Notes under the pieces: model-generated
The model's input: only the letters and a program-made list of their open reading frames with translations
Told to the model about the DNA's origin: nothing
Database searches by the model: none
Shown: positions 1-32,255 of the stretch, one piece after another
Position numbering within the stretch: the first letter of the stretch is position 1
Layout of the letters: each line of letters opens with the position of its first letter
Translations under genes and position numbers: made by a program
DNA from: a virus
IMG/VR virus record: IMGVR_UViG_3300013093_000161
Coordinates: 1 to 32,255 of that record
DNA length: 32,255 nucleotides
Strand: one strand, 5' to 3'

Positions 1-533
1 CACAAAGTAAATTTGGTGGAAGTAGTATTTTATTTAACGGAAGTACAGATTATCTTACATTTAATAATTCTATAGTGATGGGTACACAAGCCTATACTAT
101 GGAATGTTGGTTCTATTTAAATAGTACTTCATTTAGCCCTAACTTTTATCCTTTTATTGGAACCTCAACCAATTCAACTAGTGCACTTAATATCAGAATA
201 GCATCTACTACTGTTATACGTGTAGACGCTAACGGTTCTTCTGGTACTAACTTTACTCTACCTGTGACTTTAACAACTGGTGTTTGGTATCATGTTGCAG
301 TAACAAGAGATTCTGCAGGTAACTGTAACGTATGGTTAAACGGAATTGTTTCAACAACTGGTAACCAGACAATATCAACTAACTATACCGGCACAACTGA
401 TACAATTGGATATGTTAATGGTTCACCAAATGCATTCTTTAACGGTTATATTGATGAATTTAGATTAACTAGAGGTTATGCACGATACACTGCAAACTTC
501 ACACCACCAACAACAGCATTCTTAAACACTTAA
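1..533 (+). CDS. LamG/concanavalin-A-like tail protein, 5' end outside window
   Basis: The reading frame is open from base 3 to the TAA at 531-533, so the gene begins before the window; an internal ATG at 75 is probably not the true start because the frame upstream already reads as domain sequence (FGGSSILFNGSTDYLTF). The visible 176 residues look like a laminin-G-3/concanavalin A-like jelly roll: a buried strand with MECWFYLN, a central WYHVAVTRD, then NVWLNG, and the late IGYVNG...FNGYIDEFRLTRGYARYT block that is characteristic of this fold. Such domains bind glycans, and in phages they occur on fibres and other surface proteins. Position at the head of a tail-fibre cluster fits a receptor- or glycan-binding role. 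The fold call is from motif pattern; the ligand is unknown, and any N-terminal attachment domain cannot be seen. Confidence 0.75.
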   Translation, partial: QSKFGGSSILFNGSTDYLTFNNSIVMGTQAYTMECWFYLNSTSFSPNFYPFIGTSTNSTSALNIRIASTTVIRVDANGSSGTNFTLPVTLTTGVWYHVAVTRDSAGNCNVWLNGIVSTTGNQTISTNYTGTTDTIGYVNGSPNAFFNGYIDEFRLTRGYARYTANFTPPTTAFLNT

Positions 534-539
534 TAAATA
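532..539 (+). promoter_or_regulatory. T4-like late promoter motif (AATAAATA)
   Basis: AATAAATA overlaps the stop codon of the LamG-like gene and lies 22 bases before the next ATG. It matches the NATAAATA late-promoter consensus known for cyanophages and close to TATAAATA of T4 (recognised by the gp55-type sigma). Supported by recurrence of the motif in front of other structural genes in this window. Confidence 0.5.
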
Positions 540-560
540 TAAACAAAACAAAGAGTAACT

Positions 561-986
561 ATGGCTATATCATTTCCAAGTTCACCATCTAACGGAAATA
601 CATTTACAGACTCTGTTTCAGGAGCAACGTATATCTATGTGTCTCCTCCTGGTATTTGGAATAAAGTATTATCTGTAAATACTACTATTACAGGAACAAC
701 AACTACATACACTGCAAATGGTTTTGCAAATACATTCACACTACCTTCTTCATTAACATCATCGGCAGATATAGTAGTAACTCTTAACGGTGTTTTACAA
801 ATACCAACAACTCATTATACGTATGCAAATAGTTCAATTACTTTTACTACTAACCCAGATAATGGTGATTTAGTAGAAATTAGAAAATTTGCAGGTGCAG
901 GTGTAACTGCATCAGGTGTCTCATCAGGAGGCACAACCGTATTATCAGATACATTTACAGCAGGATTTTTATTAGGGGGAATGTAA
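561..986 (+). CDS. small beta-rich tail fibre/baseplate accessory protein
   Basis: A 141-residue protein with two recognisable phage-tail segments. Residues 1-35 carry FPSSPSNGNTFTD...ATYIYVSPPGIW, a short module common at the N-termini of fibre proteins (Pro/Gly turn, aromatic, then a terminal Trp). Residues about 50-113 contain ANTFTLP...DIVVTLNGVLQIPTTHYTY...ITFTTNPDNGDLVEIRKF, a small beta domain seen repeatedly in tail and fibre proteins. The Shine-Dalgarno AAAGAG precedes the ATG. It is followed three bases later by another small virion-type gene. Probably a structural decoration or fibre connector; exact location in the particle is not deducible. Confidence 0.7.
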   Translation: MAISFPSSPSNGNTFTDSVSGATYIYVSPPGIWNKVLSVNTTITGTTTTYTANGFANTFTLPSSLTSSADIVVTLNGVLQIPTTHYTYANSSITFTTNPDNGDLVEIRKFAGAGVTASGVSSGGTTVLSDTFTAGFLLGGM

Positions 987-989
987 TAA

Positions 990-1328
990 ATGGCTACTTA
1001 TTTTAGAATTTTAGGTCAGGTAGCACCTGTTGCTAATACAGCAAATATAGTGTATCAGGTTGCTTCTGGTAGACAGGCAGTAGTTTCCACTATTAATATT
1101 TGTAATCAAGATTCGACAGCTAGATCATTCAGAGTAGCAGTAGTTTCTAATGCTGTTAGTGGAACTTTATCATCTAACAATTATATTGCATATGAAACAC
1201 CTATTCAAGCATATGATAGTATGGCATTAACAATGGGTGTTACTATGATGGGTAATGATTATATAGTTGTTCAAGCCAATAGTACATCTAACATTTCTTT
1301 TAGTGTATTTGGTTCAGAAATTTACTAA
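990..1328 (+). CDS. small conserved phage tail-type protein, function unknown
   Basis: A 112-residue all-beta-looking protein. The pattern RILGQVAP.ANTANIVYQV..GRQAVVSTINICNQ, then a strand with FRVAVV, and a C-terminal half ending in DYIVVQANSTSNISFSVFGSEIY, resembles a family of roughly 110-residue phage proteins found among fibre and tail genes. No signal peptide or helix-rich segment is visible. It begins only three bases after the preceding gene and its TAA overlaps the following ATG by one base (TAATG), so the genes at 561, 990 and 1328 are probably translationally coupled and co-transcribed from the motif at 532. Role in the virion is inferred from context. Confidence 0.65.
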   Translation: MATYFRILGQVAPVANTANIVYQVASGRQAVVSTINICNQDSTARSFRVAVVSNAVSGTLSSNNYIAYETPIQAYDSMALTMGVTMMGNDYIVVQANSTSNISFSVFGSEIY

Positions 1329-2143
1329 TGTCAGTTAAATCATTTATCGTTTCTGAAAGTTATATTTCTACAAAAAGATATAATATTGCTAATACAGCAG
1401 TGCCAGGCTCTGTTTCTGTTTCTATATTATTAGTTGCAGGAGGCGGCGGGGGTGGCGCTTCTAACGGTGGAGGTGGTGGAGGCGGAGGATTTAGATTATT
1501 AAATGCCGCATTATATTATACTACTAATTATTCTGTTGTAATTGGATCTGGAGGTTCTGGTGGAGGCGCATCTACAGCAGGTTCAAGCGGAAGTAATACT
1601 TATATTACTGGATTTGGTATAGGAACACTATCAACCACCGGTGGAGGTGGTGGAGGCGGTGGTGCTGGTGGAAATGGATTAAACGGTGGTTCAGGAGGAG
1701 GATCAGGTTTAGGTTCATCGGGAACTGGTAATTTAGGTGGATATTCTCCGGTTGAAGGTTATAATGGAGGAACTAATTCAGCTGGTGGAGGAGGGGGTGG
1801 CGCAGGCGCTGCGGGTTTTGGCACTACTGGTGGTATTGGAGCTCCTTCTAATATTTTAAATGGTTCTAATGTTTATTATGCAGGAGCTGGTGCAGGAAGA
1901 TCAGGAAGCACAAATGGAGGTGGATCCAACGGAGGAGGTGGAGCACCTAGCACTTCGGCTTCAGCTAATACTGGCGGTGGTGGTGGTGGATGGTCAGGAA
2001 CGGGTTCTGCAGGAAATGGTTCTTCAGGTATTTTAATAATATCTTATCCAGGGTCTGCATTGTTTACTGGTGGCACTATTACTACTAACGGAGCTAATAC
2101 TGTTCATACGTTTACAACTTCTGGTACATTGTCACACTTATAA
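1328..2143 (+). CDS. glycine-rich tail fibre/adhesin-type protein
   Basis: A 271-residue protein that is mostly runs of Gly with scattered Ser, Ala and Asn (about residues 37-240), bracketed by an N-terminal SVSVSILLVAGGGGGG entry and a C-terminal strand ILIISYPGSALFTGG...VHTFTTSGTL. This is the layout of the phage 'glycine-rich domain' proteins; poly-Gly stretches of this sort form packed polyglycine-II helices in the gp38-type receptor-binding adhesins of T-even-like phages. Start ATG overlaps the preceding stop. A second protein with the same kind of Gly-rich domain lies at 7503-10466. A host-recognition role is an inference from composition; a purely structural tip is the alternative. Confidence 0.65.
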   Translation: MSVKSFIVSESYISTKRYNIANTAVPGSVSVSILLVAGGGGGGASNGGGGGGGGFRLLNAALYYTTNYSVVIGSGGSGGGASTAGSSGSNTYITGFGIGTLSTTGGGGGGGGAGGNGLNGGSGGGSGLGSSGTGNLGGYSPVEGYNGGTNSAGGGGGGAGAAGFGTTGGIGAPSNILNGSNVYYAGAGAGRSGSTNGGGSNGGGGAPSTSASANTGGGGGGWSGTGSAGNGSSGILIISYPGSALFTGGTITTNGANTVHTFTTSGTLSHL

Positions 2144-2149
2144 TAAATA
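2142..2149 (+). promoter_or_regulatory. T4-like late promoter motif (AATAAATA)
   Basis: AATAAATA overlaps the stop of the glycine-rich gene and is 18 bases before the next ATG, with AAATAGGAT acting as ribosome-binding region. Same NATAAATA pattern as at 532. Confidence 0.45.
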
Positions 2150-2167
2150 AAAATAAAATAGGATATT

Positions 2168-2971
2168 ATGCCAAAACAACAGATTTCAGCAAATCAGGTA
2201 AGTGTAGGAACAGCAGGAAGTGGTTCAGTACTAACTTCTAATGGAACTGCGGCCTATTGGTCAAACACTCTTACTGTTACTGCTAATGCTCTTGTATTGT
2301 CAGCAGGAAGCAATACAGCAGCTGCATTAAAGTTTACATCCGGCAATACGTTGTATATTGCTAATGCTGGTGTAATTGAATATACAGGAACTGCATTTTA
2401 TGCTACTCCTGTTGGTCAGCAGAGAGGTGTTGTGCCTGGTCAACAAATGTTTGTATTACAAACACCTTGGGTAGGAAATGCGACATCAACAACTGCACAA
2501 GGCATATTTGGCACAGGTATTAGTGGAAACGGTATTGGAGTAACTTTATCTTCTAATACTACATATTATTTTGAAGGATTATACTCTTTAAATAAATCTG
2601 CTGGTACTGTGTCTCATACATTATCTATAGCTTTTGGTGGAAACACAACAATTACAAATATATTATATCATGCAGGCGAAGGTGATAATACTACTTCTCA
2701 AGTAACTAATATGACATCTGCAGGATACAATTCATATACTATTAATACAGTATCTTCTACTACAATTACAGGTGCAAAAACATCAGCAGCACTTTATGAA
2801 TATATATTTGTTAGAGGTAATATTTCAGTCAGCACCGGTGGACTACTTATACCACAATATGTACTTTCTGCTGCACCTGGTGGTGCTTATACTACAACTG
2901 CTGGATCTTATTTCTTAATCTACCCTATTAGCACAGGAAGTGCAAATATTTCAATTGGAACGTGGGCATAA
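2168..2971 (+). CDS. tail fibre protein with C1q-like-looking C-terminal domain
   Basis: A 267-residue beta-rich protein. The N-terminal 55 residues (ISANQVSVGTAGSGSVLTSNGTAAYWSN) are the phage-fibre 'VLTSNGTAAYWS' module used to start trimeric fibre segments. The C-terminal two thirds, from GQQMFVLQTPW through TTYYFEGLYSL, SHTLSIAFGG and ending FLIYPISTGSANISIGTW, resembles the terminal domain of aquatic T4-like phage fibres. No cysteine or catalytic motif is visible. The ribosome-binding region AGGAT precedes the ATG. It sits between a Gly-rich protein and a small accessory protein, so a fibre subunit is the best reading; exact fibre assignment is not possible. Confidence 0.65.
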   Translation: MPKQQISANQVSVGTAGSGSVLTSNGTAAYWSNTLTVTANALVLSAGSNTAAALKFTSGNTLYIANAGVIEYTGTAFYATPVGQQRGVVPGQQMFVLQTPWVGNATSTTAQGIFGTGISGNGIGVTLSSNTTYYFEGLYSLNKSAGTVSHTLSIAFGGNTTITNILYHAGEGDNTTSQVTNMTSAGYNSYTINTVSSTTITGAKTSAALYEYIFVRGNISVSTGGLLIPQYVLSAAPGGAYTTTAGSYFLIYPISTGSANISIGTWA

Positions 2972-2986
2972 TAATAGGAGTTATCG

Positions 2987-3340
2987 ATGTCACACTTTGC
3001 TCAAATTAATGATGAAAATATTGTAACACAAGTGATCGTAGCTGAGCAGGATTTCATTAATTCTGGTGCAGTTGGCGATCCTTCAACATGGATTCAAACA
3101 AGCTACAATACTTTTGCTGGTGAACATAGAAATGGTGGTACCCCACTTCGTAAGAACTATGCAGGTATTGGTTACACATATGATAGTTCAAGAGATGCTT
3201 TTATTCCACCTAAACCAGCTTTTGATAGCTGGAGACTAAATGAAGATACATGTCAGTGGGAAGCTCCTGTTCCATATCCTAACGATGGTAAATTTTATAC
3301 ATGGAACGAAATGACACGTCAATGGGAAGAGGTTTTCTGA
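2987..3340 (+). CDS. conserved small phage virion-associated protein, function unknown
   Basis: A 117-residue protein starting MSHFAQINDENIVTQVIVAEQDFI and ending with a Trp/Pro-rich motif (WEAPVPYPNDGKFYTWNEMTRQWEEV). This family is found frequently among tail and fibre genes of aquatic T4-like phages, where it is usually listed as unknown or virion protein; Trp- and Pro-rich C-termini are also seen in fibre assembly factors. The ATG has a clear Shine-Dalgarno (AGGAG, 6 bases upstream). It is followed by a late promoter embedded in a hairpin. Chaperone versus structural role cannot be separated from sequence. Confidence 0.65.
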   Translation: MSHFAQINDENIVTQVIVAEQDFINSGAVGDPSTWIQTSYNTFAGEHRNGGTPLRKNYAGIGYTYDSSRDAFIPPKPAFDSWRLNEDTCQWEAPVPYPNDGKFYTWNEMTRQWEEVF

Positions 3341-3341
3341 G

Positions 3342-3374
3342 GTTGATAAATAGAAGATAGTTTCTATTATCAAC
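3342..3374 (+). other. hairpin enclosing a late promoter motif
   Basis: 5' arm 3342-3355, loop GATAGT (3356-3361), 3' arm 3362-3374: thirteen base pairs with one bulged A at 3349. The late motif GATAAATA occupies 3345-3352 in the 5' arm. No T-tract follows, so it is not an ordinary terminator. Confidence 0.6.
3345..3352 (+). promoter_or_regulatory. T4-like late promoter motif (GATAAATA)
   Basis: GATAAATA lies five bases after the preceding stop and about 39 bases before the collagen-repeat fibre gene start. It is inside the 5' arm of a hairpin, so a transcript starting several bases downstream would lack most of that arm. Confidence 0.55.
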
Positions 3375-3390
3375 TCATTTGGATGTAAAA

Positions 3391-4431
3391 ATGGCCACGC
3401 AAATTTATGTTTCCCAGTTAAGTACAGCAAATTCAGTAGGAGGTAATTCTTCTATTGGATCGATTCTAATTATTGGATCAAATGGTCCTTACTGGACAAA
3501 TAGTGTGGCTACTGCTATTCTTGGTCAGCCACTTGCAAATTCTGCAGGTTATTTTGGTTCAACTGGTTATACTGGTTCTACTGGTGTACAAGGATCAGTT
3601 GGATACACAGGATCGGTTGGAAACATTGGTCCTGATGGTAACCAGGGTATTGTTGGATATACTGGTTCTGCTGGCCCAGGATATTTTGGATCAACAGGGT
3701 ATCAAGGTTCTGTAGGTTCAACAGGATATCAAGGTTCTGTAGGATTCAAAGGATCAGCAGGTTTCCAAGGTTCTGTAGGGTTCCAAGGATCTGTAGGTGC
3801 AGTTGGATCGACAGGATATTTTGGTTCTGTTGGTTATCAGGGTTCACCAGGAACAGCTGGTTCTTCACTTCCATTTCCTTTCACTAACTTAACTGACGTT
3901 CCTCAGAGTTATTCTGGTAAAGCATTATACTTTGTAAGAGTTAACTCATATGGTAATGGTTTGTATTTTGATGCAAACACATATGTGACTAACTCATTCT
4001 CTGGTGGTGCAAACTTTAACAGCAATACAGTTTATAATCCCAATTTCCAAGGGTATAGTGAAACAGTTTATTCTTATGGAACATCTGGAGTAACTCCTTC
4101 TATTGATTTTAGAACAGGTAATATTATTACCATGGTTCTTAACCAACCTTCTGTTGGTATTGTATTAAGTACATCTGGAATGGTAACAGGTAAATCATAT
4201 TCTATTACTCTTGCTCTTCAACAAGATTCTTCTGGTTCAAGAGCAGTTGATTGGACAAACCAAACTATTATTTGGCCAGTATCAGAAGGAATCTATTCAC
4301 CATCAGGTCCTACTCTTTCAACTACTCCTGGTTATACAGATTTTATTACTCTTACTACATTGAGTGCTGGTGCTACTTGGTATGGTTTCTTCTCTGCAAA
4401 AGGATTCCCAACAACAGCCGGTTCATTCTAA
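3391..4431 (+). CDS. collagen-like repeat tail fibre protein
   Basis: The chosen ATG at 3391 (MATQIYVSQLS) has GGA seven bases upstream; an in-frame TTG at 3379 is less likely. Of 346 residues, about 56-155 are Gly-X-Y triplets in which short blocks recur (GSTGYTG, GSVGYTG, GSTGYQGSVG, GFQGSVG). Collagen-like repeats form trimeric rods in phage fibres, and Tyr/Phe-Gln/Thr-Gly-Ser variants are typical of aquatic T4-like phages. The C-terminal 190 residues (from FPFTNLTDVPQSYSGKALYFVRVN) form a beta-rich head ending in WYGFFSAKGFP. Nearly identical DNA blocks in the repeat could recombine to lengthen or shorten the rod. A fibre shaft with a terminal domain is a confident structural reading; receptor unknown. 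Confidence 0.8.
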   Translation: MATQIYVSQLSTANSVGGNSSIGSILIIGSNGPYWTNSVATAILGQPLANSAGYFGSTGYTGSTGVQGSVGYTGSVGNIGPDGNQGIVGYTGSAGPGYFGSTGYQGSVGSTGYQGSVGFKGSAGFQGSVGFQGSVGAVGSTGYFGSVGYQGSPGTAGSSLPFPFTNLTDVPQSYSGKALYFVRVNSYGNGLYFDANTYVTNSFSGGANFNSNTVYNPNFQGYSETVYSYGTSGVTPSIDFRTGNIITMVLNQPSVGIVLSTSGMVTGKSYSITLALQQDSSGSRAVDWTNQTIIWPVSEGIYSPSGPTLSTTPGYTDFITLTTLSAGATWYGFFSAKGFPTTAGSF

Positions 4432-4447
4432 TTTTTGAGGATACAAT

Positions 4448-5926
4448 ATGCCTTTATCTACCTTTTCAAAAATAAGAACTGACGGTCCTTATATTCCTTT
4501 TGGTAACACAACAGTAAACACATACGTACCATTTTATGCTGTATTGTTTTGGTATGGAAACGATACAGATTTTGTCAATACTGCTTCTGGTTCTCTTAAC
4601 GTAGACTATTACAGACAGTATCAAGAAATTTATTGGCCATATGCATCATTCTATACTAACACAGGTGCATTTAGTCAACAGACAAACAATCCTCTGATTA
4701 TGTGTATTTCTGCTAACTCAGGTTGGCAAACAAATACAGGACTTTGCACAATTGCAGGAACTTCACTTCCTGCTACTGGTGCAACATTATTTAATTCTCA
4801 TACTCATAATCCTTCTACTATTCCAAGAACAACAGTATATAACACATTTGGTTACTCACCAGGCGATCCTCTTTCTCCAAACGTGACATATATCGATCAG
4901 CATGGTGATTATACACATACTCATTCTGCAAATAATCTAGCAACTCAGTTGACCAATTTAGTATATGGGGAGTATGATAATAACAACAATCTCAACGGTT
5001 TAAATAGCATTCAAGTGAATCCTATTTTAAGAGACCCACAACTTACTACTACTGGAACAACATACAACGATACAAAGTTAACTTTCTTTCCTAAAAACAT
5101 TTTGGTATTTGGAAACAATCTTCCTTCACCATATTATACAAGAAATGACACTAGTCACCTTGTCTCTGCAAATGGTTATGTTCTTCCTATCATGGCAAGT
5201 GCAACAAGCGGACTTCTTGGAGCTTCAAACAATCTTCTTTTGATTGTTCAATCAAACACAGTTCTTACACACAACCATAATACTATTCCAGTTAAGTCGA
5301 CACCTGTTTCTGCAAAGTCTAATCAATTAGGATATGTTCTTGTTGATGCAGGTGTTCATTCTCATACAGTAACATATAATAATGCTGTTACTTTGAGATC
5401 AAAGATATTGAAGGCCTATATAACAACAAGCAACACTACTCCAATTGCAAACGGAGTTATCATTGCTTATTCGATTGGTAAGGCTTCTACTCTTTATCAA
5501 GGTGTTGCTCAGGGTGCAACAGAATTGCCAACATATTGGCATTTCTGTGATGGTACTAAAGGAACTCCTGATCTAAGAGGATATTACATATACGCTAATT
5601 TGAATTCGTCAAATACATATCATAATGTTGTGTTGAATAATTCTAACACATTGACGATATCATCTATTACAATGGCTGCCAACGGTAACCATTCACACCT
5701 TGGTCCTACCACAGGACAAAAGCAAGCAACTGGTGCTGTTGTAGATATTGGTAGTCATGGATATGAAAGTGCTTTAGATCACATACATACTTTATCGACT
5801 GCTAACACGTTTACATATGGACCTGGAACAGCAAACGTAGTAAACATTCTTCCTGGTCAATCATATTCGTATACGCCACCAACAGTTCAACTTGCATTCA
5901 TAATGTACAATAATACTATACCCTAA
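4448..5926 (+). CDS. tail fibre / receptor-binding protein with six His-x-His motifs and a collar-like motif
   Basis: A 492-residue protein with a good ribosome-binding site (GAGG) before its ATG. Six His-x-His motifs occur at about residues 118-120, 157-159, 275-277, 304-306, 415-417 and 445-447. In T4 long-tail-fibre gp37 regularly spaced HxH motifs of the three chains bind a line of iron ions. Residues 364-380 carry WHFCDGTKGTPDLRGYY, the signature of the phage tail-collar domain found in short tail fibres (gp12-like), and the C-terminus has TPPTVQLAFIMYN typical of that domain. Two halves with similar spacing suggest tandem collar-like modules. It is the best candidate in the window for a metal-bound trimeric receptor-binding tip; whether it is long or short fibre is undetermined. 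Confidence 0.75.
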   Translation: MPLSTFSKIRTDGPYIPFGNTTVNTYVPFYAVLFWYGNDTDFVNTASGSLNVDYYRQYQEIYWPYASFYTNTGAFSQQTNNPLIMCISANSGWQTNTGLCTIAGTSLPATGATLFNSHTHNPSTIPRTTVYNTFGYSPGDPLSPNVTYIDQHGDYTHTHSANNLATQLTNLVYGEYDNNNNLNGLNSIQVNPILRDPQLTTTGTTYNDTKLTFFPKNILVFGNNLPSPYYTRNDTSHLVSANGYVLPIMASATSGLLGASNNLLLIVQSNTVLTHNHNTIPVKSTPVSAKSNQLGYVLVDAGVHSHTVTYNNAVTLRSKILKAYITTSNTTPIANGVIIAYSIGKASTLYQGVAQGATELPTYWHFCDGTKGTPDLRGYYIYANLNSSNTYHNVVLNNSNTLTISSITMAANGNHSHLGPTTGQKQATGAVVDIGSHGYESALDHIHTLSTANTFTYGPGTANVVNILPGQSYSYTPPTVQLAFIMYNNTIP

Positions 5927-5938
5927 TAGGAGTTTTTA

Positions 5939-6553
5939 ATGATTTCTGCAGACCAAATTAAATCTTTGTATCCAAATTCTGATAGTGATATTGTCGAAGG
6001 AATTATCTCTAGCTTAGAAACATTGTCTGAAAAATATGAAATTAATTCACCTCTTCGTCTTGCACATTTTCTTGCTCAGACAGCACACGAATCAGGTGGG
6101 TTCACTGTAATCGAAGAAAATCTTAACTATTCTGAACAAGGTCTTTCTAATATTTTTGGAAAGTATTTCAGAGACAAAGATACAAGTGAATATGCACACA
6201 ACCCAGAAAAAATTGCTAACGTAGTTTATGCAGATAGAATGGGTAATGGTGACACGGATTCTGGAGATGGATATATGTTCAGAGGACGTGGTCTTATACA
6301 ATTGACAGGTCGTTCTAACTATACATCTATGGCAAAAGATCTTGAAGTTGCTATCGACGATATTGTTGCTTATCTTGAAACTCCAGATGGTGCAGTAGAA
6401 TCTGCAGCATGGTTTTGGCATAAGAACAACATTAATCATCTTGCAGATGAAGATAATGCTACTGCTGTTACTAAGAAAGTAAATGGTGGTACTATTGGTT
6501 TAGAAGAACGTCAAGAACATACTGAAAAATTTAAGGAAATTCTTGGAGTCTAA
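5939..6553 (+). CDS. GH19 chitinase-type lysozyme (endolysin or tail lysozyme)
   Basis: A 204-residue single-domain protein of the glycoside hydrolase 19 family. Seen directly: LAHFLAQTAHESGGF (residues 41-55) with catalytic-type Glu51, the second acidic pair EE at 59-60, the substrate-loop YADRMGNGD and the conserved FRGRGLIQLTGRSNY, then ESAAWFW and TKKVNGGTIGLEERQ. GH19 enzymes in phages cleave peptidoglycan glycan strands. There is no signal peptide and no neighbouring holin-like ORF; the gene lies in the tail cluster immediately before a PAAR spike-tip gene, so it may be either the lysis endolysin or a virion lysozyme used at entry. Good Shine-Dalgarno TAGGAG before the ATG. Family call is firm; stage of use is inference. 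Confidence 0.9.
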   Translation: MISADQIKSLYPNSDSDIVEGIISSLETLSEKYEINSPLRLAHFLAQTAHESGGFTVIEENLNYSEQGLSNIFGKYFRDKDTSEYAHNPEKIANVVYADRMGNGDTDSGDGYMFRGRGLIQLTGRSNYTSMAKDLEVAIDDIVAYLETPDGAVESAAWFWHKNNINHLADEDNATAVTKKVNGGTIGLEERQEHTEKFKEILGV

Positions 6554-6558
6554 TTGTT

Positions 6559-6903
6559 ATGCCTTTTGTTGCGAGACTTGGTGACCAAAGTGATCATGGT
6601 GGTGTTATTATATCTGTCACCACTCAATATACAAATGCAGAAGGCAAACTTGTAGCAAGAGTGACTGATCTTCACTCTTGCCCCATTCCTGGACATGGAA
6701 TTACACCTATTCTTACTGGATCAGGAAACTTTTTTACAGAAGGCCACATTACTGCAGTTGATGGAAGTGTGTGTGGATGTGGAGCAAAAATTATTGCAAG
6801 TGCAACAAAAACAGCAGCACCATTAGAAGTTCCTACAAATGCAGGAACATTTGGTGGTCCTACTACTCTTGGTCCATCAAGCAATCCATTTAAACTTGCA
6901 TAA
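6559..6903 (+). CDS. PAAR-domain tail spike tip protein (T4 gp5.4-like)
   Basis: A 114-residue protein whose first 80 residues follow the PAAR pattern: ARLGDQSDHGG at the start, then DLHSCPIPGHGITPILTGSGNFFTEG and a late GSVCGCGAKI. His13, His39, Cys41, His46, Cys72 and Cys74 are candidate ligands for the single metal ion that staples the tip of the PAAR trimer. In T4 the equivalent protein gp5.4 caps the central spike that pierces the outer membrane. The C-terminal Pro/Gly-rich tail is probably disordered. It starts five bases after the GH19 gene stop, whose end supplies the GGAG ribosome-binding site, so lysozyme and spike tip are translated as a pair. Confidence 0.85.
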   Translation: MPFVARLGDQSDHGGVIISVTTQYTNAEGKLVARVTDLHSCPIPGHGITPILTGSGNFFTEGHITAVDGSVCGCGAKIIASATKTAAPLEVPTNAGTFGGPTTLGPSSNPFKLA

Positions 6904-6917
6904 TATAGGATTAAATT

Positions 6918-7499
6918 ATGGGAAAAATATATCAACAGGGTGATGTTCTTAATGCTACCGATCTTAATCAAAGTATTATAGAACTTGTAAACACAACAGC
7001 TTCATTTACATTCTCAGGTAGTCATGTTTGGAATGCATCAGAATCTTATTATGGAACTGTCACATATAACACAGGATCATCCGTAACATTTAATACACAA
7101 GGCAATTTTAACGCAAATGTTGTCCTTGGTCAAAATGCTCCTCTTACTTCTTCTAACACTATTAGTGATAGAATAGGTAACGTAAGAAACATTCCTGTTA
7201 ATGTTCAAAACGGATCTTATGTATTACAAGCATCAGATGCAGGAAAATTTATTTCTAGTGGATTAGGTCCAATAGGACTTCCTACTGTTCCTAACGTATT
7301 TAATATTGGTGATACAATTACTATTTTTAATAATAGCAGCTCTTCTCAAGCTATTAATGAAAATACTAGTTATGGTAACATGATGTATCTTGTAGGAACT
7401 TCTCAGACAGGAAATAGATCGTTGGCTCAAAGAGGTCTTTGTACTATAATGTGTGTAGGATCTCAAACATTTGTTATTACTGGTGGTGGTGTTACTTAA
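6918..7499 (+). CDS. beta-rich tail/fibre protein, function unknown
   Basis: A 193-residue protein beginning MGKIYQQGDVLNATDLNQSI, a common opening for phage fibre or baseplate-attached proteins, followed by Gly/Asn/Ser-rich beta strands. Around residues 99-147 the segment NGSYVLQASDAGKFISS...VFNIGDTITIFNNSSSSQAI matches the frequently seen phage fibre module 'Y.L..SDAGK.I....P..F..G..I.I.N'. The C-terminus (RGLCTIMCVGSQTFVITGGGV) closes the same module. An AGGA ribosome-binding site precedes the ATG. It probably caps or joins a fibre; no enzymatic motif. Confidence 0.65.
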   Translation: MGKIYQQGDVLNATDLNQSIIELVNTTASFTFSGSHVWNASESYYGTVTYNTGSSVTFNTQGNFNANVVLGQNAPLTSSNTISDRIGNVRNIPVNVQNGSYVLQASDAGKFISSGLGPIGLPTVPNVFNIGDTITIFNNSSSSQAINENTSYGNMMYLVGTSQTGNRSLAQRGLCTIMCVGSQTFVITGGGVT

Positions 7500-7502
7500 C
7501 GC

Positions 7503-10466
7503 ATGTCAATTTATAATCTAATAGCTGGGTTTTCATCTTCTTTTCCTGCTACAATTTCTGTTGCTATTAACGGAGCTGGTGGTGCTGGTGGTAGTATCGA
7601 GACACCTAATAGAGGTGGTAACGGTGCTGCAGGTGCTCAAGTATCCTTTAATCTCAATGTTAATACTTCTGATGTTCTTATTATAGGACCAGGAAGAGGT
7701 GGTGTCCATGGTACTTCTGGTATCAACAGAGGTGGTGGTGCTGGAGGACAAGGACTAACTGGTACAGGGACATCATACAATGGTGGATCAGGTGGTAATG
7801 CTGGTGGAGCATCATATGATGGTTCTGGTGGTGGCGGTGGTGCAGCTTCTATCGTTCTACTAAACGGAACTCTTGTTGGTATCGCAGCAGGTGGCGGTGG
7901 TGGCGGTGGTGGCGGTTTAATTTCCGCTGGTAAAGATGCTTCTGTTACAGCAACTTCACAAACTTCAATTTATAATGGTAAACAAGGTTCAAACAAAGGT
8001 TCTGGTAACGCCGGCGGTGGTGGTGGCGGTGGTGGCGCAGGTTATTATGGTGGTTTGGGAGGAACTACCAACACCGGTGATGCTGGTGGTAATGCTGGTG
8101 AATCAGGTGGTAGTGGTACTTTTGGATCATTTATTGCATCGTCTCCTCCTCGTGCTATTCTTCCTGGTTCTGGTGCACCAGGTGGATTAGGAGCAACACT
8201 TACTAGCACTACTGCAGGAAATGGATCTGATGGTAGTGTTGTTATTTCTTATCCTTCGTCATTTAAACAAGCTGCTACTGTCACAGGAACATATACACTT
8301 GCAATCACAGGTGGCAACTACGTATATACATTTACTGGTCCAGGAACATTCTCTCTTGTTAATCCTCAGATTTATAATCTAGGTGGAACGGCTGTTTCTG
8401 TTAATCTTACGTCAACAAATCTACTTTATCAATTTGGTACTTCTGTTAATCTTGTTGCAACTATTTCAAATTCTGCAGCAACAGGTAGTGTTGTGTTTTA
8501 TGATGGTACGACTGCTCTTGCTACTGTTCCTGTTGTAGGTGGTGTTGCAACTCTTACTACATCAGATATCTCGGTTAACTATAACCAATCTACAAACTCA
8601 TACACAGCAAGATCAATTTATGCAGTTTATACAGGTGATGGTACTTTTGCAACTAATACAAGTAACTCACTTGCTATTAACGTTTCACCAAGATCTACTA
8701 CTTCTTCTATAAACATTTCTCCTACTTCTGGCCAATATGGCACTGTAATTACTATAACGGGAAGCATGACAAGTGGAAGTACGTCAGTAATTAATCCAAC
8801 AGGAACTATATCAATATATGATGGGTCTGCAGTAATTGGAACTATTAATCTTTCTGGTACATCACAATCACCATCAGGAACAATCACTGTAAATAACTTG
8901 GTTGTTGGTACACACAATCTTTATGCATATTACTCTGGTGATACAAGTTATGCAGCAAGCACAAGTAGTACATTAACAGAAACGGTTACAACAATTCCTA
9001 CAACAACTACATTGACTGCTTCACCTACAACAACAGCATATGGTAACTATGTTGCTTTGACGGCTACAGTTTCTCCTTCTGGTGGAACAGGTACAGTTAC
9101 ATTTTATGATTCAGGATCTGCATTAGGATCTGCTTCATTATCTAATGGAACAGCTGTATTAAATTCTCCAAATATTGCAGTTGGTTCAAGAACAATTACA
9201 GCAGTATATTCAGGTGATTCTCAATATTACACAAGTACATCTGCGGGTGTTGGTGTTAGGATAACTCAGATTCAAACTGCTATAGCATTGACTGCTACTT
9301 CAACTAGCGTCAATGAAGGAACTACAGTAACATTTACAGCAACATTGACACCTTCTTCAACAACAAATGCTCCTGTAATATTTTTTATCAATGGTAATCA
9401 ATTTGCTTCTGTCACTTCTTCTTCTGGAATTGCTACAGCAAATTATACATTTAACTCAGCTGGTTCATATACAATCACTGCCCAATACACAGGTTCAACA
9501 AATTATTCAGGTGTAACAACATCTGGTCTAGTTGTTAATTCTAATAAAATTAACCCTGCTTCTGTCAACTTGGGGTTAAGTACTACATCGTTAAATAAAT
9601 CTCAAACAGTTACAATGAGTGTTTCTGTTGTAAGGGTTTCAGGTTATGCAACACCTACAGGAACAGCCACATGGTACTATGCAGGCCAAAATGTTGGATC
9701 TGCTCAATTAGATGGTAATGGTAATGCTAGTATTACAGTAGGACTAGGACCAACTGGAACTAATGGTTGTTATGTTGTATATAGTGGAGACTCTGTATAT
9801 AATAGCGTTCAAAGTAGCACTTCTTATATAACCAATTATGATGCTCCTGGAAGCCATGATGATGGTACACCCGGCACAAGAGATTATCAATCTCCATATT
9901 GGCAATCCTATATTAGATTTCAGGTTTGGGGTGCAGGCGGCGGAGGTGGCGGCGCTGGAAACGGTAATGCCGGAGGTGGTGGTACTGGTGGACAATCTTG
10001 GTTTTCATATAAGGGTGGAGGAGCAATAGCTTCTGCTGATGGAGGTACTGGTGGTGGACCAGGAAATGGTGCAGGCTCTTATGGTGGAGGTGGCTCTGGA
10101 GGAGGAGCAAGGGGAGGTAATGAAAATAACACTAATGGAAACAATGGTGGTGGTGGTTATGCTAATGGTAATGGCGGTGGTGGTGCCGGTGCTCCATATG
10201 GAAATGGTGGTGCAGGAGCATATCCTGGAGGTGGAGGAAATGGGGCAGGCTATAGTTTTGGAGCAGGAAGCAAAGGTGGCGCATATACTGCATACACTGC
10301 AGGTGGTGGCGGGGGTTCAGGAGGCTATACTCAATGGGTAGATACCAATATTGCTGATAGATCTAGATTGTGGACCTACAACGTTGGTGGAGGTGGCGGC
10401 GGCGGTGGTGGATCAGCTGGTGGTGGTAATGGTGGTAATGGAAGAGTTCTTATCACGTGGGGCTAA
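7503..10466 (+). CDS. large adhesin: Gly-rich ends with about five Ig-like repeats
   Basis: A 987-residue protein, the largest in the window. Residues about 20-255 are Gly-rich with entry strand ISVAINGAGGAGG and exit GSVVISYPSSF, as in the protein at 1328. Residues about 300-780 hold five bacterial Ig-like repeats of roughly 90-95 residues, each with 'G..V.FYD...ALG' in the middle and 'YSGD..Y' near the end (TGDGTFA, SGDTSYA, SGDSQYY, TGSTNYS, SGDSVYN), as in the Big_3/Ig_5-type repeats of surface adhesins. Residues about 809-987 are a second Gly-rich domain ending VLITWG. Ig-like repeats on phage virions are known to aid attachment to surfaces or glycans. No strong Shine-Dalgarno is visible before the ATG. 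A distal adhesin is the best inference. Confidence 0.75.
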   Translation: MSIYNLIAGFSSSFPATISVAINGAGGAGGSIETPNRGGNGAAGAQVSFNLNVNTSDVLIIGPGRGGVHGTSGINRGGGAGGQGLTGTGTSYNGGSGGNAGGASYDGSGGGGGAASIVLLNGTLVGIAAGGGGGGGGGLISAGKDASVTATSQTSIYNGKQGSNKGSGNAGGGGGGGGAGYYGGLGGTTNTGDAGGNAGESGGSGTFGSFIASSPPRAILPGSGAPGGLGATLTSTTAGNGSDGSVVISYPSSFKQAATVTGTYTLAITGGNYVYTFTGPGTFSLVNPQIYNLGGTAVSVNLTSTNLLYQFGTSVNLVATISNSAATGSVVFYDGTTALATVPVVGGVATLTTSDISVNYNQSTNSYTARSIYAVYTGDGTFATNTSNSLAINVSPRSTTSSINISPTSGQYGTVITITGSMTSGSTSVINPTGTISIYDGSAVIGTINLSGTSQSPSGTITVNNLVVGTHNLYAYYSGDTSYAASTSSTLTETVTTIPTTTTLTASPTTTAYGNYVALTATVSPSGGTGTVTFYDSGSALGSASLSNGTAVLNSPNIAVGSRTITAVYSGDSQYYTSTSAGVGVRITQIQTAIALTATSTSVNEGTTVTFTATLTPSSTTNAPVIFFINGNQFASVTSSSGIATANYTFNSAGSYTITAQYTGSTNYSGVTTSGLVVNSNKINPASVNLGLSTTSLNKSQTVTMSVSVVRVSGYATPTGTATWYYAGQNVGSAQLDGNGNASITVGLGPTGTNGCYVVYSGDSVYNSVQSSTSYITNYDAPGSHDDGTPGTRDYQSPYWQSYIRFQVWGAGGGGGGAGNGNAGGGGTGGQSWFSYKGGGAIASADGGTGGGPGNGAGSYGGGGSGGGARGGNENNTNGNNGGGGYANGNGGGGAGAPYGNGGAGAYPGGGGNGAGYSFGAGSKGGAYTAYTAGGGGGSGGYTQWVDTNIADRSRLWTYNVGGGGGGGGGSAGGGNGGNGRVLITWG

Positions 10467-10474
10467 TATAAATA
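10467..10474 (+). promoter_or_regulatory. T4-like late promoter motif (TATAAATA)
   Basis: An exact TATAAATA just after the adhesin stop and 19 bases before the next ATG, with AAAGGAAG in between as ribosome-binding site. Identical to the T4 late consensus. Confidence 0.65.
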
Positions 10475-10492
10475 TCGTTAAAAGGAAGTGTT

Positions 10493-10858
10493 ATGGAACA
10501 AATTAAAATAAAAATTTTAGGATACGACACAGGAACTCATCACGTACTTGTGCAATTTGAAGCAGAAGATAATGGTGTGTTGCTCACTTCCGATACTACT
10601 AATCACGACATTACAAACTACATGGATTTAAACTTTGAATTGCTTATGAAGAAATTAGCAATAAAAGGAATTCAAGAAATAGAAAGAAAAAAGAAACACC
10701 GTCAATTATCAGAAGATGTTTCTTTAACTACACGTTTAATTAATTCTATCGATACCGAACATGTATTTAATATTGATGATTTAAATATTTTGGAAGATCC
10801 ATTCTCTGACCCGGAGGATCCTATTTTAATAGCAGATAATTTGGAAGTTATCCTATGA
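10493..10858 (+). CDS. unknown protein between fibre and neck genes
   Basis: A 121-residue protein I do not recognise. The N-terminal half (IKIKILGYDTGTHHVLVQFEAE) looks like a beta sheet; the middle is a charged helix with a basic patch (ERKKKHRQ, about residues 63-70); the C-terminus is strongly acidic (DDLNILEDPFSDPED). Strong ribosome-binding site AAGGAAG. Its TGA overlaps the start of the next gene (ATGA, 10855-10858), indicating translational coupling, so the two products probably act together. Location between fibre and neck genes suggests a virion or assembly role, but this is only context. Confidence 0.6.
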   Translation: MEQIKIKILGYDTGTHHVLVQFEAEDNGVLLTSDTTNHDITNYMDLNFELLMKKLAIKGIQEIERKKKHRQLSEDVSLTTRLINSIDTEHVFNIDDLNILEDPFSDPEDPILIADNLEVIL

Positions 10859-11472
10859 AATTTATTACTCCTATCCAAGTATGCAAAGGATTTACTCTTT
10901 GTAGAGGTCACATGACTAGTGGAGAAAAATGGGAATATAAAGGGTTCGATAGTCTTAAAGATTATAACAATCAAAAAGGTTTTGAATGTACTCAGTTATT
11001 TTACCTTTTAGAAGGGGATGGAGTATTTTACTATAATGATGAAGAAGTAGCTTCTTTCAATACAGAAACCAATAGCTTGGAAAATATTAGTTCCAACCAC
11101 ATACAAAAATACAATAAAGTAGTTAACAAACTAGACAATTCATATTTGTTTGATTTAAGATATTTTGTAGATAAACCTGCTTGTCTTATAGCTGGAAAAA
11201 ATGGCGCAACGTGGGTTTGTATTAATCCACTACCATATGATCATTTTTTTGAAACAGAATTATTCAATGGCTATAAAACTATAGAAGGCGATGGTAATGA
11301 ACATATTGTGTTTATACTTAAGGGTGAAGCCAATATTATGAGCGATGGTAATAATGTTAATCTTCAACAATTTAGATATTCTAGGATTTTAAAGGGAAAA
11401 ACAGCTCATATTGTAGTTCCTCCAGGTTCTCAGGCAATTTATATGACCAGGGAAAAACTTATAAATATCTGA
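10855..11472 (+). CDS. cupin-like protein of unknown function
   Basis: A 205-residue protein with two segments that look like the paired beta motifs of a cupin barrel: residues about 42-62 (ECTQLFYLLEGDGVFYYNDEEV) and about 148-195 (EHIVFILKGEANIMSDG...KGKTAHIVVPPGSQAIYM). The second has the usual 'loop Gly, strand, Pro-Pro-Gly turn' spacing. Canonical metal-binding His and Glu residues of the first cupin motif are not clear, so enzymatic activity is doubtful. It is coupled to the preceding gene by a four-base overlap and precedes gene 13. Possibly a fibre- or neck-associated structural barrel; an alternative is a metabolic enzyme. The fold call is tentative. Confidence 0.5.
   Translation: MKFITPIQVCKGFTLCRGHMTSGEKWEYKGFDSLKDYNNQKGFECTQLFYLLEGDGVFYYNDEEVASFNTETNSLENISSNHIQKYNKVVNKLDNSYLFDLRYFVDKPACLIAGKNGATWVCINPLPYDHFFETELFNGYKTIEGDGNEHIVFILKGEANIMSDGNNVNLQQFRYSRILKGKTAHIVVPPGSQAIYMTREKLINI
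11460..11467 (+). promoter_or_regulatory. T4-like late promoter motif (TATAAATA)
   Basis: Exact TATAAATA inside the last codons of the cupin-like gene, 21 bases before the gene 13 ATG. A small 6-bp inverted repeat AATATC/GATATT (11464-11482) carries the Shine-Dalgarno AAAAGG in its loop. Confidence 0.6.
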
Positions 11473-11487
11473 AAAGGATATTAAACC

Positions 11488-12234
11488 ATGGCAATTTCTA
11501 CAATAGCAACAAGAGATGATTTCGCAGCTTATTGTCTAAGACGTTTAGGCAATCCTGTCATTGACATTAACGTCAGTACTGATCAGGTAAATGATCGTAT
11601 TGATGATGCTCTCAAATACTATTGGGAATATCATTTTGATGGTTCTGAGAAGATATATTATAAGCATGCAATGTCTGCTTCTGATATCACAAATCAATAC
11701 ATCACACTTCCTTCAAACGTTATTGGTGCTGTAAACATATTTGACGTTGGTGATTATATTGCAACGAATAATATTTTTAACATTAGATATCAAGTAGCAT
11801 TAAACGATCTTTACACATTAACATATCAATCAATGGTTCCTTATTATATGGCTTTCCAACAGATTCAATTGTTGGAAGGTCTTTTGGTTGGTAAGCAACC
11901 AATCAGATATAATAGAAAAGATAATAATCTTTACGTTGACGTAGATTGGACCAAATTTACTCCTGGTCAATATCTTATTGTAGAAGCATATCAAGTTCTT
12001 GATCCTGATGTTGTTGCAAAGGTATGGGAAGATCGTTGGCTACAAAGATACGCAACTGCTTTGATTAAACAACAGTGGGGTTCCAACCTTACTAAATTTA
12101 CAGGAATGCAGCTTCCTGGTGGTGTTCAATTTAACGGTGAGAAAATATATAACGATGCTGTGGCAGAAATTGCAAAGCTAGAAGATGAAATGATCAATAG
12201 CTACAGTGAGCCACCACAGTATATGATTGGGTGA
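11488..12234 (+). CDS. 13: neck protein gp13
   Basis: A 248-residue protein of the T4 gp13 family (T4 length about 309, so this is a shorter aquatic-phage type). The N-terminus shows the family signature: DDFAAYCLRRLGNPVIDINV, then DQVNDRIDDALKYYWEYHFDGSEKIYYKH. Later segments KVWEDRWLQRYATALIKQQWG and LPGGVQFNGEKIYNDAVAEI are also family-typical. Gp13 joins the filled head to the tail through the portal vertex, together with gp14 and gp15, which follow directly here. Ribosome-binding site AAAGGAT lies 7 bases before the ATG. Gene order 13-14-15-16-17 strongly supports the call. Confidence 0.9.
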   Translation: MAISTIATRDDFAAYCLRRLGNPVIDINVSTDQVNDRIDDALKYYWEYHFDGSEKIYYKHAMSASDITNQYITLPSNVIGAVNIFDVGDYIATNNIFNIRYQVALNDLYTLTYQSMVPYYMAFQQIQLLEGLLVGKQPIRYNRKDNNLYVDVDWTKFTPGQYLIVEAYQVLDPDVVAKVWEDRWLQRYATALIKQQWGSNLTKFTGMQLPGGVQFNGEKIYNDAVAEIAKLEDEMINSYSEPPQYMIG

Positions 12235-12237
12235 TAA

Positions 12238-12969
12238 ATGACTGTCAACCCATATTTTACAAATTTTTCTTCGTCGGGTGAACAAAACCTCATTGCATCA
12301 TTGGTAATTGAATCAATTGCAATGTATGGGATAAATTTGTATTATCTTCCTAGAAACCTTACAAACGAAAACACAACATTTAGAGAGCAGGGTTACACAG
12401 TATATTCTAATACATATACTACTGCAATGTATATTAAAAATGTTGATGGGTTTGATGGTGAAGGTGAATTTCTTTCTAGCTTTGGTGTAGAAGTAAGAGA
12501 GCAATTAACGCTTTCTTCTGCTGTATATACATTTGCCAATAATGTTGGAACTCCTGCAGGAATATCAAGACCACAAGAAGGTGATCTAGTTTTTTTTCCT
12601 CTAAACAATGCATTGTATCAAATTAAGTATGTAAACATTAGACCAGTATTTTATCAATTTGGTGCTCTACAATTTTACGATGTTAATTGTGAATTGTTTG
12701 AATATTCAAACGAAGTATTCAATACTGGCATTGCAGCAATTGATACAACATATAACAATTATTCTACTTCTTCTACATCGTTTGATATGACAACTGAAGA
12801 TGGATTGAGATTGTTGACAGAAGATGGATTTGAAATGTATGAAGAAGAATATGATGTCACATTTAATTCTACTCCAAACAATGAAAATGAAACTTTTGCA
12901 AATTCTGTATTGAATTATGTTGACTTTACTGCAGTCGATCCATTCAGTGAATATGGAAACAAGATATGA
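12238..12969 (+). CDS. 14: neck protein gp14
   Basis: A 243-residue protein (T4 gp14 about 256) with the family opening NPYFTNFSSSGEQNLIASLVIESIAMYGINLYYLPR and the following DGFDGEGEFLSSFGVEVREQLTLSSAVYTF and RPQEGDLVFFPL...LYQIKYVN segments. It forms the collar platform with gp13 to which the completed tail attaches. It begins three bases after gene 13 and overlaps gene 15 by four bases (ATGA at 12966-12969). The C-terminal tail after residue 180 is acidic and repetitive (TTEDGLRLLTEDGFEMYEEE). Start decided by spacing and family length. Confidence 0.9.
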   Translation: MTVNPYFTNFSSSGEQNLIASLVIESIAMYGINLYYLPRNLTNENTTFREQGYTVYSNTYTTAMYIKNVDGFDGEGEFLSSFGVEVREQLTLSSAVYTFANNVGTPAGISRPQEGDLVFFPLNNALYQIKYVNIRPVFYQFGALQFYDVNCELFEYSNEVFNTGIAAIDTTYNNYSTSSTSFDMTTEDGLRLLTEDGFEMYEEEYDVTFNSTPNNENETFANSVLNYVDFTAVDPFSEYGNKI

Positions 12970-13805
12970 TTAGTTCAAATCCATTCTACAATTCGCTATT
13001 TAAAAAATATGTTGCAATTTTTGGAACATTGTTTAACAATATTCGTATTGATGAAGTTGATAGTTCTGGTAACATTACAGAGACAATCAAAGTTCCTATT
13101 TCTTATGGACCTCGTGAAAAATTTCTAGCTCGTCTTACAGATAACCCAACAGGTTCTGCAAAAGTTGCTATTACTTTGCCAAGACTAGCATTTGAAATAA
13201 CATCTATTCAATATGCTCCTTCAAGAAAATTACAGACCCTAAACAAAACAGTTTCTAAGCAAAACATTAATGGTCAGAATGTTTACAAGAAAGTTTTTAG
13301 TCCTGCTCCATATGATATTGGAATAAAACTTCAAATTCTTTCTAAAACAATGGAAGATGGTTTAAGAATAATTGAACAAATTCTACCATACTTTACTCCA
13401 GAATGGACTATTTCTGCTACTCTTTTAGGTAATGACTTTAACAATGTTACAGATATTCCTATTGTGTTAAATTCTGTCACTATCGAAGATACATATGAAG
13501 CTGATTTCTTACAAAGAAAAATCCTTACATTTGATCTCAATTTTACTATCAAAGCATATTTCTGGGGTCCTGTCACAGAAAGCAAACTTATTAAGATTGT
13601 TGATGTCAACATTTATCCTGCTAATACTGCTGATGGTACTGTTGTAAATACAGTTGTCAGACCTGGATTAACAGCTGATGGATTACCAACTTCTGATGGT
13701 GATTTGTCTGTAGCATTGAGTCAAATTGATGAGACTAGTGATTATGGATTTATTACTATAACAACAGAAACATTTAATAGTAATGTACCTGGTGCTAATA
13801 CATAA
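12966..13805 (+). CDS. 15: proximal tail sheath stabiliser / tail terminator gp15
   Basis: A 279-residue protein (T4 gp15 about 272). Family-typical segments include NPFYNSLFKKYVAIFGTLFNNIRI near the N-terminus, VPISYGPREKFLARL, ITLPRLAFEITSIQYAPSRKLQT, and the later YDIGIKLQILSKTMEDGLRIIEQILPYFTPEWT. Gp15 caps the finished tail tube and sheath as a hexamer and docks it to the neck. Overlaps gene 14 by ATGA and gene 16 by TAATG, so the block is a tightly coupled operon. The Thr/Asn-rich C-terminal 60 residues look flexible. Confidence 0.9.
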   Translation: MISSNPFYNSLFKKYVAIFGTLFNNIRIDEVDSSGNITETIKVPISYGPREKFLARLTDNPTGSAKVAITLPRLAFEITSIQYAPSRKLQTLNKTVSKQNINGQNVYKKVFSPAPYDIGIKLQILSKTMEDGLRIIEQILPYFTPEWTISATLLGNDFNNVTDIPIVLNSVTIEDTYEADFLQRKILTFDLNFTIKAYFWGPVTESKLIKIVDVNIYPANTADGTVVNTVVRPGLTADGLPTSDGDLSVALSQIDETSDYGFITITTETFNSNVPGANT

Positions 13806-14203
13806 TGAGCAATGATAAAATTTCCAAATCATTAGGAATAGAGCCTATAAAGGAGCCAGTAGGTAAGATTATAGATGCTATGCCTATTATACATGCAGAA
13901 AAGAATGATGACTACGAATATGCTCGTAGAAACCTTTATGATATTATCGAAAAAGGAAATGATGCATTAGAGCACATTGTTGACATTGCAAAACAATCTG
14001 AAAGTGCAAGAGCTTTTGAAGTTGTTACTAATTTAATAAAAACTATGGCAGAAACAAATAAAGATTTGTTAAATCTAGCTAAGGCTAAAAAAGATTTAGA
14101 AAAAATTGAAAAGCCTTCAGAAAACAATGTTACGAATAATAACTTGTTTGTAGGATCCTCTGCAGAACTTCTTAAAATGATAAAAGATAAAGCAAATGGC
14201 TGA
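13805..14203 (+). CDS. 16: small terminase subunit gp16
   Basis: A 132-residue, mostly helical protein (T4 gp16 about 164). The central region ADDYEYARRNLYDIIEKGNDALE-type sequence (here residues about 36-60) followed by AFEVVTNLIKTMAETNKDLLNLAKAKKDLEK is typical of the family and predicts the long antiparallel coiled coil that drives ring oligomerisation. Gp16 recognises phage DNA and stimulates the large subunit. It overlaps gene 15 by one base and gene 17 by eight bases (ATG of 17 at 14196). The N- and C-termini are short compared with T4, as in aquatic relatives. Confidence 0.88.
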   Translation: MSNDKISKSLGIEPIKEPVGKIIDAMPIIHAEKNDDYEYARRNLYDIIEKGNDALEHIVDIAKQSESARAFEVVTNLIKTMAETNKDLLNLAKAKKDLEKIEKPSENNVTNNNLFVGSSAELLKMIKDKANG

Positions 14204-15794
14204 AATATATCTTGGAAATAAAAATCTTAAAAACAAAGACGTAAAAATATCTTATACAAAAGAGCAAGTTGAAGAATACATTAAATGCTCTAATGATGTA
14301 AATTACTTTTGTGAAAATTATGTAAAAATTGTATCCGTTGATAAAGGTTTAATATCATTTAAACCTTTTGAATACCAGAAAAAAATGTTCAAAACATTTG
14401 ACGACAATCGTTTTACAGTTTGTAAAATGCCTCGTCAGGTTGGTAAAACTACAGGTGTTGTTGGTTACTTGTTACATAAAATTCTTTTCAATGAGAATTA
14501 TAATATTGCAGTTCTAGCAAATAAGCAAGTACAAGCGAGAGAAATTCTTTCTCGTGTACAACTAGCATATGAATGGCTACCAAAATGGTTACAGCAAGGA
14601 ATAGTAGAGTGGAACAAAGGTAACATAGAATTAGAAAATGGTTCCAAAATTTTGGCTTCTGCAACTTCTTCTTCTGCTGTTCGTGGTCAATCATATAATC
14701 TTGTTTATCTTGATGAGTTTGCTTTCGTTCCCAGAAACGTACAGGATAGTTTCTTTGCTTCTGTTTTCCCTACTATCACATCTGGTGCATCATCAAAATT
14801 ACTTATTACTTCTACACCAAATGGTATGAATTTATTTTATAAAATTTGGACAGATTCTGTAAATGGTAACAACGATTATGCAAGAGTAGACGTTCACTGG
14901 TCTGATGTTCCAGGAAGAGATGAAGCCTGGAAAGAATTAATGATTAGAACTACATCTCTCGATCAATTTAGACAAGAGTTTGAGTGCGAATTCTTAGGTT
15001 CTTCTAACACATTAATTCATCCTTCTGTACTTTCCAAACTTGTTTATAACACACCTTATAGAGTACAAAGTGGTGTAAGAATATACAAGGAACCTGTCAA
15101 GGATCGCATCTATACAATAACAGTAGATGTCAGTGAAGGTTTGGGATTAGATAGTTCAGCTTTTGTTGTTGTTGATTGTACGGAAGTTCCTTATGAAGTT
15201 GTTGCAACATATAACAATTCTGAAATATCACAATTGATGTTCCCAACTTTATTACAAAGTGTTGCTACTTATTATAATGAAGCTGCTGTTCTTGTTGAAG
15301 TTAATGTTGGTTCTCAAGTTGTAAACATTCTCCAACATGATTTGGAATATGAAAATATTGTAATGACCAAAATTAATGGTAAAAAAGGAACAGTGCTTGG
15401 AAGCGATTCTGGCCAAGCAAGAATGGGCATTAAAACAACCAAAGTGACTAAAAGAATAGGTTGTTCCAATCTTAAATCAATAGTTGAAGATAATAAGATT
15501 ATTTTAAATGATTATGATATTATCAACGAATTTTCCACCTATGTTGTCGACGGAACCACATATAACGCAGAAGATGGATACCACGACGATTTAGTAATGT
15601 GTCTTGTAATGTTTGCGTGGATGGTTAGCCAAAATTATTTCAAAGATGTCTCAAATACAGATATCAGAAGAAAAATTATGGAAGATCACGATAATGACTT
15701 TGTTGGGTTTGGATATATAGAAGATGGGCATGTAGAAGATCTCACAGGTAAGGTTTTGTCCGAAAACGAGTTTGAACAGTTTCTTCTAAATTGA
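14196..15794 (+). CDS. 17: large terminase subunit gp17, ATPase and nuclease
   Basis: A 532-residue packaging motor (T4 gp17 about 610). Visible motifs: Walker A MPRQVGKTT at residues 78-86; Walker B NLVYLDEF at 168-175 with catalytic-type Glu174; coupling motif TSTPNG at 205-210. The C-terminal RNase-H-like nuclease shows VDVSEGLGLDSS with Asp311, VEVN with Glu368, and GYHDDLV with Asp464/Asp465, matching the acidic triad of T4 (Asp401, Glu458, Asp542). All catalytic residues are present, so it should be functional. It docks on the portal (gene 20) and works with gp16. No intein or intron interrupts it, unlike some relatives. Confidence 0.96.
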   Translation: MAEIYLGNKNLKNKDVKISYTKEQVEEYIKCSNDVNYFCENYVKIVSVDKGLISFKPFEYQKKMFKTFDDNRFTVCKMPRQVGKTTGVVGYLLHKILFNENYNIAVLANKQVQAREILSRVQLAYEWLPKWLQQGIVEWNKGNIELENGSKILASATSSSAVRGQSYNLVYLDEFAFVPRNVQDSFFASVFPTITSGASSKLLITSTPNGMNLFYKIWTDSVNGNNDYARVDVHWSDVPGRDEAWKELMIRTTSLDQFRQEFECEFLGSSNTLIHPSVLSKLVYNTPYRVQSGVRIYKEPVKDRIYTITVDVSEGLGLDSSAFVVVDCTEVPYEVVATYNNSEISQLMFPTLLQSVATYYNEAAVLVEVNVGSQVVNILQHDLEYENIVMTKINGKKGTVLGSDSGQARMGIKTTKVTKRIGCSNLKSIVEDNKIILNDYDIINEFSTYVVDGTTYNAEDGYHDDLVMCLVMFAWMVSQNYFKDVSNTDIRRKIMEDHDNDFVGFGYIEDGHVEDLTGKVLSENEFEQFLLN

Positions 15795-15800
15795 CTTTTT

Positions 15801-15808
15801 ATAAATAA
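15801..15808 (+). promoter_or_regulatory. T4-like late promoter motif (TATAAATA)
   Basis: Exact TATAAATA 45 bases before the sheath gene, in the short gap after gene 17. It overlaps the left arm of an imperfect AT-rich inverted repeat (15796-15805 with 15835-15843) whose right arm runs into the AAAAAGGAG ribosome-binding site; given the base composition this pairing may be chance. Confidence 0.65.
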
Positions 15809-15852
15809 ACGTACAAAGATATTGTAATTTATATTATAAAAAGGAGAAACCA

Positions 15853-17916
15853 ATGCCATTTCAATTAAGTCCTGGTGTTAACGTATCAGAAATTGACTTA
15901 ACCACAATTGTGCCTGCTGTATCTACTACAACTGGCGCCATCGGTGGTGTATTTGGTTGGGGTCCTGTTGAAAAAGCAACGCTTGTTTCTTCAGAAGACC
16001 AACTAGTCAGCGTTTTTGGTAAGCCAACAGCCAACAACTTCGAAACTTTCTTTACTGCAGCAAACTACCTAGCATACGGCAATCAGCTATATGTTTCAAG
16101 AGCTGCAAGTTCTTCTAACTACAATGCTATTGCAAACCAATCAGGTACTTCTGCTTCTTCGATTGTTGTAAAAAATATTGATGATTACACTACACAAGAA
16201 GCATCATTATTAACTAGTGCAAATGCATATTTTATTGCAAAGTATCCAGGTACAGTAGGTAACAATCTTAAGATTTCTGTATGTCCTTCTGCAAATGCAT
16301 ATACTTCAACATTTAATGCTGTTGTAACCGCAAATGCTTATGGTAATACAGCTGTTTCAATTTCTGCAAATCTAGGTTCAAACTTTGCATATTTGGTTGC
16401 AAACAATTCAACCAATACAGCACAGGCATATGCAGTAGCAACATACTATGCTGGTCAATTGACAGTTGGCGATTATCTTCTAATTGGTAACTCAACAATT
16501 GGTACACAATATCTACAAGTAGCAAACGTAGTAGATTCTGGTGTTGGTATTGTTCAAATTGGCTTGAATTCAAAGCAATCACTTAAGGGTGATTATGTAT
16601 ATCAAGCAAACAATACAACAGCAACTACAGTTGCAGTAACTAGATATTGGGAATACTTTAACTCAGTAAATGGTGCTCCTGGCCAATCAAACTATGTTGG
16701 TTCAAGACTAGCTAGTTTGGGTCTAAGCACTACTCTACAAGATCAGCTACACATTGTAATTGCTGACCAGGATGGTGGTATTACTGGAGTTCCAGGTCAA
16801 ATCCTAGAAACTTGGCCATTCCTTTCAAGAGCAATTGATGCCAAGGGTGAACAAGGTGGATCTATCTTCTATGGAGACATTCTAAAATATAGTTCACAAT
16901 GGGTATGGAATGGTGCTGACTTTGTAGGAAAAGCATATACTGCAAATCTTGCTGTAGCAGCTACTACAACAGTCAAGACTTATTCATTGATTGGTGGTGG
17001 CAATGATGATTCTAGCTCTACTATTCCAGTAAGCAAGGTAATGATTGCTTACGATCAATTTAAGTCTGCTGCAGATATCGATGTTTCATTGATTCTTGCA
17101 GGTAAGGCTTATGGAGGATCTGGTGAGCAAGTTGCAAACTACATTCTTGATAATATTACAGGATCAAGAAAAGATTGCGTTGCTTTCATCTCACCTCCTA
17201 ACTCAGCTGTAGTAAATGTTCCAGGTCAAGAATTGACAAACATTATTACATTTAGAAACCTTCTAAGATCAACATCTTATGGTGTTCTAGATTCTGGCTA
17301 CAAGTATCAATATGACAAGTACAACGATGAATATCGTTGGGTTCCTTTGAATGGTGACGTTGCTGGTCTATGTGTAAGAACAGATAACACTCGTGATCCT
17401 TGGTTCTCTCCTGCTGGATTTAACAGAGGTCAGATCAAGAATGTAATTAAGCTTGCTTACAATCCTAATCAAGCAGATCGTGACCAACTTTACAAGAATG
17501 GTGTTGATCCAATTGTAAACTTCCCTGGTCAAGGTGTTGTTCTTTATGGTGATAAGACATTGCTTGCAAGTCCTTCTGCATTCGATCGTATCAATGTACG
17601 TAGATTGTTCATTATCCTTGAAAAAGCAATTGCTGTTGCTGCTCAATCTTCATTGTTTGAATTTAACGATGAATTTACAAGAGCATCGTTCCGCAATCTT
17701 GTAGAACCATATCTACGTGACATTCAAGGTCGTCGTGGCATTTATGATTTCAGAGTAGTTTGTGACGAAACAAACAATACTCCACAAGTTATAGATGCTA
17801 ATCAGTTCAGAGGAGATATCTATATCAAGCCTGCACGTTCCATTAACTTCATTCAACTTAACTTCGTTGCAGTTCGCACCGGTGTAGAGTTTGATGAAAT
17901 CGTTGGCAAGTTCTAA
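15853..17916 (+). CDS. 18: contractile tail sheath protein gp18
   Basis: A 687-residue sheath subunit (T4 gp18 about 659). N-terminus FQLSPGVNVSEIDLTTIVPAV followed by TGAIGGVFGWGPVEKATLV is the sheath signature. The conserved C-terminal core is present: DSGYKYQYDKYNDEYRWVPLNGDVAGL, DTRDPWFSPAG-type sequence (here NTRDPWFSPAGFNRG), RINVRRLFIILEKAI, and FEFNDEFTRASFRN; the end ARSINFIQLNFVAVRTGVEF is the strand exchanged between neighbouring subunits. The middle (about residues 110-290) is the variable protruding domain. Strong ribosome-binding site AAAAAGGAG. High expression is expected given its own late promoter motif. Confidence 0.96.
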   Translation: MPFQLSPGVNVSEIDLTTIVPAVSTTTGAIGGVFGWGPVEKATLVSSEDQLVSVFGKPTANNFETFFTAANYLAYGNQLYVSRAASSSNYNAIANQSGTSASSIVVKNIDDYTTQEASLLTSANAYFIAKYPGTVGNNLKISVCPSANAYTSTFNAVVTANAYGNTAVSISANLGSNFAYLVANNSTNTAQAYAVATYYAGQLTVGDYLLIGNSTIGTQYLQVANVVDSGVGIVQIGLNSKQSLKGDYVYQANNTTATTVAVTRYWEYFNSVNGAPGQSNYVGSRLASLGLSTTLQDQLHIVIADQDGGITGVPGQILETWPFLSRAIDAKGEQGGSIFYGDILKYSSQWVWNGADFVGKAYTANLAVAATTTVKTYSLIGGGNDDSSSTIPVSKVMIAYDQFKSAADIDVSLILAGKAYGGSGEQVANYILDNITGSRKDCVAFISPPNSAVVNVPGQELTNIITFRNLLRSTSYGVLDSGYKYQYDKYNDEYRWVPLNGDVAGLCVRTDNTRDPWFSPAGFNRGQIKNVIKLAYNPNQADRDQLYKNGVDPIVNFPGQGVVLYGDKTLLASPSAFDRINVRRLFIILEKAIAVAAQSSLFEFNDEFTRASFRNLVEPYLRDIQGRRGIYDFRVVCDETNNTPQVIDANQFRGDIYIKPARSINFIQLNFVAVRTGVEFDEIVGKF

Positions 17917-17930
17917 GGGGAGAATGAAAC

Positions 17931-18482
17931 ATGGCTTTTAATATTAATGACATTCGCGCCCAACTTACCTTTGGTGGTGCAAGACCTAGTCTATTCCAGG
18001 TAATTATCAGTAACCCTGTTAATCCTGTCGCTGATCTAAAGCTGCCTTTCCTTTGTAAGGCAGCTCAAATCCCAAGCACTCAGCTTGGATTGATTGAAGT
18101 ACCATACTTTGGCAGAAAGCTAAAGATTGCTGGTGATCGTACATTTGATCCATGGACAGTAACTATTATCAATGATGAAGATTTCCGTGTCAGAGATGCT
18201 ATGGAACAATGGAACAACTATATCCAACTTTATCAGCAAAATGTTACTGCTCTTGGTGGTGGTCAACCAAGTCTCTATAAGTCTCAAGCAACTGTTACAC
18301 AGTTTGGTAAGGCTGGTGAGATCCTAAGAACATATCAGTTCAATGGTATCTTCCCACAAACAATCAGTGCAATTGATCTTGCTTGGAATACAACTGATGA
18401 AATTGAAGAGTTCCAAGTCCAGTTCCAGTATGATACATTCGAAGTATTGAATAGTATCACTGGTAATGCTGGTGGCGCTTAA
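17931..18482 (+). CDS. 19: tail tube protein gp19
   Basis: A 183-residue protein (T4 gp19 about 163) that forms the hexameric inner tail tube. Family features: RPSLFQVIISNP near the N-terminus, LPFLCKAAQIPSTQLGLIEVPYFGRKLKIAGDRTFDPWTVTIINDEDF in the middle, and the C-terminal FNGIFPQTISAIDLAWNTTDEIEEFQVQFQYD strand region. It follows gene 18 by 14 bases with ribosome-binding site GGGGAGA. Transcription of the 18-19 unit probably ends at the hairpin just downstream (18496-18530). Confidence 0.95.
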   Translation: MAFNINDIRAQLTFGGARPSLFQVIISNPVNPVADLKLPFLCKAAQIPSTQLGLIEVPYFGRKLKIAGDRTFDPWTVTIINDEDFRVRDAMEQWNNYIQLYQQNVTALGGGQPSLYKSQATVTQFGKAGEILRTYQFNGIFPQTISAIDLAWNTTDEIEEFQVQFQYDTFEVLNSITGNAGGA

Positions 18483-18495
18483 AACTTAAGATTCA

Positions 18496-18530
18496 GGGCT
18501 GTGATAAATACTTATATCGCAGCCCTTTTT
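18496..18530 (+). terminator. intrinsic terminator after gene 19, late promoter spans stem and loop
   Basis: Ten-base-pair stem GGGCTGTGAT (18496-18505) with ATCGCAGCCC (18516-18525), one U-G wobble, ten-base loop AAATACTTAT, then TTTTT. The late motif GATAAATA (18503-18510) runs from the stem top into the loop, so a transcript initiated from it would not form the terminator. Confidence 0.85.
18503..18510 (+). promoter_or_regulatory. T4-like late promoter motif (GATAAATA) in terminator
   Basis: GATAAATA at the top of the terminator hairpin, about 36 bases before the portal ATG. It would let the head genes (20, 67 ...) be expressed independently of the 18-19 transcript. Confidence 0.55.
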
Positions 18531-18545
18531 CTTTAAGGAATTATT

Positions 18546-20174
18546 ATGGCACAGTTTTTTGGTTTTGAAATTAAAAGAAAAGAAGAACAACCGCTAGAAT
18601 CTTTTACACCACAGATTCAAGATGATGGCGCAGTTGTTGTTGCCGCTGGTGGAGCATATGGTACTTACATCGATCTAGATGGTACGGCTCGCACAGAATC
18701 AGAATTAGTATCAAAATACAGAGAAATAGCTTTACAACAAGAGTTAGAACAGGCAATAGATGATATTGTCAATGAAGCTATTGACACAGATGCCGAACAA
18801 ATTGTTCAACTCAACCTTGACTTGGTCAAGTATAGTGAATCTGTAAAACAAAAAATTAACGATGAATTCCATAATGTATTAGACCTGTTTAATTTTCAAA
18901 CAGAAGCATATGAGCTTTTCAAAAGATGGTACATTGATGGAAGAATGTACTATCATATAATTATTGACGAGAAGAACCCAAGAGCAGGTATTCAAGAACT
19001 TCGTTACATTGATCCTCGTAAGATTCGTAAAGTAAGAGAAGTAAGGAAAAAGCCAAAAGGTGATATAACAGTTACTACTCAACATAGAGAGTATTATGTA
19101 TACAATGAAAAGAATTTTATGCCTGCAGGTGGTAATTCCGGATTGCCATTTGACACAGGTGCAGTAAATGGTATTAAGATTGCAAAAGATTCTATCCTCC
19201 ATGTAACTTCTGGATTAATGGATAAGAACAATGCAATGGTTTATTCTTATATTCAAAAGGCAATCAAGCCATTAAACCAACTTCGTACACTTGAAGATGC
19301 TACTGTTATCTATCGTATTTCACGTGCTCCAGAACGTAGAATCTTCTATATCGATGTTGGCAACCTTCCTAAGCAAAAGGCAGAACAATATCTTCGTGAT
19401 ATGATGGTTAAGCACAAGAACCGACTTGTGTATGATGCAACAACTGGTGAATTAAAAGACGATCGCAAGTATATGACAATGCTTGAAGATTATTGGTTAC
19501 CAAGAAGAGAAGGTAACAAGGGTACAGAAATTACTACCCTTCCTTCTGGTCAAAATCTTGGTGAAATGGCAGACGTAGAGTATTTCCAAAAGAAGTTATT
19601 CCAATCTCTTAATGTTCCTATCTCAAGACTAAATTCGTCAACAGAAACATTCAATCTTGGTCGTGCAGCAGAAATTTCTCGAGATGAAGTAAAATTTACG
19701 AAATTTGTTGGTCGTCTAAGAAGAAGATTTCAACAATTGCTTCTTAATGCTCTTGAAAAACAATTGATCCTTAAAGGAATTGTTTCAGAAAACGATTGGC
19801 CAGAACTTTCAAACCAAATCAACTTTGATTTTGCTGTAGATAGTCATTTTGAAGAATTTAAAGAAGCAGAAATTCTTCAAGGAAGATTGCAAGCACTTCA
19901 AACAATTCAACCTTTTATTGGTACTTACTATTCTATGGAATGGGTAAGAAAGAATGTCCTTCATCAATCTCAAGAAGAGATTGAACAAATGCAAATTGAA
20001 ATTCAAAACGAAGCAAGTCAAATTCAATCTCTCAGTTCCCCTGAACAAGAAATGCCACTCAAGGCGTTTCCTGTTTCTCCTGTTAAACAGCCAGATGATA
20101 CTGATGGACCTACACCTAAAGCTGCAGCCAATGGTACGAGATCTGTACCTGATGGTGGCGGTCAAGGCAGATAA
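18546..20174 (+). CDS. 20: portal vertex protein gp20
   Basis: A 542-residue portal (T4 gp20 about 524). Typical segments: ELEQAIDDIVNEAIDTDA and the stem region, YHIIIDEKNPRAGIQELRYIDPRKIRKVREV, HVTSGLMDKNNAMVYSYIQKAIKPLNQLRTLEDATVIYRISRAPERRIFYIDVGNLPKQKAEQYLRDMM, and the FQKKLFQSLNVPISRLNSST crown helix region. It forms the dodecameric ring through which gp17 packages DNA and nucleates prohead assembly. The C-terminal 40 residues are Pro/Gly-rich and probably disordered. Ribosome-binding site AAGGAA precedes the ATG. Confidence 0.96.
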   Translation: MAQFFGFEIKRKEEQPLESFTPQIQDDGAVVVAAGGAYGTYIDLDGTARTESELVSKYREIALQQELEQAIDDIVNEAIDTDAEQIVQLNLDLVKYSESVKQKINDEFHNVLDLFNFQTEAYELFKRWYIDGRMYYHIIIDEKNPRAGIQELRYIDPRKIRKVREVRKKPKGDITVTTQHREYYVYNEKNFMPAGGNSGLPFDTGAVNGIKIAKDSILHVTSGLMDKNNAMVYSYIQKAIKPLNQLRTLEDATVIYRISRAPERRIFYIDVGNLPKQKAEQYLRDMMVKHKNRLVYDATTGELKDDRKYMTMLEDYWLPRREGNKGTEITTLPSGQNLGEMADVEYFQKKLFQSLNVPISRLNSSTETFNLGRAAEISRDEVKFTKFVGRLRRRFQQLLLNALEKQLILKGIVSENDWPELSNQINFDFAVDSHFEEFKEAEILQGRLQALQTIQPFIGTYYSMEWVRKNVLHQSQEEIEQMQIEIQNEASQIQSLSSPEQEMPLKAFPVSPVKQPDDTDGPTPKAAANGTRSVPDGGGQGR

Positions 20175-20177
20175 TAA

Positions 20178-20210
20178 CAATTAATTATAAATATAAAATA
20201 AATTAAATTG
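20178..20210 (+). other. AT-rich hairpin with late promoter at stem/loop junction
   Basis: CAATTAATT (20178-20186) can pair with AATTAAATTG (20201-20210) with one bulged A; TATAAATA (20186-20193) begins at the last stem base and fills the loop. The right arm overlaps the start of the TTGGAG ribosome-binding site of gene 67. All-AT stem apart from one pair, so weak. Confidence 0.4.
20186..20193 (+). promoter_or_regulatory. T4-like late promoter motif (TATAAATA)
   Basis: Exact TATAAATA between genes 20 and 67, 27 bases before the gene 67 ATG. Confidence 0.65.
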
Positions 20211-20219
20211 GAGAAAACA

Positions 20220-20453
20220 ATGAGTGACGTAGAAGATATTTTAGGATATGCATGGAACAAGGATGCAGTCAATTTGAAGCCTGCAATCGATGCAGTTATG
20301 TCTGCAAAGGTAGCAGCCTCAGTTCAAAGCATGACTGCAGATGTTGCTGCTAGCATGTTTGGCAATTCCAATGGTGAAGATCATTATGAAGAAGAAGTTT
20401 CAAACGATTCAGATTTAAATCAAGATCAAACCGAGGATTCATCAGATGAGTAA
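20220..20453 (+). CDS. 67: prohead core protein gp67-like
   Basis: A 77-residue protein (T4 gp67 about 80). The ATG at 20220 is preceded by TTGGAG at good spacing; an in-frame TTG 12 bases upstream lies in that site and is rejected. The N-terminal half (DVEDILGYAWNKDAVNLKPAIDAVMSAKV) is helical and the last 25 residues are very acidic (DHYEEEVSNDSDLNQDQTEDSSDE), the gp67 arrangement. In T4 gp67 is an internal core component cut into peptides by gp21 protease. Position directly after gene 20 supports the call. It overlaps the next ORF by eight bases. Confidence 0.8.
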   Translation: MSDVEDILGYAWNKDAVNLKPAIDAVMSAKVAASVQSMTADVAASMFGNSNGEDHYEEEVSNDSDLNQDQTEDSSDE

Positions 20454-21534
20454 TCTAAAACAAAACATTCATGAAGTAGAACAGCCTCAATCACAAGGCG
20501 AAAAGAACTTCAAGGACATGCATAAGGCAATTAACCACAAGAACCTTGTTCCTGGTATTACAGATCAAGAACATGTTTTTACTGGTTCAACAAAGCCGTA
20601 TGATAATAAATTTCATACAGGATATAAGCCTGGAGAAGATCGTGCAGCTTATGACAAGGGTCTTAAGATGGACGATAAGCTAACAGACAATGGCTATGAA
20701 ACTGCTCATGTTGAAGAAGCTCATTCAAAAGATCATCCTGGTTTTGCAGCTATTGCAAAAAAGGCAGCAGAGCGTTATCATTCAAAGAAAGCTGGAGAAA
20801 GAGTAGCTGGTGCTATTCTTGCCAAGATGCATCATAAAGAAGAAGTACAACAAACTGATATTAACGAAAAGATCAGTGCTTCTACTCCTACTAAAGATGT
20901 AATTCATGATTTTGTTCATTCTGATAACCCTAAGTTTGCTGGTAAATCAACTAAGGAACGTATTAAAATGGCACTAGGAGCAAAGTACGGCATGATGAAG
21001 AAAGAAGAATTTTCACTAGAAGAAAACTATGATGATACTCCAGAAGAAGTATCAATGATTAGAACAGAGTTAAAGGCTATTGTTATTAAGGCTCAGGATC
21101 TTCTTGACCATATGCCAACTAATATGCATGTAGAACCATGGGTACAATCTAAGGTTGCAGTTGCAAAAGAAATGGTATCTGGTGTTCATGACTATATGCT
21201 TTATTCAGATGATGCAGGTCAGCCAGATGAAGTTAATCAGGTTCCTCCTATGTCAGGAATGAGCAACATGGCTTCTATGGCAAGCATGACTCCTTATTCA
21301 ATGAGCAATGAAGAAAAAGAACTTTCTCCAAAGCAAAAGAAGATTGCTGCATTAGCTGGTGATCCAAAGAAAATTGATGCAGATGATTTCAAGGCTCTTC
21401 GTGCTGGTAAAAAAATTGAAGAGAAGATGTCACCAGAAGAGCTAAAGAAGTTTGCAGCTATTGCTCCTCCAAAAGATAAAATCACACAAGCTGACAAAAT
21501 TATGGCAGCTAAAATGGCAGCAAAAAAGAAATGA
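20446..21534 (+). CDS. putative head-core / internal head protein, unknown
   Basis: A 362-residue, very charged, Lys/Glu/Met-rich protein placed between gene 67 and the protease gene 21, the position of core gene 68 in T4 but much longer. Visible pieces: an N-terminal HxTGYKPGEDRAAYDKGL-type region (residues about 55-80), SDNPKFAGKSTKERIKMALGAKYGMMKKEE (about 157-186), a helical LLDHMPTNMHVEPWVQSKVAVAKEMV (about 220-245), a Met-rich stretch, and a Lys-rich C-terminus. Related ORFs occur in aquatic T4-like phages at this place. Likely a component of the scaffold core or packaged internal protein and a candidate protease substrate. Function is inferred from position and composition only. Confidence 0.65.
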   Translation: MSNLKQNIHEVEQPQSQGEKNFKDMHKAINHKNLVPGITDQEHVFTGSTKPYDNKFHTGYKPGEDRAAYDKGLKMDDKLTDNGYETAHVEEAHSKDHPGFAAIAKKAAERYHSKKAGERVAGAILAKMHHKEEVQQTDINEKISASTPTKDVIHDFVHSDNPKFAGKSTKERIKMALGAKYGMMKKEEFSLEENYDDTPEEVSMIRTELKAIVIKAQDLLDHMPTNMHVEPWVQSKVAVAKEMVSGVHDYMLYSDDAGQPDEVNQVPPMSGMSNMASMASMTPYSMSNEEKELSPKQKKIAALAGDPKKIDADDFKALRAGKKIEEKMSPEELKKFAAIAPPKDKITQADKIMAAKMAAKKK

Positions 21535-22058
21535 ACAAAGACGTTAACTCAGTTGTAACAGAAGGTATTGTTGGAGCTATAAAAAATATAGCTTCCAACA
21601 CTGTTAAAAAAACTGTGTCTAATGCAAAAAAGAACGTAGCTAATTATGCTTCTGCTGGGTTATACAGCAAAGCAAAAAATGCTATTAATAGTATAAAAAA
21701 AGCTGACAAAAAAGACAATCAGAAAAAACCTGTTTCATCTGGTTCTCTTAAACAAAGAGCTAACAAAAATAGAATAATTAAAGCTGTGTCAGCAGAACAA
21801 ACAATTGTAGATAACAATATTATTACAGAAGCTGATGAGCCTACTAATTTTAAAACAAGATTAAATTTAGTAAAAAATTCAACAAAGGCTGCCTATGTAA
21901 AAAGCCTTAGACATCCTGTAATGAAGACTTATTCTACTCATATGAAAATGAAAGGACCTAAATCTCCTTTCGTAAGTCAATTGAACAAAGACAAACCAGT
22001 TTTTTCTGAAAACGAAATTAAAACATTAGAATCTATATTAAAAGGTTTAGGGGAGTAA
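21531..22058 (+). CDS. basic unknown protein in the prohead core cluster
   Basis: A 175-residue Lys-rich protein, start overlapping the previous stop (ATGA, 21531-21534). The N-terminal half has amphipathic helices with repeated KN, KK and SNAKKN; the C-terminal half (FKTRLNLVKNSTKAAYVKSLRHPVMKTYSTHMKMKGPKSPF) is also basic. IITE followed by A near residue 100 resembles the hydrophobic-x-Glu sites cut by gp21-type proteases. A DNA-contacting internal head protein is plausible; I do not recognise the family. The ATG has no good Shine-Dalgarno, so it probably depends on coupling. Confidence 0.6.
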   Translation: MNKDVNSVVTEGIVGAIKNIASNTVKKTVSNAKKNVANYASAGLYSKAKNAINSIKKADKKDNQKKPVSSGSLKQRANKNRIIKAVSAEQTIVDNNIITEADEPTNFKTRLNLVKNSTKAAYVKSLRHPVMKTYSTHMKMKGPKSPFVSQLNKDKPVFSENEIKTLESILKGLGE

Positions 22059-22059
22059 T

Positions 22060-22755
22060 ATGTCAGACATTTTAAAAACAATTAAAGAAGCTATTGAAGA
22101 AGCAAGATACAATTTTGCTAGATCAACAAGAGAAAAGAATCTTCGCAAAATGTCACATAAAGACTCTATCAAGACTCCAATGAGAGTTGGTATGTCTAAA
22201 AAGGAAATGGAAGCATCTTACAAGGATGACCCAAAGTACAAGCAACACCTTGCCAAAATGAAGGCAGAGGAATACGAATTGGAAGAAGCAAAGCGTGGTC
22301 GTCCTAAAGCATCTGGTGAAGAAAGCGAAGGCGATCGTGAGCACATTATTGTTCAGTACAGAAAAGCAGAACGTATTCCTGGCAAGAAAATTGAACATGC
22401 AGATAAGTCATCACATGAGTTTCCAAAAGAGCATTACAGAAAAGCTCTTGATATGCATGTAAAGATGAAGCCAGCTGAAAAAGAAACATTTGAAAAAGAA
22501 CTAGATGCATCACCAGAAAGAGCAAAAAATGCTGTTGCTGGAAAACCAGCTCCTAAGGCTGCTCCTAAAATTTCATTGGGTTCTATGAAGAAAGAATCAT
22601 ACGAAATTAATGAACAAATAATGGCAGAAGAAATTTTACTAAATAAATTATACGAGAATTTATCTGAAACTAACCAAAAAATCTTTGAAGAAATGATTGA
22701 AACACAAGATGGATTGGATAGTTTATTAGAGTTTGCACATAAGCAAGGGCTATAA
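22060..22755 (+). CDS. charged unknown protein before the prohead protease
   Basis: A 231-residue protein rich in Lys, Glu, Met and Pro. The middle (KRGRPKASGEESEGDREHIIVQYRKAERIPGKKIEHADKSSHEFPKE, cut here for length) joins an AT-hook-like KRGRPKA at residues about 76-82 with a small mixed domain, followed by a Pro/Ala/Lys linker (GKPAPKAAPKI) and a C-terminal acidic helix (EEILLNKLYENLSETNQKIFEEMI). AT-hook-like GRP cores bind AT-rich DNA minor grooves, which would suit an internal head protein. Begins two bases after the previous stop with GGGGAG as ribosome-binding site. Family unknown. Confidence 0.6.
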   Translation: MSDILKTIKEAIEEARYNFARSTREKNLRKMSHKDSIKTPMRVGMSKKEMEASYKDDPKYKQHLAKMKAEEYELEEAKRGRPKASGEESEGDREHIIVQYRKAERIPGKKIEHADKSSHEFPKEHYRKALDMHVKMKPAEKETFEKELDASPERAKNAVAGKPAPKAAPKISLGSMKKESYEINEQIMAEEILLNKLYENLSETNQKIFEEMIETQDGLDSLLEFAHKQGL

Positions 22756-22759
22756 GTTA

Positions 22760-23407
22760 ATGAAGTTAATTACAGAAGTAACAGAAGAAGTAAAGTACAT
22801 TACCGAAGAAGGTGCCAATGGTAAGAAGAACCTTTACATTGAAGGTATCTTTTTGCAAGGTGACATCCAAAATAGAAACGGAAGAATGTACAGAGCTGAT
22901 GTTTTGGAAAAAGAAGTCAATAGATATCGTACAGAGTCTATTGATAAAAACCGTGCATATGGTGAACTAGGACATCCTTCTGGACCTTCTATTAACCTTG
23001 AACGTGTTTGCATGATGATTAAGTCATTACACAGAGAAGGTAGCAACTTCATTGGTAAAGCTAAGATTATGGATACTCCTTACGGAAATATCGTGAGCAA
23101 TCTTATGGCAGAAGGTGCAACACTTGGTGTTTCATCAAGAGGCATGGGTTCTTTGAAAGAAGTAAATGGAATTCAAGAAGTACAAGATGATTTCTATCTA
23201 GCTACTGCAGCAGATATCGTTGCAGATCCTTCCGCTCCTGATGCCTATGTAAATGGTGTTATGGAAGGCGTAGAGTGGGTTTGGGACAATGGTATTATTA
23301 AGCAAAAAGTTGTAGAAGCTCACAAAGAAGAAATTAAAAAGGCCTCAAAAGCTGAACTAGCGGAAGCCAAAATCAGAGTATTTAAACATTTTCTTTCAAA
23401 ACTATAA
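22760..23407 (+). CDS. 21: prohead core protease gp21
   Basis: A 215-residue serine protease (T4 gp21 about 212). The ATG at 22760 gives MKLITEVTEEVKYI and has AAGGG ten bases upstream; an in-frame TTG at 22733 inside the previous gene is rejected. Family motifs: IEGIFLQGDIQNRNGRMY, the catalytic His in YGELGHPSGP (His72), and the Ser in LGVSSRGMG (Ser125/126), the herpes-type assemblin fold. It cleaves scaffold, core and capsid proteins after hydrophobic-x-Glu sites during head maturation. Lies four bases after the upstream gene. Confidence 0.93.
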   Translation: MKLITEVTEEVKYITEEGANGKKNLYIEGIFLQGDIQNRNGRMYRADVLEKEVNRYRTESIDKNRAYGELGHPSGPSINLERVCMMIKSLHREGSNFIGKAKIMDTPYGNIVSNLMAEGATLGVSSRGMGSLKEVNGIQEVQDDFYLATAADIVADPSAPDAYVNGVMEGVEWVWDNGIIKQKVVEAHKEEIKKASKAELAEAKIRVFKHFLSKL

Positions 23408-23411
23408 TTTA

Positions 23412-23419
23412 CATAAATA
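23412..23419 (+). promoter_or_regulatory. T4-like late promoter motif (CATAAATA)
   Basis: CATAAATA between genes 21 and 22, 26 bases before the gene 22 ATG; fits NATAAATA. Confidence 0.6.
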
Positions 23420-23444
23420 ATTCATATAACTTAAGGAGATTCTA

Positions 23445-24575
23445 ATGAGTAACGAAACAAATCAAGTAGAGGTTAACGAAGCAGATGCTGCTTCTAACAT
23501 GGCCTCAATTGCTATGAAGCCAACAGGTATTTCACGTACCGATCTCATGGCAAAGATGGTTGACTATGCTATGAAGGCAAGCAAAGAAGACCTTGCTTCT
23601 TTCGTTGCAAGCATTGGTTCAGCTGAATACAACCCAGCATCTTCTACTCCTGCAGAAAGATTTGATTCTGTAGAAGCAGCTGCTAATGCAACTGGCGATC
23701 AATCAGAAAAGAACAAAGCATCAATTAAATCATCAGGTAAGCATAAAGATGAAATGCAAAAAGAGCCAAGTGCTCCAATGCATCCTACAATGCTTGCAAA
23801 AGAATCTGTAGAAGCTGACCTTGCTCTCCTATTTGGAGACTCAGAAGATCTTACAGAAGATTTCAAGTTCAAGGTAAGCACTCTTTTTGAAGCAGCAGTT
23901 TCAACAAGAGCAAATCTTGAAATCTCAAAGATTCAAGAAGATTTTGAAACACGTCAAGCACAGCTTGAAGAAGAATTTAATACTTCTTTAGAAGAAGCTA
24001 TTACAGAAATTAAGGACGAAATGGTTGAGAACGTAGACAACTATCTCAACTATGCAGTTGCAGAATGGATTAGTGAAAACAAACTTGCTATTGAGAACAA
24101 CATTCGTACACAAATGGCAGAGTCATTCATGGCAAGCCTAAAGGATGTTTTCACAGAACATTATGTTAATATTCCAGAAGACCAAGTAGATGTTGTTGAA
24201 GCAATGGCTGCTGAACTTGAAGAAGTTAAGGCACGTCTAAATGAAACAACTGAAAAGAACATCGAACTTTCTAAGACTGTAATTGAAAATGCAATCGAAG
24301 AAGTTAAGAATGAAATGTCAGAAGGAATGACAGACACTCAGAAGGATAAGTTCTTGAAGCTTTCAGAAGCTGTAGACTATTCTGATGTTGAAGAATTTCG
24401 CAAGAAGGTTTCCATTATAAAAGAAACATACTTCACTAAGTCAATGACTAATGAAGTAAAGGTTGCAAAGGATCAACTTCTTAGCGAAAGCGTGGAGGAA
24501 CCAGAAAAGGTAGCCTCAATTGATCCAGATATGCAAGTATATGTTTCTTCTATTTCTAAATCTCTTAAAAAGTAA
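23445..24575 (+). CDS. 22: prohead scaffold protein gp22
   Basis: A 376-residue acidic, helix-rich protein (T4 gp22 about 269, longer here as in aquatic relatives). The first 60 residues contain GISRTDLMAKMVDYAMKASKEDLASF, then a low-complexity linker, and from about residue 125 a family-type core: ALLFGDSEDLTEDFKFKVSTLFEAAV, a long coiled coil (ARQAQLEEEFNTSL-like heptads), VDNYLNYAVAEWISENKLAIE and the C-terminal FRKKVSIIKETYF. It forms the inner core around which gp23 assembles and is degraded by gp21. Strong AAGGAG ribosome-binding site. Confidence 0.92.
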   Translation: MSNETNQVEVNEADAASNMASIAMKPTGISRTDLMAKMVDYAMKASKEDLASFVASIGSAEYNPASSTPAERFDSVEAAANATGDQSEKNKASIKSSGKHKDEMQKEPSAPMHPTMLAKESVEADLALLFGDSEDLTEDFKFKVSTLFEAAVSTRANLEISKIQEDFETRQAQLEEEFNTSLEEAITEIKDEMVENVDNYLNYAVAEWISENKLAIENNIRTQMAESFMASLKDVFTEHYVNIPEDQVDVVEAMAAELEEVKARLNETTEKNIELSKTVIENAIEEVKNEMSEGMTDTQKDKFLKLSEAVDYSDVEEFRKKVSIIKETYFTKSMTNEVKVAKDQLLSESVEEPEKVASIDPDMQVYVSSISKSLKK

Positions 24576-24580
24576 TTTTA

Positions 24581-24588
24581 ACTAAATA
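24581..24588 (+). promoter_or_regulatory. variant late promoter motif (ACTAAATA) before gene 23
   Basis: ACTAAATA, one mismatch from NATAAATA, 36 bases before the gene 23 ATG and bracketed by a 6-bp inverted repeat (ATTTTA 24575-24580, TAAAAT 24587-24592). The same CTAAATA variant recurs at 26023-26029. Gene 23 would be expected to have a strong late promoter, which argues that the variant works. Confidence 0.45.
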
Positions 24589-24623
24589 AAATATTATAAT
24601 AACCCTCTAAAGGAGACACACAA

Positions 24624-25997
24624 ATGCAAGGTTTTAACGAAGAATTAGTTGCAAAGTGGAAGCCAGTATTGGAACATGCTGATCTTCCAAGAATTGCAGA
24701 CGCTCATAAGCGTAACGTAATTGCTACACTTCTCGAGAATACTGAGAAGTCAATTAAGGAAGATCGTGCTTCTCAAGGTATGACTAACCTTTTTGAAACT
24801 GGCATCAACGCAGTTGGTACTGGTGGTTATTCAGGTCAGGGTGGTGCTGGTGTTGCTGGTTACGATCCAATCCTTATCTCACTTATCCGTCGTGCAATGC
24901 CTAACCTAATTGCATATGACGTTTGCGGCGTTCAGCCAATGACAGGCCCAACTGGCTTGATCTTTGCAATGCGCTCACAATATGCTAACTCAACTAACAA
25001 GAATGGTGAAACATTCTATGATGAAGTTAACACAGGTATGTCAGCTGGCTTCAATGGCACTGGCGTATTTGGAGTTGGTGCTAACACTACATTTGGTGGT
25101 AACAACGTAGGTACAACACCTGACAATACTCTTGGTGTTTCAGCCTATAACTTCCAGACTGGTGCTACTACATCAACTGTTGAAGGTTTTGGTTCAACTT
25201 CAACATTCCCAGAAATGGCCTTCTCAATTGACAAGGTTTCAGTTACAGCTGTATCACGTGCTCTAAAGGCAGAATACACTATTGAACTTGCACAAGATCT
25301 AAAGGCAGTTCATGGTCTTGATGCTGAAACAGAATTGGCTAACATCCTTCAGTCAGAAATTCTTGCTGAAATTAACCGTGAAGTTATCCGTACTATTAAC
25401 ATCACTGCTCGTCAAGGTGCTACAGATGGAACTGTTACAGCTGGTGTCTTCGATCTTGACACAGACTCAAACGGTCGTTGGTCAGTTGAAAAGTTCAAGG
25501 GTCTTATGTTCCAGCTTGAAAGAGAAGCTAACAAGATTGCAAAAGACACACGTCGTGGCAAGGGTAACGTCATCATCTGTTCATCAGATGTAGCATCTGC
25601 TCTTCAGATGGCTGGCGTTCTTGACTATACTCCTGCTCTTGCTTCAAACAATCTAGCAGTTGACGACACTGGTAACACTTTCGCAGGTGTTCTAAATGGT
25701 CGCTTTAGAGTATACGTAGATCCATATACTACAGGTAACTATATGACTGTAGGTTATAAGGGTTCAAATGCATTCGATGCTGGTATCTTCTACTGCCCAT
25801 ACGTTCCACTACAAATGGTTCGTGCAGTTGGTCAGTCAGACTTCCAACCAAAGATTGGATTTAAGACTCGTTACGGAATGGTTGCAAATCCATTCGCACA
25901 GTCTTATCAAGGCAATCCACAAACTTCAAACTTTGGTCAACTACTTACTAACACTAATAGCTACTATCGTAGAGTTATTGTTAACAACATCATGTGA
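24624..25997 (+). CDS. 23: major capsid protein gp23
   Basis: A 457-residue HK97-fold capsid protein of the T4 gp23 family (T4 521; aquatic T4-like phages are shorter). Family landmarks: GYDPILISLIRRAMPNLIAYDVCGVQPMTGPTGLIFAMR, the AEMAFSIDKVSVTAVSRALKAEYTIELAQDLKAVHGLDAE region, REANKIAKDTRRGKGNVIICSS, and the C-terminal FDAGIFYCPYVPLQMVRAVG...KTRYGMVANPF. LFE followed by TG at residues 56-60 is a plausible gp21 cleavage site removing the propeptide (T4 cleaves after residue 65). Strong AAAGGAGA ribosome-binding site. Codon choice looks more restricted than in the flanking endonuclease, as expected for a highly expressed gene. Confidence 0.96.
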   Translation: MQGFNEELVAKWKPVLEHADLPRIADAHKRNVIATLLENTEKSIKEDRASQGMTNLFETGINAVGTGGYSGQGGAGVAGYDPILISLIRRAMPNLIAYDVCGVQPMTGPTGLIFAMRSQYANSTNKNGETFYDEVNTGMSAGFNGTGVFGVGANTTFGGNNVGTTPDNTLGVSAYNFQTGATTSTVEGFGSTSTFPEMAFSIDKVSVTAVSRALKAEYTIELAQDLKAVHGLDAETELANILQSEILAEINREVIRTINITARQGATDGTVTAGVFDLDTDSNGRWSVEKFKGLMFQLEREANKIAKDTRRGKGNVIICSSDVASALQMAGVLDYTPALASNNLAVDDTGNTFAGVLNGRFRVYVDPYTTGNYMTVGYKGSNAFDAGIFYCPYVPLQMVRAVGQSDFQPKIGFKTRYGMVANPFAQSYQGNPQTSNFGQLLTNTNSYYRRVIVNNIM

Positions 25998-26002
25998 GTC
26001 AC

Positions 26003-26017
26003 TACACTATCAGTGTA
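26003..26017 (+). other. small hairpin after gene 23
   Basis: TACACT (26003-26008) pairs with AGTGTA (26012-26017) around a three-base loop, six bases after the gene 23 stop and just before the main terminator. Could protect the 3' end of the capsid mRNA; might also be chance. Confidence 0.35.
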
Positions 26018-26021
26018 AAAA

Positions 26022-26029
26022 GCTAAATA
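26022..26029 (+). promoter_or_regulatory. variant late promoter motif (GCTAAATA) overlapping the gene 23 terminator
   Basis: GCTAAATA overlaps the base of the 5' arm of the hairpin at 26025-26056. Initiation a few bases downstream would give RNA that lacks most or all of that arm and so exposes the GGGAG ribosome-binding site of the endonuclease. Confidence 0.45.
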
Positions 26030-26060
26030 CTCCCAGAGGAAACTTTGGGAGTATTTTTTT
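26025..26060 (+). terminator. strong terminator after gene 23, also covers the endonuclease ribosome-binding site
   Basis: AAATACTCCCA (26025-26035) pairs perfectly with TGGGAGTATTT (26046-26056), extended by G-U and A-U pairs to a GGAAAC loop, and followed by a run of T up to 26060. GGGAG in the 3' arm is the only Shine-Dalgarno for the ATG at 26061. Confidence 0.88.
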
Positions 26061-26759
26061 ATGAATAAAGAAAAATGTGGGTTTGTATATTTGTGGTATG
26101 ATAAAAAACATAAAAGATTTTATATAGGATGTCATTGGGGAAGAACAGATGATGGTTATATATGTTCTTCTAACTGGATGAGAGATGCATATAATAGACG
26201 ACCATTGGATTTTAAAAGACGCATACTAAAAAATAATATTTTAAAAAGATCTGATATTTACATAGAAGAACAAAAATATCTAGATATGATTAAACCTGAA
26301 GAAATTAAAAAAAGATATTATAATTTATGTCTTTCATCAAAAGATTTATGGCATCAATATCCTGATAAAGTTCCATCTATAGGACAAAAGATATCAGCTA
26401 AAAAACTTGGTAAGTCTACTGGACCATGTACGCCAGAAAGAGCATTGAATATTTCAAATGCTAAAAAAGGAATTAATTTTTCTGAAGAACACAAACAAAA
26501 ATTGAGTGAAACGAGAAAAGGTAAACCAAGGTCCGAGGAATCCAAAAGAAAAACCACAGAAACATTGAAGGCAAAATGGGCTTCAGGAGAGTTTAATAGA
26601 CCAAGAGCAGTTCCTAAAACTATAATGACAAGAGAAGATCAAGATAAACTTAATTCTAAATTACTAAAAGAAAGATGGGCTGACCCTATATGGACAGCTA
26701 ATCAAAAAGAAAAGCTTAAACAAGCTCATCAAAAACGTAAAGGTATAAATAATGTATAA
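26061..26759 (+). CDS. GIY-YIG homing endonuclease with NUMOD3-like DNA-binding repeats
   Basis: A 232-residue free-standing homing endonuclease. The catalytic domain shows GFVYLW (residues 7-12, the GIY element), FYIG (20-23, the YIG element), GYICSSNWMRDAY (32-44) with conserved Arg, and the metal-binding Glu in DIYIEEQKYL (69 or 70). Residues about 108-170 contain NUMOD3-type repeats: QKISAKKLGKSTG, then FSEEHKQKLSETRKGKPRSEESKRK, which contact DNA. The C-terminus is basic and includes KAKWASG. Such genes sit beside conserved genes and spread by cutting alleles that lack them. The ATG is immediately after the T-run of the gene 23 terminator and its GGGAG lies in that hairpin, so translation from upstream readthrough RNA should be low. 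Confidence 0.9.
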   Translation: MNKEKCGFVYLWYDKKHKRFYIGCHWGRTDDGYICSSNWMRDAYNRRPLDFKRRILKNNILKRSDIYIEEQKYLDMIKPEEIKKRYYNLCLSSKDLWHQYPDKVPSIGQKISAKKLGKSTGPCTPERALNISNAKKGINFSEEHKQKLSETRKGKPRSEESKRKTTETLKAKWASGEFNRPRAVPKTIMTREDQDKLNSKLLKERWADPIWTANQKEKLKQAHQKRKGINNV

Positions 26760-26788
26760 AAGAAGCAGGGACAACCTGTTCATACTAA

Positions 26789-26812
26789 AAAAGGGCGCTT
26801 CGGCGCCCTTTT
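26789..26812. terminator. bidirectional intrinsic terminator with UUCG loop
   Basis: AAAAGGGCGC (26789-26798), loop TTCG, GCGCCCTTTT (26803-26812): ten perfect pairs closed by the very stable UUCG tetraloop, with a T-run at the end on both strands. It separates the rightward structural block from the leftward accessory operon and can stop both. Confidence 0.93.
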
Positions 26813-26848
26813 CTTTTACCTAATATTCTAACTTATGACCTGCAATGT

Positions 26849-26986
26849 CTATATTTTTAAATGGAGTAGGAAGCTCAGATACAGCCAAAGTAATTTCTGG
26901 TCTGAGACACTACAATCCTTAATAGCTTCAATAAAGTGAGCTGGTAGGAGTTCCTTTAAACCTTCTACGTATTCTTCTACTGTCAT
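26849..26986 (-). CDS. small unknown protein, probably frameshifted near its C-terminus
   Basis: A 45-residue ORF whose ATG overlaps the preceding stop (TAATG at 26984-26988), with AAGGAAAC as ribosome-binding site. The first 28 residues (MTVEEYVEGLKELLPAHFIE...) read as a normal small acidic helical protein, but after about residue 29 the sequence becomes unlike protein (LLWLYLSFLLHLKI). The -1 frame from about 26905 continues with a natural-looking tail EITLAVSELPTPFKNIDIAG and ends HKLEY at the stop 26820-26822, eight bases before the terminator. A one-base loss, sequencing error or programmed -1 shift would restore a protein of about 55 residues. No family recognised. Confidence 0.5.
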   Translation of the reverse strand: MTVEEYVEGLKELLPAHFIEAIKDCSVSDQKLLWLYLSFLLHLKI

Positions 26987-27222
26987 TATTTTGTTTCCTT
27001 ATAAAGCCAAGCATAAAACCCATCAGCAATGGTATGTACATCTGAGCTTGTCATAATATTACCATCAACTTTATTGTTAGTATTGGATACAAGTTCATTA
27101 ATATGCTTACACCACTCTACAGACTTATCTAAAGCCCATTGGCGATTCCAAATACGATCATTTTCCTCTCGACGAGCAATACTTTCAGGTGTTTGTTTAG
27201 GAACTTCAAAATCATCACTCAT
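26986..27222 (-). CDS. small unknown protein of leftward operon
   Basis: A 78-residue protein. The start at 27222 (MSDDFEVPKQTPESIARREENDRIW) overlaps the preceding stop as ATGA and has AAAAGGA upstream; an in-frame ATG at 27243 inside that gene is less likely. Sequence is hydrophilic and helical with two Trp-rich spots (RIWNRQWALDKSVEWCKHI) and a C-terminal DVHTIADGFYAWLYKETK. No signal peptide, membrane helix or known motif. Co-translated with the exported protein upstream and the small gene downstream. Confidence 0.6.
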   Translation of the reverse strand: MSDDFEVPKQTPESIARREENDRIWNRQWALDKSVEWCKHINELVSNTNNKVDGNIMTSSDVHTIADGFYAWLYKETK

Positions 27223-27509
27223 TCTGTTATAATCCTTTTCCAATTGCCATCTTTACGTTTCAACCAAAGATTACCATCTTCTCCTACTGCCATTGATACT
27301 TGCTTATCAGGATCGTACTGAGGCATTGTATTAAACATAATAGGTCCATTACTAAGTCTCATCATCTCACCATCTGGTTTCTTTGCACCATGAAGTGTTA
27401 GGTTTACCGAGTTATTCAATGGTGTACCAGTCACTTCTTCTTTAGCAAAAGCAGCTACCGCCATTAAAGGCGATAGTGCAATTGCTCCAAACAAACTTCG
27501 TCTATTCAT
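27219..27509 (-). CDS. small exported protein with twin-arginine-like signal peptide
   Basis: A 96-residue protein. Residues 1-22 form a signal peptide: MNRRSLFGAIALSPLMAVAA then FA, with an Arg-Arg pair directly followed by Ser-Leu-Phe (Tat-like) and an AFA cleavage site before KEE. The mature 74 residues are polar (TPLNNSVNLTLHGAKKPDGE ... VGEDGNLWLKRKDGNWKRII) with a short 'DGNLWLKRKDGNW' beta-hairpin-like end. Translation is coupled to the SPFH-like membrane gene by an ATGA overlap, and GGAGG lies just upstream, so the two products may meet in the periplasm. Phage-encoded Tat-type signals are uncommon. Sec export is the alternative, because the n-region is very short. Confidence 0.7.
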   Translation of the reverse strand: MNRRSLFGAIALSPLMAVAAFAKEEVTGTPLNNSVNLTLHGAKKPDGEMMRLSNGPIMFNTMPQYDPDKQVSMAVGEDGNLWLKRKDGNWKRIITE

Positions 27510-28693
27510 TGTTTAACCTCCGCTTTAGGTGCTAGATTAGAAAGAGTTTCTAACATCTGAGGTGTCACTACGATAGGCAATCCATGCTTATCCAAACCAC
27601 TACCGAGACCTTCTTGAACTCGAAGACCAGCAACTGCTTGAAGAATAGGAAGTGCAGAAGCAAGCTTAGTAGCAATATAACGATCGTTAACAGCTTTCTG
27701 AACTGATTGATCAAACTCAAACGTATCTGCCCATCCAATAAAGTCTAGAGTAATACCAACAGAAGCAAAGTATTCTTTTACGCTCTTTTGAATACTTTCC
27801 ATCATAGGTACCATATCTTCATTAGCCTGATCAAATGTACGTTTGCCGATTTCAGCACAAACAAGTGTCTGAACCTTCTTACGGCCTACATCATCCATAA
27901 CATTAGCCAATGAACGCCCATAATAAACAGATGTAAAGATTACTTGTGGATCATTACGATTACCTTGTTGTGGAACTACACCAAAGCGGTAAAGAAACTT
28001 AGCCGCATCAACTTCTGATACAGATGCGCCAATAGAAACACCTGCTGTAATATTCAAACCTTCCTTTGATTGACAAGGAAATGATTGATCTGAAGAAGCA
28101 GTTCCACGATTAGCAGACTTTACCCATTCACGAGAGTAGGGGGTACGATCAACAATAATCAAACGACCTGTAGGTACATAAAAGTCCCAATTCAAAAAGC
28201 CGCCTGAATTACTCAACTTAGCATGAGGAACAATAAAACGCTTTGCAGCAATCTTATTATCACTCAAATATGATTCAGAATCAAACTTGGCTTGAGTATC
28301 TTTGTTTGCACCAACATCTGGAATCCAAAATGCTGATTCATTAGGAAGGATGGTATATGCTTCTGTCTTATCAACAGTATCAGCATATGCAAATGCCTGT
28401 TGAGGATGTGCAATCATAACAAGCAATAGTAATGCTGTAGATGCTGCAATAAACTCTTCAAGCTTTTTCTTCCAGATAACAAACAATGACATAAGGAATC
28501 CAAATGTTGCCAAGAAATATACTGTATTATTCATTGTAAACACAAAGCTCGTTGTTAGATAAGAAGCTGCACTATTATCAAATTGATTACCAGCAACAGC
28601 TCCTGTAATCAAAGTAGCCAAAGGGTTGATAACGCTAATTACTGCCATATAGACAAAAAAAGCGATAGTTGTTTTAATTAAATTACTGATCAT
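27506..28693 (-). CDS. three-helix membrane protein with SPFH/band-7-like domain
   Basis: A 395-residue protein. Hydrophobic segments at about residues 5-34, 46-74 and 82-102 are likely membrane helices; between the second and third lies a positive KKK. From about 172 the soluble part resembles the SPFH/band-7 (stomatin-HflK/C) domain: YVPTGRLIIVDRTPYSREW, then GLNITAGVSIGASVSEVDAAKFLYRFG, then a helix with RKKVQTLVCAEIGKRT and EYFASVGITLDFIGWADTFEFDQSVQKAVNDRY, the usual strand-helix end of the fold. Such proteins build large membrane rings and modulate proteases or lipid domains. The gene overlaps both neighbours (11 bases and ATGA). Fold assignment is from pattern, moderate; function in the phage, for example protecting the infected cell membrane, is speculation. 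Confidence 0.65.
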   Translation of the reverse strand: MISNLIKTTIAFFVYMAVISVINPLATLITGAVAGNQFDNSAASYLTTSFVFTMNNTVYFLATFGFLMSLFVIWKKKLEEFIAASTALLLLVMIAHPQQAFAYADTVDKTEAYTILPNESAFWIPDVGANKDTQAKFDSESYLSDNKIAAKRFIVPHAKLSNSGGFLNWDFYVPTGRLIIVDRTPYSREWVKSANRGTASSDQSFPCQSKEGLNITAGVSIGASVSEVDAAKFLYRFGVVPQQGNRNDPQVIFTSVYYGRSLANVMDDVGRKKVQTLVCAEIGKRTFDQANEDMVPMMESIQKSVKEYFASVGITLDFIGWADTFEFDQSVQKAVNDRYIATKLASALPILQAVAGLRVQEGLGSGLDKHGLPIVVTPQMLETLSNLAPKAEVKQ

Positions 28694-28886
28694 GATTTAC
28701 TACCTCAAGTTGATCAAAAACGTATCCTGATGATATGAGAAAATTCTCAAAATAACTTACGATTGTATCAAGTGTCAAATCTGTTCCGTTAAACGACATC
28801 TCAATAGTTGTATCTGGATAATTTTCCAGACCACTATTGACCATATCCATATAGAATCTATATGTTACTCTATAATCATCATTCAT
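28683..28886 (-). CDS. small unknown protein of leftward operon
   Basis: A 67-residue protein beginning MNDDYRVTYRFYMDMVNSGL and ending QLEVVNHDQ. It looks like one alpha/beta domain of strands and one helix (LDTIVSYFENFLISSGY). It overlaps the preceding gene by ATGA and the next by 11 bases; its last codons contain GAGGTAGTAAA, the ribosome-binding region for the membrane protein that follows. No known motif. Confidence 0.6.
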   Translation of the reverse strand: MNDDYRVTYRFYMDMVNSGLENYPDTTIEMSFNGTDLTLDTIVSYFENFLISSGYVFDQLEVVNHDQ

Positions 28887-29317
28887 AGCTTTACTACCTC
28901 CAAATGGTCACCTACGACCTTTAAATTGACAAGATTTGTTTTCTCAGAAAGACCTGTTCTCAAATAATCTCGGCCTCCATCTATCCATACTGTTTTGTCT
29001 GGACTAACACGGTAGTCATGACGATATCGTGAATAGATAATATCACCGTTATCTGCTCTTACACCAACAATTGGTTTTTCTGTAGCAGAGATTCCATTAG
29101 TAATCATTGGCACGTTGTTCTCATCAAGATACAAACCAAAATAGTTTGAACCTTGTGGATGAGCTTGTTCTGTATAGAAAATTGCAGCAGGAAAGTTAGC
29201 CCATCCTCCATCTTTTGCTCTAAGGCAACATTCGAATACATACGTTGCATTATACTTTTGTTCGATCTGGCGAATGCCTTCTGGCTTCAAAAACGAACAC
29301 TCATTGAGAATAGTCAT
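28883..29317 (-). CDS. unknown protein of leftward operon
   Basis: A 144-residue mixed alpha/beta protein, starting MTILNECSFLKPEGIRQIEQ. Visible: KYNATYVFECCLRAKDGGWANFPAAIFYT, then an ordinary beta-rich core (SNYFGLYLDENNVPMITNG, VGVRADNGDIIYSRYRHDYR) and an end VVGDHLEVVKL. Two adjacent Cys near residue 30 are unremarkable without a partner motif. Four-base overlaps on both sides. I do not recognise the family. Confidence 0.6.
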   Translation of the reverse strand: MTILNECSFLKPEGIRQIEQKYNATYVFECCLRAKDGGWANFPAAIFYTEQAHPQGSNYFGLYLDENNVPMITNGISATEKPIVGVRADNGDIIYSRYRHDYRVSPDKTVWIDGGRDYLRTGLSEKTNLVNLKVVGDHLEVVKL

Positions 29318-29640
29318 TTACGTTTCTTTCGTGGTTTAGCATAAAACTTCTGATAAAGCTTCTCTAATCCTGGCTTATCAGGATGCTTGTGGATCCATTG
29401 TCCTGTATAAGGACTAAATTCCTCAACAAAAAACTTATCTAATTTTTGGTTGCCAGTAGCCAATTGTTGGTTTACGAGTAGAGCCATACTATCAAATTGA
29501 TGATCAGGCATAATAGAATCAGAATGCACTTCGTAAGCATAGGCTGCAACAGATAGTTTGATACGAAGATGTCGCTCTTTTTCAATCTCGCTACCCCATG
29601 CAGAAGGAACGGTACTTACCATAAATTGATCTAAACTCAT
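29314..29640 (-). CDS. protein resembling the N-terminal (Ia) subdomain of NAD-dependent DNA ligase
   Basis: A 108-residue protein. Residues about 30-60 (SVAAYAYEVHSDSIMPDHQFDSMALLVNQQL) show the 'Y.Y....s.i.D..FD.L...L' spacing of the LigA Ia subdomain, which binds the nicotinamide part of NAD. Tyr34, Tyr36, Asp46 and Asp50 are the candidates for the conserved positions. The C-terminal part (FSPYTGQWIHKHPDKPGLEKLYQ) and basic tail KPRKKRK differ, and there is no adenylation domain, so it is not a ligase by itself. It may be an NAD- or DNA-associated regulator, or only a helical look-alike. It starts in the ATGA overlap with the SWIM gene. Confidence 0.5.
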   Translation of the reverse strand: MSLDQFMVSTVPSAWGSEIEKERHLRIKLSVAAYAYEVHSDSIMPDHQFDSMALLVNQQLATGNQKLDKFFVEEFSPYTGQWIHKHPDKPGLEKLYQKFYAKPRKKRK

Positions 29641-29948
29641 GCAGCCTCTGCTATATGTTTACAAGACCTACGGAATTGAAATGCAGGACAGGTACAGCTT
29701 TTGTATTTGGTCCCAATAGTGACAGTATACACATTGCCTTTAGATCCTGCAACAGTTATTTCACGCTCTACAGGAGCAGCAATAAACTTAGCCTCAGAGC
29801 CATCTATTGAGATGATTTCAGACTTTGGAATAATACGAACACGAAACTTAAGCTCATTAGTTGTAAGAGCAATTGCATCATATTCAACCCAACGAGGAGT
29901 AGCAACAAGCTCTCCTTCCCAACGACCAGTCTTAGTTTGAACTTGCAT
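29637..29948 (-). CDS. SWIM zinc-finger protein
   Basis: A 103-residue protein with start chosen at 29948 (MQVQTKTGRWEGELVATP), which has AAGAGG eight bases upstream; a longer in-frame start at 30002 lies inside the previous gene. The C-terminus YTVTIGTKYKSCTCPAFQFR then RSCKHIAEAA is a clear SWIM motif, CxC-x8-CxH with Cys85, Cys87, Cys96 and His98, which binds zinc and in other proteins mediates DNA or protein contact. The first 60 residues are beta-rich (WVEYDAIALTTNELKFRVRIIP). It is a minimal SWIM protein without the helicase or transposase partners usual in cellular versions; a regulatory or DNA-binding role is likely. Confidence 0.85.
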   Translation of the reverse strand: MQVQTKTGRWEGELVATPRWVEYDAIALTTNELKFRVRIIPKSEIISIDGSEAKFIAAPVEREITVAGSKGNVYTVTIGTKYKSCTCPAFQFRRSCKHIAEAA

Positions 29949-30186
29949 ATAAAGCCTCTTGATCTGCTTCCTCGATAGAATTGAGAGCAGTTTGAATAGC
30001 AATCTTGATATAATTGTTGACCTGATGCCTAGAAAAAGATTTGCTCAAAGCTTCGTAAATGAAAATATCAAAATCCTCTAGCAGATAATCTTGATAACCA
30101 TCAAGCTGTTCCCAGGCCTCAAATACTTCCTTAGTCACAGGAATATTGACGGTGATTTTAAGATTGTGATCGTGTTGATCAACCAT
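29932..30186 (-). CDS. unknown acidic protein, first gene of leftward operon
   Basis: An 84-residue acidic protein. The start at 30186 (MVDQHDHNLKITVNIP) is chosen because GGAG lies seven bases before it; the ATG at 30198 lies within that ribosome-binding region. A short strand (LKITVNIPVTKEVFEAWEQLDG) precedes helices with DYLLEDFDIFIYEALSK and ends EEADQEALYASSN. It resembles many small early phage proteins of unknown role. It is about 20 bases downstream of the left outward promoter, so it should be among the first genes expressed. Confidence 0.65.
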   Translation of the reverse strand: MVDQHDHNLKITVNIPVTKEVFEAWEQLDGYQDYLLEDFDIFIYEALSKSFSRHQVNNYIKIAIQTALNSIEEADQEALYASSN

Positions 30187-30203
30187 TGTTATCTCCATTG
30201 CTC

Positions 30204-30257
30204 ATATTATTATAATAGGATAAGTTGGATAAAAAGGCAACGATTTTATTAAAAAAT
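30204..30257. repeat. left arm of 54-bp inverted repeat (promoter copy 1)
   Basis: Read on the minus strand this arm matches 30667-30720 at 51 of 54 positions; the three differences fall in the promoter spacer (CAAC here against GAGT there). It holds a complete promoter plus the upstream AT block ATTTTTTAATAAAAT. Confidence 0.9.
30212..30240 (-). promoter_or_regulatory. leftward sigma70-like promoter (early operon)
   Basis: -35 TTGCCT (30240-30235), 17-base spacer, -10 TATTAT (30217-30212); an A/T-rich UP-like block lies just upstream. It should drive the operon 30186 to 26820. Confidence 0.75.
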
Positions 30258-30265
30258 ATTGCCTT
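30231..30265 (-). terminator. weak terminator for the gene at 30550-30287, overlapping the leftward promoter
   Basis: On the minus strand AAGGCAA (30265-30259) pairs with TTGCCTT (30240-30234), with inner ATTTT/AAAAT pairing, followed by a T-run to 30231. The 3' arm is the -35 box of the next promoter, so terminator and promoter share bases. Confidence 0.5.
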
Positions 30266-30286
30266 GATATTATTAGGTTTTTTTGG

Positions 30287-30550
30287 TTAATTTATTTGAG
30301 ATTTTGGTTGTAATAATGAAGGACAATTTTGAAGGAAATAATCTGAAAAAGGATCAATTGGGATGTATTCTTTTTTGGATAATATTAGGATTTGATTGAA
30401 AGAAGAATCTAGGATTTGGTCAAGTTGGTTTTTTTGTGATTCTGTGAGGAAATCTGAATCTAGGAGGTTTTCTAGAATATCTAAAAGAAAATTTGTTTGT
30501 GATTGGGTAGAAGGGATTAATTGGGTGTAGTTTTTAGGTTGTTTGGTCAT
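30287..30550 (-). CDS. unknown Gln/Asn/Leu-rich small protein between divergent promoters
   Basis: An 87-residue protein with an excellent ribosome-binding site (AAGGAG). It opens MTKQPKNYTQLIPSTQSQTN, has a helical core (FLLDILENLLDSDFLTESQKNQLDQILDSSFNQILILSKKEY) and ends LLQPKSQIN. It has no basic patch or helix-turn-helix. It is read leftwards from a weak AT-rich promoter-like region (TTGATT then an AT block, 30600-30570) and lies inside the region bounded by the 54-bp repeats. Its base composition is even more AT-rich than its neighbours, and its strand is the same as the accessory operon. Not recognised. Confidence 0.6.
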   Translation of the reverse strand: MTKQPKNYTQLIPSTQSQTNFLLDILENLLDSDFLTESQKNQLDQILDSSFNQILILSKKEYIPIDPFSDYFLQNCPSLLQPKSQIN

Positions 30551-30584
30551 TTTTCTCTCCTTGTTATTTTATTAATATCACATA

Positions 30585-30681
30585 ATTTTATTAAAAAATC
30601 AACAAAAAAGTGCCCTTGAAAACACAGGGAAATTTTTAAGAAAAAACCCTGTAATTTCAAGGGATGATTTTTTAATAAAAT
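30585..30681. repeat. imperfect palindrome with central hairpin between divergent promoters
   Basis: Outer arms ATTTTATTAAAAAATCA (30585-30601) and its reverse complement near 30665-30681 flank a stem of 17 positions (30613-30629 with 30647-30663, two mismatched positions) around a 17-base A/T loop. GGG is followed by short T-runs on either strand, so it can act as a weak bidirectional terminator or a protein site. Confidence 0.75.
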
Positions 30682-30720
30682 CGTTGCCTTTTTATCGAGT
30701 TTATCCTATTATAATAATAT
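30667..30720. repeat. right arm of 54-bp inverted repeat (promoter copy 2)
   Basis: Partner of 30204-30257, 51 of 54 matches on the opposite strand. Shares its AT block ATTTTTTAATAAAAT with the palindrome at 30585-30681. Confidence 0.9.
30684..30712 (+). promoter_or_regulatory. rightward sigma70-like promoter
   Basis: TTGCCT (30684-30689), 17-base spacer, TATTAT (30707-30712), near-identical to the leftward copy at 30212-30240. Drives the gene at 30738 and those beyond. Confidence 0.75.
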
Positions 30721-30737
30721 AAGAAAGGAAAGCAAAT

Positions 30738-30923
30738 ATGAAAGAATTATGGATTAAAATAGTCGATCAGATGGTCGAAGAATTGTTGGATTCAAATCCT
30801 GGTATGAATTGGTCAACTGCATACAATTTGGTTTGCAATAATTCAGCTGAGATTGATAATCGTCTACAGGATTATCTTGGAGATGCTGCAGATTATTATC
30901 ACGATATGGCAATGGATCGATAA
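30738..30923 (+). CDS. small unknown acidic protein
   Basis: A 61-residue protein with ribosome-binding site AAAGGAAA. Opens MKELWIKIVDQMVEELLDSN and has PGMNWSTAYNLVCNNSAEIDNRLQDYLGDAADYYHDMAMD. Helical, acidic; similar tiny early ORFs are common in T4-like phages. The -10 region of the promoter is about 25 bases before its start. No recognised family. Confidence 0.6.
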   Translation: MKELWIKIVDQMVEELLDSNPGMNWSTAYNLVCNNSAEIDNRLQDYLGDAADYYHDMAMDR

Positions 30924-30931
30924 AATAACTG

Positions 30932-30960
30932 TTGACGTTTTTATTAAAAAACCATATACT
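30932..30960 (+). promoter_or_regulatory. strong rightward sigma70 promoter
   Basis: TTGACG (30932-30937), 17-base spacer containing TTTTATTAAAAAA, TATACT (30955-30960): five of six matches in each box. About 25 bases before the gene at 30986. Confidence 0.8.
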
Positions 30961-30985
30961 AATATTATGGCAATGGAGATATAAG

Positions 30986-31204
30986 ATGTTTAACGATGTT
31001 TTGGAAATCAAGGATATGATTGATCTGATTATTCGCGAATCAGATGGTCTTACTCATTATGGTGTTGTCAAAGAACTCGAGTACATTTCAAATAAGATTA
31101 AGCAAAAGATTGACAAAGAAGATGCCGAGTATGATCGATATCTTAACGAACTTGCTCTTTCGTATGAAATGTATGATGATGCAATGATCTCAGTAGGAGC
31201 TTAG
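30986..31204 (+). CDS. small unknown helical protein
   Basis: A 72-residue protein. The ATG at 30986 (MFNDVLEIKDMIDLIIRESDG) has TGGAG seven to eight bases upstream; an in-frame TTG at 30932 is in the promoter and is rejected. Mostly long amphipathic helices, acidic (YISNKIKQKIDKEDAEYDRYL, then SYEMYDDAMISVGA). No signal or known motif. It stops one base before the following ATG, suggesting co-translation of the next three genes. Confidence 0.65.
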   Translation: MFNDVLEIKDMIDLIIRESDGLTHYGVVKELEYISNKIKQKIDKEDAEYDRYLNELALSYEMYDDAMISVGA

Positions 31205-31205
31205 T

Positions 31206-31316
31206 ATGAAAGACATTATAACAATCTTTGTTGTATATCTTCCTTTCTTTGAGATGGGTATATTTTTGTTGGCATGCTGTGCTGTATATGAGTTTTATAA
31301 AGGAGCCAAACAATGA
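31206..31316 (+). CDS. 36-residue single-pass membrane peptide
   Basis: MKDIITIFVVYLPFFEMGIF is followed by LLACCAVYEFYKGAKQ. Residues about 4-29 form one hydrophobic helix (with an internal Glu at 16), after a short polar N-terminus and before a basic C-terminus, so an N-out orientation is favoured. The start is 2 bases after the previous stop. The end overlaps the next gene by ATGA, and its final codons supply the AAAGGAG ribosome-binding site of that gene. Small membrane peptides of this type are common in early regions of phages, for example host-control or inhibition proteins; the role here is unknown. Confidence 0.65.
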   Translation: MKDIITIFVVYLPFFEMGIFLLACCAVYEFYKGAKQ

Positions 31317-31717
31317 CTCTTGTTACTCTTCCTGCTGGTCGCTATTTGATTGGTGATCTTTGCTATCGTGGAGATCAAATCTGGGATTCAATGATTGACA
31401 ATATCGATGGCAAGGCTCATAAACTTCCCTCTGATCGTTTTTATGTAATTTTAAAAACTAAGTGGGGTGATGGTAGTTATTTTGATTTCGATCGTAATGA
31501 GTATTGGGTTGATTCTGGTACGATTGGTATTATGGAATGGGATGGTGATGATATGAGCGGTCCCAACGGTCGTACTTTTGATTTCATGACAGAGTTTGCA
31601 GTATTTGAAGACAAAGGTGATCTTCACTTTGGTGCTGTTGTGGTTGAAACCGATCCACAGTATGATGAACAAGTTGACTACGAAGAAACAGACAACGCTT
31701 TAGAAGAGGAATTCTAA
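31313..31717 (+). CDS. unknown protein with Pro-Ala-Gly-Arg-Tyr type N-terminus
   Basis: A 134-residue acidic beta-rich protein. The N-terminus LPAGRYLIGDLCYRGDQIW is a motif seen in many T4-like phage and some bacterial small proteins ('PAG.Y.IGD.CY') of unknown function, and the remainder (FYVILKTKWGDGSYFDFDRNEYWVDSGTIGIMEW) continues the same strand-turn pattern. The tail EDKGDLHFGAVVVETDP...EETDNALEEEF is very acidic. AAAGGAG ribosome-binding site. Only one base separates it from the next gene. Likely an accessory/early protein; no enzymatic motif. Confidence 0.65.
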   Translation: MTLVTLPAGRYLIGDLCYRGDQIWDSMIDNIDGKAHKLPSDRFYVILKTKWGDGSYFDFDRNEYWVDSGTIGIMEWDGDDMSGPNGRTFDFMTEFAVFEDKGDLHFGAVVVETDPQYDEQVDYEETDNALEEEF

Positions 31718-31718
31718 G

Positions 31719-32255
31719 ATGCCTAATTGGTGCTATAATCAGTTTACGGTCGTTCATGAAGACCAGCAAATGATCGAGCGGTTTGTAAAAGCAGTTGAAG
31801 AAAATAAATTGCTTAATGAATTCATTCCTATGCCAAAAGAGTTGGAAGATACGACATCTCCTTCTCGTGATACCAATGAACAATTAATTGAGAAATATGG
31901 TTACAATAACTGGTATAACTGGAGAATAGATAACTGGGGAACAAAGTGGGATATTTCATCTGGCGCTGTTGTTGAATTAATTGGCAACGAAGCTTTTGGT
32001 AGTTTCTCCACTGCATGGTCACCTCCTATTCCTTTCTTCGAAGCGTTGACTGATTTGGGATTTGATGTTAATATTACATATGATGAAGAAGGTATGGGAT
32101 TCATGGGAATATACAATTCAGTAGAAGGTGAAATATACCAGGAATATCCAAACTTTGAGGATCCTGATTGGCGTAAAGGGATTATCAATCCGGATATCTT
32201 AGCTTTGTTAGATCAACGATATGACACGTGGCTCGAAGAACAAGAAGAGCTTGAA
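31719..32255 (+). CDS. YubB/DUF1281-like (Api92-type) protein, 3' end outside window
   Basis: The frame from ATG 31719 is open for 179 codons to the window end. MPNWCYNQFTVVHEDQQMI with Trp-Cys-x-Asn and then, near residues 61-85, YNNWYNWRIDNWGTKWDISS, followed by FGSFSTAWSPPIPFFEALTD and a later DVNITYDEEGMGFMGIY, is the pattern of the DUF1281/YubB ferredoxin-like proteins carried by plasmids and phages. Their function is unknown. The last visible part (LDQRYDTWLEEQEELE) suggests the protein is nearly complete. Begins one base after the previous stop, so it belongs to the same rightward operon. Confidence 0.75.
   Translation, partial: MPNWCYNQFTVVHEDQQMIERFVKAVEENKLLNEFIPMPKELEDTTSPSRDTNEQLIEKYGYNNWYNWRIDNWGTKWDISSGAVVELIGNEAFGSFSTAWSPPIPFFEALTDLGFDVNITYDEEGMGFMGIYNSVEGEIYQEYPNFEDPDWRKGIINPDILALLDQRYDTWLEEQEELE

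Follow-up and report, generated by a model that had tools for sequence, protein, structure and literature searches.

The window analysed here (the whole stretch of 32,255 nt, IMG/VR virus record IMGVR_UViG_3300013093_000161) contains gene 23, which encodes the major capsid protein, and downstream of it the gene of a free-standing homing endonuclease of the GIY-YIG type. A hairpin with a T-run lies between the two genes (Table 1). A GFVY...YIG motif is visible in the endonuclease, and the matches to the Pfam family SegE_GIY-YIG lie under the curated cut-off (E = 1.2 for the window protein, 0.066 for the best of its relatives). Comparison by hhalign demonstrated a weak relationship to the T4 segB protein (E = 1.4e-4) and nothing for the I-TevI protein, and a search among solved structures with the endonuclease profile yielded no relative. 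The gene looks mosaic: its N-terminal part is nearest to L082, and its C-terminal part, together with the hairpin, is nearest to L081, which suggests recombination between cassettes. Elsewhere in the window, a gene at 27506-28693 (minus strand), which converges with the capsid operon of this T4-like phage, encodes a protein of 395 aa with an SPFH/Band_7 domain. Positions 6660-6731, within an ORF at 6559-6903, match the Rfam family P10 (Pseudomonas sRNA; 41.2 bits at a cut-off of 37), possibly a resemblance of coding sequence.

Table 1. Coordinates of the features discussed in the text
Feature	Position	Strand	Basis or remark
Hairpins in the gp19-gp20 gap	window 18495-18526; L302-L318, L321, L322, L330, L344, L347, L349, L350, L360-L376
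Late-type promoter motif of gene 23, ACTAAATA	24581-24588	+	sequence; TAAATA enrichment before genes
Gene 23, major capsid protein	24624-25997	+	Pfam PF07068, E = 1.4e-143
Inserted cassette (spacer, hairpin leader, endonuclease gene) at the gene 23 stop codon	25998-26759	+	flank match to endonuclease-less relatives
Late-type motif GCTAAATA	26022-26029	+	overlaps the base of the 5' arm; TAAATA invariant in 26/26 aligned locked leaders
Hairpin 5' arm	26025-26038	+	carries anti-Shine-Dalgarno CTCCC
Predicted late transcription start	26035 (about 26033-26037)	+	inside the 5' arm, motif at -13 to -6; from T4 late promoter geometry (PMC1524935)
Hairpin 3' arm	26043-26056	+
GGGAG, the only Shine-Dalgarno box of the endonuclease gene	26047-26051	+	within the 3' arm, 9 nt before the ATG at 26061
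T-run (7 T), putative terminator tail	26054-26060	+	abuts the start codon at 26061
Free-standing GIY-YIG-type homing endonuclease, 232 aa	26061-26759	+	PHROG 314 homing endonuclease, E = 2.1e-19; phiM12 homologues annotated GIY-YIG_SegABCDEFG
Native gene 23 terminator, today 3' of the endonuclease	26789-26812	+	same hairpin and preceding AAGCAGG..ACCTG directly after gene 23 in L001, L002, L004
Leaders of gp13-type genes, among the matches listed (IMG/VR pattern scan)	L182, L196, L200, L202, L204, L214, L215, L218, L225, L230, L236, L238, L252
Carriers of the second structured RNA	L035:4330-4394, L078:6531-6596, L097:2940-3003, L100, L123, L124, L135, L145, L152, L162

If positions 25998-26759 are omitted, the flanks in the window align with the end of gene 23 and its 3' region in endonuclease-less relatives (L001, L002, L004). 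Hairpin and endonuclease thus came in together, leaving gene 23 with a putative terminator on either side of the guest. In relatives lacking the endonuclease (L001-L005), a motif resembling AAGCAGG..ACCTG comes immediately after gene 23, together with a GC hairpin that carries a T-run; the window has both elements downstream of the endonuclease stop codon. The order of elements 3' of gene 23 in many other relatives is terminator, late promoter, and then the Shine-Dalgarno box and the next gene. Inside the cassettes, the promoter precedes the hairpin.

The 35-nt core of the element, from TAAATA to the T-run, has exact copies in six other IMG/VR contigs, each directly after gp23, and the core hairpin is identical in L081, L133/L134 and L170-L172. 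In L170 (about 6368-6402, minus strand), L171 and L172 the identical core is followed by 42 codons left over from an endonuclease gene, with MEKYGF fused to the C-terminal end. These are decayed cassettes, in which the element has outlived its gene.

The arms AAATACTCCCA (26025-26035) and TGGGAGTATTT (26046-26056) form 11 Watson-Crick pairs without mismatches. The perfect 11-bp stem, the T-run, GGGAG and the late-like motif all occupy the positions given for them in the initial annotation, but the real stem is longer, as it extends through G-U, A-U and G-C to 14 pairs with the loop GAAA (26039-26042). The RNA of 25998-26075 folds with -25.0 kcal/mol compared to -10.0 +/- 2.7 for shuffled sequences (z = -5.6), and none of 200 shuffles is as stable. 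The hairpin has the sequence make-up of an intrinsic terminator, a GC-containing stem followed by a U-run, and ranks among the top two candidates in a terminator scan of 22000-32255. Only three intergenic hairpins with T-runs were found by script on the plus strand of 1-26850: this one, the one at 26789 and, upstream of the portal gene, a third at 18495; two of the three have TAAATA in the 5' half. The GC core of the stem is modest (five GC pairs) and one A interrupts the U-run (UAUUUUUUU), and thus termination may be partial.

The TAAATA motif is a real promoter-like signal in the window. On the plus strand of 1-26800, 11 of its 21 copies precede one of 29 gene starts by 15-60 nt. Such positions account for 5% of all bases (binomial p about 1e-9), and none of the eight reverse-strand copies falls there. 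The motif at the base of the hairpin departs from the T4 late consensus TATAAATA at -13 and -12, a mismatch regarded in the initial annotation as the weak point. However, the T4 motif occupies positions -13 to -6, with position -13 variable in relatives, and the late promoter of phage Aeh1 was described as CTAAATA (PMC1524935), so the mismatch is minor. Moreover, NCTAAATA is common among endonuclease leaders, and L081 carries the perfect TATAAATA at the matching place, with the identical core hairpin. The initial annotation also placed the same variant before gene 23: CTAAATA is indeed common to both sites, but the G is absent from the gene 23 motif. Neither gp55 nor gp33 was identified within the 32-kb IMG/VR fragment; both are annotated in Sinorhizobium phage phiM12, which has leaders of this kind.

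Endonuclease leaders were collected by protein similarity only, which after removal of duplicates yielded 67 distinct sequences; 11 more, found by a DNA pattern, were kept separate. TAAATA occurs at most 120 nt from the start codon in 61 of the 67 homology-found leaders, and 30 have the layout of the window, with the promoter in the 5' arm and the Shine-Dalgarno box in the 3' arm. The latter include leaders of Sinorhizobium phages phiM12, phiM19 and phiN3 and of Rhizobium phage RHph_I1_18. Among the phiM12 genes inspected, four of five GIY-YIG/mobE-type genes have such a leader, and none of three HNH genes.

The pairing itself is conserved. The ten lower stem pairs are paired in 97.7% of cases in 26 aligned locked leaders, and five of them have changed on both sides (18 cells), against 2.4 pairs and 4.3 cells in shuffles. 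When the partner is slid by one to three columns, at most one both-side-changed pair is left. The loops vary across the locked leaders. The computed probability that the Shine-Dalgarno box is unpaired does not exceed 0.17 in 27 of the 30 long RNAs and ranges from 0.15 to 0.90 in the predicted late-start RNAs; for the window it rises from 0.00 in the readthrough RNA to 0.62 in the predicted late-start RNA. The layout shared by 30 leaders, the compensatory changes in the stem and the like arrangement in T4 I-TevI and segB all speak for the earlier suggestion that the site would be exposed in late RNA, from which the 5' arm is missing, and locked in readthrough RNA.

Other leaders deviate from this layout. 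Leaders of class B (L033, L051, L064, L092, L098, L099 and others) have TAAATA and a T-run hairpin followed by a separate Shine-Dalgarno box; leaders of class C have TAAATA, a hairpin, and a second structured RNA covering the Shine-Dalgarno box. In a tree labelled by leader type, locked, separate-SD and second-RNA types swap repeatedly (15 changes), with support too weak to order gains and losses. The second RNA of class C, located directly upstream of the endonuclease genes, is a conserved structure spanning about 55 nt, with GTCYRTCGCG..AYRGAC followed by ATCT..AGAT, which encloses the Shine-Dalgarno box. It consists of three helices with 98.5% pairing, and seven pairs have changed on both sides. 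Rfam at gathering scores had no match at the leaders in the window and the class C loci, and a permissive Rfam scan of one class C leader gave chance-level matches only.

The T-run, defined as at least six T in the eight bases after the last GC pair, is linked to the gene 23 site. Of the locked leaders, 18 of the 19 that follow gp23 have one, against two of the 12 elsewhere, the latter group including T4 I-TevI and segB (Fisher p = 1.5e-5, kinship ignored). This distribution supports the initial proposal that the hairpin is a putative terminator of gene 23, and it is what one expects if a terminator is favoured behind the capsid gene. The lock is kept without a T-run in L157 (gp18|gp19), L163, L164, L165, L167 and phiM19, and the T-run hairpin is kept with the Shine-Dalgarno box outside in class B leaders such as L033, L051 and L064. 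Since each is kept without the other, lock and terminator are separable functions. A strict dependence of the T-run on the operon end had to be softened, as in the pattern-found set T-runs also occur at gp18|gp19 and gp19|gp20 insertions, inside the tail/portal operon (L192, L206, L208).

It is likely (with a probability of about 0.68) that the leader of this mobile cassette unites a terminator, a Shine-Dalgarno lock and a nested late promoter in one hairpin of about 40 nt. The cassette has inserted upstream of the native gene 23 terminator, separating it from the gene, and has the hairpin as its leader. The RNA of gene 23 would form the whole hairpin and the U-run and mostly terminate there; readthrough RNA would retain the hairpin, and pairing of CUCCC with GGGAG would block translation of the endonuclease. 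A late promoter (gp55-type, core TAAATA) within the 5' arm would start RNA at about 26035, and this RNA would be translated. Since it would lack most of the 5' arm, it could neither terminate nor lock. The endonuclease would thus be driven by a promoter of its own and shielded from a late transcript that is among the strongest in the phage. The comparison of leaders gives strong support to the lock and the nested late promoter, and suggests as well that the long T-run is an added terminator, placed after the strongly expressed capsid gene. The initial annotation spoke of a late-promoter switch. The nested promoter is supported, but the I-TevI-like timing is not: gene 23 is itself late, hence the block cannot serve the distinction of early and late expression as in td. 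Most likely, the hairpin insulates the endonuclease from capsid-level transcription, following a logic of insulation and dosage.

It is unlikely that only a lock and a late promoter are present, as in T4 segB and I-TevI, and that the T-run is an A/T-rich spacer causing no appreciable termination. The layout in T4, whose T-runs are short, is identical, and the lock is retained in leaders lacking a T-run; but a spacer would explain neither the concentration of T-runs after gp23 nor the separate-SD leaders at that site (L033, L064, L092), which retain such a hairpin although they have no lock that it could serve. That the hairpin only terminates gene 23, the promoter-like motif and the Shine-Dalgarno box being coincidences of A/T-rich arms and the endonuclease being made from readthrough RNA, is quite improbable. 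Indeed, the site passes the terminator scan, and a motif-like arm is partly forced, because AAATA is complementary to the T-run. However, the native terminator still stands 3' of the endonuclease, L064 and similar leaders keep TAAATA beside the stem and not in it, lock and motif persist without T-runs, and covariation of the stem keeps the Shine-Dalgarno box paired.

Hairpins at mRNA 3' ends can protect the RNA, and a stabiliser or processing site in the RNA of gene 23, hardly affecting the endonuclease, would agree with that; nevertheless it is barely conceivable, given that the same leader precedes endonucleases at places other than gp23, operons included (L157 at gp18|gp19, L295 at gp19|gp20). 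Finally, the endonuclease could bind the palindrome as a DNA operator and repress its own late promoter. I-TevI does so by way of an operator that overlaps the late promoter of its gene (PMC2988022), and leaders recombine with genes, since an identical core hairpin stands beside diverged proteins. Compensatory changes in the stem and variable loops point instead to pairing in RNA, and thus an operator in place of the RNA element is highly improbable; operator action could be additional to the RNA role.

Late motifs nested in hairpins were also observed away from endonucleases. In the gp19-gp20 gap of the window and of relatives, the late motif (GATAAATA/TATAAATA) is embedded in a hairpin, either in the loop or in the 5' arm. 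Of 35 relatives bearing TAAATA in this gap, 30 have it nested within a stem with a minimum of seven pairs, with about 20 different stems, compared with 1.3% for shuffled flanks. The T-runs of these hairpins are mostly weak and the Shine-Dalgarno boxes lie outside; these nested promoters may be the more novel lead. Neck genes of the gp13 type in other phages have TATAAATACCCCTAGGAAACACTAGGGGTATTTTTTATG-like leaders that combine a late motif, a T-run hairpin and the start codon, with no endonuclease. The promoter-hairpin-ATG design occurs upstream of at least a few other structural genes as well, among the matches listed in the IMG/VR pattern scan. In the window itself, gp13 (11488) is preceded by TATAAATA and no such hairpin. 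A generality of nesting for TAAATA was considered and dropped, as in the whole phiM12 genome three of 65 copies are nested in hairpins, no more than for control hexamers.

The initial annotation bound the hairpin to an adjacent endonuclease gene. This holds only in part, in view of the core with a gene remnant in L170-L172 and the same architecture, with other sequence, at gp13-type genes. Such hairpins without an intact endonuclease weaken the exclusivity of the association, not the mechanism. We consider it possible, at somewhat less than even odds, that late promoters nested in terminators or structured hairpins serve T4-like phages repeatedly as insulators, by which upstream RNA is stopped or silenced and the gene's own RNA, free of the 5' arm, is exempt. 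This reading would take in the endonuclease, gp19-gp20 and gp13-type leaders, and if true, would describe a very compact insulator.

The leaders described here extend a textbook switch of T4 from a few genes of coliphages and Aeromonas phages to a broad environmental family of T4-like phages, along with several Sinorhizobium and Rhizobium phages that can be cultured. Their variants constitute a natural experiment separating lock from terminator. The element also illustrates how a selfish gene can remain independent of the gene in front of it, even where that is the most strongly expressed one of the phage.

Sequestration of the ribosome-binding site, lifted by a late promoter within the structure, was described for I-TevI, I-TevII, I-TevIII, segB and mobE of Aeh1; in I-TevI, late RNA starts within the hairpin and the site is freed (PMC2988022). 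The T4 leaders taken from NC_000866, AATAAATACTTCTATATTTAAAGAGGTATTT-ATG of I-TevI and CATAAATACTCTTAGAAATAGGAGATATTT-ATG of segB, have the same order and register of elements as the window. Thus the lock in the window is of a known kind: its Shine-Dalgarno box is paired in a stable hairpin of the readthrough RNA, the start predicted for its promoter would omit the 5' arm, and the gene is that of a homing endonuclease. A close parallel in layout, the leader of the intron-encoded GIY-YIG gene I-TevI, likewise has TAAATA in the 5' arm, the Shine-Dalgarno box in the 3' arm and a hairpin abutting the ATG. However, I-TevI resides in a group I intron, its hairpin blocks early and middle transcripts, and its T-run is short, whereas the window has a free-standing gene, late RNA arriving from upstream, and a run of seven T that completes a putative terminator. 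The free-standing GIY-YIG gene segB shares the leader order and register, with a weak protein relationship, but is situated in a tRNA cluster and has no T-run terminator. In Aeh1, the free-standing HNH gene mobE also has its ribosome-binding site sequestered by an RNA hairpin (PMC2988022), but it belongs to another nuclease family and another place (nrdA). For T4 mobE, the terminator is part of the coding region and not of the lock. In Aeromonas phage 25, a stable hairpin is located directly upstream of the seg-type gene seg43(25) (PMC2988022); its ribosome-binding site is outside the hairpin and not sequestered, and thus it resembles the class B leaders L033 and L064 and not the window. The combination of terminator and lock for a free-standing endonuclease, emphasised initially, is therefore new in its long T-run but not in the free-standing lock, known from segB and Aeh1 mobE (PMC2988022). 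By every testable feature, the element in the window appears to be of the I-TevI/segB kind, and what it adds is a putative terminator tail.
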